Of a DNA stretch of 64,000 nucleotides, positions 1 to 64,000 are shown in pieces. Origin of the DNA: Prostheceraeus crozeri (taxonomy: Eukaryota; Platyhelminthes; Polycladida; Euryleptidae). Positions within the stretch are counted from its first letter, which is position 1. The number at the start of each line of letters is the position of its first letter. The notes beneath the pieces are model-generated. The model saw only the letters and a program-made list of their open reading frames with translations. It searched no databases and was not told the origin of the DNA. A program made the position numbers and the translations under genes. Where the stretch lies: positions 372,001 to 436,000 of the forward strand of contig CAJQUW010011532.1 in NCBI GenBank assembly GCA_907163375.1. The letters run 5' to 3'.

Positions 1-381
1 CTCGCCTGAGGAAGCAGCAGGTCTGCGATACGTCGCGATTAAACTACTAATTTGGCAGATTGGTTTTTATTTAAAAATTCGTGGAAACTACTTAACGTTC
101 AATTGTCAGAACACAGCAGAAATAATTGTAGACAATAATGTTTCATTTAAATAGCATCAAATCAACCTAGACAAACGCAAAATGAAAGATTTGCATAACA
201 GTAGACTAGTATCATCAAGGGATGAATATAAAATTCGGACATTTGAATACGCCTCAACCTCACACTTAGATGATGTGCATTAGAATGGGGTTTTTCAGCT
301 CAAAAGACGATGGGAACGAGGCTGTGCGTATTTGCGGTTGAAATTCCTCTAAAAATGATTACGTTGTCTATGTTTTTATGA
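1..381. other. No gene seen
   Basis: AT-rich sequence with no convincing coding, RNA or repeat signal. Confidence 0.5.
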
Positions 382-1788
382 ACAGGGTGTGGCATAAAAA
401 GCGTGACTAAATTTAAATGTAGCATAACTTTCTAATTATCCAACAGAAATTTACAAATAAGGTCTCATTTTGAAGCCAATGCACATTTTATTACCACAAT
501 CAACATTGCAATGATTGCATTTAAGGATGAGAGTTTTATTTACATGCAAAGCAGAGGAACTCGAAATCCAAAAAACTAGATGAAAAGAACAACGACTGAC
601 TGGAAAAGCAAGCCTGCTTCCAATTCTTCACTTAAACAACAATCATCATGGGGAAGTCTTTGCTGCAGGTGATCGGACAACTTCAATTGGGTGATGACTG
701 GATCAACCTTCAGCAATCACGTGTTGTAACGGAGCTCGAGAAATTTCGTATTTTCCTGCTTTATTTCTTCCACTTATTTCCTCCTGTCTTATTTCTTTCC
801 ACGTTTCTTCCGAGTTAAACCCCAAACATTTTCATTTAGAAAAATATCATCAAACTTGCTTTGCACCATTATGCTTCATTCAATGTGTTCATGATGGATC
901 ATTGAGCTCTTAAGGGGTCAATCAATTTTAAGGGGTCCAGTGCGGATGCAAGTGATGTAGACACATTTACGCATCGCATAGGTAACTGTTTTTGTCTCTA
1001 ACAGTTGTGACATAATGCGATGACAAACTTATACAAAGATATCCAGCTATAGGCCCAGCTGTGTTTCCCTCTCATTCTAGATTTGAATTTCGATTGTTAT
1101 AGATAATTCATAGAAATGCAAGTTATATTGTTTTCTAATTTAAGTCACACGATGGTCTTGGCATTGATTTTTACATGAAAAATATCTTCCATAAAGATTT
1201 TTGATTCAACACATAGATGCCTTCGTGTACCTACAAATATTCACTATTACTTGATTGAAATGAAAGGTGTTTGGTCATTTGCAAAATGGTGAGAGGATTC
1301 ACCATGATTGCATTTAAGTGAAGAATTGGAAGCATTAAATGAAAATGTTTGGGGTGCAAACATCTATGGGTCCAACTTGGAAGAAACATGGAAACTTTGG
1401 AAGAAATAAAGCAGGAAAATACGAAATTTCTCGAGCTCCGTTACAACACGTGATTGCTGAAGGTTGATCCAGTCATCACCCAATTGAAGTTGTCCGATCA
1501 CCTGCAGCAAAGACTTCCCCATGATGATTGTTGTTTAAGTGAAGAATTGGAAGCAGGCTTGCTTTTCCAGTCAGTCGTTGTTCTTTTCATCTAGTTTTTT
1601 GGATTTCGAGTTCCTCTGCTTTGCATGTAAATAAAACTCTCATCCTTAAATGCAATCATTGCAATGTTGATTGTGGTAATAAAATGTGCATTGGCTTCAA
1701 AATGAGACCTTATTTGTAAATTTCTTTTGGATAATCAGAAAGTTATGCTACATTTAAATTTAGTCACGCTTTTTATGCCGCACCCTGT
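382..1788. mobile_element. Long foldback (terminal inverted repeat) element
   Basis: Two long inverted arms, about 382-842 and 1336-1788, flank a spacer of about 490 bp. The outer termini read CAGGGTG(T/C)GGCATAAAAAGCG on both sides. The outer 380 bp or so of each arm is nearly identical; the inner part is more diverged and carries small indels. There is no transposase ORF, so this is a non-autonomous foldback or large MITE. I could not identify a convincing target-site duplication and do not assign a superfamily. Confidence 0.85.
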
Positions 1789-2157
1789 AGCCGATGTCAT
1801 TGAAAATTTGCTCGTCGTAACTCATCATCTGATCACACGACGAGCAAATAAAATGTAACTGAATTTTGGTTACATGCACCATTCCTATTGCAGCAGAAAC
1901 CTATGAAAAAGTCAAATATGTGACTGCAGGACATGTTCTCGGTGAAGAAACAATCATTCTGATTGCAAAGCTCTCAGCGCTGATAATTTTATAATCACTA
2001 TCATGTATTGCATGCTAAGTACATTCCCTCATTTCCATGGTCTTAAAATTTCTGTTTTAGTACTTGAAATGTTTTATCATTATAGAAATGATAATGATGA
2101 TTTCTTAGTAACCAGTGTCATTGCTACCATAATAGATTTATTTGTTTATCTTCCTAT
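1789..2157. other. No gene seen
   Basis: Unique-looking AT-rich sequence between the foldback element and a SINE. Short ORFs here have no recognisable features. Confidence 0.4.
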
Positions 2158-2347
2158 ATTGAAGCTTTTACGTCACTACTCCCCATACTTGGGGCTTGGA
2201 CGGTGCAGACATAGTCAGACTTATGGAGCGTTGTAGCACTTTTAGTCCGGATGCCCTTCCTGCCGACTTCCAATGACACCTTCGGGGCTCGACTTCCGGA
2301 ACGAAAGATCGCTAGGCCAAGCACTTAACCACTGTGCCACGGAGACC
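2158..2347 (-). mobile_element. tRNA-derived SINE, copy 1
   Basis: Read on the minus strand, the 5' part has a tRNA-like head with an A box (TGGCACAGTGGTTAAGTG) and a degenerate B box (GGAAGTCGAGCCCC). The body follows, containing GGCAGGAAGGGCATCCGG, and the 3' end reads GTAGTGACGT..AAGCTTC. A second copy lacking the tRNA head lies at 47553-47671 on the plus strand and shares the body and 3' end. The head would act as an internal RNA polymerase III promoter. This copy may no longer be active. Confidence 0.75.
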
Positions 2348-5300
2348 ACGGCACAGTAAGATATCATGTAATATCTTCCTATATTGCATAATGATAATTT
2401 TTTTTACAAAAGTGCATTACAGCAAGCAAATGATAACTCGACAGCTATTTCAAAGTAAGTGAATCAAAACAAAACTTAGTGTTACCAAACGTAGGTACCA
2501 AACTCAGTCAATGCTAAATCAAGAAATAAATTCTACAACAAAATATCAGTTTTACGTCACTCGATTTGTCACTCAGACTTGATTGAAAACAATACACAGA
2601 TCAGATTGACTCAAATGGTTGGACGACATATTTGCCTTTCTGTCTGTAAAATCAGCATTGTATACAGAAAAGGATCTTCTTGCAGAGACGCAGCTCACAA
2701 GAATTAACAGATTGTTGATGGCCATTTCCCAAAGTATCGGGAGCATCTGTGCAAGTTCGTTCCACCATTCTATCAAGTTGTATCCATCATCTCCATCGTC
2801 CAGATGAGTTTGACTGGAAATAGCAGACCCACAGAATTAGATTCATCAGCACGCGCTTAGGTTTCCTAGAAAGGAAGCCTTAATATCGAAATGGCACATC
2901 ACAGAATTAGACAACTTGCTTGAAGCAATCGAGTAGGTACAATGATGTCCGTCTTCCAGAAATCATTGACTTCAGCATCATTGAAACCTCCTCTTGATGC
3001 AAGTTAGCTTAATTATCTTTTCTGTATTTTGATGTTTTTATACGTATAAGTTTATTGTAAATTGTATTCATATGAGACTCTTTGACTGGTTGTCGCTATG
3101 GAGTTGTCAATAAACCATTTTTAATTCACTTGCTCATTCTCGAATGGATAATTCGTGTATCGCTTGCTATTGGAAATGGCAAACAATAAGCTGTCAACAG
3201 AGGACACCAGAGTCAGTGAGAGATGCGGGCGTGCTGTGATATCACTTCGCACACACCACACATCGATGCCTGGCTTCGATTCAGTGCATGAACTATACAG
3301 TGAGAAATGACGAGGAGGGGATGTGAAAACATCAAGTGAACTAATTTTCGTACGCCTGCTATTTTTTTTAATAATAATCGGAAGGGCCAACATTATGGAG
3401 AAAACTTGTGCGCAATGATCTCAATTCTTCGAATCTGAAGGAATTTTGGCAATCGAAGCGACTTTTTTCCTATCTCTGTAAGGTATAAGGAATTTCGTTT
3501 TGCCCACTTAATAGGTTCCTCGATGTGCCGTCAATTTCGTATTAATCACACTTCTAGCAAACCGAAGCAGATAGAACAAAATATTTAATCTGTGAGCGGA
3601 CCAGTCGAGTCATGCGAGTATTGGGTTTGTCTCACACATTTCATACATCCACACAATACATCATTCTCGGCTTTATTTCATAATCCTTACCTACTCTGTC
3701 TTACCCACAGAATTAAATATTTTGTTTATCTACTTCGAAGCGCGCGCAGATGAATCTAATTCTGTGGTCTTACCGATTTTCCTATTTATTCATTCAATAA
3801 AGGGTGAAATTGAGCAATAATAGAATTCTGTCGAATTCTACTAATGGGCCGATTTCTGGTTTCCCTGCCGTTCAACAAGAATTATGCTATATTCTGCTGC
3901 CGGCAGAAAATCAGTTTGTTTGTTCACGAATACCAATTAGTTCTTTGTTCAAACATTGATGTGTAATTCCATAGCCATTCCAATCAATTGATTGGTTCAA
4001 TTAAATTGCAATCATTCCCTCCAAACCGTGCGACAAAGGAACCGGAGCCGCATTATAAGTATACATGCGGCTCTGCTGCAGTCGTGCCTTTGTGGCGCTG
4101 ATGACTTAACTGGCAACACGTTTGACGCTGTTGCTTTATTTTTATGAGGATACATCTGAGGAAATGCTTTCTAATTTCCTCAAAAGGTATTGTGTTAGAT
4201 GCATCAACAGAACTGGTTGGAAAATTAGTTGTAATGAGTCTCAATTTTTAATGTTGTCATAGCCATCATTAATACATTAGACTAAGTGTAATTAACATTC
4301 TCCGAATCGGAATAATTGCTACTAACTTGCACACAACAATTTTCATCTTTTTGCTGTTACTTTGACTTCCTGTGATTGCTCGAGTTAAAATTCTGCTACA
4401 TAGCGCAGTGCTTAATCAATTATGTCACCGGAGAATTGACGAATTTTGCAACATTGCCACACATAAGACTCGACTAATTGATGTCGACAGTTATCTATCA
4501 GTAAAAATATATAATCACGTTAAGAAACGGGTGTCAACGAGATGAGAAAGGAATGCAGTTTTGATTTTATTCACCACCTATATAAAATCACGCTGTGGAA
4601 GTCATTTCCGGGATTTAAAACGCAATCCTTACAAACTGCTTGTCAATAAAAACTAAATTCAGTGACGTTACTGTAATCTTGACTATTTCCAACTTCATCA
4701 AAAGGCATTGTATACAAAAATGAGATTGCTTCCATCCCAACAGGAAAAGATGCGATGAGATTCTGATATAAGAGATGCAAAATAACTAAACATGATAATT
4801 GTCTCATCCTTTTCAGTCTTTTATTCTCATGGCTCCCAAGTTATTTCAATGAAAATTCTAAGACAAATTTATTGTCTTCAGAATTTTATCCACAATTGCT
4901 AGTAACAAGCACCAATGCATCAGAAATGAGCATGACGAATAAGTTTAAGAAAATCTTAAAAGTCGGTAGCAATTGTATAAAAATCACATGAAGCAATTAC
5001 GATTATAGACCATAAAGTGACACAATAAACCTATCGGAAATTTGCAAAAGTCTATATGACACTCAGATGCTTCTGAAGGACAATTCGAAAAGAGGTTACA
5101 GAGCACATTGAAGATATCAGAAAGTGCAGGAGACTTAACTGTCCGTCTCCGAAGCAGTGGTCCAACCCGTCAAATTTCCATTTTTTACGAAAGCTGAGTA
5201 AATTTACGCAGGTAGAAAGTACTTACAGTGATGATACTTCATTATAGAAATTACTTCATTATGGTAATTGCTTCAAAATACTTGATGATAGTAATTTCGA

Positions 5301-5775
5301 TGTGATTACTACTTTCACGTTTAGATTAGATGAATTTATGTATCGTAACATGTGAGAAGCTGCATCCATGCAAGCAATCATTCAATATACAAAGTGCTGA
5401 ACATGTACAACATGTATATAATGCATGTGATCCAAAAACGCTTTATAATAGTTGATCAACTCAATGCCTCTGGCTTTCACGATGTCAAAAGGCATATCGT
5501 TCTTAATCTTGGCACAACCGCGAAAAAGTAATTTCTGCTGTGCTCTTTGAAGTCATCGGCACAGCTTTGATCATGGATTCTCCGGAGTCATCTGAAAACG
5601 TTTCCTTTGATTGTTCTTTAAATAGTTTTTTTTTTTGGTCTACATTTCTCACTGAAGTATTAGGCTAGGGTTAGGGTTGCATTCTATCCCAGTAATTGTG
5701 GGAAAAAGTCCAGAATATTGATTAGTAGTCTACCAAAACTGATATCGGTTTAATCCGAGGCAAAAATACGCATAG
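2348..5775. other. No gene seen in 3.4 kb
   Basis: AT-rich DNA with many stops in all frames. The short ORFs have no family resemblance and no splice-flanked structure that I could recognise. A single short TTAGGGTTAGGG run near 5666 is too small to interpret. Confidence 0.4.
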
Positions 5776-7572
5776 TTGCATGCCTTTCAGCTCATTATGA
5801 AATTCATTGTAAGATTATATGTACATATTTCGGAAAAAATGTTCCTGAATGTTCAGACGCCCACCGATACGCTCATTTTATTTTTATCTCTCTCCGACTC
5901 ACGAGACAGGGCTTTGAAAAGCGGGAATTTTGGCAAATATCAGGCACTAAGAGAAAAATTTTTTCTTGCTCTTTCAAAAGCCAAACATGAATATTCTTCT
6001 AACTTAAATTCATCATCTCAATCTGATATGTGGAAATCCATAAATTCACAAATTTCCAATCACAGCTCGAAAGTGAACATGGATGATCCAACTGCTCACG
6101 ATCTGAATGATAAGTTTTTTTCGACTTTCACTCCCCCCGACCTACCTGAATCTTACGACGATCATAGAATTTGTCCTTATTTCACACCTACCACCGAGGA
6201 AGAAGTAGTGTCTATGATAAGGCAACGTAAATCCAATTCGATTGGTGCTGACGGTATTCCAGGCTACTTCATTAGATCCTTTGTTGACGAATTGGCAGCT
6301 CCTCTTACGATAATTTATAATCGCTGTCTTCAGTCTGGTGTATTTCCTGATTTCTGGAAGTGTGCTAACATTTTGCCTCATCCAAAAGGCAAAACTGATT
6401 ATCGCCCAATCTCTATCCTCCCGTTCCTTAGTAAAGTCTTAGAAAGGCTCATAAGAGATCGTATTCTCCTCCCTTCCATGAACCATAGCCTTAATCTCCA
6501 ACAATTCGGTTTTATCCCTGGTAGGAATGGTGGTTGCACGAATGCTGTGATTGCCATCAGACTGTCAATTCTTCAACACATTTCAAAAAGTTCTTCACAT
6601 TATGCTAGAATCCTTGCCGTTGATTTTCATAAGGCTTTTGACACCGTGAGCCATGCTACTCTTTTGAAGGTTCTCAGTGATAACTTTGGTTGTAATACAT
6701 TTGTCCTTAAAGTTATTCGTGATTTTTTAGCTAATCGTTTTCAACGTGTCATCACTAGTGATGTTGTTACTCCATGGAAGCCTGTCACCAGTGGTGTCCC
6801 ACAAGGCTCAATCTTGGGACCACTGCTCTTTGTTACCTTGATAGATGACCTTCCACAACTACGTGAAACGAAAATCATTGCATATGCGGATGATATGACT
6901 CTGATCTATCTCAATGAGCTGAAGTGTTCTGATTGCTTTCAGAGTGATGTCGATGTTTTCACAAAGTGGGTGTCTGATAGAAAGCTTGTAGTAAATGTTG
7001 ATAAAACGAAGTGTATGACTATTTCTCGAACAAACTGTAATCCCACTGTCTCTCCTATTTATATAAATAACGCATGTATTGAAGAGGTTGAAAATTTGAA
7101 ACTATTGGGAGTATATTTTTCATTTGATGCGAAATGGGATAAACAGTTTAGCGAACTGTATAATAGGTGCTGTCGGGCAATGTCAATAGTAAAACGCCTG
7201 AAATGTAATTCTAACCGCGGTGGTGTTGTTTGGCAGGCTTATACGTCTCTTGTGTATTGTCACATGTCTTCTTGCTGGCCAGCCATTTGTGATGTTTCAA
7301 AGACAAACTTGAAAAAACTTGTTCAGCTAGATCGTGTTGCCCAAAGATGGGCAAAAGTCAATGACATTCCCAGTCTGCAAAGCAGACTTGACAAGACTTG
7401 TATTCGGATTATAAAAAAGATTTCATGTGCGAAAGAAAATCATCCCTTATCGGAATTTTTTGTATTGAGAAAAAACCAAAGTGGTGTGAGACATTCACGG
7501 ATTTTACTACCTTTGAATAGGCGACTTGCTTTGTATAATAACAGTTTTGTGAAATTTTCGATGTACTCATGA
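5776..7572 (+). CDS. Non-LTR retrotransposon (LINE) reverse transcriptase, 5'-truncated
   Basis: This frame encodes a non-LTR reverse transcriptase that copies its own RNA at the target site. The RT motifs are in order: YRPISILPFLSKVLE, the motif A region AVDFHKAFDTVSH, motif B SGVPQGSILGPLLF and motif C AYADD, followed by a thumb and C-terminal region. The upstream apurinic endonuclease domain of CR1/Jockey-type elements is missing. The frame opens at a TTG rather than a natural ATG, so this is a 5'-truncated copy. Recognisable homology begins near 5880. The RT frame is unbroken, so the insertion is fairly recent. Clade assignment (CR1/Jockey-like) is inference from motif style. Confidence 0.85.
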   Translation: MHAFQLIMKFIVRLYVHISEKMFLNVQTPTDTLILFLSLSDSRDRALKSGNFGKYQALREKFFLALSKAKHEYSSNLNSSSQSDMWKSINSQISNHSSKVNMDDPTAHDLNDKFFSTFTPPDLPESYDDHRICPYFTPTTEEEVVSMIRQRKSNSIGADGIPGYFIRSFVDELAAPLTIIYNRCLQSGVFPDFWKCANILPHPKGKTDYRPISILPFLSKVLERLIRDRILLPSMNHSLNLQQFGFIPGRNGGCTNAVIAIRLSILQHISKSSSHYARILAVDFHKAFDTVSHATLLKVLSDNFGCNTFVLKVIRDFLANRFQRVITSDVVTPWKPVTSGVPQGSILGPLLFVTLIDDLPQLRETKIIAYADDMTLIYLNELKCSDCFQSDVDVFTKWVSDRKLVVNVDKTKCMTISRTNCNPTVSPIYINNACIEEVENLKLLGVYFSFDAKWDKQFSELYNRCCRAMSIVKRLKCNSNRGGVVWQAYTSLVYCHMSSCWPAICDVSKTNLKKLVQLDRVAQRWAKVNDIPSLQSRLDKTCIRIIKKISCAKENHPLSEFFVLRKNQSGVRHSRILLPLNRRLALYNNSFVKFSMYS

Positions 7573-7640
7573 TATTGTCACCCCGCCTCTGTCATTACCG
7601 CCCTTTGTAACTGACGAATAAAGTATTATTATTATTATAA
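5860..7640 (+). mobile_element. LINE copy with microsatellite 3' tail
   Basis: This is the whole recognisable extent of the truncated LINE carrying the RT frame. After the stop codon there is a short 3' UTR with AATAAA, ending in a (TAT)n-type tail near 7621-7637. Such short microsatellite tails are known for CR1-like elements. The 5' boundary is approximate. Confidence 0.7.
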
Positions 7641-9058
7641 TACATAACGTCATAATTCATTTAACACAAGTTCATAATTGCACCATGAGTCATCTTTTGA
7701 CTGATTCCTGCTTGTAAAAGGTGGTGCTCATACGAAGGATGTTTAAGTCATTTCATATACTCGTATTCAGCACATTTTCTGATACAAGTTTTTGTCGACA
7801 CTCCACGCAGTTGAAAAGGCTTCGTTCTTTCGATGCTTCACTATGGGGTGAATTTTAGTCGTGGACGATCTTCCACTTATATATTCCATGATCTACATGC
7901 CATCCAGACTCAACCCTGCAGAGTGCAGATCCACAAGAAACTACGGAGCCAAGCGCACTCAATGGAAGTGTAACCACTCGGACATCCCTACGGAACTAGC
8001 ATCCACAGTTCTGCCCGTTTTGGGGAGGATGCAGTCAACTTAACAATCAATCAGAAATAAGTGTCTGGCTATCGATTGGACGTTCGTTGCAGCTGTGTAC
8101 CATTCAGCGACCAATGCGCTTGCTAAGATTTGTTGAATCTTTTGTAATTGTTGTATTGAAAATACAAAGGTGAGAGAACCTACAGGCAACTTGCAGGGAG
8201 TTGTCTCCTCTGTCTACTGTCGCTATCTCACGAATTGTGACTGCTTGAAAGAATATTGCAATAACATGCACGCAGACTGAAAGTGTACATGGATATGCTG
8301 ATTCGATACTATTTTTTTGTCCGATAATTGTTGTAGTCAATGTCGAAAGTTCGTGTCACTACCATTGTTTTCACACATCAGAAAATATTACTATACCTAA
8401 TTAAGCTTTATAATGTTCTGAAAATAGAAGCAGTAAATCAGATAAAGTTAATTTTCTGGAAGTGAACAAACACTGCAATCAATACCACTGCTTCAAGTTG
8501 GCGTGACGTAGCGGTTATAAAAAAAACAAGAAAAATCAAAAATTCAATTTACGCAGCGCATTCATTTTTTACCCCATTTACGTATAAATATCGCGACTCA
8601 TGCAGCTGCGTAAATTAACACAGGCATAGGACCACTGCTCAGGAGTAGACAACGCGAAATTTTTATCGTTAGTAATCATTACCAAATCTTGCTTTAGCCC
8701 TAAGAAATATAGGTGAGAATAAGGAATGTCAATAGTGCTGATCATTCTTATAGTTACACAGAAATAGAGCCTGAAAACCTTTGTGGCTAATAGGAAAATG
8801 ACAAAATAGGACTACATACTTGCTGTCTGACATAGATTGACATGATTTTGATATTCCTGAAGGTCAAGAGCGGTTGACCGACTCTTATGCAAAACCGTCG
8901 GAATAAAATCTTGAACGAATTTTTAAAATGTTTTAACCATTAAAATATTACATCCATGTTTTGAGGTAAACCCAGGTTGAGAATTCACCAACCCAGCAAC
9001 ATATGGAATGAATGTCTTAATCAATGTACGTCCGTACGGTAAACAATGCGAGCATTAG
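7641..9058. other. No gene seen
   Basis: AT-rich DNA. A tiny inverted repeat (AATTTACGCAGC / GCTGCGTAAATT) spans about 8550-8615 and may be a very short MITE. No coding signal was found. Confidence 0.35.
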
Positions 9059-9252
9059 GCCTCAGCCACACTGCGAGCTTTTCCAAGCGTTTCTGAGAAA
9101 AGCGTTTTGCAGCAAATATATTATATATATCATCATTACAGCAATTGTAGACTGCCACACTGCGAGGAAAGCAAACGAGAGCAATTGATAGCTTACGGAC
9201 ATACGTTTGCTCGAGACGCTCGTGTTTGCTTTGCTTTCAGTGTGGCTGAGGA
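9059..9252. mobile_element. Short MITE-like inverted repeat
   Basis: The ends CCTCAGCCACACTG (from about 9060) and CAGTGTGGCTGAGG (about 9238-9251) are inverted copies, and an internal GCCACACTGCGAG repeats the terminal motif. The element is about 194 bp with no coding capacity. The target duplication is unclear. Confidence 0.6.
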
Positions 9253-10463
9253 CTTACTTACACACCAAGGAGTGTTCATCAAATCATGAAAACATCCAAT
9301 ATACCGGTCGGTCGGGTGGAACACGTGGATTCATGGGCCTACATAGTCATAGGTTAGAAAGTCTTCCTAACGATTGTCATCGATTCATCGCACACGCTAG
9401 CGATCAAGAGGTAGATAGACACGAAATTAGGAAAACAACGTTTCACCTCATCGGAAGGGCTCAGCGAAAGTGAATGAATAAAAAAATGTAAGAGCACGGA
9501 AATAATCGTAAGAACTAGGCAGCCAGTATCGTACCATATAATGAATACAAGAGATGGATATTCAAAAGTTGTTTAAGAAGTCAAGATTTGAGGAGGATGA
9601 ACTTAGTAGTACAAAATCGGCCAAAAAGGGGGCAATTGAATATTTTTTTGAACTTATGTAGCCATTTCTTAATGAATTAAAATAAGATGTGAAAATTGCT
9701 GAGATTTTAGCATTTTTAAAGAGGCCTTGTAATGAGCTATTTTTAAAAATATCTTTAAATATTTAATTTCGATTTTTTCGATGTAAGATTGAAGCAATGT
9801 TCATGTGGCATTTATGGTAGGGTGAATACAAGTCTATCTTCCATTAAACTAAGTTCGCATGAACTCAAATTAGTGAATTTTGGCTTGCGCTATAACAGTC
9901 ATTGAACAAAAGTTATGTCTTGAAGCTGAGGCAAATTCGGATTTTATTCTGCTTCAATTGACGCTAATTTGATTTCTTGAGACATCCATGTCCAGTTGCA
10001 GTCAGAGAGTGTAACACACATTTTTATCATTTCACTTCCAGGATCGAGCATTTGTCCGAGATAGAATATATTGCCCAAAACCAGGAGCGGGAAAAAGGAA
10101 TTCTTGAGCATTTATCTATCGAGACACATCTATCATACTGCCCAGAATCTGGATGGAATGAATTGAAAAAATGTCCTAAAATATGAAGGCAAAAAGAAAA
10201 CTTCTAGTTTAACTTAACGGTCGAGACACGTATGCGCATAATCTAGAAATAATAAATCGGAGAAATTCTCAAAAATACGTGGGTTAAAGAAAACGTAGCA
10301 TTTCCAGTGTTCTATCAAGTCAATATATGCATCCAAACAAGACTCGCACTCCGCTCAGATTGAGCAAACTGAAGAAATTCATACACAAAAAGCAGAAGCG
10401 GAGACAAGAAGATGTCGACCATCTAATGATCAAAACAAGTCTCATTCTGCCGAGATACAGTAA
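9253..10463. repeat. Diverged tandem-repeat region, no gene
   Basis: From about 10085 onward, units of roughly 110-170 bp recur with considerable divergence. Shared pieces resemble ATCGAGACACATCT, GGAGAAATTCTC and CTCATTCTGCC. The array continues to about 10710. The rest (9253-10084) shows nothing recognisable. Confidence 0.4.
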
Positions 10464-10617
10464 ATTGGTGAAATTCATTCCTCAAAAGAACTGGGATCGG
10501 GAAAATGCCGTTATGCTACTCGAGTACCTTTCTCTCACTAGGCATCAATGAAGTGCGATAAATTCTGAAAAATAGGAGACCTTAACCGCAAAAATAGGAG
10601 AAATTCTTAAAAAAGGA
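10464..10617. repeat. 154-bp direct repeat flanking the Penelope-like element, left copy
   Basis: This segment recurs in the same orientation at 33845-33998 with one mismatch by eye. The two copies bracket the split Penelope-like element. They may be its LTR-like (pLTR) repeats or a unit of the local tandem array captured on both sides. Confidence 0.8.
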
Positions 10618-11014
10618 GTAGGTAGAAGAAAGCGTCTACCATTAAATGATCGACGCATGTCTCTCACTCTGCCCAATTATGTCCCGGATTAGTCAAAATA
10701 TCAAAAATTTCACTGAATGAAGGCACCAATATTTTCGCCCTCTCAACGGCTTCGTCAGTGGTATGTGACACAGTGCGTGTATAACTCCTGCAAGCGCAGG
10801 ACAAATGGTAAATATTGATCAAACATTGTTATGAAAATCAATGTGGACACACGAGGCATATGATATGCTGTTACAGTTAGGTGACAAGAGATGTCTATGC
10901 CATAATTTCACAAAGATGACGCAACCGTAAACTTATTGTGATGAAGTAAATATAAAACAATAAAAGGACAAATAAGATAATAAACTATTGTCAACAGCGG
11001 ATGAAAATAGAAAA

Positions 11015-11373
11015 TCATTGTAAAATACTTAAAAGATTTTTGTCATTTTTAAATGACAAGCGCACAGAAATGTCAGTCACTTGACGACAAGACTCTTTGA
11101 TTAAACTATTGAGTTTAGCAGTGCAATCAGTATGATGGTTAACTAAATTCACAATATTGGGTGATTTTGAAATGGAGCGGTTAAGACCGTTGGGACGGAG
11201 GGTATTTAATTTTTGGATCCATCGATTTTCCTTTGCCAAACGATTTTGCTCTGCGATGCATCGGTCGATGGCGAAGAAGGAGAAACTTGAGATATCACAG
11301 ATTTGGGAGAAATGAGGTACCATAGGTGACTCAGGGTCTCTATTTCTGACTGCTCGGAGGTGCTGACTGATGC
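11015..11373 (-). pseudogene. Penelope-like element, C-terminal GIY-YIG endonuclease part (split from RT part)
   Basis: On the minus strand this frame carries the end of a GIY-YIG endonuclease as found at the C terminus of Penelope-like retroelements, including RISQHLRAVR and the late motif ENRWIQKLNTLRPNGLN. The first half of the domain (IYVVRCTQCGVSYVGQTSN) lies at about 31770-31845. The two halves join in frame when the Polinton and one copy of GTTGGC are removed. The Polinton therefore inserted inside this endonuclease domain. The GIY-YIG domain nicks DNA to prime reverse transcription in this family. Confidence 0.85.
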
Positions 11374-11379
11374 GTTGGC
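11374..11379. repeat. Polinton target-site duplication, left (GTTGGC)
   Basis: These six bases immediately outside the left terminal repeat are repeated exactly at 31763-31768. Six-base duplications are characteristic of Polinton insertion by its retroviral-type integrase. Confidence 0.95.
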
Positions 11380-11751
11380 AGTAGTTAGAATTGCGGACGC
11401 ACTGATAGTGGATGCGAACATGGATTGGAACATGTGTTCCGAATTGCCAATGCGAACATGTTCCGAATTGCCAATGCGAACATGGATATGAACATGTTCC
11501 GAATTGCAAATGGATGCGAACATGGATAGGAACATGTAAATAGGAACCGCGTTCCGATTGATAGGCGAATTGAGATCATACTCAATGATTCGGAACGGCT
11601 TGTTCCGAAATTGAATTAGAGTATGTGAATTAGAATAGGGATGCGAACATCTATTTCGGTACTTAAACAGGTGTTTGTTTTGAGACTGCTTGCTCGAATG
11701 CGACAATTGTGGCCATTGTGACTATGATGACAATTTTATTTATTTTCATAA
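11380..11751. repeat. Polinton left terminal inverted repeat
   Basis: This is the inverted copy of 31391-31762. Within it, a unit of about 24 bp resembling TTCGCATTGGCAATTCGG is repeated. ORFs read through this region are shadows of the repeat. The inner boundary is set where TATTTTCATAA is followed by unrelated sequence. Confidence 0.95.
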
Positions 11752-11785
11752 CTAGGTTAAGTTATAAATACGTAGAAGTTGCTTG

Positions 11786-12289
11786 ATGGTTAGTTTCCCA
11801 ATTTCATGGATTGTTGCAAGAGGCCTTGGTTATTCGCTAAAGGCTATAGAAACTGTTACAAATCTAAATGAAAATATCAAAGCTGGTGATTTAGTTGAAC
11901 GACTAATGGATCTGGATGAGCATACCATGAATGCTAAATTGGATCGTAGTTGGATAGAAGATTTCTCAATGCTACATTATAAAGACAGTGAAATTAGGAG
12001 GATGAAATTGGAACTTTCTGAAACGGAGATAAAAAAAGTGAAACCTTCAATTGATCTATCAAAATGTTCTAACAATGAAAGTGACTTCAGAAAGAAATTA
12101 GAAACAGAGACGTTTAAACTATTATGTGAACGGAACTGTATTAGGTGTTTTGAACGGGAAAAATCCCTTCTCTTCTTACCATGTTCTCATTTTGTCATGT
12201 GTTCTACATGCTATATACCCTTGGAAACTACATTTTGTCCCCTTTGTGATGAAGAAATAATTTCAACAGTCACTGTATATCGTTCATGA
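11786..12289 (+). CDS. UBA-like + RING finger protein resembling the IAP C-terminal half
   Basis: This 167-aa protein probably acts as a RING-type E3 ubiquitin ligase. The C-terminal RING has ligands C118/C121, C133, H135, C139/C142 and C151/C154, followed by the IAP-like ending TVTVYRS. Residues 9-44 (ARGLGYSLKAIETV..DLVERLMDLDE) resemble the UBA domain that precedes the RING in animal inhibitor-of-apoptosis proteins. No BIR domain is present, so direct caspase binding is not predicted. The ATG at 11786 is preferred over the TTG at 11783. It is the first gene inside the left TIR. By analogy with viral IAP or RING proteins it may modify host ubiquitin signalling, which is inference. Confidence 0.8.
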   Translation: MVSFPISWIVARGLGYSLKAIETVTNLNENIKAGDLVERLMDLDEHTMNAKLDRSWIEDFSMLHYKDSEIRRMKLELSETEIKKVKPSIDLSKCSNNESDFRKKLETETFKLLCERNCIRCFEREKSLLFLPCSHFVMCSTCYIPLETTFCPLCDEEIISTVTVYRS

Positions 12290-12344
12290 TGAGTCATCAT
12301 GCGTGTCTGTGATTGGTTGCTATTGTGCAGCTTTTGTATATAAG
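12290..12344 (+). promoter_or_regulatory. Promoter: AP-1-type site and TATATAAG box
   Basis: TGAGTCA lies at 12290-12296, directly after the stop of the RING gene, and TATATAAG lies at 12337-12344. The start codon at 12400 follows 56 bp after the TATA box. The same octamer occurs before the genes at 13620, 30746 and 30988. Confidence 0.6.
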
Positions 12345-12399
12345 GTTATTACACTTCTATTACAACCATACTTGTTGAGGATTGTAGACATTAATAAAC

Positions 12400-13011
12400 A
12401 TGCCATTTACCACGATCATTCCTGTTTCAATTATTCACAAAGACAATCTGTTTACTAGCAAGATTTTCTACTCTGCAAATGATGTTATTGGTTACAAAGC
12501 TGATCTCATAGATCTGATGGAGGATATTGTCACATTCTATCATTGTGAAGATGATATTGAACTTCAGAAACTCTTAATGAGGACATTGACCAATGCCCTT
12601 ACGCGAGTACTACGATTTTGGCTCGATGAAGTGTTCAAGCCTCTGAGTTTGACGGAAGCTATTCCACAGAGTTCTCGTTGCTATTGTGAAATGAGAACAC
12701 GGAAATTGAGGACTTGTTTGCATGATATAATCGTATTTAGCCACTATGAGGAAAATGGTGGTAAATTCAAGGTGGACATGTTTACCGGACCCCCGTCGAT
12801 GAGCGTCAATGTGGCAGTGCAAGATGATCGGGACATAATCAAGTTTAGAGCGTACTATGCTAATCTTTTAAAAGTCTTCGCTTCAAAACCATGCTGTTCA
12901 TGCTGTCCTCTATCAAAGGATTTAATGTGTAATATAGAACAGCTTATAACTGCAACGACACAGACCTTGAGTGATGTTGATGACTACGACCTACCATCTG
13001 TTACCGTTTGA
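12400..13011 (+). CDS. Unknown Polinton protein (203 aa)
   Basis: I do not recognise this family. The protein is 203 aa with no signal peptide or membrane segment. It has a cluster of cysteines near the C terminus (KPCCSCCPLSKDLMC) that could bind metal, and a mixed alpha/beta-looking middle. It starts at an ATG 56 bp downstream of a TATATAAG box and is followed 66 bp later by the next small gene. Its place in the plus-strand block suggests an accessory or structural role, without direct evidence. Confidence 0.75.
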   Translation: MPFTTIIPVSIIHKDNLFTSKIFYSANDVIGYKADLIDLMEDIVTFYHCEDDIELQKLLMRTLTNALTRVLRFWLDEVFKPLSLTEAIPQSSRCYCEMRTRKLRTCLHDIIVFSHYEENGGKFKVDMFTGPPSMSVNVAVQDDRDIIKFRAYYANLLKVFASKPCCSCCPLSKDLMCNIEQLITATTQTLSDVDDYDLPSVTV

Positions 13012-13077
13012 CTCTATTGCATGGAACTAAGCAAAAATGTATATTTTTATAAATGCTTTGCTTTTAACACAATAAAA

Positions 13078-13470
13078 ATGACTGCAAAACGAAAGGCATC
13101 TTTTTCTCGGAAGAATGGTTCTTTTAGACCTTCAAGTCAGTTTAAGAAGGCGTTGCGAAAGTTAAACAGCATGCGAAACAATAAAGTTAAGTGCAAATTA
13201 ATTCAAAACTCCAGTGATGATTTCATTCGTGATTTGGCTTTTGCAATACACAAATGCCTCCCAATATACAAGCCTTTATTGAGTACTGATTCTCTAAACA
13301 GCATTAGAAAATTTTCAAATCCAAGAAGCAGTGATATGAAAAGGCGGAACTTAGTTCAGCGTGGAGGTGGTGGGTTTTTGAATATGTTGAATGATATTGG
13401 AAACAGCATTTACAATGTACTCAACAGTCCACTAGGGAAAGTTGTGGCAGGTGCCGCAGTGTTGCTGTAG
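13078..13470 (+). CDS. Small basic protein with Gly-rich, hydrophobic C terminus
   Basis: A protein of about 130 aa with a very basic N terminus (TAKRKASFSRKNGSFRPSSQ) and a C-terminal section that starts at a four-glycine run (QRGGGGF) and continues as an amphipathic then hydrophobic tail (GKVVAGAAVLL). Gly-Gly junctions of this kind are potential sites for adenain-type proteases, so a minor virion or membrane-active protein is a reasonable guess. The upstream in-frame codon at 13021 is less likely as start, because a TATA-like TATATTTTTATAAA lies between it and the ATG at 13078. Confidence 0.6.
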   Translation: MTAKRKASFSRKNGSFRPSSQFKKALRKLNSMRNNKVKCKLIQNSSDDFIRDLAFAIHKCLPIYKPLLSTDSLNSIRKFSNPRSSDMKRRNLVQRGGGGFLNMLNDIGNSIYNVLNSPLGKVVAGAAVLL

Positions 13471-13507
13471 ACGACGAATCATGGATTGACACGTCATCAT
13501 TGATTGA

Positions 13508-13532
13508 TGACTCATGTGAATATGTATATAAG
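13508..13532 (+). promoter_or_regulatory. Promoter: AP-1-type site and TATATAAG box
   Basis: TGACTCA at 13508-13514 is followed by TATATAAG at 13525-13532. This is 88 bp upstream of the ATG at 13620 and gives the next gene its own promoter. Confidence 0.6.
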
Positions 13533-13619
13533 AGAGACGCGCTTGTACTCTTTAATCACTTTCAAGCTATCATTCATCACTGACGGTTGAAAAGCTCCGA
13601 ATAAGTACAACATTGAATT

Positions 13620-14366
13620 ATGTCTCAAAAAATGTTTATAGTTAGAGAGGAGAGCGACTCATTTGAACGTGATCTCTTTAAATTCCGACCGACAAGGAAG
13701 GTTCAAGGGATTGGAAATACCTTTTACTTCCAAACGTTGAGCTATGGTGACGATGGTTTCTACCTTCAAGTTCCATTTTTCCACAGTAATGGTATGTCTT
13801 CATCTGGTTATAGCAACATGAGACAAATGCGAGTAACCTTTCCGAAATGGCAGCAGATGATACTCAAAACCATCGACTCTTTGGCGAAGGAATGCGTTGT
13901 GTTGCCCGAAAGTGCTCCTACACATTGGAGGAAGGCGTTAGAGGAAGGAAGTGGCTATAAGGATTTACCCGAGTTCGATACGCTATTCTTGAAATTGTCC
14001 GATCACTTTCAAGCATTCGATCTACTTGGAAATACAATGGAGTGTGATGATCTGAAGCGCGGACGATACATGGGTTTAATACACGTCAACGGTCTATACA
14101 TTGGTGCTCACGGCTCAACCGGAAAAGTGGCATCGTTACAAATGAAAGTTCTACAGTTGGTTTATGAGCCAATGCCGATTGATAAGTGTCTAATCACCAT
14201 CGATAAATCTACTTCAAAAGATGGGAAGGATGTTGAAGAAAGCAAAAAGCGGGGACGGAAATCCAAGGAAGGGAGTGTTAAGTTGAAATTGAAACGCCAA
14301 GATGCTCAAATTGACGCGAGAAGTTATTTTAATGCTGACATTGATGAGGAAACACAAATGCTGTGA
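13620..14366 (+). CDS. Unknown Polinton protein, possibly a ssDNA-binding PC4-like fold
   Basis: A 248-aa protein. The first 180 residues look like a compact beta-rich domain (GNTFYFQTLSYGDDGFYLQV, then RVTFPKWQQMILKTIDSL). That strand-then-helix order is loosely like PC4/p15-type single-strand DNA-binding domains, but the resemblance is weak. A lysine/arginine-rich linker (KKRGRKSKEG) near residue 215 could serve as a nuclear localisation signal. It is preceded by its own promoter and followed by an AATAAA at about 14392. Function is not assigned. Confidence 0.7.
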   Translation: MSQKMFIVREESDSFERDLFKFRPTRKVQGIGNTFYFQTLSYGDDGFYLQVPFFHSNGMSSSGYSNMRQMRVTFPKWQQMILKTIDSLAKECVVLPESAPTHWRKALEEGSGYKDLPEFDTLFLKLSDHFQAFDLLGNTMECDDLKRGRYMGLIHVNGLYIGAHGSTGKVASLQMKVLQLVYEPMPIDKCLITIDKSTSKDGKDVEESKKRGRKSKEGSVKLKLKRQDAQIDARSYFNADIDEETQML

Positions 14367-14474
14367 ATGTGAAATGAAAGTTTCTAAATGTAAATAAAGT
14401 TGTTATGGAACATGACTTGTTTTATTCTAAGCAAACTGGTGGGTGTTGGTCTTTAAAGCTTTTGAAATTTCAAT

Positions 14475-15110
14475 ATGACAGATTTTCGCCTATTCACTGA
14501 TCGCACAATGTGTGTGGCCGGACCAAGTCAGTCCGGTAAAACTACTTTTGTAACTCAATTACTACAATTTAGAAATGAGATGTTTAATAAAGAAATTAAA
14601 AGAGTTAAATGGTGTTATGGCATATTTCAACCACAACTACATTCTGCACTTCGCCAGAAAGGTTATGATGTGAAGCAAGGGTTACCGACAACTGAAGACA
14701 TCAAAGCAGGTGACTTACTAGTATTAGATGATCTATTACGTGAAAGCAAATCTTCAAAGGATGTAACTGAAATGTTCATTCAAACTGCACATCATAGGGA
14801 AGCTTTTATTATCTATATCACCCAAAACATTTTCGATGGAGGGAAAGAGCAAAGAACTAGGAGTTTGAATACACATTATTTGGCAATATTTAAAAATCCA
14901 AGAGACAGCAGTCAGATACATCATCTCAGTAGACAGATATTACCTCAACAACCTAAAGTTCTTTCAAAAATATATGAAGATGTAACTAAGAAACCACATG
15001 GCTATCTATTTATTGATCTAACCCAGGAATGTCCGGAACGACTTCGATTTCGAACAAATATCATACCTAATTCCGCTGAACCAATGACAGTTTTCTCGGT
15101 TCACAGTTAG
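14475..15110 (+). CDS. A32/FtsK-HerA-type genome packaging ATPase
   Basis: A 211-aa P-loop ATPase of the family that pumps DNA into icosahedral capsids in Polintons, virophages and large DNA viruses. Walker A is GPSQSGKT at residues 16-23. Walker B is LLVLDDLL with D85/D86. A sensor-like region TQNIF lies near residue 117. Length is typical for Polinton ATPases. The gene sits just upstream of the conserved protein at 15120 and the integrase, the usual Polinton neighbourhood. Confidence 0.9.
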   Translation: MTDFRLFTDRTMCVAGPSQSGKTTFVTQLLQFRNEMFNKEIKRVKWCYGIFQPQLHSALRQKGYDVKQGLPTTEDIKAGDLLVLDDLLRESKSSKDVTEMFIQTAHHREAFIIYITQNIFDGGKEQRTRSLNTHYLAIFKNPRDSSQIHHLSRQILPQQPKVLSKIYEDVTKKPHGYLFIDLTQECPERLRFRTNIIPNSAEPMTVFSVHS

Positions 15111-15119
15111 TTTTAAGCA

Positions 15120-15800
15120 ATGTACTTTGTTGCCTTATTATTTTCAAACATGCCGTATTCAAAGATGGTAGTCATTCCTCAAGAGGAGTATGTACAATTG
15201 ACTACATTACAAAGTGCACAGGAAGTCAAAAATATAGATCAACCTATTACGAATCAACTTAAGGAACTAACACAAAAGGATATGGAAATTCAGAAGATTA
15301 AGGATCCCTATCGACGAATGCAGTTAGCAGCTGAAAACATTGATGAGAGGCGACAGATTCGTGATAAGTTGCGACGATTTATAACCTTGTCAACACCTCG
15401 ACCATATCGTGTGCGCGCTGAGCGATTATTTGACTTCATTGATCCACATGTGAAGTTCAATGAGAGAGGGGAGATAATAGATGAAACAACTGGTGATGTT
15501 ATTAGAAATAGTCACATAGATGACCTTCTGCAATATGCTGTTAGAGATGTAAGGCGAAAACTAGGTGCACCACAAGGGTGGTCATATTTTCAGAAAATTT
15601 TATCTGATCAAAATGTACCACACAATATTATTGGAGGACCAACTGTGAATGAGTTGGACAAGGGTCACTTACAAGATGAAACAAAAAGTAAAACACCCAC
15701 GATGGCGGTCAAGCGAGAGCTTCATGATCCCAATGATCTTCAACCAAAAAGAGCTACTAGGCGCTCAATGCGTGTTGGAAAGGATTATAGTAAATATTAA
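15120..15800 (+). CDS. Conserved Polinton protein of unknown function
   Basis: A 226-aa protein with a charged helical N-terminal half (LKELTQKDMEIQKIKDPYRRM) and a conserved-looking core around residues 110-180. There, VKFNERGEIIDE, SHIDDLLQYA, GWSYFQKIL and NVPHNII match a pattern I associate with a widespread uncharacterised Polinton protein. The C terminus is basic (KRATRRSMRVGK). Translation may start at 15120, or at the in-frame ATGs at 15150 or 15165. The gene lies between the ATPase and the integrase. Confidence 0.75.
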   Translation: MYFVALLFSNMPYSKMVVIPQEEYVQLTTLQSAQEVKNIDQPITNQLKELTQKDMEIQKIKDPYRRMQLAAENIDERRQIRDKLRRFITLSTPRPYRVRAERLFDFIDPHVKFNERGEIIDETTGDVIRNSHIDDLLQYAVRDVRRKLGAPQGWSYFQKILSDQNVPHNIIGGPTVNELDKGHLQDETKSKTPTMAVKRELHDPNDLQPKRATRRSMRVGKDYSKY

Positions 15801-15830
15801 GCAAATATAAATTAAGCTTTGCTTCTCATC

Positions 15831-16157
15831 ATGTCGCTACAAAAGTTTTGCTGCTGTTTGAAATCTGCGCTCGAAGGTAAAGGAGAAGAGGGAATAGAGG
15901 TTGATATCAATTGTGTTAGCAGTTGCTGTGGGAGTAATACGCGTGCAAATCAGAACAAAGACGATGAGTACAGCAGTGAAACTCAGAAAGATTTATTACG
16001 ACTTAAATCACCCCGCAAGTTTCAGTCGTCCGGAGGTTCTAGCTCGTGCAGCAGGTGTGGGAATAGAGAAAGTCAAGAAGTGGTTAAGGAGTCAACCGAC
16101 TTACACTCTTCACAAAAATGCGAGAAAGCGGTTTCCAACGAGAAAATATGTTGTTAA
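15831..16157 (+). CDS. Possible small cysteine-rich protein overlapping the integrase
   Basis: This frame opens 133 bp upstream of the integrase start and runs over its first 190 bp in another frame. The non-overlapping N-terminal part has clustered cysteines (MSLQKFCCCLKSALEG, then VDINCVSSCCGS) of the kind seen in palmitoylated or metal-binding small viral proteins. The overlapped part is low-complexity and rich in Ser, Cys and Lys. It could be a real overlapping gene or a leader shadow. Confidence 0.4.
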   Translation: MSLQKFCCCLKSALEGKGEEGIEVDINCVSSCCGSNTRANQNKDDEYSSETQKDLLRLKSPRKFQSSGGSSSCSRCGNRESQEVVKESTDLHSSQKCEKAVSNEKICC

Positions 16158-17052
16158 CAATATAGATAGTCAATGGCAAGCGGACTTGGCTGACATGCAA
16201 CAGATATCACAGTACAATGATGGCTATAAATACATCTTAACCGTAATAGATATTTTATCTCGCTATGCTTGGGCACGTGCGCTGAAATCTAAACGAGGAC
16301 CAGAAGTTGAAGCGGCTTTTCAGAGCATTTTCGATGAGGGGCGTGTTCCGCAAAGAATACAGACCGATCAAGGGAAGGAATTCGAAAACTCTCATGTTCG
16401 AAGTCTCTTTAAAAGTCATAATGTGGAATTGTTTAGTGTCAAAAGTGCTTATAAAGCTGCCATGGTTGAGAGATTCAATCGCACACTGAAGACAAAAATA
16501 TGGCGCTATTTCACTGCAAAAAATACACATGTTTGGATAGGTGAGCTGCAGAAATTTGTTAAGAATTACAATGAAAGCTACCATCGAATCATTAAGATGA
16601 AACCTGTCGATGTTACCCCAGATAATGCGATGGATGTATGGCTTCGATTGTATGATAAGAAAGCGAAAAACATTTCCAATGAAAAGAAAATTAATGTTGG
16701 TGATAGAGTTCGGATTTCAAAGGTTAAGTCTACATTTGAGAAGGGGTATCTACCTAATTGGACTGAAGAAGAGTTTTTTGTAGATGAAGTAAATACAAAA
16801 TTTAGACCCACCATGTATAAATTAATAGATTACCATGGCAATCCAATTGAAGGAAAATTTTACTCTTATGAATTGCAAGTAGTAGACAGAAGTGAAGAGG
16901 TGTATATGATTGACAAAATAATTAGGAGGAAAGGTCATGGCAATCAAAGGAAATATCTAGTTAAATGGAAAGGATATCCTGATTCATTCAATAGCTGGAT
17001 AACGCACCAGGATCTACAAAATGTGGAGGTGGGAGACACTCGTAACTTTTAA
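15964..17052 (+). CDS. Retroviral-type DDE integrase with C-terminal chromodomain
   Basis: A 362-aa integrase that joins the element's ends to target DNA and creates the 6-bp duplication. An N-terminal helix-turn-helix region (residues 20-45) precedes the RNase H-fold core. The catalytic triad is D74 in QADLADM, D135 in QTDQGKEF and E169 in AAMVERFNR. A C-terminal chromodomain (about residues 310-355, YLVKWKGYPDSFNSWI) may bind methylated histone tails and bias target choice. The ATG at 15964 is chosen because homology begins with the HTH region; an in-frame ATG at 15901 also exists. The frame is intact. Confidence 0.93.
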   Translation: MSTAVKLRKIYYDLNHPASFSRPEVLARAAGVGIEKVKKWLRSQPTYTLHKNARKRFPTRKYVVNNIDSQWQADLADMQQISQYNDGYKYILTVIDILSRYAWARALKSKRGPEVEAAFQSIFDEGRVPQRIQTDQGKEFENSHVRSLFKSHNVELFSVKSAYKAAMVERFNRTLKTKIWRYFTAKNTHVWIGELQKFVKNYNESYHRIIKMKPVDVTPDNAMDVWLRLYDKKAKNISNEKKINVGDRVRISKVKSTFEKGYLPNWTEEEFFVDEVNTKFRPTMYKLIDYHGNPIEGKFYSYELQVVDRSEEVYMIDKIIRRKGHGNQRKYLVKWKGYPDSFNSWITHQDLQNVEVGDTRNF

Positions 17053-17092
17053 GCTAATATAGCATGTGTCTTCTTACATATATGAGTTTAAC

Positions 17093-18670
17093 ATGTCTAC
17101 TAACTTCAATATCATTCTTCCAAGCAATAGCAACCCCAAGATATTCCCAAGTAACAAACCATCTCTATACTCTGTTGAATTCGCTAATCCAATTACTCTG
17201 CATGGACCCCATGAAGTTGCTCTAACTGAAATTACTTATTACAACGATATCAGTTTGCTAAAGAACAACTATTTTGAATTACATAAAGAAGTACGAGAGA
17301 AGGATGATTGCTTTCGCATATTTCAAAATAGTCTACATGGTACATGGGCTTTTCATCATCTAACTTTACATCCTTTTTCAACATCTTTACCATCTGTCCA
17401 AAACATGATTAAAATTCAAAAGGCATTTGCAACGTCAACTTTTGATTCTAAGGTTCCCACAATGAGCTTGCAAGATACAGAAAAGGAAATCGGTAGAATG
17501 TTTGAACGAATAAATGATCTCTTCAAGCTGACTTTGAATAAATTCTGCAAACGAGTCATAAAGGGGTCAACAAAATTGATGAAGGAAGGGAAGCATGTTC
17601 TTCTTGTATTAGGTAAGGATTTGAGTCATACTTTTGGGTATTCCAGAACAACTTTCTCATCAAGGTATTGGTACAATGGACGTGGGTCGAATTCGGAGAG
17701 GAAAGTCACTGATTTTAAATGTAGAATTGTGCCATTGTATGCATTACAAAAGAGGAGCATCCGAGTAAAAAATAAATTTGAGGTCATTAGAAGTGTTGAA
17801 GACTTTGCAAGAAAGTTTCAAGGATCAGTGCCAGAAACGTTAATGACTTGTGAATATAAGAAAGAGAAAGTAACTTTATTTACTGTTGAAAAGGAGGTAG
17901 AATTTATTGTTTTTACTAAAAAGACACCATTGGAAAAGTCTGAGTCCGCTGTTATTGAATTCGGATCTGAAATGATTGGGATGTTTAAGGGCCTTGAAAG
18001 CGCACCTTGGTTGACAGAGTTAAATGATACATTCAAGGTTCAATTGTCCTCTTCTAAACTCAAAGCATCAACAAATGCTTCATGGGATATCCACGTATAC
18101 AGCGAAGACATATTGGGTGATGAATTGTCTACTTCCAGTGAACTTGTAAAAAGAGTTAATTTGAACATTGAAAGCTTGAAAACGCCATCTGAATTGTGTA
18201 CAAAGTTAAATGAGTTTGGTGTAGATTACCTTGATGCAGATGAATATCACTTTTCTTATGATCCACATAAGAAACGCATGATTCTAAAGGTAGGGAAGAA
18301 CTCTCTTATCAAGCTGGATAGCGTGTTAACGTCCACATTGGGATTCTCAAAATCAACTATTTATGAAGGCTCATCAATAGGCGATACAGCCCCATCACTA
18401 GAGCGTGATATAAGTAACTTATACGTCTATTGTAACATTATTGAATATACAAGGGTTGGCGACATTGAGGCCCCACTTCTGCGCACATTTCCTCTCTCAT
18501 CCGTAAGGAAGCAACTAATCAATCGAGAATTTATTAACACGATGTATGTACCAATGAGCAGAAATGTCATCAATAGAATTGACATATCAATTCATGATGA
18601 TACAGGTGAAGTAGTACCATTCTGTGGTGGTGTTACTGTTTTAACACTACACATCAGGACACGAGATTAA
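17093..18670 (+). CDS. Putative minor capsid (penton-like) protein
   Basis: A 525-aa protein. The N terminus (FNIILPSNSNPKIFPSNKP, then ITLHGPHEVALTEI) and C terminus (PLLRTFPLSSV, ending DDTGEVVPFCGG..TLHIR) follow a pattern common to a large Polinton structural protein found across invertebrates. I assign it tentatively as the minor capsid or penton-like protein because the neighbouring 427-aa protein looks like the major capsid protein. The ATG at 17093 is preferred over the GTG at 17066. Position next to the core, major capsid and protease genes supports a virion role. Confidence 0.65.
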   Translation: MSTNFNIILPSNSNPKIFPSNKPSLYSVEFANPITLHGPHEVALTEITYYNDISLLKNNYFELHKEVREKDDCFRIFQNSLHGTWAFHHLTLHPFSTSLPSVQNMIKIQKAFATSTFDSKVPTMSLQDTEKEIGRMFERINDLFKLTLNKFCKRVIKGSTKLMKEGKHVLLVLGKDLSHTFGYSRTTFSSRYWYNGRGSNSERKVTDFKCRIVPLYALQKRSIRVKNKFEVIRSVEDFARKFQGSVPETLMTCEYKKEKVTLFTVEKEVEFIVFTKKTPLEKSESAVIEFGSEMIGMFKGLESAPWLTELNDTFKVQLSSSKLKASTNASWDIHVYSEDILGDELSTSSELVKRVNLNIESLKTPSELCTKLNEFGVDYLDADEYHFSYDPHKKRMILKVGKNSLIKLDSVLTSTLGFSKSTIYEGSSIGDTAPSLERDISNLYVYCNIIEYTRVGDIEAPLLRTFPLSSVRKQLINREFINTMYVPMSRNVINRIDISIHDDTGEVVPFCGGVTVLTLHIRTRD

Positions 18671-18713
18671 GGCTTTACGCTATTGTGGGATCTATAATTA
18701 TCTACAGGACATA

Positions 18714-19196
18714 ATGTCAGGCATTTACAGTGGTCCATCCTATCAGAGCGGCTATCCCGTGTTTGCTGGAGGTAGACGACAAGTTGGAGGAGGCATATTC
18801 GGTGCACTAAGACGTATGGTTCTCCCAACACTCAAAAAGTATGGCGTACCATTCATGAAGCGGGTTGGAAACAGAGCTTTAGACTTTGGTGCAAATGTTG
18901 CAGCTGATGCACTTCAAGGGGAGAATATCGGTGAATCCATGAAATTGCGTGCACAGCAATCTGCCATAGACGCATTAGATGATTTAACAAAGACGAGGCG
19001 TACAGTTCGGAAGAAACGTAGGAAGTCAAGACAAGTTGGATCAGGTCGAGTTACTAAGCAAAGGCGTAGGAGAAGTAAAAAGCCCACCAGAGCAGCACGT
19101 TCTAAATCAAGACGTCGTGTGAAAGCAAGAAAGCGCAAACGAAATTCCACAGCGACTGGAAACAAGTCAAAACGAAGGAAGACAACATATTTGTAA
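18714..19196 (+). CDS. Basic virion core protein (adenovirus core-protein-like)
   Basis: A 160-aa protein in two parts. The first 90 residues are Gly-rich then amphipathic (GGGIFGALRRMVLPTLKK, NVAADALQGENIGES), a pattern that recurs in small Polinton proteins. The rest is extremely Arg/Lys-rich and probably binds and condenses DNA. Gly-Gly pairs near residues 19-27 are possible processing sites for the element's protease. Comparison with adenoviral core proteins rests on composition and context. Confidence 0.7.
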   Translation: MSGIYSGPSYQSGYPVFAGGRRQVGGGIFGALRRMVLPTLKKYGVPFMKRVGNRALDFGANVAADALQGENIGESMKLRAQQSAIDALDDLTKTRRTVRKKRRKSRQVGSGRVTKQRRRRSKKPTRAARSKSRRRVKARKRKRNSTATGNKSKRRKTTYL

Positions 19197-19206
19197 AGCT
19201 AATACG

Positions 19207-20490
19207 ATGCAGAGTATCAATTCGGCTTTGTGTTTCTTCGATTCACCACCTCATCAAACTGACATTATTTCCTCAACTATTGTTGATATAGTCCCCACAA
19301 CAAATATCGATGGTAACCAACAGCCTATTCAGTTTGATATACCTGGTAATCCTCAAGATTATATTGACTGTCAATCCATTGATTTAGAATTGTGTATACA
19401 AATTAAGAAGACTGATGGTACCAATATTGATTCAACTAAGGATAAAGTGGGATTGACAAATCTTCCTATTGCCAGTCTATTCTCAGATGTGTATTTAATA
19501 TTGAATGACAAACAGATTGAAGGAGGGGATCGAGCATATCCCTATGGAGCATACATAAATACAATGACGCAATTTCAGAAGCAAGCTAAACAGTCACACT
19601 TGCAAGTTGCCGGCTGGTATGATGATCAGCAAGGGAAATTTGATGAGGTTTCAAATGGAGGTTTAAAAAAACGAATGGAATGGACAGCAGATTCAAAGGA
19701 ATTATACTTGAAAGGACCTGTCTATCTTGATTTCCTTCGTCAATCTAGATATCTACTATCACAGGTTAAAATGCAAATAAAATTTATTCGTGCAAATCCT
19801 GAGTTCGCGTTAATGGCTTTTGGAGCTACAAACTATCAAATCAACATAAGTAGTGCCGTGCTCAATGTAAGGAGAGTAACAATGAACCCGTCAGTCATCA
19901 ACGAGCATGCGACAGGATTGAGGAAAAGCAATGCAATATATCCAGTTAATCACAGTGTGTTAACAAACTTCACAATTGGTGCGGGATCATCCTCTCATGC
20001 CTACCCAAATCTTTTTCCCACTGCGATGCCGAAGGCGGTGTATATCACATTTGTGGAAAATGAGTCATTTATTGGTGCTTTTGAAAAGAATCCATTTAAT
20101 TTCCAACACTTTAACGTTAGTAAACTAGCACTCTATCAGGATGGAAAATTTGTTGCTTGCAAAGCTTATGAGCCTAATTTTAAAGAGGGTAAATTTGCAC
20201 GTGAATATGGTTCTACTTTCACTGCACTGAGCATGTTTAACACAGATGATTCAAATGGAATTACAATGGATATGTATAAAAATGGTTACTTCTTCATTAT
20301 ATACAATCTCACAGCAGATGCAGATCTAGGCGGTGAAAGCGTAGGAGTTACAAAGCCTGGTAATCTACGACTAGAGGTGTCATTTGAGTCACCTTTGAAG
20401 AAAACAATTACTTGCCTCATTTATGCTATCTATGATAGCAAAGTTGAAATAACGAGAATGCGAGACGTAACTGTCAGCTATCAGAGATGA
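19207..20490 (+). CDS. Putative major capsid protein (double jelly-roll type)
   Basis: A 427-aa protein with a beta-rich sequence and conserved-looking segments: PIQFDIPGNPQDYIDC near residue 40, LILNDKQIEGGDRAYPYGAY near 95, NPFNFQHFNVSKLALYQDGK near 300, and LRLEVSFESPL near the end. The layout suits two consecutive jelly rolls, and the family is widespread in animal Polintons. It lies just before the protease; the stop codon overlaps the protease ATG (ATGA), so the two may be expressed together. The assignment as major rather than minor capsid protein is inference. Confidence 0.7.
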   Translation: MQSINSALCFFDSPPHQTDIISSTIVDIVPTTNIDGNQQPIQFDIPGNPQDYIDCQSIDLELCIQIKKTDGTNIDSTKDKVGLTNLPIASLFSDVYLILNDKQIEGGDRAYPYGAYINTMTQFQKQAKQSHLQVAGWYDDQQGKFDEVSNGGLKKRMEWTADSKELYLKGPVYLDFLRQSRYLLSQVKMQIKFIRANPEFALMAFGATNYQINISSAVLNVRRVTMNPSVINEHATGLRKSNAIYPVNHSVLTNFTIGAGSSSHAYPNLFPTAMPKAVYITFVENESFIGAFEKNPFNFQHFNVSKLALYQDGKFVACKAYEPNFKEGKFAREYGSTFTALSMFNTDDSNGITMDMYKNGYFFIIYNLTADADLGGESVGVTKPGNLRLEVSFESPLKKTITCLIYAIYDSKVEITRMRDVTVSYQR

Positions 20491-20948
20491 GTAACTTAAG
20501 CAACATACAAATCTTGAGGAAAATGGGAAATGCTCATCCCTACTCCAAGTCAATATTTCTTGATGTCTTTTCTAGAGATAATTTACCTAATTCAATTCCT
20601 TTCTATCCTTGTTCGCTTATCATCAATACGGACAGCAACAATCTTCCTGGTAAACATTGGGTTGCAGTGTACATCAATCGCTGTAAAGTGGCTGAATATT
20701 TTGACTCTCTTAATCTACCTCGCTTACATGACATTGCATTATGGATGAATAGGTTCTCCTGGACGATTAAGAAAGTTACATCGTTTCCACTTCAAAGCAA
20801 TGTATCTCTCATGTGCGGCGGTTATGTGCTATATTTCATCAACGAGAGACCATTGAAAAATAACTGTAAAAGTGTTTTACAACTTTTTTCGAAAGACTGC
20901 TATAAAAATGATGTAATTCTTACAAAGTATATTGAAACTGTTTTGTAA
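20487..20948 (+). CDS. Adenain-type cysteine protease (Polinton PRO)
   Basis: A 153-aa C5/Ulp1-like protease that is expected to mature capsid and core precursors. The catalytic residues are visible in the canonical order His-Asp-Gln-Cys: H57 in GKHWVAVY, D73 in EYFDSL, Q103 in PLQSNV and C110 in LMCGGY. The start overlaps the stop of the capsid gene by 4 bp. An AATAAA directly overlaps the end of the frame (20948 onward), marking the end of the plus-strand block, which converges with the minus-strand genes. Confidence 0.9.
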   Translation: MSNLSNIQILRKMGNAHPYSKSIFLDVFSRDNLPNSIPFYPCSLIINTDSNNLPGKHWVAVYINRCKVAEYFDSLNLPRLHDIALWMNRFSWTIKKVTSFPLQSNVSLMCGGYVLYFINERPLKNNCKSVLQLFSKDCYKNDVILTKYIETVL

Positions 20949-21079
20949 TAAAGTTTTATTTTATATGTAAATATCCTTGTTTTATGTTCCAAATCGTTGG
21001 GTTTAGAGGGAAAGCAAAACATGTTTACATTTCAATATGTATTTACAAATATACAGTTCTTTTCTAAATATTTACATAG

Positions 21080-21649
21080 CTACAATGTAGATTTCACAAA
21101 TATTTTTCTCAAATCACATAGGATGGGAGGAACATCATTTATGTCTTTAATGCCGGTTATCACAATCTTTCCATTATGGAATACATGAACATGATATGGG
21201 TGCCAGTTAGTCATCTGTGCTGCTGGAAATAGTTCCACTTCATAAGTGAGATTATTTGATGATGTGACTTTACGAAAGTCATAATGATAGTTCAATTCAC
21301 ATAACACAGTCATTGTCTTCACTTCCCATTCAGATAATGAGTCACTAAGTAAATTTTCCAACGTAGAATGTAGATATGGTAGATCACCATCAGTGAAGCC
21401 ACCAACACACTGGATTGTTCCATTTGGAAAGAATAGGATAGTCACATATTTATCCTTCCTCTGTATCCTCCATGTTAACATTGAGGGTCTTCCCAGATGT
21501 AGATTCGTTGTCGGCTTCATCTTGTGTTTTATTAATAACCATTGCTTTCGATTGGGAATGTTCCGCTCGATTTCTTGAAGATTGAGTTTTGAGTTTACTT
21601 TTGTAGTTAACATGCGATTCACGACTTCCATCCGCTTGATGTCCTCCAT
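21080..21649 (-). CDS. TATA-binding-protein-like two-repeat protein
   Basis: A 189-aa protein, close in size to the 180-aa TBP core, that appears to hold two copies of a TBP-type repeat. Repeat 1 (about residues 8-103) runs VVNRMLTTKVNSKLNLQEI, then ILFFPNGTIQCVGG. Repeat 2 (about 112-186) runs MTVLCELNYHYDF, then VHVFHNGKIVITG. The pattern of an N-terminal strand, a hydrophobic strand ending in a Gly-containing turn and 'TG/GG', and a C-terminal helix matches the TBP saddle. Identity to cellular TBP looks low. A CRE-type TGACGTCA (21704-21711) lies 55 bp upstream. It would direct transcription from the element's TATA boxes, which is inference. Confidence 0.6.
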   Translation of the reverse strand: MEDIKRMEVVNRMLTTKVNSKLNLQEIERNIPNRKQWLLIKHKMKPTTNLHLGRPSMLTWRIQRKDKYVTILFFPNGTIQCVGGFTDGDLPYLHSTLENLLSDSLSEWEVKTMTVLCELNYHYDFRKVTSSNNLTYEVELFPAAQMTNWHPYHVHVFHNGKIVITGIKDINDVPPILCDLRKIFVKSTL

Positions 21650-21703
21650 CCTTAATAAATGAAATCATATGTGGTAGTATCTCTTTTGTAAAGTTTCTCC
21701 ATG

Positions 21704-21711
21704 TGACGTCA
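21704..21711. promoter_or_regulatory. CRE/ATF-type site TGACGTCA upstream of TBP-like gene
   Basis: A perfect palindromic CRE lies 55 bp before the TBP-like start codon. An identical site lies 61 bp before the polymerase start. Confidence 0.5.
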
Positions 21712-21791
21712 CTGAAACGGAAAAATCGATAGTCAATATCTTCTCTCTTTGGTGAACAGACGTATAGCTTGACGGTAGAGTCACACTTTAT

Positions 21792-22073
21792 TCATACCTT
21801 TTGATCGAGGGGAATCTTCATCCGTGTCTTATGGTTGTCAATCAGATCAGCGAAGTCTTTCAGTGAAGGTAATGCGTCAAGGCTAATGCAAACGCCACGA
21901 TGTTTTCCACCACTATTTGTTATTAAGTGACGAAAGACTAATTTCTTAGAATTTGTTATGTGAATGCTTTGTGAGTCATTTAATTTCCATGTTCTAATGT
22001 AATGAGGCATGTTTTCAAATATAAACCTAAATTTATTTGTTTGCATAAAGCTTGCTATTTTACATCTCAACAT
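21792..22073 (-). CDS. Small PC4-like (transcriptional coactivator p15) protein
   Basis: A 93-aa protein. Residues 29-82 (TWKLNDSQSIHIT, KKLVFRHL, RGVCISLDALPSLKDFADLI) follow the PC4/p15 layout of short beta strands, an 'I-R'-like strand, a turn, 'G-I-S-L' and a final helix. PC4 binds single-stranded DNA and bridges activators and TBP in eukaryotes. Lying between the polymerase and the TBP-like gene on the same strand, it could serve replication or transcription. The match is by eye and needs a profile search. Confidence 0.45.
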   Translation of the reverse strand: MLRCKIASFMQTNKFRFIFENMPHYIRTWKLNDSQSIHITNSKKLVFRHLITNSGGKHRGVCISLDALPSLKDFADLIDNHKTRMKIPLDQKV

Positions 22074-22242
22074 ATCGGAATGATGTTGAGTGCTACGTCT
22101 TCAATTCATAGTAGGACTACCTATGTTTTAGTAATTATTTCTACACATCGGAAAGATGTAGAAATTTCATTTTATATTTAATCTACCTATATATTATTAA
22201 GCATGACTACGCAGAAATGTAGCGATTGGTTAGTTTACTTTG

Positions 22243-25200
22243 TTAAATTTCTTGAACTTCTACGTCACCTGTAGCAGGAAGGCATCTCCTTCTCTTTGAA
22301 GGTGGGGGAAGACCTAAACTATAGTGTCCATATGGTAGAGATAGATTTTTATTTAACCAACAGCGCTTATCCTCCCAAAGTGAAAGTCCTCGCTTTCTAA
22401 ATGATTTTGTAGTGACTACGTGATTTGTTGAATTTATAATTGTCATTTCCTCATTTGTATCTTTCTCACTGTAGTACACAGTCCTATAATCATTATGTTG
22501 TAATTTTTTAACTGCAGCTCTCTGCACTCCTTTTGCCCGCTTGATGCTATCACAAGTTGAATCTAGATATTTCATTGAATACATTTTTGGTTTTAGCAAG
22601 ATCATTTCCTCAAGCAACTTTCCCGCACACTCATCCTTAAAACAACCTAATCTGGCTCTGTTTGTTACTGAGTATAGTCGGTGATGACTGTCATAGTTTG
22701 AAGAGTCAAATTTTTCACCGAAATATAGCAGTACATCCTCCAGGCTGACAGATGGTGAGGTGTACAAACATAGGAAAAAACTATCGGTATCACCTCCACA
22801 AAGCCGCGTTCTATTTATCAGTGGACATCTTTTTAAATCATTGTAGTATAACTGGTACATTTCCAATTTGCTGTAGTCAAGTACCACTTGACCAACATAA
22901 ATCAATTTATTCAACATTATTGAAGGTTTATACATTTCCATACCAACTAGATCTTCATCAAATATCTTATGCTGTACATAGAAAGGATGATTTGATAATT
23001 TTCGACATTGTTCCACGCTGTTTACTAATTTGAATTTTCTCCTTCGTCTTACATTTTCCATTGTTTTACCATATAAAGAATTATTTTTCAACTTATAAAA
23101 TGACTTTTCAAAGTTGGTACTTGATTGAGCTCTCTTTTGTGAATTCATATCAATGTACGTTCTCAACCATGGCTTTTGTGTGAACTTTATACCGTTGTGA
23201 ATTTCTGTGATTTTCATACCCATGGATAAATAAAATTTTAATATTGAATAGTGTACAACATAATTCTCCATATTGAATTGATGAAGCAAGAGTTTTTTAG
23301 TTGAACTGAATTTAGTGTCTGGTCTTATTTTCCTATGTAAATCCTTCATATAAGTTGAGAACATATTTTGCTCTACGGTCTGCATCTCTGGCGCTAATGG
23401 GAAATCGGCAGTGTCATCATGTATGTTTGCAGGATATTCTAAGTTCAAATCAAAAATATAGCCAATTTCACCATCATCATCGATAGCTTGTATATTTTCT
23501 TCGTTTAGAAAATAGCTTACTTCACTATCACTCAACCATTTAAAATTTGAATGTGGTAGACTCTTACTGAGCGAAGAACCGTAAAGGTTATTGACATCAA
23601 TGTAAGATAAGTGACGACTTTCATTTGTATTATTTTGTAATTCCGAAATGCGTGCACGTGCTCTGTGAATGTTCGTAAAAGTCATTCCACCCCTTATTCC
23701 CCTTTCGAAGAGATTATACATACTTTCGTCTTGTATGTAGTGTGGAGGATCATTAGATGTCAAATTTAAAGCTGAAGTAAAGCTAAGATGTGGAAGGCTA
23801 ACGAAATGGACAGGATCTACTTCATCTTCACTTTGACTTAGTGACCTAAAAACTTCAAAAATATCTGTCAGTAATAATACATCCAGTTTCAAATATGTAA
23901 GCATGTAATCACCAAAATTGTTACAATTGAAAGCAAACCACGCATTACTAGCGTGCTTATATTCTTCATCTGAACAATGTTCACGAGTGAGATCATTATA
24001 AAATTCACATTGTGGTGGCAGACATTTTTCTGACAATGTATTTAGACTTTTGAAATAACAGTAGGGAAACACTCCCTTTTGATAAAGAATATCATCTGTT
24101 AACAGGGGAAATTCATTTCTTAGTTTTTCTACATGTTCATAAACTTGCAATCCTCTTACTAACTCACTCAATGATGCACTTAAAAATTGATAAGAATCTA
24201 AGAATTTTAACTTGAAGTAGATTGTTTTTCCTTTGTATTCGTTTACAGGGACGCTGGCGGATAGAGTTATATACTTTTCAGCTGTTGCTGCTACTACTTC
24301 CAATTTCCATGACTTCTTCTTTCCAATTGCTTTATAGCAAACGATATGACTATCATAATTCTTAAAATTATGGAAGAAGATGGGTAGTTCCCGCCTATTT
24401 TGTTTTAATCGAAGATTGCATTTACTGCATATTGTTTGTCTATATCTTCCTGTTAAATGGTCGTGATCTCTTACTTTTATGCAATCATCACTAAATACAG
24501 CTTTACATTTATTACAATTTTTTACATTTTTATGTTTTTCTTCTTCATCAGAAGAAAGAGACATTGGTTGCCGGCTTATTGCACGCTGATTATCATATAA
24601 GTTTTGAGCTATATTTTCTAGGTGATCCAAGAAGTCCATAATACAATTCTCTCCTTTGAAGACATAATATTTGTTTTCAAATCTGGACTGGAGAGCTTTA
24701 TGCCAAACATGATAAACACCAACTGCTGCCGGTTTGTGTACTTTATTATCGATGTAGCACTCTATATCTGCATAAACAACTAAAGGAGGACTTAATTGAT
24801 ATTCCATGCTACTTGTGCTTACCTCTAGTTGTTTAGGCATTCTTTCTATTTGTGCCTTTCCACGAACACAAAATTGATAATGTCGCTTCAAAGTTGTCTT
24901 ATATGTAAACGATTGGGTACATCGATCGCAGAAATGTTTATATCTTCTATTTATTTTTCTATATAATCTTGATAGTTTTCTGATTCCACAATAGTGTGCA
25001 CGTTCATTGTTTATAATTAGTAGTATATTCACAGTTCGTTTACCAATAAAGTTGCTGCTATATCGAACACCTTTTAGTCCTTTTTCGTAAAGGTGAATGT
25101 TGATTTTAATGTCATTATTTTTCTCAAACTTAGGAATATCTTTAATTGATACGGGTGTAGAGATGTCATTCATATTTAGTTCAGATGTCCATTTACTATA

Positions 25201-26151
25201 TGATTTTATCTCATTCCTAGAATATGATACATCATTGTAATGTAGCATTGATAGAACTGAATACAAGAAACAGTCATTTGCATTTGAATGTACATTAATT
25301 ACAGCCTTCGAATCTTTCAAACTCTTTGGTAGATTAAATACTTCTCCACCAGAAAGTAATGGACTAGTAATAACATTGAATTCTATATTTAGTATTTCAT
25401 CTATAACCCAATTGCTACCCTTATTTGCAAAAGCTTCAATATGACTTGAGAGACTATTTAAGTTATCTTGGAACCATGTATCATAGTCATAAATATAGTT
25501 TGTGGATGATGAAGTAAAGTGTGCGAGAAACGTTTCATCTTCCTGAGGATTTGATCGCACATAACGAATTTTTGCTACCAGACGACCACGTAGTTGAAAA
25601 TTTTCTAGAAGGTTTGTCACTAAGTTCTCTAATATAGATCGCATACTTAATAAAAAGGAAGTTATATCTACTGTGTGTGCTGATGGTGTGATGTCGTATA
25701 CACGAGCATGACCGTTGAGCGCGCTTTCGCTGAGACTTACAGTTCCATGATTATTTTGAATATTCATCTCACTATTTGTATTATGCATATTCATATGCTG
25801 ACGGAATTTGCTTATAGAATTATACGTTTTACCACAGCGGGAGCAGCATTGCATAAAGATCAAACTATTATTTGAAGCGCTGATTGGTACATGTCTAGAC
25901 GTTGATTCAGCAGTACTAGATTTGGGTATTTCACTATCATTAGCTGAGATACTTCGAGGATTTGAATTTAAATTACAATTACTTGGTTGCTTATCACAGA
26001 CTAGATTGTGTCGCTTTAGATTATCCTGTCGTTTCGTTTCATATGGACACTTCCTACACTGATAAGTTTTTCCTAACTTACAAAACTTTTCATGGCGTTG
26101 CAAATTACTATTAAGAGTAAACGTTTTTCCACATTTAGAACAGACAACCAT
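22243..26151 (-). CDS. Protein-primed family B DNA polymerase (pPolB) with N-terminal zinc fingers
   Basis: A 1302-aa replicase of the Polinton pPolB type. C2H2 fingers lie at about residues 4-23, 32-51, 103-122 and 408-428. A conserved segment NDCFLYSVLSML..SIKDIPKFEKNNDI (292-350) precedes the catalytic part. The exonuclease motifs are D462-I-E464 (ExoI), FHNFKNYDSH around N595/D600 (ExoII) and YLKLD around Y753/D757 (ExoIII). A Cys/His insertion with CNKC and RDHDHLTGRYR (546-578) looks like a zinc-bound HNH-type fold. Polymerase motif A is YIDVNNLYG (D852), motif B is KLKNNSLYGK (about 1020-1029) and motif C is GGDTDSF (D1121, D1123). All motifs are intact. Four classical fingers upstream of the polymerase are more than usual. 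Confidence 0.95.
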   Translation of the reverse strand: MVVCSKCGKTFTLNSNLQRHEKFCKLGKTYQCRKCPYETKRQDNLKRHNLVCDKQPSNCNLNSNPRSISANDSEIPKSSTAESTSRHVPISASNNSLIFMQCCSRCGKTYNSISKFRQHMNMHNTNSEMNIQNNHGTVSLSESALNGHARVYDITPSAHTVDITSFLLSMRSILENLVTNLLENFQLRGRLVAKIRYVRSNPQEDETFLAHFTSSSTNYIYDYDTWFQDNLNSLSSHIEAFANKGSNWVIDEILNIEFNVITSPLLSGGEVFNLPKSLKDSKAVINVHSNANDCFLYSVLSMLHYNDVSYSRNEIKSYSKWTSELNMNDISTPVSIKDIPKFEKNNDIKINIHLYEKGLKGVRYSSNFIGKRTVNILLIINNERAHYCGIRKLSRLYRKINRRYKHFCDRCTQSFTYKTTLKRHYQFCVRGKAQIERMPKQLEVSTSSMEYQLSPPLVVYADIECYIDNKVHKPAAVGVYHVWHKALQSRFENKYYVFKGENCIMDFLDHLENIAQNLYDNQRAISRQPMSLSSDEEEKHKNVKNCNKCKAVFSDDCIKVRDHDHLTGRYRQTICSKCNLRLKQNRRELPIFFHNFKNYDSHIVCYKAIGKKKSWKLEVVAATAEKYITLSASVPVNEYKGKTIYFKLKFLDSYQFLSASLSELVRGLQVYEHVEKLRNEFPLLTDDILYQKGVFPYCYFKSLNTLSEKCLPPQCEFYNDLTREHCSDEEYKHASNAWFAFNCNNFGDYMLTYLKLDVLLLTDIFEVFRSLSQSEDEVDPVHFVSLPHLSFTSALNLTSNDPPHYIQDESMYNLFERGIRGGMTFTNIHRARARISELQNNTNESRHLSYIDVNNLYGSSLSKSLPHSNFKWLSDSEVSYFLNEENIQAIDDDGEIGYIFDLNLEYPANIHDDTADFPLAPEMQTVEQNMFSTYMKDLHRKIRPDTKFSSTKKLLLHQFNMENYVVHYSILKFYLSMGMKITEIHNGIKFTQKPWLRTYIDMNSQKRAQSSTNFEKSFYKLKNNSLYGKTMENVRRRRKFKLVNSVEQCRKLSNHPFYVQHKIFDEDLVGMEMYKPSIMLNKLIYVGQVVLDYSKLEMYQLYYNDLKRCPLINRTRLCGGDTDSFFLCLYTSPSVSLEDVLLYFGEKFDSSNYDSHHRLYSVTNRARLGCFKDECAGKLLEEMILLKPKMYSMKYLDSTCDSIKRAKGVQRAAVKKLQHNDYRTVYYSEKDTNEEMTIINSTNHVVTTKSFRKRGLSLWEDKRCWLNKNLSLPYGHYSLGLPPPSKRRRCLPATGDVEVQEI

Positions 26152-26166
26152 GTTTATTAAACTGGT

Positions 26167-26219
26167 GAGGATTATAATTTTGCAGACTATATATATATTT
26201 TTATCATCCTATGACGTCA
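26167..26219 (-). promoter_or_regulatory. PolB promoter: CRE, TATA box and TAATCCTC motif
   Basis: On the minus strand a perfect CRE TGACGTCA (26219-26212) is followed by a TATATATATA stretch (about 26197-26188) and TAATCCTC (26174-26167), then the ATG at 26151. The TAATCCTC motif recurs near the expected start site of the two right-end genes. Confidence 0.55.
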
Positions 26220-26326
26220 CAACGATTACTAGCCAATGACATTTGTTCCAATCTACGATGAAATAAGAAGACAGGACTTGTATCAAATTCTTTTTCCATT
26301 AAGTTAAAAAGTCAAAGTAAAAGAAA

Positions 26327-28219
26327 TTACAACTTTTGACACTTTATCATGTCACTGTGTGAGAGTTTCACATACTGGCACTGCTCGCAACAGTCGGACG
26401 TTTCCTCCATCCGAGTCAATCTAACTCGTGAAATGAGACCTTCACGATATACGATGTGCATCAGTGTCTCACGTTTGAATTGCCTATTGCCTCGGGCTAC
26501 AGAAGAGGACAATAGCAAGTTTGACTGTGTCAAATTGCGAACAGACACAATCAAACCCCTATTCTCCTCCCTGAGCTTGCTCTCCCGCTGTTCAGCCATC
26601 CGAAGTCGTTGCTGGCACAACTTGAGTTTCTCCTCCAGTCGCTCATCACCTTCTAACGTTTCGTCAAGGTCCACATTATATTCCCGCAGAGGTAATGGAG
26701 CGGGAGCAGGAACAGGGACCGGATCGGGAGTAGGAGCAGGATCAGGAAAAGGGACTGGAGCGGGAGCAGGAGCAGAAGCAGGATTAGAAGAAGGGATCGG
26801 AGCGGGAGCAGGAACAGGTGACGTAGTAGGAGCTCGTGGTGGTGTGAGAACTCCTCGATGTTCGAGGATCGGCGTGAAAGGAAGCCGAGCGCTACAGTTT
26901 GGCGACGCCCGGATCCGCGAGATGGAAATCTCTTGAGATGCGAAATCAATCACATGCTGAAATGAGAAGAAATAATTGTTTACTATCTATATGTCCTTAT
27001 AATGAGGAAAGAGCAATATAGATCTAACAAAATTTATAAAAATCATACCTCAGGAGTGACACTTGACGGATTGTCCCGAAACGAATTGTTCTGAAAATAG
27101 ATAACACTGCTATAATTTTGAACCACATTTAACAAGAGAAATCATGAGATTTAGTTAATAATTATGTTATGTAGTTATCGTTAATTTCGATACTTACAAG
27201 AGAGCGTCTTGTGTCATCCTCATCAGAAGATGATGTCGCCGATGACGTAGTGGACGTCTCATCCGATGAAGACTCCCGTATCGTGTACGGACGCTCTTCA
27301 TTGTCCTCAACTGATGTGGTCGTAGCCGGAGTTGAGGTGATGCTAGCAGCTCTGGATTTTTTCAGGGATAGGGATCGCATTACCTGAAGCGGTAGAAAAA
27401 GATAGAATGTTAACTGAGCAAATGGATGATGTATGATACATTAACAAGTGACGAGAGGGACTTATGAAAACGACTATAACAACTGTACTTACGGGACGTG
27501 GAGTACTTGACTCTTCTACCGCACTCAGCTTGGGAACCGGTGGTAGAATTTTGAACAGCTGCAAAGAGAATTAACGCATTATTATACATTGAGGGTGATT
27601 AATTTTTATCAACATGTCTTACATTTTTCACTTGAGGCAACTGTTTGTCAACCTTTGTCTTCTTCTTCGCTGGAGGCCTCTCACACTGAAATGTTTTTGA
27701 AAAGTTAAATTTACTTCATACATAACGAAACAAATGTTCTTAACATCAATCATTTTTATTTTAAATTTAACTTGTACAGTTATCGGAACTCACCTCTAGA
27801 TCGCTTGATGAAGAGTCACTATCAATGAATGCTCTTGATTTGAACTTTTGCTTTCTTTTTGTGGGAGGTTTTGCTGGTTCGGAACATTGGCTGAGTACTC
27901 CCTCTGCAGCCCTATCCTCCTTCGCGAAAAGCCTTGCCAATTTACTTTTTTCATCCTTTGAGGTTAAATTGCGTCCACCTCTGCCGTTTTCCTGCGCGCA
28001 GGATGCGTGTCTTCTGATGAAATCCTTAGACTTGTCGTCATTTGCCATTTCCGTGCTTCGCACGTAGGACCGACAGGTGAGGCAATATACGTAGGTGCAG
28101 CCCTCCTTAAAAGTACACTCCTTGTGACCACTTTTACTGGCATGTCTCACCGGCTGCTTACATGTTTCACAAAAGTGAAATATTAACCGCTGGCGTGCGA
28201 GGCTTGCATGACGAACCAT
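26327..28219 (-). CDS. Intron-containing Polinton gene, six coding exons, zinc-binding N terminus and coiled-coil C terminus
   Basis: I do not recognise this protein. The proposed coding exons are 28219-27794, 27685-27623, 27558-27493, 27383-27198, 27090-27049 and 26956-26327. Every junction has a GT donor matching GTRAG-type consensus and a pyrimidine-CAG acceptor. Each exon length is a multiple of three, so all introns are phase 0. The product would be about 470 aa. Its N terminus has a Cys/His cluster (FCETCKQPV, HKECTFKEGCTYVYCLTC) likely to bind zinc, followed by acidic Ser-rich stretches. The last exon encodes a long Pro-Ala repeat, then a coiled coil (EEKLKLCQQRLRMAEQRESK) and a CCEQC motif. 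Spliced genes are unusual in Polintons. Transcript evidence is lacking. Confidence 0.75.
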
Positions 28220-28221
28220 TT

Positions 28222-28951
28222 CTGTAAGTCATGAAAAGCGTTTGTTATTATTTTATCTATTAGCAAATGTGAATATCATTTAAGTGACTATTGCATAAAT
28301 ATTGGAAAGTAATTCTACAGTCATTAATTTTCTGACAGAGATATATATTTTTCGAGATAGAAACCGAAAGTCGAAATGTTGAATTTATCTTGAAAAGGGT
28401 TGTTTACATATTAACATGAAATTGAAATCAGCTGATGTATTATTATTTTATTTCGAAATGAAATCATAGAAACGAAACTGTTGTTTTGAAAAAGATAAAC
28501 ATTTCTAACTTTGGTTAAACAACTTTTAATTTGTAAATGGTCCACAGACTATCACTTTGAAAACAAAATTAGCATTTGAATTATTTACAAATTTGAAGCA
28601 CACTTTGGAAATGTCTATCTTTATTTAAACACTTCATCATGTAAGCTTGTGTGCTTTATAAGTTTTGAAAATGCTATAATTAATTATGAAAATTAATAAT
28701 TCTGTTTAATAATATAACATATAGTGTTCCTAACTTAAGATCCAGCCACATGTTTTAAACTAACTGGTTATAAGAACTTAGTAATGTTCCTACTCCCAAA
28801 CTATATAAAGTAGTGAATAGAAGAATGTAGAACTCACTTCAGAATTGCAGTAATAAATCGAGAAAACGGAGAGACGGAGAACGAGGTCTGCTATGCACAC
28901 AGAATAATTCAAAAATGAGTGAAAAACGGAGCTCTACAACTTCTTTATATA
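28222..28951 (-). promoter_or_regulatory. Probable promoter and 5'-UTR intron of the spliced gene; divergent TATA
   Basis: A minus-strand TATATAAAG (28951-28943) is followed by a donor-like GTGAGT (28837-28832). An acceptor CAG ends at 28222, two bases before the ATG at 28219, which suggests a 5'-UTR exon and an intron of about 615 bp. A plus-strand CTATATAAAG (28801-28810) points the other way, but no plus-strand gene of note follows it. Confidence 0.45.
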
Positions 28952-29294
28952 TGATTCTAACAAAGGAACCATGAACAAAGACCGGATGTCATCATAACAT
29001 CACATTGGTATAGAAAAACAAACTGTTGAATTCAAACAAAACTAAACAGCTGATATATTTTAATGATGAAATAGAAAAGTGCCATCAAAGTCTTTGATGC
29101 TAGAGTGGTACATGTAACCGCGAAGTTAAACCAATTAACATGTGATGAAGATGGATCCCCTGCAGTTCTAAACATTAAAAAATCTACTTAAGTTAAGGAT
29201 TTCATCTAAATTCAAATAATAAAGAAAAAGTCATTAAGTTTTAAGAAGTTAAATCCAGACTGCATCATGAAACGCGCAAAAATCGAAATTTGAA

Positions 29295-29360
29295 TTTCGC
29301 GCCAAATTTCGTAAAATCAAATTTCGCGCCAAATTTCGAAAAATCAAATTTTGCGCCAAA
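29295..29360. promoter_or_regulatory. Three evenly spaced E2F-type sites
   Basis: TTTCGCGCCAAA occurs at 29295-29306 and 29322-29333, and TTTTGCGCCAAA at 29349-29360, with exact 27-bp spacing. The sequence contains TTTCGCGC on one strand and TTTGGCGC on the other, both matching the E2F consensus TTTSSCGC. Confidence 0.55.
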
Positions 29361-29378
29361 TTTAAATTTAATGGCATC

Positions 29379-29425
29379 TAGGGTTAGGGTTAGGGTTAAG
29401 GTTAGGGTTAGGTTTAGGGTTAGGG
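29379..29425 (+). repeat. Internal TTAGGG (telomere-type) array
   Basis: About eight TTAGGG units with two variants (TTAAGG and TTTAGGG). It lies inside the Polinton, flanked on both sides by element DNA, so it is an interstitial array and not a chromosome end. Confidence 0.85.
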
Positions 29426-29503
29426 AAGCAAGAAGAGTATCTATGGCACCCGGAACCCATGGGTAAATAAATTTTCGAGTGCGCGAAGCGGCCCCCCCCG
29501 CCG

Positions 29504-29575
29504 TGTATGAAGTGTATGAAGTGTATGAAGTGTATGAAGTGTATGAAGTGTATGAAGTGTATGAAGTGTATGAAG
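29504..29575 (+). repeat. 9-bp tandem repeat (TGTATGAAG)x8
   Basis: Eight perfect copies, immediately followed by overlapping AGGTCA half-sites. One AGGTCA-A-AGGTCA pair has DR1 spacing at 29574-29586. Confidence 0.95.
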
Positions 29576-29703
29576 GTCAAAGGTCAAGGTCAAGTCAAAG
29601 GTCAAGTTCATGTGGAAGTTTATGCATTATGGTCATTTCGAGTGATCAAACTTTAACTTGGAAAATTTTCAAAAACTTGAAAACTTAGTTATTTTTGAGA
29701 AAA

Positions 29704-30044
29704 AACTTAGAATTTTTCCAGTTGCATACACTTGCATACAACAAGGATTTTTTCATTGAATAGGTACATATGCTATATCATTCGAATGCTCTTTTCATGC
29801 TGATTCTAATGGTGTATTGTATGACACATGTATGACACCATCCGAAGCAGCTATAGCCCTTTGAAAGATAGATAGAATTTAGTTGAGAAACTTAGAAATT
29901 GAAATCATAAATTTTTCTTCCTGCATACACTTGCATACAACAGGGATTTCTTCATCGAATGGGTACATACCTTATATCATTAGAAAGGTCTTTTCATTCT
30001 CTAGCTGATGATGTATTGTATGCAATATGTATGATATCATCCTA
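29704..30044 (+). repeat. Two-copy imperfect direct repeat
   Basis: Copies at about 29704-29848 and 29890-30044 share CTTAGAA, GCATACACTTGCATACAACA, TCAT(T/C)GAAT(A/G)GGTACATA and TGTATTGTATG. No coding role is seen. Confidence 0.75.
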
Positions 30045-30353
30045 AGGTGAAAAAAAGCATTCAAAAAACACTGTAAATCTATTCAAACTTTCATCCAATT
30101 TGACTATCATTTGAATTACACATTAATATTCATTTCAAATTTGTTCTAGTACGTTCGGTGCTGTTTCAAAGTCTCAAACAAGTGATTTGAAATATATATC
30201 TTCCAAATATTAAACTTAGAAATACTTATAGGTAGCTATTTCAGAGATGAATATATCTATCCCCAGTTCCCATTCAAATCCTATTAGAAATTCGATTTGT
30301 GAAATTATAAAAACAAGATTGTTCATTTATGTAAGTGTTATTAAAGATAAAAA

Positions 30354-30746
30354 TTACATATTGTCAATATTGGGGAAAGGAATCACTCTCTTCAGGTCAA
30401 CTCGAACACATACTCTTGTCTTTTTGGGGGCACCAGGGCAGCGGCGGGGCGTGGCTGGATCTATTATGCTGAACTCCAGCGCAGTGGTCAAATCCCTTTC
30501 TTCAGGTTCCAAACGCACACATATCTTTTTCGTCCTTGTTTTCCGTGGAGCGTTACGAACGTGACTTCCACCACGTGTCTTTATTGTTATAAGAGCTTCC
30601 AGCGGTGTTTCGATGAAGCTCCTTAGAACCACGCTTTCATCATCTGATGATTCTGTAATCACGGGTCCTGTTCCCAACACTATGGGTTCGCATGGCGATT
30701 CCATCTCTTCGACAGGAGAAGCGGGAGGTGTTGTGGTACGTTCCAT
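30354..30746 (-). CDS. Unknown right-end protein (about 130 aa)
   Basis: I do not recognise this protein. The likely start is the ATG at 30746 (MERTTTPPASPVEEME), downstream of a minus-strand TATATAAG (30840-30833). The in-frame codon at 30824 lies at the TATA box and is unlikely. The N terminus is Pro/acidic with a Ser-acidic patch (ESSDDESVVL); the rest is basic with repeated K-T-R and R-V motifs. It is transcribed divergently from the gene at 30988, and the pair shares promoter motifs. Confidence 0.6.
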   Translation of the reverse strand: MERTTTPPASPVEEMESPCEPIVLGTGPVITESSDDESVVLRSFIETPLEALITIKTRGGSHVRNAPRKTRTKKICVRLEPEERDLTTALEFSIIDPATPRRCPGAPKKTRVCVRVDLKRVIPFPNIDNM

Positions 30747-30791
30747 TTTTAATGTGATTAGAATAATATAGATAAAATAGCTATGGTACTT

Positions 30792-30945
30792 GAGGATTAG
30801 AACCTTTGATAAGAATTGGTACACAACTAGGACTTATATACTTTTCAAACAAAGGAATTCCCAACAGCCAATCAGAGAGGTTCCGATTTTCCCTAAAGGG
30901 ATATATAAGGATGTAATTGTTCCAATTAAGCAAGTTCTAATCCTC
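30792..30945. promoter_or_regulatory. Divergent promoter with paired TATATAAG and GTTCTAATCCTC motifs
   Basis: Minus strand: TATATAAG at 30840-30833, then GTTCTAATCCTC at 30803-30792. Plus strand: TATATAAG at 30902-30909, then GTTCTAATCCTC at 30934-30945. The 12-bp motif begins 25-30 bp downstream of each TATA box, about where transcription should start, so it may be an initiator. Confidence 0.65.
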
Positions 30946-30987
30946 GTGACTTGAGTAGACATTAAGAATCTATTACGAATCTATTTC

Positions 30988-31281
30988 ATGATGAGTACCC
31001 AGAAACAACTGTTCTGTTACCAAAATGAAAGCCAAGTAATTATGGGTGGATCGTTGGATGCGAAGGTTAATTTGTGTTGCGGATGCAAAGTGGAACTCTG
31101 GAAGACTTTAACAGTGACAGCACTCCAAAGGAGAAAAGGACTGTCGGCGAAGTGTCCTATACACGAGTGTGATCACGACTTCACAAACAATGCAACATTC
31201 CTCGAATGGGCTGAGGACTTCTTGAAGTTAACGGAGTCCCCCGAGGGACGTGACTTACCTTCTTTCATTTTTTATGGTTAA
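30988..31281 (+). CDS. Unknown small Cys-rich protein (97 aa)
   Basis: I do not recognise this protein. It starts at tandem ATGs (30988 or 30991), about 80 bp downstream of a TATATAAG box. The cysteines CCGC, then CPIHECDH suggest a small zinc-binding fold; the C-terminal part is helical and acidic (FLEWAEDFLKLTE). It is the last gene before the right TIR and the only plus-strand gene in the right half. Confidence 0.6.
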   Translation: MMSTQKQLFCYQNESQVIMGGSLDAKVNLCCGCKVELWKTLTVTALQRRKGLSAKCPIHECDHDFTNNATFLEWAEDFLKLTESPEGRDLPSFIFYG

Positions 31282-31390
31282 TTACATTTACATTGTAAAC
31301 CTCTTGTTTTCATTTCGCAAATTCTGTAAATGGGATTCTGATTAGTAAATAATAGAACATTCATAACATAATTTCTGATCTGTAAACGCA

Positions 31391-31762
31391 TTATGAAAAT
31401 AAATAAAATTGTCATCATAGTCACAATGGCCACAATTGTCGCATTCGAGCAAGCAGTCTCAAAACAAACACCTGTTTAAGTACCGAAATAGATGTTCGCA
31501 TCCCTATTCTAATTCACATACTCTAATTCAATTTCGGAACAAGCCGTTCCGAATCATTGAGTATGATCTCAATTCGCCTATCAATCGGAACGCGGTTCCT
31601 ATTTACATGTTCCTATCCATGTTCGCATCCATTTGCAATTCGGAACATGTTCATATCCATGTTCGCATTCGCAATTCGGAACATGTTCGCATTGGCAATT
31701 CGGAACACATGTTCCAATCCATGTTCGCATCCACTATCAGTGCGTCCGCAATTCTAACTACT
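31391..31762. repeat. Polinton right terminal inverted repeat
   Basis: An inverted copy of 11380-11751, the same length, with one substitution seen (31670). The outer end reads CTAACTACT. Confidence 0.95.
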
Positions 31763-31768
31763 GTTGGC
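31763..31768. repeat. Polinton target-site duplication, right (GTTGGC)
   Basis: It matches 11374-11379 exactly. Confidence 0.95.
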
Positions 31769-33998
31769 GTAGGGGATTAGAAGTCTGGCCAACGTAAGAG
31801 ACTCCACATTGAGTACATCTCACGACATAGATGCAGCAATACGAGTTACACGATCAATTGTATAGAATGGCATGGGAGCGTGTGGCGTCAGAGTCCTTGA
31901 ATGTTGAGCACTCGCGAGCAAACTGACAAGCACCACAACGAGGGCCTTCGCATTTCTTGAAGCCTGGGGTCCAAGAGGTGGTGAAATTTGTGAGTCTGAG
32001 AACCCGACGCCAAGCTGAACGAATGGCAGTACGAGTTATGCCTGAAGAGAGCCAGACAGGAAAGACAGTGCGACACGTACCATCGAAGTCCGCACGAGTC
32101 GAGGATCGAGTGGCCCATCTGAGGATCTGGGAGAAGATAACACCCTGGTGTACATGGGCAGGATAGTGAGAGTCGATTGGCAAAATTTGGTGGCGAGCTG
32201 TATCTTTGAAGCCGATTCTGTGGGCAAGATGGCTAGATAAAGAACGATAAATTTCAACATCCAAGTATCGTATTGAATATGCATGCTGCTGAAGATCAAC
32301 TTGGATATGTGGATCGACTGAGTTAAGATGTAGAAGGAAATCGCGCAGAGTGTTAGGTCCATGATCCCATACCGCGAAGATATCGTCTTGGAATCGAACC
32401 CACATGCTGGGACATAAGTCAGATGATGATAGAGCAGATGACTCCCACTCGCCGAGATAAATATTGGCAAATGAGCCGCCAAATGCTTTCCCCATTGCGA
32501 CTCCTGATACCTGGAGATATCGCTCTTCTTGGAAAACGAAGTCGTTGCCCTCGAGCGAAAGGTGAAGGAGTTGTAAAAATATCTTCATTCGGTCGGCGAA
32601 GATCAGGATATCGTGAAAAGGCTCGAGAGACACGTTGAATGCCTTCGTTTATAGGAACGTTGGTATAGAGCGAGCGAACGTCAAACGTACATAGGAGTGA
32701 GTCATGAGATATCCGATGATCGCGGAGAATTGCAACAAGATGCTGGGTGTCAAGGAGAAAACTTGGAAGGCGTTTCGCTATAGGAAAGAGGAAAAATTCA
32801 ATCATGCGAGCGATGTTACTTGAGTTGGTAGAAACGTCGGCGACAATAGGTCTTCCGGGTGGCATGTTTGGGGTAGGCCAGGAGGACTTGTGTATCTTAG
32901 GTAGAATACGGAAGCGCCTTTCGTTGGGATGAATGGGTGGTGACAGGAAGCGGTAATCCTTTTGAGAAATAAAGCCCGATGAGCTAAGATTGGTGAGGAT
33001 ACGATTGAATATGTTATTGGAGTCAGGAACAGGATGAAGCAGACGAGTGTAGAAGTCTTGATCTGACAGAAGTCTCACACATTCATCGCGATAGTTGTCT
33101 CAGTATCTAAGATAATCCACTTTCCACCTTTGTCTGCGGGAAGCACGGTGATGTCAGAATTTTGAGCAAGGGAAGTTAGCGTCTCAGTTTCACTTGCAGA
33201 AAGATTGTGAGAAACAAAACAAGAGTGTTCATCAAAAAGTATGGAACGTGCAGCGGAAATGATGCGATTACTAAGACTATGGATGTTTGAGGATACAAGG
33301 CCGTGAGGAGGCCATGCTTGAGACGGTGTTGTACCGAAGCGGCATGGGACTGAGTTCCAAGAGCTATTGCGTAGACACGAAGTCCACTGGAGTTTGCGTA
33401 AGAAGTCGATGACGTAACGAAAGGCTGAGGCATGATTGCAATGATTAGGGGTTGGGATAAACGTGGTGGGCCTATTTAGCAAACTGCGGAGTTCAAAAGA
33501 AGTAGGCATAGACGATGAAAGGTTGCACGTCGAATTGATCATTTGGGTTGTAAGCCTCCCGAAAGCTAGTTTAAATGCGTCGTGACTTTTGCAAACATTT
33601 GAGACCTCGTACTCACTTCCCACATGTTGTTTGATGAGTGGAACGGATGGGGAGCAGCAAGAACGACACAATTGGAGGGATGCTTGTTCCTCACCGATGC
33701 AGAAAGTTCTTGATGAATAGCGCGTTCTGTCGCAGAGAAAGATTCCGTGACGCCTGTCAGTAAGACGAATAGAGTCGTATTTGGGAATAACTGATGACAT
33801 CTCGCCAGTAAACTACTCAAAGTTGTGAAGTTTGTAACAAGTCTATTGGTGAAATTCATTCCCCAAAAGAACTGGGATCGGGAAAATGCCGTTATGCTAC
33901 TCGAGTACCTTTCTCTCACTAGGCATCAATGAAGTGCGATAAATTCTGAAAAATAGGAGACCTTAACCGCAAAAATAGGAGAAATTCTTAAAAAAGGA
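31769..33998 (-). pseudogene. Penelope-like retroelement: reverse transcriptase and first half of GIY-YIG endonuclease
   Basis: Minus-strand remnants of a Penelope-like element. From its 5' end they include the N-terminal signature ITVLPADKGGKW (about 33140), then RT motifs TFDVRSLYTNVP (about 32690), SGVAMGKAFGGSFANIYLGEWE (about 32460-32510) and RFQDDIFAVW (about 32375). Zinc-like GPRCGACQFA (about 31935) and the GIY-YIG start follow. The frame is broken by shifts near 33090 and 32620 and an in-frame TGA at 31854-31856, so the copy is dead apart from the Polinton insertion. The endonuclease continues at 11373 and downward. A 154-bp direct repeat lies at its 5' end (33845-33998). Confidence 0.88.
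33845..33998. repeat. 154-bp direct repeat flanking the Penelope-like element, right copy
   Basis: It matches 10464-10617 in the same orientation with one mismatch by eye. Confidence 0.8.
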
Positions 33999-34863
33999 AT
34001 AATAGGTCTATGAGGCCTGCAACTACATAGTTGCAGAACATTTTTAGTTCTGTGCAACATGACGAAATTTACACTAAAAACATTGCTTACAGTATTAAAA
34101 TTAATTTTTTGTGGGTTTATCTAAGTGCTGCACCCAATAAACATGTCAATAAATGCACTAAGAGTTTCTGCAGGGAATAGCTACCGTTGACTTCTGTGTT
34201 TGGCAAAATAAATGCGGAATTCTGGAAGTCCTGTAGCACACAAAAATGAAGACGAAGTGAAACAAGAGCATGTTATATTTCGTAGTTGACTCATGCTTAA
34301 CAGTTCATGGAAAATTTGTTTATTACATTATCATTAGATTTGTTGAAATGAATGTTGCTGTGTACAAAATATTTTCTCTATCCTGTGTGTTTAAAAACGA
34401 GCTTAAGTCCTCCTTTTGCACTTCCTTCACCATAGTGATGTTAAGTAATCAATTCCTCATACTGGGGTGACACATGTTTTACAAAAGCGTTTATATCGTC
34501 CACTCACTATTTTATCGCTTTATAGGGACAACAAACCTCAAGACGCTCCATTAGAACGAAAAGTGATAGTGTGAAATGGATCGACATCACATCGTGAGAA
34601 GCGACTTAACAGCGAGAAGACAATGTCCATTTATAATGATTTCCAAAATCCACCTACAATGAACGGGCTGCGCAACATCGAATGCGTTCGTCATTTTCAA
34701 TATCTCATCAGCAAATGATGATGACGTCACCGATGATGTGCTCATTTTTTATCTTCATCATTTCATCTCATTACTCATTTCATTCATCATACCATTCATC
34801 TGTAATGTTTACGCCAACATTGGCGCAATAAACGCTTTTTAACTTTTGACTTTTGACTTTCAA
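33999..34863. other. No gene seen
   Basis: AT-rich DNA. Around 34745-34860 there are (TCAT)n-like and CTTTTGA repeats resembling a retroposon tail, but no body is recognisable upstream. Confidence 0.35.
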
Positions 34864-35370
34864 TGACGGTGACGCGGAAGTGGATTTGTGTGACAGGCTG
34901 GGTAGCTGCTGCTGACTCCTATACAGACCGAACGTTCTATTGGCGGTACAGTCAAGCTCCGATTATGCACGACCATCGCGATACCAACAGCGATCTATGC
35001 ATGTGAGACTTGGAAATGCACAGATGTAGAAAACTTAATATCTTCCACAGCCATTGCATTCGAGTCATCATGGGGGGATCATGTCTCCAGCCGGAACGCG
35101 ATGAGATGGTCTGCCTGGAGGATTAGACGGACATGGTCACGCGGAGAATACTTCGATTTTCTGGCCACATCTTTTGCCTCCTTGATGACCGTCCTGCTCG
35201 TATTCCAATGGATTGGGTGCCGCCAGGTGGTACAAGGAGAGGAAAACCGCTTAAGAAGTGGAGGATGACAGTTCGCGAAGATCTTGAGAACATACGGCAT
35301 ACTTGGATGGGTGTCAGTCCAACGACTACCAATGTTCCAGCAGGAGCGGGAGGAACTAAGTCTAAGTAAG
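34864..35370 (+). pseudogene. LINE reverse-transcriptase C-terminal fragment
   Basis: Conceptual translation in shifting frames gives IPTAIYACETWK followed by ILRFSGHIF, RIPMDWVPPGGTRRGKP and W..TVREDLE. This is the conserved post-RT region of RTE/BovB-like LINE ORF2 ('wfGHv..R..GRP..W'). The fragment lacks the RT core and is frameshifted, so it is a dead 3' fragment. It lies just outside the Sola-like transposon. Confidence 0.7.
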
Positions 35371-35528
35371 AACTAAGTAAGAGGCAACATCCCGCATAAT
35401 TGGGAACAGATTTTTCTGAAAGACTCCATGTGCACTTTTTTGTCACTATGGTGAGATTTAATCTTTTAATAAAGTGTGTGTTCACGCATGCTGGTGATGA
35501 ATTATGTATTATTCGCATGTACATTTGA

Positions 35529-35532
35529 ATAT
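35529..35532. repeat. Target-site duplication ATAT, left, of Sola-like transposon
   Basis: ATAT immediately outside the TIR is repeated at 40021-40024. Confidence 0.7.
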
Positions 35533-38500
35533 CGACAGCCTTATGCAAAAATGGCCTAACTACCACTTAGGCCAAAATTGAATTATTATACAGCAATAAT
35601 CCTTAGTTTGTTTGTCATCGATTAATCATCAACATTTAAAAAAGTTATCGTTGGAAATGCTAATTTTTAGCACAAATGCATTTTAGCCTATCTAACATTG
35701 TCAGTTAGGCCATTACGCAGAAATAACTCAGGTTCACATGTAGGGTACTTCGACAATTGCCAATACTTAAATTTATTCGGCATCGTTGCAGGAACACGTA
35801 GCGACAATGAAACTCATATTAACAGTAGCTTTTTCTAAATAGATGCCAAGCGTGCTACTTCTTCAGTATGACACACGCTGCCTGTGGGAAGACAGTGGTC
35901 GCATACTGTGCACACAAAATTGCGTTGTGTGACAGCGCGCAGTAGCTTGTCGATAGAGATGAGAGGCATCGAACAATCGGCCTTCAAAAAATACTGCACT
36001 GAGTGGAGCATAGAAATAGATTGCTTATCTGAAGTTGACTAGAATGGAAATTGACTCAAGGTCACGGCACATCCGGGGGAACTAAGTTGGGGCATGAAGA
36101 ACCAATGAAAAGCTTAGAATTGCACATGTGACTAATTCTTACCCAATCATACAGACGTTGGCAGGTGCATCTAAGTGAAAATGCGTGCGATTTATGTGCC
36201 GTTATTGTGCATCGCATAAAGCTTAATTTCCATTCTAGAGGTTTTATTGTTGTCAATTTCTATGGAGTGGAGCGTCTGCTGTCCTGGTATCATACTAAAT
36301 ATAGTACGTCCTTGTGTGGGTTTAATAATGTGTGTTACAATAGACAGAGGATCATTCTGACATTGATCAGCCTGTTGTTGACATTGACTTTCCTACATTC
36401 AAGCGTGTTGGGTATATCAACTCGATTGTTAAGTGTGGACTTCGTTTATCGTGGATATGAAAAGTAGAGGGATGCTCATGGTACAGGCAGCCTGCAAAAA
36501 ACGACGAATTGGTAAGTTTTTAACAATCGACCCATTGATGTTTCAGTATTACCGATAGTACAAGAAATATTTGTCAAATATCTAAGTTATGTAGGGTAGT
36601 TTATAAAACTCTTAGTATAATATTATAATCAGTGCTACATGTTAGAATAATGTATCATAAATTAGGTATTATTCAAATAGTATATCCAAATAATTTCAAT
36701 TTAGAATCCTTGAATATTCGTTATGTTATGGCATTATTTTTATTATGACATTAATTTCTACGCACACGTATCATTTTAGTTTGTAACTTTATAAAGCAGT
36801 ACATACCATAAATTGATTTTTTATTGAGTTCTATATCCATTTTACGAATCATTTCAATAAATACATATGGTTATAATACTTGTATCGAACACTGATCAAT
36901 CTAGACATTTATATGTAGGCAGGTATAGCTAAGAAGGAATCAAGAACGTGATAACTTCAATATCAAATGTTTAGTTGACATCTAACAAATGTCTATTTTT
37001 ACAAGCATATTTTACTTTCCAGAATTAATTGTGAACCCCCGCTCAATGCCCTTGACGTCTAATGAAGTTTTCCGGACGTTATTACACGAGCAAGGTATGT
37101 AGAAACTAACTTTTCATTCGTGCTAAGAAACGAATAAATAATTGAAATGATATTTTTCTTCCAATAAAAATTATGCATTTATGAAAATCAAATTAGATCG
37201 ATGTGCAAAAGTATTCTAATTAAAGAAATATAGTCAACTATTTAATATATCATTGCTATATTTTTGGCTTTGCAAAACAAGGAAATACATAGCTGCTCGT
37301 TATATGTTTCGTAACATGTTTCGAATTGATATTTAATAGGAACTTCATGAACATTTATTAAAAAATTCAGGTTAAGTACAATATGACCATAGCTGTGCAT
37401 AGCCCATTGATTCTAACAACTTTTTTAGTCAATAGCTGAATAAAGATAATTAACTTTTATTAATATACATGTATTTTGCGTCCTGGTGGCCGGAGGCTAT
37501 GATCAAATTATGATTTTCATTTTTAGAAACATATTTTGTGTCCTGGTGGTCAGAGGCTATTGTCAAATTACGATTTTCATTTTAATTAGTATGCTTTGTT
37601 CTACACAATTAAAATATACATGTAATAGTTGAGCATTCAGTATCCATTGTTACTATTGTTTGTTTTCCTTTCAGATACAAATCATGGAGATGAGATGCCC
37701 GTTGTCAGTCATTGAGATGATATGTCTACAGTTGGCAAAAGAAAAAGGAAGTATGAGCAAAGAAGACCTGAGCTGTGGAAACGAAATCGAACCAAGCGTC
37801 TAAGAGAAATGGGAGAACCATACAACAAACCGACTCGATCCATGGGAGGGCCTTGTACATCGAATGGTTGCAAAACCTCATCAAGAGCTTGCTGTAATAT
37901 CACAGAAGAACAAAGAATGAAAATATTCGACAATGTTTGGGGTAAGATGAAGACATTTCGAGAAAGGAAAATATACATCAAAAGCCTCATCAAGTCAGCA
38001 GAACCAAAACGCCGTACATCAAGCAGTGATTCTCTCAGATGTAGGAGCTTTTCGTACAATTTGGAAGTGGACGAAAATTCTTATCATGTCTGCAAGAGCC
38101 TGTTTTGTTCAACAGTTGGCATTCCACAAAGAACTATTATGCATTGGATGTCAGAGGAGGATAATGAATCTCTCATATCACCAGAATCGACCAGTTCTAC
38201 TCGAACAGTCGCAAATAGGATCACTGAGGAAGTCACCGCTAACCTATAGACATTCTTGAATAGTATAACTACAATGCCATCGCATTATTGCAGAGCAATA
38301 TACTAGGACCAGAAATTTCTTGAATCTGGGAAGACATTGTCTGGTCTATTCAAAGAATACCATACGAGTGCACAAGCTCTGAACCAAAAGCCAGTGGGTT
38401 ACAGTTCGTTTCTCAAGAAGTTCCACTCCATGGGGTTCAGAGTCTTTACTCCGAGAAAGGACCAATACAATGAATGCATAAAGTATAAAATTGGCACTCT

Positions 38501-40020
38501 AGCATCAGAGGATCACTCCAAGCATTTGACTTTAAAGGATGCTGCCCAAGCCGAGAAGGCAAATGACAAAAATGAAGCAAAAAACAATCCGAAAGTTTCA
38601 GTATGGACTATGGACTTGCAGGCAGTCCTGTTATGTCCCAAAACACAAGCAATCTGCATGTATTATAAGACAAAATTACAGATGCATAACTTCACATTAT
38701 ACTGTTTAGAAACCAAAGAGGGACATTGTTATCCTTGGACCGAGGTTGATGGCGATCTATCCTCTGAAGTGTTTGCCTACCTTCAGTATCAACACTTCAA
38801 GGATTATCTCAATCGTCATGGCAGTGTTGAGAAACTAATTATTTGGTCCGACGGTTGTGCTTATCAAAACCGCAACGCAACTGTCAGCAATGCCTACCTA
38901 CACTTGGCTAAAGAAAAAAACGTAACAATAATACAGAAGTATCTCATCAGCGGGCATAGTCAAATGGAGGCCGAATCCATGCACAGCACCATTGAAAGAA
39001 GAATTAGGTGCGAAATCTATTCACCAAGTGACTATACAAGATGGCGATGAAATTGGCCCGCCGAAACCCTGAACCATACGTTGTTCATGATTTGAACCAT
39101 TCCTATTTTAAAAGGGGTTTCAAAACCTATATGTGAAGTCAATAAGACCCGGAAAGAATATCGGAGACGTAAAAGTTAATGAACTATCAGAATTGAAGTA
39201 CACAATGACAGGCGAAATGTACTTCAAATTAAAAGGAGAAGAGGAGTGGTCACTTTTACCACAAAGAATAAATGGTACATCAACCCTTCTCTTGAACCAA
39301 ATGTTCCCGTCGCATCTGGAAATATCGGAGCGGAAGTATCAAGATCTTCAGGTACTCAAATCAGTGATCCCAAGTGAAAATCACGCATTTTATGATAGCC
39401 TTCCTCACTCTTGATAACTTTTGCAATATTTTGAATAGTTTTTTGTTTGCATTCTAACTAATAAAAATAACGATGAAAAATTAATCGTTTTCATTGAGCT
39501 CCTTTTTAGATTATTCTCGATTAATGGGTGAAATGGAGTAAGATGGTTTCAATATCTACTTCCTGATGTGTTTGAACTGAAAGTAACAGCCATGTATACA
39601 AATCTTTCATTATAATAATTAAATTTTCCCCATAAAATTAGGCCTACAATTAGATTATCTTTTCAAGTCAATACTTATAGGCCTAAAGTATGTAATTATC
39701 ATATAACACACAAAATACTTATCTAATTTTGTAAGATAATATGAAAATATAAATGAAACAAATCATCGATATGTATTTTAATTTTGTGCAAAAATGGCCT
39801 ATCTACAGAAAATTAATGTAAAATTGGCCTATCTGCAAAAACAACCTATTGTCGAACCAGTATAGCTAAAATGAAGTGATCCCCTGTTAGATATATCTAA
39901 TCTTGACATAACACACGAAAAAACTATATTGTTTATCTGGAAAATAAAAAATAGGAAGGTTTTTTCAATTTTCTCGAGAGTGGAAAATTGCAGATAGGCC
40001 ATTTTTGCATAAGGGTGTCG
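35533..40020. mobile_element. DNA transposon with TIRs and 4-bp TSD, Sola-like
   Basis: A 4,488-bp element. The left end CGACAGCCTTATGCAAAAAT and the right end (read inverted) CGACACCCTTATGCAAAAAT match over about 27 bp with one difference. Subterminal copies of a GGCCTA-type motif (AAATGGCCTATCT and variants) recur at both ends and may bind transposase. A 4-bp ATAT duplication flanks it. It contains a multi-exon transposase-like remnant. Sola elements have 4-bp duplications, and the protein style fits; the superfamily call is tentative. Confidence 0.75.
36472..39414 (+). pseudogene. Decayed multi-exon DDE transposase-like gene (Sola-like)
   Basis: Proposed exons are 36472-36511, 37023-37094 and 37675-39414, with GTAAGT/GTATGT donors and pyrimidine-rich CAG acceptors that keep one frame. 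The long exon encodes KRKRKYEQRRPELWKRN, CYS-rich ACCNITEEQR, DLQAVLLCPK, IIWSDGCAYQNRN and ISGHSQMEAESMHS. These fit a RNase H-fold family with likely acidic residues in DLQ, WSDG and E of MEAES. The copy is inactive: in-frame stops TGA at 37713 and TAG at 38247 and about 38307, and frame shifts near 39037 and 39130. All three stops could come from C-to-T changes. It lies inside matched TIRs, so it is transposon-derived and not a host gene. Confidence 0.7.
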
Positions 40021-40024
40021 ATAT
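40021..40024. repeat. Target-site duplication ATAT, right, of Sola-like transposon
   Basis: Identical to 35529-35532. Confidence 0.7.
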
Positions 40025-40099
40025 GCGAATAATATGACATCATGCTAAGTGGTCACAAAGGAGCACATGATAGAAGACCGCACAGTGATCGAGCCACGT

Positions 40100-40640
40100 A
40101 CTTCTTTACTTCGCCGTTTTACGTCTCATCTTCCCTGTTCATAGGCTGAACAAAGTTGCGAGGACCAGCTTCCACTTCAAACGATCTAGAGAAACGTCTT
40201 CCGATACCTCCAGAGACTCCAGGTCTTCTTCGACATATTCTTGCCCAGTCTTCATAGGTCTTCCTGCTGGTCGGCGACCATCGGCCGGTAAGTGGCACAC
40301 TTCACTGATGATGTCATCCGTGGCCCTCTTCACATGGCCAAATCAGCGTAGACGTCTTTGCCGCAGGCGAACCGGAAGTTAGGGCAAGCCACAACACCTC
40401 GTTACTTCTTTGCTTGAAACTTTGTCTTTTAAGATGACATTTGTCATGCACCTCGTCGTTTCTTCTGTCAGCACTTCTCAGAAGCTAGACCAGCTTCAGA
40501 CTGAGTGGCCACGTTCCCGCGCCGTAGATGAGGACCGATCTCATACACATGCACTCTACACTTCAATGGAATGCCTTTCTTGTAGTGGTGGACCAGAGCT
40601 TAATTTTTAAGGTTCGGCCGGAACTGGTTGAAACTTTTGA
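40100..40640 (-). pseudogene. LINE C-terminal fragment
   Basis: On the minus strand, VRLRQRRLR (stop) FGHVKRATDD, then LPADGRRPAGRPMKTG and YVEEDLESL..VSLDRLKW match the conserved end of RTE-like LINE ORF2. One W codon is now TGA. The upstream part (toward 40640) is poorly conserved. Confidence 0.7.
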
Positions 40641-43600
40641 TATCAATACTGAAAAGGATTGTTGTCAGCATTTTCTCTTCAATGCATAGACCCCTCCCCC
40701 GGCTTTGGTAGAAAAGTGGGTTGACTTTCACTCTGATTTCAGTCCCTCATTGAATATAAAATAGACTCAGGTTGCGCATGCAGGTTCATTAGAATGACAA
40801 GTCCCGCAAAACACTTAAACCAGCGCTTCCCAATTGGTTTTCACAGAAGAACCCCTGAGACAGCAGACGAGGGTAATTTCGCAACCCCTTGCTTTTGAAT
40901 GGAAATGCTTACAAACATAATGAAGAACATATACAGCATATACACACATACGTGAAGAATATGTGCTTGTAATTTACTGAAAGGTCATTAAAAAAAAACA
41001 GTCCGAAGTTTTTCAAACTGTGGCAACATAAATAAAAACGATTCACTTTATAATCTCTGACCTTTTCCTGCAGGAGTGCGCTAGAGTGAATTGACCCTAG
41101 TTGAATTGAGTTGGGTTAAATTGTGTTACACAATCAATGAGTTATCATTCAACGTGATTTAATCGAAAATTAACACATTATTCCTTCTGGTGCAGCTTCT
41201 TGATACCGACAACCGATATGTCAAATGATAGCTCATAACAAAAGCTGTTGATTACTTATGATTTGTTTTTCATTGATCGCTTCCTGTCGAAAAACGTAAA
41301 ATCCTACAACTCGTGATTTCTCGTTCAATGGATTTGATTGCCAGCAGTGACCAGTTATGAAAAAATATCTTCACTAATAGTCTTTGCAATGAAAAAAATA
41401 ACTTGATTCTTGCACCCTACGAACTACAGCTCGCATCCCTAATAGGGAAGCGCTGCTTCAACGAGAAGGGAAATGTGCATGCATTATATTTCTTTAATAA
41501 ACAATAGTATTAAATGATATACTCATAATTTAATAAACAGTAGTAGTGACATAGCTGTATTTCTAGCTTTGTTAGCTAGATCTGTCATATAAAATATTTC
41601 CTCCATGCAATCTAGGTCCAGGGTGACAGCGTCATCCCTACTGGCCCTCTAAAACTTTTCTTTGTGCTCTGTCTCTGTGATACATTCTCAGATAATGGAT
41701 TACTGGTGATCTCTTAATCGGATGAAACTGAGTTTGGGGAAAATGCATCGACTCAAAAAATGGATTTGATCGGAGATTTTAGACCCAGATGTTATTGGAC
41801 TGAAATGAAATAAGAAAAAATAATATTGACATGGTAGAAGATTGTGACAATTTTCTTTGAAACCGAGAACATAGTAAACGTGTCAAATTAAAGCATATTC
41901 ATGAACTTTGCTACTCATCAATGAAAAAATGCTTACACTTTCGGTGGCAGGTGGCAATAATACCATGTAAACCCAATGAAAGCTGCATATGGAGAGCTAT
42001 AAGGACGCAGGTTGCATCCCAGGACTAATCAAAATCCGCAGCTATTAGTCTCTCCACTTTCCTTCATGTGCAACACATTTTGAGGATCTAAAGAGGGACT
42101 GAGAAATTCGAAGGATTTTCAGAGTTTTATAACGGGTATTAACGGATATTTTAGGAGCTAGTAGAAGCTATTGTCAGAACCCTGACAGATTCGCCGGAAA
42201 GCAATCATATGGTAATGAAGTTTGATAAATCTTGCATTTTCGAAGTCAATTTATATTTTATCTTATTAAACAAAATGAGAAGCCTTACTATGTTAAACAA
42301 ATAAAACTAGAATAGATAAACATAGAAAATAGATGCATACATATATCAAACGAATGAACATAATCATATCGTGGCATTTCAGAGCAAGAGGTAAAACCAA
42401 CATAGACATCATGAAGATATCGAAGAATGCATAAAGTCTTTTCATAAAGTCTTGCTACTATCATGATGCACTGCATCATCATATCTATGTACAAATTCTA
42501 TCAATATTTTAACGTGATGCCAAAACACGTATAAAAGTTCTTTTTACATCCCTCCATCTTACCAAATTTGCAAATATTCCATATTTCGTTTTCACAATCA
42601 TGATTGTAACAGAATGTCTTGCTTTGTTAATTCTGGTGTGTTCATTCATCTGAATCATAATGAATAATCGCTTGGGAGGCTGGGACAACAACGTACCCAA
42701 ACGAAGAATAAGTCATGTAATGATTGAACCACGACGAATACATTTTGAAAAATGTCATCTACATGTATTTTGCAACACAAAAAGATGCAGTTAATTATAG
42801 ATATTCTCTGAAACGATTGACAATCATTTTAAGCGAAAAAAGGACACTTAGAAGTCATTGCTGGTTTTTGGAAAAGTTTAATCGGTTTAATCGTTAATTT
42901 TCTTGTCAATTAAATCGGATTCTGCTTAAAATGGCTCAAATTCCGATGGCCAAACAAAAATCCGATGCAACAAAGACTGCTACACTTGGGCTTAATTGTA
43001 AAAAATGCCAATAGTTACCGATGTTGGGTACATTCAAATATGAGTCTCACCCGTATGAACAGGTGAACACCTCAGTGCCAGTGTTTAAGAACATCGTGAC
43101 TTGAAAATTCTGTAGAGAAAGCGTTTAAAGCATGTTTTGTATTCAACCAAAATACCTATGCTGTGGTACTTGCTGATGAGGTTGTCGAGCGAGGTAACTG
43201 AGACGGTATAGAACCTTCAATGTGCGAAGAGCGAACAGAATTTAGAAGAGTAATAATACCTAAATGAAGAATAAAGTTCCTACCCAAAAACTAATATAAA
43301 AACATGTTCAAGAACATAAAATATGTCTATGGTCACTATAACGTTTTCTGTTTACGTTTAAACCGACACAACAAATATCGTGGAGTAATTAGGAAGGCAC
43401 GAGTTTTGAACATGCTTGAATCCACCTGACTTTGACTTTCAAAGAGTCAGTTTCATCTCCCCGCAGCTATCACCAAACATGAAAAATTTGTATGCATTTC
43501 GAATGTGGTCTGAACGACTGCAAATTTTGTAATGAAAAGAGCAGATGATGACAGTTCAAAATTGATATTTCAGTCACAAATCGAAAAATAGACAATGAGA

Positions 43601-44590
43601 TTGGATGATTGGTTACATTATCGAAATCTCATCGTAATTCCTATTCACGGTATCGTGAAAATCTGTCGAAGCTTTGAGAATTTTTACATGCATCAGTACT
43701 ACAATTTAATAAGTAGTATATCCTTAATATTAATAAAATATATGGAATTCATCATGAATCGAAATCGGTAGATGGACTAGCACTTCGTCCTTTTTCACTG
43801 ATCTCTTGTGGCCATTTTCTCATCAAATAAATACTTGATAAACATTTTTTGTTATAATTTTTGATAGAAATAAGAAGACAAACTTACTATTTCGACTCTA
43901 CAAGAGATTCCAATTGCGAAAACATAAAAACGATGGTAGGTTATAGGGTGCATAAAATCCTAAATGAACAAATACTGCGGCAAAGAAAATAATTCGATAT
44001 CTTAAGACTGAATAAACAAGGCAAATAAAAATTAAGTGATGGCTTTTGGAGCTATATTTGCAACATTTCATGCAGCAGGAGATCATATTTACTGCAATGG
44101 ACGGAGTGTTTCAGTGAGGCCGAAACTTCTTGAGTAATTTTCCTTCTTCTCATTTTCCTTAGTCGCAATTTCTATTCGCCTTGTTTATTTAGTCTTAAGT
44201 GTCTACCAATTTTCATTACCGTACTACTTGTTCATTTAGGAATTAAGATTGTATGCGCTCTACAACCAACTATCGTTTTCATATTTTGCAATCAGAATCT
44301 CTTGCAGGAATTAGAGAGTAAATAGATTTCTGACCATGGCAACTTCAGATGGGCGAAATACGAAGCTTGTGTTCTTATTTCTATAAAAATTAAAGACTTG
44401 ACCTACAATGAAGCATAAAGAAAGATCAATGGGAGATGTTGACCAATACCTCCTTAACCTCACTACCATGCTTGTACATGCAGACAGCTTAAAAAACTCA
44501 ATTGAAAAATCAGAACCAACATTTATTCGAATACATCTGTCATGCAAGTCTATTATGCTTTAAAAACATCGAAGGACAATGTACATAATC
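40641..44590. other. No gene seen in 4 kb
   Basis: AT-rich DNA downstream of the host SNX4 gene. It probably includes the SNX4 3' UTR next to 44590, but I could not define a polyadenylation site with confidence. No repeats with clear boundaries were found. Confidence 0.4.
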
Positions 44591-44959
44591 TCACAGGGAC
44601 TGGAAAGCGGCCTCGCATTTTTCCCAATGACGAAGGGCCCTCGAATTATTGTCCATCTTACGGCGACAGTAAGTGGCTAAAGCTGTCGACAATTCCTCAC
44701 TCTGCATCTCTTCAAATTCATGAACTTCAGCGAGCAGTTGTTGGTCGAATGCACGTAGTCGAGCGTGACACTGATCTAGACCTTCAGCTAGAGAATCAAT
44801 CTCAGACTGCATGCGTTCAAGCATCTGCTCTCGCTCTGCTGGCGTCAATGTGTTTTGACCTTTTAATCGACTTTTTAGAGCGCGGAAGGAGAAGCCACCA
44901 TTCCCCGATAAAGCTGATTCTCCCTCTGTTTCAAACCGCTCCTTTTCTCTTCGACGGGC
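44591..44959 (-). CDS. SNX4: SNX4, last coding exon (C-terminal BAR domain)
   Basis: Encodes the last 122 residues and the stop. The acceptor is TTTTTCAG at 44967-44960 and the reading enters in phase 0. The segment GFSFRALKSRLKGQNTLTPAEREQM, then the long helix TALATYCRRKMDNNSRALRHWEKC, match the distal BAR-domain helix of animal sorting nexin 4. The TTG inside the frame at 44848 is not a start; reading continues upstream to the splice site. Confidence 0.85.
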   Translation of the reverse strand, partial: ARRREKERFETEGESALSGNGGFSFRALKSRLKGQNTLTPAEREQMLERMQSEIDSLAEGLDQCHARLRAFDQQLLAEVHEFEEMQSEELSTALATYCRRKMDNNSRALRHWEKCEAAFQSL

Positions 44960-45117
44960 CTGAAAAAGATGTTAAATAGCTGTAAGAATCCATCTGAAGA
45001 GGTCGCACCATGAGACATTTAAATATCCAATCGAATGTCAGTGAAATTGGGCAATAAATGATCATGGAGACATGTCTTTCATACAATTACCATAATACCA
45101 TTTCATCAACACGAAGG

Positions 45118-45427
45118 TGAAATTATTTCAATTCGCGACGTTCCGAACATCTGCTGAGTCCATCTTTGGCAAAATCATTGAAAGTTACACTCTGTTAAAT
45201 ATTGTTACATAGATCTGGTAGTGAATTTCACTGTATTTTACTGACTTCAGCCTCAATGCATTTCTTGATATTTCTTTGACTTTAAATGTTAAATTGCTTA
45301 GGATGTTTTTATTCATAATTTCACTTCCAGATTTATGTAACAATATTTGACTAGCATCCAACTTCCAATAATTTTGCCTGAAGATGGACACAGCAGATCG
45401 GAACGTCACGAATTCAAATAATTACAA
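45118..45427. repeat. Inverted-repeat (foldback) element in SNX4 intron 3
   Basis: Arms at about 45118-45225 and 45320-45427 share ATTTCAATTCGCGACGTTCCG and TTGTTACATA-type segments in inverted order. The motif GATGGACACAGCAGATCGGAACGTC resembles tails seen on Penelope-like and other retroelements, so it may be a head-to-head pair of retroposon ends. Confidence 0.65.
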
Positions 45428-47552
45428 TTTCTAATTTATAAAATTATATTCCTTCATTGCCTTGGAAACTTCGCAAAATATCATAACATATCATAAAGGA
45501 ACAAATTCGAAAAACTGAAAAATCGTATAAAAATGTCTCAAATTACAAAGTGATGATATCTTTTACAAACATCGTTCAGTTCAATTATTTGTAAAATGCC
45601 TGCCTTTCTCAGAGCTATCACATCATTCTGATAACCAAACGTCCAAGTCAAAAGGAAAATAAGATTCATTGAAGATTTTTCTTCGGATACTGTGTCAATG
45701 AGACTTCGATCATAATTTCTTGCGAAGCTGTTACCTTCTATAATGACAAATTTCCAAGTGAAACGTGCAAAATTTCTTTCAAACCACTCTCAATACGTCG
45801 GTAAGCAAACTTCTATCGCTCGCTTTTGATTACATTAAACAGCTTGATCGAACATTTCGTGGGGACCGGATGCAACCGCTGTAGAGATGGCAATAGGATA
45901 TCAAATATTGAGTTGTGTAATTAGTTGAAAAATGGGAACAGATCTGAATAGCTGCCATTTCATCCAATATCAGAAATCATCACCAGGCCTAGTTCACAAA
46001 CTCAACATCGACACAACTTCCTATTTAAAGATGCAGTCATGCACGAGTAAATTTGAGATTTGCAAATAGAAAGTTAGTGAAATTTTATATTAAATTAAAT
46101 TTTATTTCAATATTCAATTATTCTATTTACATTGTGCTTGCAAAAAGGAGCATTTATCAATTATTGCAGGCACACTAACTTAGGCGATTTCTCAGTAGTG
46201 TGTTTAAAGTGATATTTAATGAATGCCCGACGAAAATCTCACTAACTTGCTGATCGCAAATGACAACAGGACAACGCATCAGCATTTGAGCGGCAAGTTT
46301 CTATTTTCCAACATCAGCGGTCTCTGCCGTACATGAAAAAATACAATATGCTCTATACTCTGATGAGGTGCTGACGGAATTCCGTCATTTACTCTCACGT
46401 CCACTTGTTTGAACTACATGTATCTCGAAATTCCTCCAAAGATTGTGAACCAATCTTCTTCTACGTTATATTGTTCTAGTGGTTCTTCAGTGGGTGTAGA
46501 TGACGTCAATGACACGAGAATCACCAGCCGTTGCTTACACCGCCACATGTTGAAGAGGAGGCGTGTTAGTGAAGAATCAGTGATGATGACATATCGCTGC
46601 TGAGAGTATTTTCTTCTTAACAACATTCATTGCGCGAATGGAACTGGCATAAAATTGACCCGATTTCCTACCACTAGTAAATACTTGTGTCTGAAATCTT
46701 CGGTTCATATTCACGTTGCGACAAGAAGTTCACCGTCATGATATAGCTGTTAGATACAAAGAAATGTACATGATCACGAATGAATCAATCGGTCACATCA
46801 GCATCAATTCAAATTAATTTAATTCACAACTTTGCAATCACTGCAATCAATCAGAAATTTCGATAGTCCTGTTTATTGTTACAATCAGTCAATATTCTTA
46901 GATAAAGCGATTTACTACTGTATCCTAAAACTCTGTTTAGGGAAGGTATTTTGTTATTGATTTTAATCGTTTCTATTATTCGAATGCAGCGAATACCCAA
47001 ATACAGGTGTAGGAATTAAAACAAATACCTGTACTTGTTTTCAAATTATCTATAAACAGATCCCTCGCCATGGATGTTGTTTATTCGGATACTCGTTCAT
47101 GCCAAGAAAAAGGGGTATTCATCGGCACAAATTGCACGGACTTTTCAGGTACCATAGGTGTTACAATTTGTACCTTTCTATATGTTATCGTTGTGTCACG
47201 TCTATACTAGTATGGTGGGGCTTAGAAAATATTCCATGAGATAAATAAAATAATAAAATAAAACAAAATAATATATTGCTCAACAATATTTCGCGTGCAC
47301 ATAGTGATCAATTAACATTGCCACCCATAATGACTAGATTACCGGCATAGGTACAAATTACAGTATCTGATGCTTAATTATGCATGAGTTCCCTCTGGCA
47401 AAAATTAGAATTTCACTGGTTAAGAATTCGTGCATTCTCATACATAAAATTTGTGCATCCGTCTGAAATTTCGTGCATTCGTGCATACTTCCTAAAATTC
47501 GTGCAATGCACGAATTCGTGCATGAATCCAACCACTGCCTCGAAAGTCTTAC
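45428..47552. other. SNX4 intron 3 sequence, nothing recognisable
   Basis: AT-rich intron without coding or repeat signal that I can define. Short GTGCATTCGTGCA-like repeats occur near 47430-47530. Confidence 0.4.
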
Positions 47553-47671
47553 TGGAAGTCGGCAGGAAGGGCATCCGGACTAAAAGTCCCACAACGCTCC
47601 AGATTAAAGTCTGACAGTGTCAGCACCTTCCAAGCTCTCAATATGGGAAAGTAGTGACGTTGAAGCTTCAT
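47553..47671 (+). mobile_element. tRNA-derived SINE, copy 2 (5'-truncated)
   Basis: Shares the body (GGAAGTCGGCAGGAAGGGCA) and 3' end (GTAGTGACGTTGAAGCTTC) with the SINE at 2158-2347 but lacks the tRNA-like head. It lies in SNX4 intron 3, abutting a Penelope-like endonuclease remnant. Confidence 0.7.
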
Positions 47672-47830
47672 TTTTTTGCTACATGCATTACATTTGTTTA
47701 GATATATACTAATGGATGAATTTCCTTTTACATGTTCATCTATTCTTTGGTGAAATCGCCTCCTAGTCTCGCTCAGATACTGATCATCAATATCAACCCG
47801 ACAAGTAAAACGATGCACGAGGCTCGATCC
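47672..47830 (-). pseudogene. Penelope-like GIY-YIG endonuclease remnant
   Basis: The minus-strand frame reads SLVHRFTCRVDIDDQYLSET, then RRRFHQRIDEHVKGN and SIYLNKCNAC, as in the start of a GIY-YIG domain ('lVY.f.C..C...YiGeT.r....Ri.eH'). Several key residues are altered and no RT is attached. Confidence 0.55.
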
Positions 47831-48278
47831 CAGCAGCTTAGGTGAGTTATCTTTAAGAAATAAATTAATCAACTTAATTAAGTAACCACATTTTATCATG
47901 CAAAACACTTGATTAAAAAAAAGATTTCTAGTTGAGAGATTAATTTTTATTAAGATATAATAATAGTTAATATCAGTGTTTGTACATACATTAATATTGA
48001 ATTGCATTTTAGATTTGAAATTCATGAATGCATGAATGTTTATTCCAAAATGCTGGCCTGCATACTATTCATCATCCAAGTTGATCAAAACGACACTCTA
48101 AACAGCATGTTAGTAATATGCAAGAAATACATGACCCTGATCTAGATCTATAAGGAAATTAGGTCAACAAAATCTTCAATGGCACAGTCTATAAATTCTT
48201 TCATCTGGTCGGTCAAGCTTCTTGTTGTCAGGCTATTCTTCGAAAGGACACAGATTCCACAAAGAATAATTCCCTCAC

Positions 48279-48452
48279 CTTCAACTTGTCTTCCTCTCTT
48301 TCCATCTCTAACGTTGTAGCTTCGTATCTGCGACACAGGGACACGATGGAGTCTCCATATCCATGATAAATTTGTAACAGGTCCGTCAGCTCGTCGTTAT
48401 CATCTTGCTCATCGTCGGCGGCAATTGCAAATTTATCCATTAAATGCGCGGC
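48279..48452 (-). CDS. SNX4: SNX4, third coding exon (BAR domain)
   Basis: A 174-nt exon (58 codons, phase 0 on both sides) with acceptor TCTTTGCAG and donor GTGAGG. It encodes AAHLMDKFAIAADDEQDDND and LCRRYEATTLEMEREEDKLK, corresponding to the mid-BAR helices of SNX4. Confidence 0.85.
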
Positions 48453-48781
48453 CTGCAAAGACATCTTGAATTAACACCAGAGCTATAATGCTACTTTCTT
48501 CAAAGTGTTTATGATCTTCATGCGCGAAACTGAGTTTGAACTCAAATAAACTTTAACTTAGGACAGTCTTACATGATGTCGCTTGGTTCCCTTAGTGGAA
48601 CCAAGCTCAGTGATTTCGCTTTGTGTAAAACTGAAACTGATCTAAGATTGGTTTTATGTTGAATGTTGAAGTCTTCAATATTATTGCAAAAATTATTGGC
48701 CTAGATTTATGACTGTCTCAAAACTAGCATTCTCGTGTATAAAACATAACTATGGCTGCCGCAGTACATTGAATATCTAAA

Positions 48782-49315
48782 GAGAATGATAACGAATAAG
48801 TCAATAAGAGACATCAACACCCTTTATTTTCCGACCGCACACGCCCGACAAGGAATCGAACCGAAATCTGCGGTGGAGACGAGCTGTCTCCTTCTTCACT
48901 AGGCCATGCTGATGGTACAAAAGGAATACGAATGAAGGTAGTAGTTATCTCCAGGTAGCATCGACAGCTTATTGTCCTATTATTATTGACAGAATGCTAC
49001 CAGCATTCATGTTGTAGCGAGACAGCATATCAACAACTTATATGCCATACACATGTGACATGCTGATATGCTGTCTCGCTACAACATGAATGCTGGTAGC
49101 ATTCTGTCATAAATAATAGGACAATAAGCTGTCGATGCTACCTGGAGATAACTACTACCTTCATTCGTATTCCTTTTGTACCATCAGCATGGCCTAGTGA
49201 AGAAGGAGCGAGCTCGTCTCCACCGCAGATTTCGGTTCGATTCCTTGGTCGGGCGAGTGCGGTCGGGGAATAAAGGATGTTGATGTCTCTTATTGACTTA
49301 ATCACTGTCATTCTC
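48782..49315. repeat. Large inverted repeat with tRNA-like segments
   Basis: Arms 48782-49032 and 49064-49315 (about 251 bp each, roughly 96% alike by eye) flank a 31-bp spacer. Each arm carries a tRNA-like segment with an A-box-like TGGCCTAGTGAAGAAGG and a perfect B box GGTTCGATTCC (plus-strand copy about 49188-49252; minus-strand copy in the left arm). It lies in SNX4 intron 2. It is probably a foldback pair of tRNA-derived SINEs. The transcript would form a long hairpin. Confidence 0.8.
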
Positions 49316-51037
49316 CTTACGTATTCAAGTAGAATTCATAGTAGAATGCATACTTCTTCAGACTCATTGATTTCTTAGATTCGTGTCTTGGCAAGACTAG
49401 ACTACTGCATCGTAGAGTTGTAAATCTTCGCTTTTTCATAGTGAACAAATCATGTAAAAATTTCAATACTTGTGCTCGCCTATTTACTACAATTAGGTTG
49501 ATGATTCTAGATTTTTTGTGTTATGTAGTCATTACTCAACCAATGCTAATTGCATTAATCATTTTTTTTTGCTTCCTTTCATAACCTTTGTCTGAACTAG
49601 TGTTGGACTAATCAATCAAAATCTTAAACTTTAATCAATCAATTAACTTCTTTGAGGTAGATCATAATCAACATGTCTAAATATTGGTTAATCGTTCCAG
49701 CTCCATGGCAGACCATCGTGTCAATATGCTTTATCATTTTATCATATTGGCTATATTTACTGATAAATACATACCTTGAATTCTCAGCTATTACTCGCCA
49801 TAACCGAGTGTCAACACAAACCGCATGTAATAAAATGATGTCAGCTTTATGAATTTAACGCATGACAGGTTAAGTGAATCACATGTTTTCTATTTTGGGT
49901 CACTGTGGTTTCACGAATTGCGCATTGCGTATTTTTAATTTCCAGATCGCAAAGATAAGAAGCTGGTGCTTCAATTGATTGATGGCAAGTTCTTTTGAGA
50001 TTCCTGAACCCTTCCGTTCCACAGAAACATGAAAGCATCCATCGTCTTTATTTCAGTAATTTTGAATTTTATAAAATAATCATTGCAGTAATTTGATTCA
50101 ACTTTTTGGCATCTTCAATAACTATAATATAATACGTATTGTCATCTAATAACATCGCCCACGAAGTCGATACTATCAGCATTTTAGCTCAACAAAGTGC
50201 ATGTGTTGTATTAACAGATCTTTCATCTCTTACATGTTCATTAGGTGCATCACATCATTTCAATATTGAGTCTACATGATCTTCTTGAGATCTAAACTGT
50301 ATAATGAAATCGCGACAATTAGCAATGCGTGTGATTGTATGCACTGTGCAGTGTGTTAAATACACACAATGCATCTGCTAAGTGAATTCACATTCATTGC
50401 AATCTGTAATAAAGCGACTTAACTTTTAGCACTTTAGATAATTACTCTGCCTATATCATCTATTCAAAAGCAGTCGGTAGTCGGAGGTCATAATAAATGA
50501 GAGCAAGTAAATCAGATGACGCATGAAGCTGCGATATTGACTGTTCAATTGCATTAATATGTTGACGACAGGAGTATCAGAAATCGAATGAAAAACTGAG
50601 ATCAGATCACATTATGAAATTGATGACCGTGTTCTATAGTCATGGAGAAAATTGCTGATTTCAGATATTCAATTGCAAGGTAACTGGCATTGTTGTTTTC
50701 AGTCCCTCTAGACCGAAGGATGGAGATTGAATCCAAAAATTCAGGGTAGAAATTTTCATTAATCAGCGATTAAAAGACATTCACTCAACTACCTGATGAT
50801 CGATGTCGGCAATGTATGAATGGAATTTAGTCAATAAAACTAAATAAACAAGGAATCAAGAGCTAAAAATCTTGTGTATCATGTTACAAAAAATTTAATT
50901 GAATATCATAATAGAAAGGCGGTCTACCGTGTGGTAGTAGATGATGCTGCTGCAAAACCGCGTATTTAATCATGCTTTTTAAAACCTTATCGAAATCCTA
51001 GTAATTGATGGGTATGATATAAGCTTGCTGATAGGTA
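49316..51037. other. SNX4 intron 2 sequence, nothing recognisable
   Basis: AT-rich intron; no coding, RNA or defined repeat signal. Confidence 0.4.
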
Positions 51038-51640
51038 TATTTGTTTATTTATTTATTGAACGCACCATTTTTGAGTGGCGTTATGTTAGTGATGACTTCA
51101 AGGTCACTGAACAAACATAAGAGTAAGAAGACAATACTTAGTACAAAAACAATTACGGAGGGAAAAACGACTGAAGAGGTACATTTTCAAAGACCGCTTG
51201 AATGAGAGGAGACTGGCAGGTTACAGAATACGCACGTGTTGTGGAAGGAAAGAACGATTTCCGATGGATCCGCGGGAGAATGGAATATACAGAGCAGAAG
51301 GTACCGCGGATCGTAAGTGCTTGCGAGTGCATCCAATACACCAAGTGCATCTGATACACCAAGAAGGGCCTCGACGAGATAGGAAGGAGCAGAGCCATTT
51401 ATACATCTACAGCAGCTGAGCACAGGAAGACGAAAATGAATCTTCTCTTTAATGCTTGGTCAGTGGAGTTCCTTCAGGGTCGGAGTGATGTGATGACGAG
51501 AAGTTTTGTGGCAGCTTTGAAAATGAATTTGATTTGCGTTTTGATTTTCGAAAGCAGTTTAATCCTATCCATAGCAGAGAGGGGTGGATTCGGACCTTAA
51601 AACGAAGTCGCCCGACCACTACTTTCGTTTTAGTTTCAGC
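51038..51640 (-). pseudogene. CR1/L2-like LINE 3' end fragment
   Basis: On the minus strand in shifting frames: RHHITPTLKELHWPSIKEKI, then CRCINGSAPSYLVEALL, then a RSAVPSALYIP-like stretch. These match the conserved post-RT region ('ITPiLkeLHWLPv..RI.fK...nG.aP.YL') of CR1-like LINEs. The 3' end has an (AATA)n tail at 51038-51060. The fragment is frameshifted and lacks the RT core. Confidence 0.65.
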
Positions 51641-53214
51641 GTGTTTTCAAGTCGTTGGATTCGTTTTCTAGATCGCTAAATTTGGCTTACTGGTAAGCCT
51701 AACTTGTGACCTATTTCATTTTTTGAATGTCTGAATTTCATCACTTTTTGTGTGACAGCTTCCACTGAAACACACTGGTTTTCAATATGAGTTCAGAATT
51801 TCTGTAGGTCTACTATCATTGAACGATCATCTATTATACCACAGAATTGCTATTTATCATACGATGACGACCGAGTTAAAACAAAGACCATCATTAGATG
51901 GTTCACACTCTCATTATGTTGTGTGTAAATTTCATGTGATTCGGGAGACGGGCCCCTGGATATCCACCATCTTCAGAGCCTGATGTGGATAGGTTTCAGA
52001 CAAATAAACCAACAATCATCCTGTCTGGAGGGGCAGATGCGAATGCTTACAGCATTGCAAAGAAATATAGTCGAATCCGACTAATATACCTGCAAGCAGT
52101 GTGATCCAAGCATGCGACATAATAAATTACGAATAGCATGTTTCCAATACTCCATTCACACATCAAAAAGCTTTTGAGGCTGCCGATTAATTTGATAGGT
52201 TGTTCAATTGAAAATAAACGATGCAAAATGCTGGAATAAAAAACCAAAATTCATCCTGTCACTTATATCTTAAAATATTTCTTAAACCCTTATATTGATC
52301 ACTTGGAGAACTTTCACGCCTTCGAAGAAGACTATTTGCCTTTCGGTCAATCGACCTGATCAATTAATGCCCAAACATACTAGTGTTTCACTACATGTGA
52401 ACTGATGCTGACAAACTGTCACCATATGGCTGCAAATGTGAAATTAGATTACTTCAACTAAATGCAGCCTCTCCGTACTAGAGGTGCTACAACTAAGAAT
52501 TGCCCTTGACACATTGAATTTTGTTATGGTTTACATGGTTGCTTCGAATAGACGCCGCGGTGTGTATTCGATAACATTCGACATGGAACTTTCAAGAAAA
52601 TTCTGCAATGATATATCTCAACAATATCTCCCATCATTTAGACGATGAAAACTTGAAACGCAGCAACAAGCTACCCATGCTGACTGTTACGAAGATTCGA
52701 AGCATCAGAGTTACGTGACAACCTATCATTGACAAGTTCACGTCTGACCATGACTTAATGCATCGTCCAAACGATGTATCTTCAAAGAGTAATAATTAGA
52801 TTGATCTTTGAAGTGCTGCTGATTGTCATCAGTTGGAACAATCATCATAAGAATCAGTGAAATAGCGTTGTCAAATAATGCTAACTCAAATACAAATCAT
52901 TAAATTTCTAAGATTTCTGAAAGGTGAATTACTTTATGTTTAGAGCTGATTTAACAGTGCTACAAATAGCGCACGACGTTCACACGGGAATTTCACTCTC
53001 TCTAACAGCAATATTGTAACTAAGGTAATGATGGGCGGATTCAACAGAGTTTCCTGAGGATATTTTGAAGTGTAGCATTCGCTTGCATCATAGCAATCTT
53101 CCTTTAGATAAAGGATGTAATTTTAATGAGTGCATGGACGTGCTCGAAGATGTTAATTTTCTCTTATGTGGACCCAGCTAAAATGTAATAATTATTCATA
53201 TGAAAAAGGTCATT
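51641..53214. other. SNX4 intron 2 sequence, nothing recognisable
   Basis: No gene or repeat with clear boundaries. Confidence 0.4.
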
Positions 53215-54300
53215 TCAAAATTTACATCGTTCAAAAAAAGTCACAAATCTTGGATCAATCAAATCAGAGAAGGATAACAACAAAGGTTTCAACGAAGGAC
53301 ATTCCGTCATGATATGATTATGAGTCTGGAAATCTGCACCGCAAGGGCAGCTAGGGGAACTTCTAAGTACCCAGCGAGACAAGTCGGCAGCAAATCTTCC
53401 AGCCCCAAAGCGAAGCCTTTTTATTTGGACCCACTGATGGCGAGTAAGACGATGTCCTGATGGATGACTTGTCCATTCCGAGATTAATGTGTTCAAACCC
53501 TCGGGCACTGAGAAGTCCGATTCTGGTATGCTCCTGGCAAGGTTCCTCAGAGGATGGCGAGAGTGGAGTCGTGTAAGATTTGGAGAGCAGTGAAGCATGT
53601 GATGAAGAGGATGGACGGGATGCACCGCGTTTTCGACTAGCCTTATCAGACTCTTGCGACGATGATGGTCAAGAGGTTCGATACCTGCTACCATTGATAG
53701 AAAGCTGACTCGGGTACATCGAATACAGCCGCTGATGGCTCGCAATGCTTCATTGGATGTAATGTACAGCTTCTGGACGTGCGTACTTTCAGACCAGATG
53801 GGTGCACAATATTCGGCAGGGGTTACCACAAGCGCGAGGGACATCGAAGGAGGTGCCCCATTTAATGTCTGCGAGTCGTTTCACAAGAGCAACTCAGGAC
53901 GTCATCTTGTTCTTCAACTTTTACAGATGTTCACGACAGATTTCACTCGCGATCAAGCGTGACGCCAAGGTACTTCGGTTTAGAATCGAAGGGTAGAATA
54001 TTGCCATTAAAAATTACTTTTGGTGCATAGTTTGCAAGCCTGTTTCTGAGGTGGAAGATGGATGAGGCCGATTTGTTGGTAGATAACTTCAGGTGCCACT
54101 TGCGATAGTATTCACTCAAGTTCCATATCAGACGATAATGTGTCCTCAACTACAGAGACTGATTTATCTGAGCAGGTCAGGGCTACGTCGTCAGCATACA
54201 TGTATCTTCATGAGGTCGTGTCGCGAAAGTCCGCAGTGTAAATGTTGTAGAGTGTGGGCGCAAGCACACTTCCTTGCGCCACATTATGTAATAATTGATG
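53215..54300 (-). pseudogene. LINE reverse transcriptase remnant (Jockey-like)
   Basis: The minus strand carries VAQGSVLAPTLYNIYTADF (RT motif B region) and MYADDVALTC (motif C at about 54175-54205), then a longer open part at 53844-53215. That part includes PAEYCAPIWSES, RLVENAVHP, LRFGAGRFAADL and CPCGADFQTHNHIMTECP, the zinc-like post-RT end of Jockey-type LINE ORF2. Several stops and shifts separate the parts. It lies in SNX4 intron 2. Confidence 0.75.
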
Positions 54301-54301
54301 A

Positions 54302-54430
54302 TGAAGTCAGAGTTGGAAAAGTCGGAATTGGAATTAATTCCGACCCGGAATTTTAATTCCATTTTTCGTCGGAATTGGAATTGACGATGTTTAAATCTAC
54401 TGGAATTGACCTTGATAAACCTCAATTCCA
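54302..54430. repeat. GGAATT-type minisatellite, first block
   Basis: Imperfect hexamer repeats of GGAATT(G) in both orientations. A second block with the same unit lies at 55858-55985, with (GA/TC)-rich and AT-rich sequence between. Confidence 0.8.
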
Positions 54431-55560
54431 CTTTTTCGATAGACCTGTGATAAATCTATTTGTACAAAAATTGAAATCACAGTACTCGGCCGTTGTGTTA
54501 ACTGCACGCAGAGATAAGAGAGAGAGAGATCGACAGAGCTAGTTTTATTCTATTGTTGAATAAAGAGTGCTAATTGTGACTTTGATGGGCCTACAGCCCC
54601 CGGACAATGTTAATTCAGCAATTAAGCAAACAATGAAAAGATAATCATCTTTGTTCAATCTGTTATTTAGTTATTTATCAGGTAAGATAATTAATCAAAA
54701 TAAAACAATTGTTGAATTTAGTTATTGATTGGATAAGCGCAAAAATTGGGGATTAACTTAATTGTTGTACACACGAAAAACAATTGGTTTGGAAAGAGGA
54801 AAATTAACCCTGCATTAAAGGGCAGCCTGTCAGTTCAAATCACAATATAGACAGTGTCAACAAATTATTCTAATAATTAATGATTCAATTAAAATGGCAA
54901 TGGCATGAAATATTATTCAACTTCCAATCACATCAATTGACAACATAAATTTTCAAGACTATAGTTATACAAATACGATACTCAACGATTAAAGAAAAAC
55001 TTTAAACTTGCAGTTCACTTCTTGATGTTGAATTCACTTCAATTCGATCGGACTCACTTATACCAAAATAATATCATCAATATCATGAATATCAGTGTCA
55101 TTTATACCGTCAATCTTCAATCGCGCTCGCTGATGTGTTGCCGCATACGCTACTGTGTTGTTGTTCGCTGGTAGGCAGTTGTAGTTGTTACTTCTGTAGT
55201 CAAGTTACACCGCGAGAGCCCGGAGTTCTTCTAATAGCTACTGAAGATGTCGTATGTGTTGCTGTTGGTAGTTTTTGTTTCAATTTCTCATCGTCTCTAA
55301 TTTATGCAAATGTTTTACACTTGACGATAAATCCACTTTCTTTTGAAAATTGAAAGAGTTTCCTTTAATCTCTGCTCGTTAGTTTTCGACCCGACCACAT
55401 TTCGTTCTTATCACGGAATTTTTAATCTCCTTTTTTAACATGGACCATTAATCAGTTTTCATGATATCATTTTTATCGTCGTTTTTTCTTTCATCAACAA
55501 TCACGTTATTCGCACATTGAATTTCTTTCTTCTGTCAGTTCATTAATAGATTTATTCGCA

Positions 55561-55561
<1 letters not shown>
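54431..55561. other. SNX4 intron 2 sequence, nothing recognisable
   Basis: AT-rich; short ORFs only. Confidence 0.35.

Positions 55562-55595
<34 letters not shown>
55562..55595. repeat. (TC)n microsatellite
   Basis: An uninterrupted run of about 17 TC dinucleotides. Confidence 0.95.
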
Positions 55596-55597
<2 letters not shown>

Positions 55598-55857
55598 GTT
55601 TGATTCTCTGCTGACCGTTAATTTTCTTTTCTCTTTTTCACAAGATGTTGAATATCTCGTTTACGAAACGAAAATGGCGTAGGCTGACCGGCTACATATA
55701 TACATGTACATAAGAAATGTAAACTATGAACATGAGAACGCACATAGGAACGACGCAGGGAACGGCACACAGGAATAACGAGGATAGGATACGGGCACAT
55801 GGGTTAGATTGAAGCGAGGAAACTTTAGATACATTAACATATACGCGCCATGCAATT

Positions 55858-55985
55858 ATCGGAATTGAATATCATTATGGAATTGGAATTGGAATTGAAT
55901 TGAACTGGTTCGACTGGAATTGGAATTGAAATTTCTGCTCTGGAATTGGAATTGGAATTAAAAAATTTCAATGGAATTTTTCCAG
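55858..55985. repeat. GGAATT-type minisatellite, second block
   Basis: Runs of GGAATTGGAATTGGAATT interrupted by variants, matching the block at 54302-54430. Confidence 0.8.
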
Positions 55986-58469
55986 CTCTGGATAAAGTAT
56001 TGTCATATTGTTGTATTATCGGAAAAGCAAACTTAGGTTTTGTCAACATTTTGTTTGAATGTATTGACACGCCTAGACATCATTTCAACGGTCGCTAGAA
56101 CTTTTGTAGCCGAAGTTAACATCTGTGTCAACATCTATTGGGAATTAATAAATTGCTTGGAATAATTACTTGGATGGAATTTAAATCACCAGCAATCAAT
56201 CGAGGGTAAAAGAAAGTCCATAAATATTAAGTCCTAGTGATAATCTCTGGTTGCCTTATTTCTACTTAAACTTAAGTTGTCATCCTTCATTCTTATATTT
56301 GCAGTGAATATCAACTATTGATGCTCATCGCATCGTCACATTGCATTATCATGTTCGTCGCTCATCACATTAAAATTTTTAACTGCAATCAACCGATCTA
56401 GGAATCTAATCGAAACCCGAGGTGGAGACAACGTCATATCCACGTTTGGGTAAGATGGACCGATATTAAATTACAGTTGACAATGAGTTGAGTTGAACCT
56501 TTTGTGCTCCGGTATCGTCGAATGAATGAAGATGCAGTTGTGAGTACTCCTTGAACACTATCTGAACTGTAAACCCTCAAATAGAGTACCATCTATGTCA
56601 ATCATTTTGGAATTATGAATGAGAGTAGCAGGTAGTTCATCATGAAATTTGACTTGTGTGTAGGATTGTGTTAAAATTGCTCACTGCACTCGCATATTCG
56701 CAGCATATTCCCATGAATGTCTCCATAACAAATACATAATGAATAAGTGACGTGTCAGAGGATTTGTGCTTTGTGTTGGGTTCACCCTCCTCTCATATCG
56801 ATTCTATATTTTTACTTGACAAGAAGCTATGTCACGATTATTTTCTTTCGAGACCTATGCATGATATAATATATCTAGTTCATTATCTTCTGACGTTTGT
56901 TGTTTCGCTTAAAACTTGCAGGCAAAGATAAGTAAATATTAGTCGGTGATGATAAATTGTATGACGGTATCAGCAAAATATTTATTTTACATTATCTTAA
57001 GTTTATATATGCTAACCGTAATGATTGATTTTATGTGAACAATTTCATGACACAGGCCTACCTGTATTTTAGTAAAATATCTTGCAAAATTATAGCTAAC
57101 AATGCAGAACATAAACAAATATTGATGCAATTTTAATGTTTGGACAATTGAATAGTTGAAAAGAGACCGCCACCATCTCATAAAACAGAGGGGTTGGAAA
57201 ATGGACCAACATGGTGGTATATCGAGTGGCATGCTAAATATCGAATTCAGGGTGAAAAATCGTCACTTTATGAAGAGAAGAAATACAGCTGACAAACCTT
57301 AATTCGCTACGAAATGTAATCTTAGCAAATGGAAACCGACAGGATTACTAAAATTCACAACATGCCTAAAAACGCCATGAAGATTTAGCATCATCAAAAA
57401 TGAACGACGAATAACATTGGTTATTTAATATTTACAATCACTTTGGTTCAATATTTGACAAACTGATAAGATAGGAATAATCTGATCAGCAGCAATTGTT
57501 TTATTGATAATATTTTCACTTCCTTGTCGTTGATGATTTCATCATTCGGCCTGCGTGGAAAGTTAAGCGTTTGCTCTGTAAGTCAATAATCAATGGAAGA
57601 AGATACAATGGAATTGGCAAGAATGAACGTGCTCTGCAAGTCCTATCAAAATCTGGCATTGTCAAATTCGACTAAAAGCAATATAAATTCTAAAATTAGT
57701 TTGCGAGAATTTGAGAATGTGAGAATTTGATAGCAACGAGCAATTTTCGTGAAGGTTAATTTTCCTCATCCATCGAACTTTTGTTAACTCATAACTAATT
57801 ACATCGCTTTATCATGATTCCCTCGCATGTTCGCAGCAATTTCTTCAATTCCCTATCAGCGCGATGGACTTTGACTCGCTTGCCACATCGGAACATGCCA
57901 TTAACAACGAACAGGATATCTTCTGAAAAATATCAGTTTAAATCAGTAGGAAGGCAGAAGTTCAAATAGGATGAAAAGTGAGCTATCTGAAACAGCTTTA
58001 AGTTCAACTAAGTCCAACTGCGCTTTCCGAATTCAGATTGGCACAAATATTCCGTGATAAGATCTTACAAGGAATTCTAATGAGACAAGATCTTATTGTT
58101 TCAGCAAACGGATATAGCTGTCAGCATAACTATTACGAGAAATCAGATTCATGCAGCTGTACATCAAGTTGATGAACTTGGATGCTCGGGAATGAACGGA
58201 CGCACAAGACTTTCGCAACTCGTGATTTGGAATCCTAAAAATATGCAGGGATCGTTGAACTGAGTTTAGGAATCAGTTCTACCTTTAAGGCCTCACCAAA
58301 ATATCTGGAACATAGGTTCAGGAAGATAACAAGGACTTTACTAAGGCTCTCTTCGATCAATAATGGAAAATTACACATCCCATTCATCACCGTCTACACT
58401 GAAATTGCAGCTCAAAGCTGCCAAGCAGCTTAAGACTTACAAGGACCTTAATCGACCTGACAGGGGGAA
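55986..58469. other. SNX4 intron 2 sequence, little recognisable
   Basis: AT-rich intron. A minus-strand stretch at about 56397-56465 (GTCTCCACCTCGGGTTTCG..GATTCC) weakly resembles the tRNA-like part of the inverted repeat at 48.8-49.3 kb and may be an old SINE copy. Confidence 0.35.
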
Positions 58470-58552
58470 TAATTCTATGGAACCACATTCGTTGAGAATG
58501 ACGACATAATTATTATGTCGTCATTCTCAACGAATGTGGTTCCATAGAATTA
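58470..58552. repeat. 83-bp perfect palindrome without spacer
   Basis: Arms 58470-58510 and 58512-58552 are exact inverted copies around a single central base. It contains no ORF. It could extrude a 41-bp hairpin, or mark a fold-back artefact of sequencing or assembly. Confidence 0.95.
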
Positions 58553-59979
58553 ATGGGTGCCGCTTCAATGGCGTAAACAAAGTCCGGGAGGTATTTTATG
58601 ACAATGAATAATACAAAGCACCGCAATGTCTTTATTAATAGAACGAAAATATGAAGTTGTCGGATGTCAACTTCTGTGAGACATTCACCTCAATATTCCC
58701 CAACGGTGACTTGTGCAGAAATCGGAAAGGAATTTCACATGTCATTTCTTGAAAATATAGGACGTCTATCATGCAGAAAATTCCTTTTATTGGACAAAAT
58801 ATTCCTCATAGACTTGAGCAGACGTTCGGTAAAAAATGAGTAAGTGACGCATGGAATGGGTGTTCATACTGCTAAATCAAATGGAAATTTATCATATGAT
58901 TAGCAAATATGAATCAAGTTCTGAATAAATCAGACCTGAAAATGTCAACATACCAAAAGAAAACGCCCCCACGAATACAAAACCATCACTTCAGACCGAG
59001 ACCAAGACGGATCTCTACCGTGATCCAAATGCAGACCAGAGTTAAGTCCATAAACTTCCTGAATAACCAGGAATCGCGTGATCTTTTTTGCAATGAAATT
59101 TGCTTAATCAGAAAAGTATGTTTTCCTATTGCATTGAGATTCTCTCTTTCAGCATTCAATACCTACACACTCACACAGGCACGCCAATGTCAGAGTGCTC
59201 GAGATAATGTATAGCTGGGACAAGATCCCTAGGTCGAATCGTGTGTTTTTGACGTTTGCTCAGCGTCTACTCCTTATTGTCTATGACCGTCACTGGTAAA
59301 ACCTATGCTTTTCAATATAGGACACACATGCGTGCGGTTGCGATTGTCTCATCGCAACATCACTCGACTACCGTTGGCTGACGCATCGATCTCACATTAG
59401 ACTATGCTGGCCGGAGGGGCAAGCTTGTAACAATTACATTCGCGTTCGCTTGTGCCTGAAGATCATAGCTTGGAACCAGGATTTGTTGTAAAGTCGTTGT
59501 AGTGCTATAACATAGCATTGTTATCTTAGTATACAAATCATCTCATTATTTGCATTAGAGTCTACAAAATACGTTCCCACGACTTCTTTTTAAAAGCCTT
59601 GATTACGACTTTTTACGTCTTTATATTTGTAATGCTGTATTCCCAAACATTTGCACACAGCAACGTATTGATTAATTGGACAGAAATAATTCCAAGGCCT
59701 CAATTGACTAAGTATCTCATAGTCTCAACTTTAACCCCCGTACATTTTTAACCCTCGGCCTTTTGACGCCTTCTGAGAGCGACAATTTTGATGTCATTTT
59801 TACATTGCAAGTTCACGAATATGCCACCCCTGTCTTGGGGTTTCCTATTTATGACCATCCTTACCCTCATGCATCAGCGCTGCGATGTCCATTTAAGACT
59901 TGAATCATTATTACTTTTCATGGAGTGAAAGTCATGGAAGTCACCCCTGTAAACTGTCACGCAACTATACTTTACTCAC
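58553..59979. other. SNX4 intron 2 sequence, nothing recognisable
   Basis: AT-rich; the ORF at 58909-59214 has no family features. Confidence 0.35.
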
Positions 59980-60267
59980 TTGTTGCATTCCATCTCCCTG
60001 TCCTCTATCCAATGCGCATAGTTCGCTAAGTGCTGTTCCATATTGAGAATGCAACTTCTGAATACCATACTGACGTCTGGAAACGGCATCTCTTGCCTTG
60101 ACGACGTGTTCAATACAAGCCTGCATCGATTGAGCTCGGTTCTTGATCTCCCCAATAGCGGTACTTGGATTCCGTAGTCGAAAGCCAGCGCTATGAAGGC
60201 GGACAAAGTCTTCGACTTGACTTGCTATATCCTTTAGTTTCGGGTCATCCCGCCATCCATCACTTTC
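59980..60267 (-). CDS. SNX4: SNX4, second coding exon (PX-BAR linker and first BAR helix)
   Basis: A 288-nt exon (96 codons, phase 0 at both ends) with acceptor CTTCCTTCAG and donor GTGAGT. It encodes ESDGWRDDPKLKD, FRLRNPSTAIGEIKNRAQSM and SRRQYGIQKLHSQYGTALSE, aligning with the SNX4 stretch in which 'F..KNPD..F.ELK' and 'YGVYKVHGNYGRVFSEW' occur. It follows the PX exon and is separated from the third exon by an 11.5-kb intron. Confidence 0.88.
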
Positions 60268-61784
60268 CTGAAGGAAGTAAACCGATATATCACAAAAAAC
60301 TGGCAAATATATCGAATAAATTATATTATTCAAGACGAAAAATTAGGTTGAGCAATAAATTAACTATCAGCATTAAAAACACAGCTCAACCAAGTGAAAA
60401 AGCCAAGCAATCAAACCGAAACAAAATTTGATTTCATGAATGCTTATTCTGTCTAGCGCACATAAGTAACTGCGCTTTTCACGGTGGTAATGGGGTAACA
60501 TTTCTCAACCTGTTTCCTTCCTTCTTATGGGATCCCACGAACTCTCATCTTTCCACGACTGAACGAATGATTCGTTGCTGCCGGGTTCGGATATGAAACA
60601 TCTGAGATTGCATATCTTGTTTTTCTTCATAATGAATTTGAAGCAAATGTCTCTCATTAAAACCTTAACTGACCGCACACAACACTATGCTCCAAGCAAT
60701 AGGAGTTACGGTAAATCCATCTGATATGAAATTCCAAGCTCCAATTCGCCGAAAAACCAAAATTGAAGCAATTTTCTAAACCTATTTTCCTTGCGTTGTA
60801 AGATAAAAGTCAAAGGAGAGAGATGCTTGGCTGTTCATAAAAGAACATATGCCAAAATGGTGAAATTATTCAAATGCGAGACAAAAATCAATAAAACCCG
60901 CTGTGAGCTGACCGAGTGCAAGCAGCCGACAGAAGAGGTTGAGGTTTGAAAGCCTCCAATGTGCAGAAATTGCCTAGGTTATGGTGAAAAATACTAGGTC
61001 CTAATTGCGTAGCACCAACAAATGCATTTTCATCGATTACAACTTAAGCCACTGTACCGTTCAGTGTTGGCATGATCTAGATCGCGATTTAAATAAATAT
61101 ATTTTTTAAAAAATCATTTATGTAAAACATTGTTGTGGTGATATCAGACAGAGATACTAAAAAGACAATCAGGTGATAGATTGCGAAACTGTGGAAGTAT
61201 GCAGCTACATGTAACACAATCTTGCAAGAGACTGAGTTCTCCAAAATTGATGCTTCATCCATGCCACATCAGGAATTTGATTTGTTATGAGAAGCAAAAG
61301 TTCATTCTGAGGAGTTTTCGTCATTCAAAGACAGCTCCCTCAAGTCGGGGGTCGGTAACCGAAACCAAACGGCGGACCATTAGATCGAGCTTCACCACTT
61401 TACGTGCCGCAACCTCTGAAGTAGCTCATCAATACAAAATGATTTACACATTTAGAGAATCAAGGGATTATTTTGCATTACTGAAATACGATCAAAGCAA
61501 AATTACAACTAAAACGGCATCATACAACTAGACACTACATCGAGGATTAAAGTGTAGGCTCAGGGGAAGAGCAGTAGCTTCGCACTATTATTATATTATC
61601 ACTAACTTGCACCAGGCCTACATTAATATATTTAGGAGATCATTATGCACTAAAAATGCGAATGGAACAATTCATCATTTCAACTTTATACATATACAGA
61701 AGGCAGAATATAAGTGCAAGATAGAACTTATGGTCACGGAAAAGTCGTAAAACGTACTAATGTCGCACAAAAAGTAAAACTTAC

Positions 61785-62213
61785 TTGAATGAAACGATGA
61801 AACAAACAATCTTGGCTTAGAAATTGATGCTTCATCACACGTTTAAGGAAAATTTCAAGTCGATGTCGTCTTGAGTCAAGGAAATCTTGATCGAATTTTT
61901 GTGTGGCCAATTTCCATGGCATGATGGAAGCAATTTTATCTGGGAGCGGAGGAATCAGACAAGATGGATAAGCCATACAGAAGTATTTCTTTAGCAAGTC
62001 GAATTCACTGTAGCGCCTGTAAACATTCAGAAAGGGACCATTTAATTTGGCTTGCCATTGAGGATCAGATACTTTCACTTCAAGAACGAAAACCACATAT
62101 TTTTCATCTTTCTTCTCCTGATCATTGATTTTGATGGTTACACAATCGCTGATGGGTGGAAGTTCTGTGTTGACGTGCACAGAGGGTGCAGTTGCTGGTG
62201 CAGGTGATTCCAT
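61785..62213 (-). CDS. SNX4: SNX4, first coding exon (PX domain); host sorting nexin 4
   Basis: Sorting nexin 4 is a PX-BAR protein that binds PI3P on early endosomes, tubulates membrane and recycles cargo; it also supports autophagy. This exon encodes residues 1-143, including RRYSEF (66-71), the basic PI3P pocket motif, and PPLPDK (88-93), the membrane loop. The full product from four exons (62213-61785, 60267-59980, 48452-48279, 44959-44591) is 419 aa, near the roughly 450 aa of the vertebrate protein. All junctions are phase 0. An acceptor CAG just upstream (exon from 62227) implies a 5'-UTR exon further right. There are no stops or shifts, so the gene is probably functional. Confidence 0.88.
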
Positions 62214-62227
62214 AAGTTGGATGATAT

Positions 62228-63077
62228 CTGAAATTAGATTGATTGATAAGTTAACTATCTCAGTAGAAGCCAAGTAATGCGTAGAGCAACCCAAATACTT
62301 CAAGTAACTAAAATACTTATATTACCATGTACTTTAAGTACCAAAACGCAAAACCGTCGTTATGAAATGCGCAGTTTTATCTACATTTATCTTTTCATTT
62401 AGGAGAATTCATTTTCAATAGCTTCAAATATGGTCAGGAGGACGATGCGTTTCAGAAGTGAATGTATAGAGAAAAAGTCATCGGCTGATCGGGTTGATAG
62501 AGCCTTAAAATAAATGCTCCTACTCAGTAGGCAAGTAATTTGTCTTTCAAGTAACTTTCAACAGCTTCAAATTATTTGATATTCGGTTTCGGTTTAACTT
62601 TCTCACATGTCATCTTTTTTTGGTCACAGATGTAGCGAAGTAGTAAAATTTCATAAAAGAAAGTACGCAAATTTTCCAGGATTTCCAGGAGTTGTAGGAA
62701 CACGACGAAGTTTAAATTAATTTACTCTCCTCGTTAATGTGCGTCAGTGCGACTAAATCCATTGTTACAATCTTAATTTTGGCACCAGCAATTTTCTGAA
62801 ATTATTGTACAGTAATTAAAATGTAATAATGGAACCAATTGCAATTCATGGGTAACTGACGCAAGTCTGCTGTCAATGAATCAATATGTAGACTTTAGAC
62901 CAAACGTTCCGCAAAAAATATTGGCTTGCTGAAAATTGAATAAAATTATGTGTCTATGGTAGAGAAGTTGGTAACAATTCCATACTATGCCAGAATTGCA
63001 AAGGACTCAGGTCTCTAGCCGGTGTGAGAAATTTTCAATGCCATCGTCTGTTCACGGAAGCGGAAGTGTCGGTACAG
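62228..63077. other. Upstream of SNX4 coding exon 1; no gene seen
   Basis: Probably 5'-UTR intron of SNX4, as the acceptor at 62228 implies an upstream exon; the exon itself is not identified. Confidence 0.4.
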
Positions 63078-63730
63078 TTAAGACCTGCGAGGTGGATGGG
63101 AAAAAGATTGGTATCGTAAAAGAGTTTCGCTATCTCGGAGATGTGTTAAGTTGCGAATGAGTGCTAAACGTGCAGCGCGATCGAGAATCGCGTCTGCCTG
63201 GTGTAAATGGAAGTCCTGGCAAGTTTGCTGAGAAATCGACATACACCACTTAGATGCCGTGGCATAGTATACTACGCAGGCATTAAGTCTGTGCTTCTCT
63301 ACGGCGCAGAATCATAGAGCCCAACACAACACCAGGTCCTACAACTGCGCTTGTGCGACAGAAGGATACTTGGCTACATGACGGAGATCTCACTCTGACA
63401 GAATCGACAGTGTCGAAGTGACGACTGAATGCGGCCTTGTACAACTCGAAAAAGTTCTGCGAGAAAGGAGATTCCGTTGGTTCGATCACGTAAAGCTGAT
63501 GACCGTGGAAGATCCTATCCAGCGAGTCCTGGAGGTGGATGTCGAAGGACCCCGTCCTTCGGGGTAGGCCAAGAGAATCATGGCTTAAGATGAATGAGGA
63601 AGATATGTGGGAGATGGGACTGTCTGCAGACAATACACAGGACCGTGCCCGTTGGAGAAGTCTCATGTCGTCCAACCCTCAACTGAAGAGGGAAAGAAGA
63701 CGAAAAAGAGAAAGTAAAAGTAAGTAAATA
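63078..63730 (+). pseudogene. LINE C-terminal fragment, RTE-like
   Basis: In shifting frames: KIGIVKEFRYLGDVLS, RRILGYMTEI, RWFDHVKLMTVEDP, GRPRESWLKMNEEDM and RARWRSLMSS. This is the standard end of an endonuclease-reverse transcriptase ORF2. Stops and shifts are frequent. It ends in a TAAG/TAAA-rich tail near 63715-63735. Confidence 0.7.
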
Positions 63731-64000
63731 AATAACATGGAATTCATCTAATTCTTCTACTTTTTGGTACGGAGTTCTAACACGGCGACGAGACAAAATT
63801 GAACATACCCTACAATTCGGAGGATTTTGGTCAGCGATAAGTACAAACATTTGTCAGTAAATAATTCAAGATTTCCTAAAACTTAAAGAAATTTTTGGAT
63901 ATGTCTGCTCCAGTTCAACAAAGAATAAAACCTTTCTGCAAGCAATGCGACTTTCGCACTTGCTTGCGTAAGTTTGAAACGCTTACACGCATGGCTAGGA
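63731..64000. other. No gene seen
   Basis: AT-rich edge of the window. Confidence 0.3.

Follow-up and report, generated by a model that had tools for sequence, protein, structure and literature searches.

Can a mobile element bring its own basal transcription proteins to the promoters that it carries? The question is raised by two adjacent minus-strand ORFs of 189 and 93 aa, which an earlier note had read as TATA-binding protein (TBP)-like and PC4-like genes of a Polinton. Both ORFs are present where that note placed them (21080-21649 and 21792-22073, minus strand), and the window, i.e., the whole 64-kb stretch of DNA analysed, contains the enclosing Polinton in complete form. The element spans 20 kb and is bounded by terminal inverted repeats of about 372 bp each (11380-11751 (+) and 31391-31762 (-)), whose arms are 100% complementary and carry the outermost bases AGTAGTT...AACTACT. 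An identical 6-bp target-site duplication, GTTGGC, lies on both flanks (11374-11379 and 31763-31768). Besides these Polinton hallmarks, the long terminal repeats and the duplicated 6-bp target site, the element has a retroviral-type integrase, which carries a chromodomain (15901-17052 (+); rve E=1e-12, Chromo E=1.4e-9).

The remaining genes are assigned with varying strength. A P-loop protein is a putative packaging ATPase (14475-15110 (+); AAA_14 E=7.9e-5, a match short of the Pfam threshold). The ORF at 19207-20490 (+) is a candidate for the double jelly-roll major capsid protein of Polintons, a label drawn from its position and from the general gene content of such elements; the ORF has no sequence match in Pfam or PDB. 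It is followed by a candidate protease of the Ulp1 type (20487-20948 (+); Peptidase_C48 E=0.0077, below the Pfam cut-off), which is convergent with the TBP gene. Next to the two minus-strand ORFs lies a candidate for the protein-primed family B DNA polymerase of Polintons, an ORF of 1302 aa (22243-26151 (-)), which contains C2H2 fingers (zf-C2H2 E=3.7e-8) and an Endonuclease VII-like insert (Endonuclease_7 E=3.2e-5); its polymerase motifs were read by eye, and Pfam and PDB searches gave no polymerase match. Near the left end, an ORF at 11783-12289 (+) has a C-terminal RING finger (Pfam E=1.6e-10) and possibly encodes a ubiquitin ligase. In the right part, two ORFs within 26327-28219 (-) follow pyrimidine-rich runs that have CAG or ACAG at their ends, so spliced genes are possible there.

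The 189-aa ORF matches the Pfam TBP family (PF00352) at E=4.6e-14 in two tandem stretches, and the NCBIfam TATA-box-binding protein model covers residues 5-177 at E=1.1e-8. Structurally, its AlphaFold model (pLDDT 81.9) shows the TBP order of strands and helices twice, i.e., a saddle with internal duplication. In Foldseek searches with this model, all 44 matches at E<=0.001 were TBPs, as were the best 38 VIA rows, and the best BFVD matches were giant-virus TBPs. The two motifs quoted in the earlier note, one of them VFHNGKIVITG, are equivalent strand-turn elements, one in each repeat. The comparison of repeat 1 with repeat 2 by hhalign is weak (E=0.032, probability 1.6%), and the duplication is accordingly claimed from the two Pfam stretches and the structure model. 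The searches that could have returned no TBP match, or a fold lacking duplication, thus returned both the family and the duplication. Strong support for the TBP-like reading of this ORF with its two repeats comes from the profile matches, the fold, residue conservation, selection against amino-acid change and the recurrence of the gene in another Polinton family.

Alignment to human TBP reveals a mixed preservation of the functional surfaces, with the residue roles (stirrup, intercalating phenylalanines, base-contacting Thr and Asn) taken as they are known for TBP in general. The TFIIB-contact stirrup E-x-E-L-F is intact in the window's protein. Across the window and six other element copies aligned from the host genome, together with P0002, a homologue from elsewhere, its E, E, L and F are kept in both Polinton families, with the exception of P0002, where the second E is D. 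Three of the four DNA-intercalating phenylalanines are retained in both families and one is lost. The second-repeat Thr of the TG motif is kept, and the first-repeat one is replaced by V, I or L; the window keeps the first-repeat Asn and has Thr for the second, whereas the second family keeps the second. With one Phe lost, a base-contact Thr substituted and an Asn changed as well in the family of the window, DNA binding by the Polinton TBP is not assured. Relative to cellular and archaeal TBPs (PF00352), the protein is encoded by a mobile element, is 19-22% identical to human TBP, has in the window's family an insertion in repeat 1, and has lost one Phe and some base-contact residues. The 16 TBP homologues collected are partly non-independent: one of them, P0001, is simply the protein of the window, and P0003 resembles the form found at locus L074.

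The gene is under purifying selection between diverged copies. In six comparisons, the dN/dS ratio was 0.13-0.23, with dS above 1.2, near saturation, in three of them; examples are 0.081/0.498 for the window against L073, 0.170/1.258 for the window against L074, and 0.058/0.250 for L081 against L084, two loci of the second family. These comparisons between diverged loci are less affected by sampling on TBP score than the counts among close copies: an intact TBP in 48 of 48 copies and a synonymous to nonsynonymous count of 23:16 are both biased towards intact TBP, because the copies were chosen by TBP score.

The host genome (2.05 Gb in 14,165 contigs) contains window-type TBP genes in at least 150 places, those scored out of 10,521 first-look candidates; all 150 are at 99-100% protein identity, and 149 of them have no internal stop. 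Both ends were inspected in ten copies. Six have a complete 6-bp duplication (3-4 mismatches in the element ends of one of these), and all six duplications differ, so the TBP-carrying copies are independent insertions; in the other four, the duplication was unseen in the stretch examined, one agreeing over the five visible bases. Scans of viral_contigs with the TBP, the capsid candidate, the TBP alignment and the polymerase ORF gave no relatives.

A search of the same genome with human TBP as the query found the host TBP (two exons, 85-86%), a TRF-like host gene (42%) and at least 147 further places at 24-28% identity, which define a second Polinton family. Five of these 147 places were read (L080-L084). 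Four encode an intact TBP ORF of 181 aa, L080 being interrupted, and the TBP of L081 matches Pfam at 2.2e-20. All five have a partner-gene ORF overlapping the TBP gene, which is 162-222 aa long (the upper value in L081 and L084), and, beyond this ORF on the opposite strand, ORFs that resemble the window's capsid candidate by eye. A convergent protease ORF is found in two of the five, L080 and L081 (Peptidase_C48 E=0.0062 in L081). The flanks of L081 contain a polymerase, recognized by motif, and an integrase (rve 8.6e-12); unlike the window, this locus has a capsid-type ORF between the polymerase and the partner gene. We take both families to be one old Polinton TBP lineage, as they are 31-35% identical to each other versus 19-22% to human TBP and share the motifs FPNGT, FPAA and FHN (FHT in L083), which are absent from human TBP. 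A complete two-repeat TBP core resides in a mobile element, and the second Polinton family has it too, again beside a homologous partner gene. That the pair is a conserved module, the question raised in the earlier note, is supported by the overlap of partner and TBP in both families. In addition, the partner gene occurs twice in tandem before TBP in the second family (L081:757-1149 and 1134-1799; L084:711-1112 and 1137-1802) and once in the window's.

The neighbouring 93-aa ORF is real but is not the whole gene: it is the first part of a partner gene that is interrupted in the window copy, and its frame stays open for about 112 further codons past the stop. In 30 of 48 other copies this frame runs uninterrupted for 207 aa. 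In one subfamily, nine of ten copies have a 186-aa partner that starts at residue 22 of the 93-aa ORF (MPHY), and L073, whose TBP lineage is 84% identical, likewise has 186 aa. From these internal-start forms, the 186-aa product is probably the real partner protein, placing the gene at 21451-22010 (-) with a probable start at 22010. The final third of the partner gene lies over the beginning of the TBP gene, in a different frame. The more diverged L074 yielded just a 132-aa stretch of the partner frame, and for L076 the patterns used detected no such frame. Over the first 120 codons, dN/dS is 0.117/0.351 for L003 against L073 and 0.083/0.243 for L081 against L084. The codon-usage score of the 93-aa ORF itself is ambiguous (0.007, against a wrong-frame mean of -0.118 and a true-frame mean of 0.112). 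A short intron at the partner-gene stop, suggested by a GT...AG reading, was dropped because most other copies are open there.

Whether this partner is PC4-like, as the earlier note proposed, is evenly balanced against its being an unrelated small Polinton protein family. The profile and structure checks foreseen for the PC4 claim gave no PC4 match: PF02229 found nothing in the partner at E<=10 (human PC4, as control, scored 4.6e-25), a six-sequence partner profile found nothing in PDB at E=10, and a single-sequence model of the 93-aa stump alone was poor (pLDDT 55) and had no fold match. Single-sequence PC4 scores are within noise, with ranks of 10 and 16 among 222 window ORFs and a score equalled by 21 of 300 residue shuffles. 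All this favours an unrelated family. Against it stands the profile built from six sequences of the two families, whose partner proteins are 16-25% identical along the domain region; this profile aligns with PC4 in colinear order at 48 of the 65 PC4 positions, with E=0.002-0.008 for a single comparison. The first domain scores 19.3 (shuffle maximum 18.7, E=0.0023) and the whole partner profile 18.9 (shuffle 15.9, E=0.0084), neither score being reached by any of 100 column shuffles. The hhalign probabilities of these two alignments are low (12.5% and 4.8%, respectively), and the second segment alone is unremarkable, its score being reached by 14 of 100 shuffles, which again speaks for an unrelated family. 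The likeness to PC4/Sub1 thus lies in the colinear strand pattern and a strand-helix signature of the two-family profile, which is suggestive, and the differences lie in the missing Pfam and PDB matches and in an architecture of apparently two segments per chain followed by a polar tail overlapping TBP.

As to what the TBP does, we lean towards the view that the Polinton encodes a divergent but complete TBP as its own promoter-recognition factor. The protein would bind element promoters through its retained DNA-kinking phenylalanines, and the conserved stirrup E-x-E-L-F would dock host TFIIB. Host RNA polymerase II would thereby be brought to a chosen set of element genes, perhaps the late virion genes. 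Judging from the gene content, the TBP most likely draws TFIIB and Pol II of the host to the promoters of the element, since the Pfam scan of 19 element ORFs gave no match to an RNA polymerase family. Perhaps the overlapping partner is a tandem PC4-like ssDNA-binding cofactor; it could aid promoter opening or couple transcription to replication. Control by the element over which promoters fire, as the earlier note suggested, is plausible on this basis, and a virus-like element with a TBP and a partner may choose which of its own genes are switched on. A more elaborate version is offered tentatively: an altered-contact TBP and a tandem PC4-like cofactor might form a two-gene preinitiation module of animal Polintons through which host Pol II reads element promoters of a distinct class on a timed schedule, as a minimal counterpart of herpesvirus late-gene transcription within a 20-kb transposon that has become numerous in a living genome.

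Other roles are less probable. The Polinton TBP could be a decoy or competitor that occupies host TATA boxes, TFIIB or further partners of TBP and so damps host transcription or defence; the partner-binding stirrup is indeed kept while the DNA-contact set has partly changed. Such a role is unlikely, as a protein decoy would have no need of both repeats and three of four intercalating phenylalanines, and in two families the gene keeps its place beside another gene with a putative nucleic-acid-binding product. Somewhat more doubtful is a DNA-bending protein that acts at origins or element ends in replication or integration and not in transcription: both families preserve the stirrup that contacts TFIIB, and in the second family a capsid-type gene separates the polymerase from the partner. 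That the gene is a recent host capture without function in the element is very improbable, for although the host possesses a TBP and a TRF-like gene, the protein is 19-22% identical to human TBP against 31-35% between the Polinton families, these share FPNGT, FPAA and FHN, and dN/dS is 0.13-0.23.

A promoter-recognition factor of the element's own has a parallel in herpesviruses, whose ORF24/UL87/BcRF1 is a TBP-like protein that serves late genes in viruses without their own RNA polymerase. Those late-gene proteins are large and multi-domain and act with other viral factors, whereas the Polinton encodes a bare TBP core and one partner gene. In the BFVD list for the Polinton TBP, the BcRF1 protein of one macaque gammaherpesvirus ranks 50th (E=8.6e-4). 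Polintons are regarded as related or ancestral to adenoviruses, virophages and giant viruses; to our knowledge, little is known of how their gene expression is ordered. The virus-encoded TBP fold is shared with giant viruses and mirusviruses. According to the passages seen of the respective papers, 59% of mirusvirus genomes have a TBP (PMC10132985), a giant virus encodes its own RNA polymerase subunits beside TBP (PMC11464507), of which the 20-kb Polinton shows none, and TATA-binding proteins are mentioned for other viral elements without polymerase and jelly-roll capsid genes (PMC10675990). These passages of PMC10675990, PMC10132985 and PMC11464507 place no TBP in a Polinton, and an earlier description elsewhere is possible. 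The word TATA is absent from the Polinton and related papers PMC11071296, PMC11071308, PMC4028283, PMC4642659, PMC8097293, PMC10120064, PMC3671162, PMC8363768 and PMC7805220. If the favoured role is right, few virus-like systems that bring their own promoter-recognition factor would be as small as this 20-kb element with a TBP and no visible RNA polymerase, and the case would represent another viral takeover of Pol II at the TBP step, beside herpesvirus late genes and in a much simpler setting. The recurrence of the gene in two families, at no fewer than 150 and 147 scored places, respectively, within a single genome, opens promoter binding and transcript starts to direct testing.

A candidate late promoter motif was considered and set aside. 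TAAGCWA/TAAAGCTAA lies 5' of or just inside seven of 11 plus-strand genes (13028, 14428, 15114, 15798, 17050, 19194 and 20497, all (+)). TAAGCAA occurs in five of 11 plus-strand start windows, a count reached by any 7-mer in one of 1000 shuffles, the motif having been seen before the test and the windows picked afterwards. In the left half, TAAGCWA has seven plus-strand and no minus-strand occurrences (in 500 shuffles, a mean of 1.7 and at most 6). The site at the protease gene is kept in L003, L007, L069, L070, L072 and L073. The motif is nevertheless not robust: this site is lost in L074 and L076, nothing clear was found in the second family when it was examined for such a motif, and the site at the capsid gene lies 13 nt before the ATG, which leaves too little room for a TATA box some 30 nt ahead of a transcript start.

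Other element genes are preceded by TATATAAG or TATATATA boxes, at 12337 (+), 13525 (+), 30840 (-), 30902 (+) and near 26190 before the polymerase ORF, and TGAGTCA/TGACTCA or TGACGTCA sites lie near those boxes at 12290, 13508 and 26212. Such boxes with their nearby sites could mark a host-type (early) promoter class. Just outside the element, a 162-bp direct repeat, 98% identical, flanks it at 10459-10620 and 33840-34001. Farther to the left, a 391-bp inverted repeat at 382-1788, 99% complementary and with arms 625 bp apart, is perhaps a small DNA transposon.
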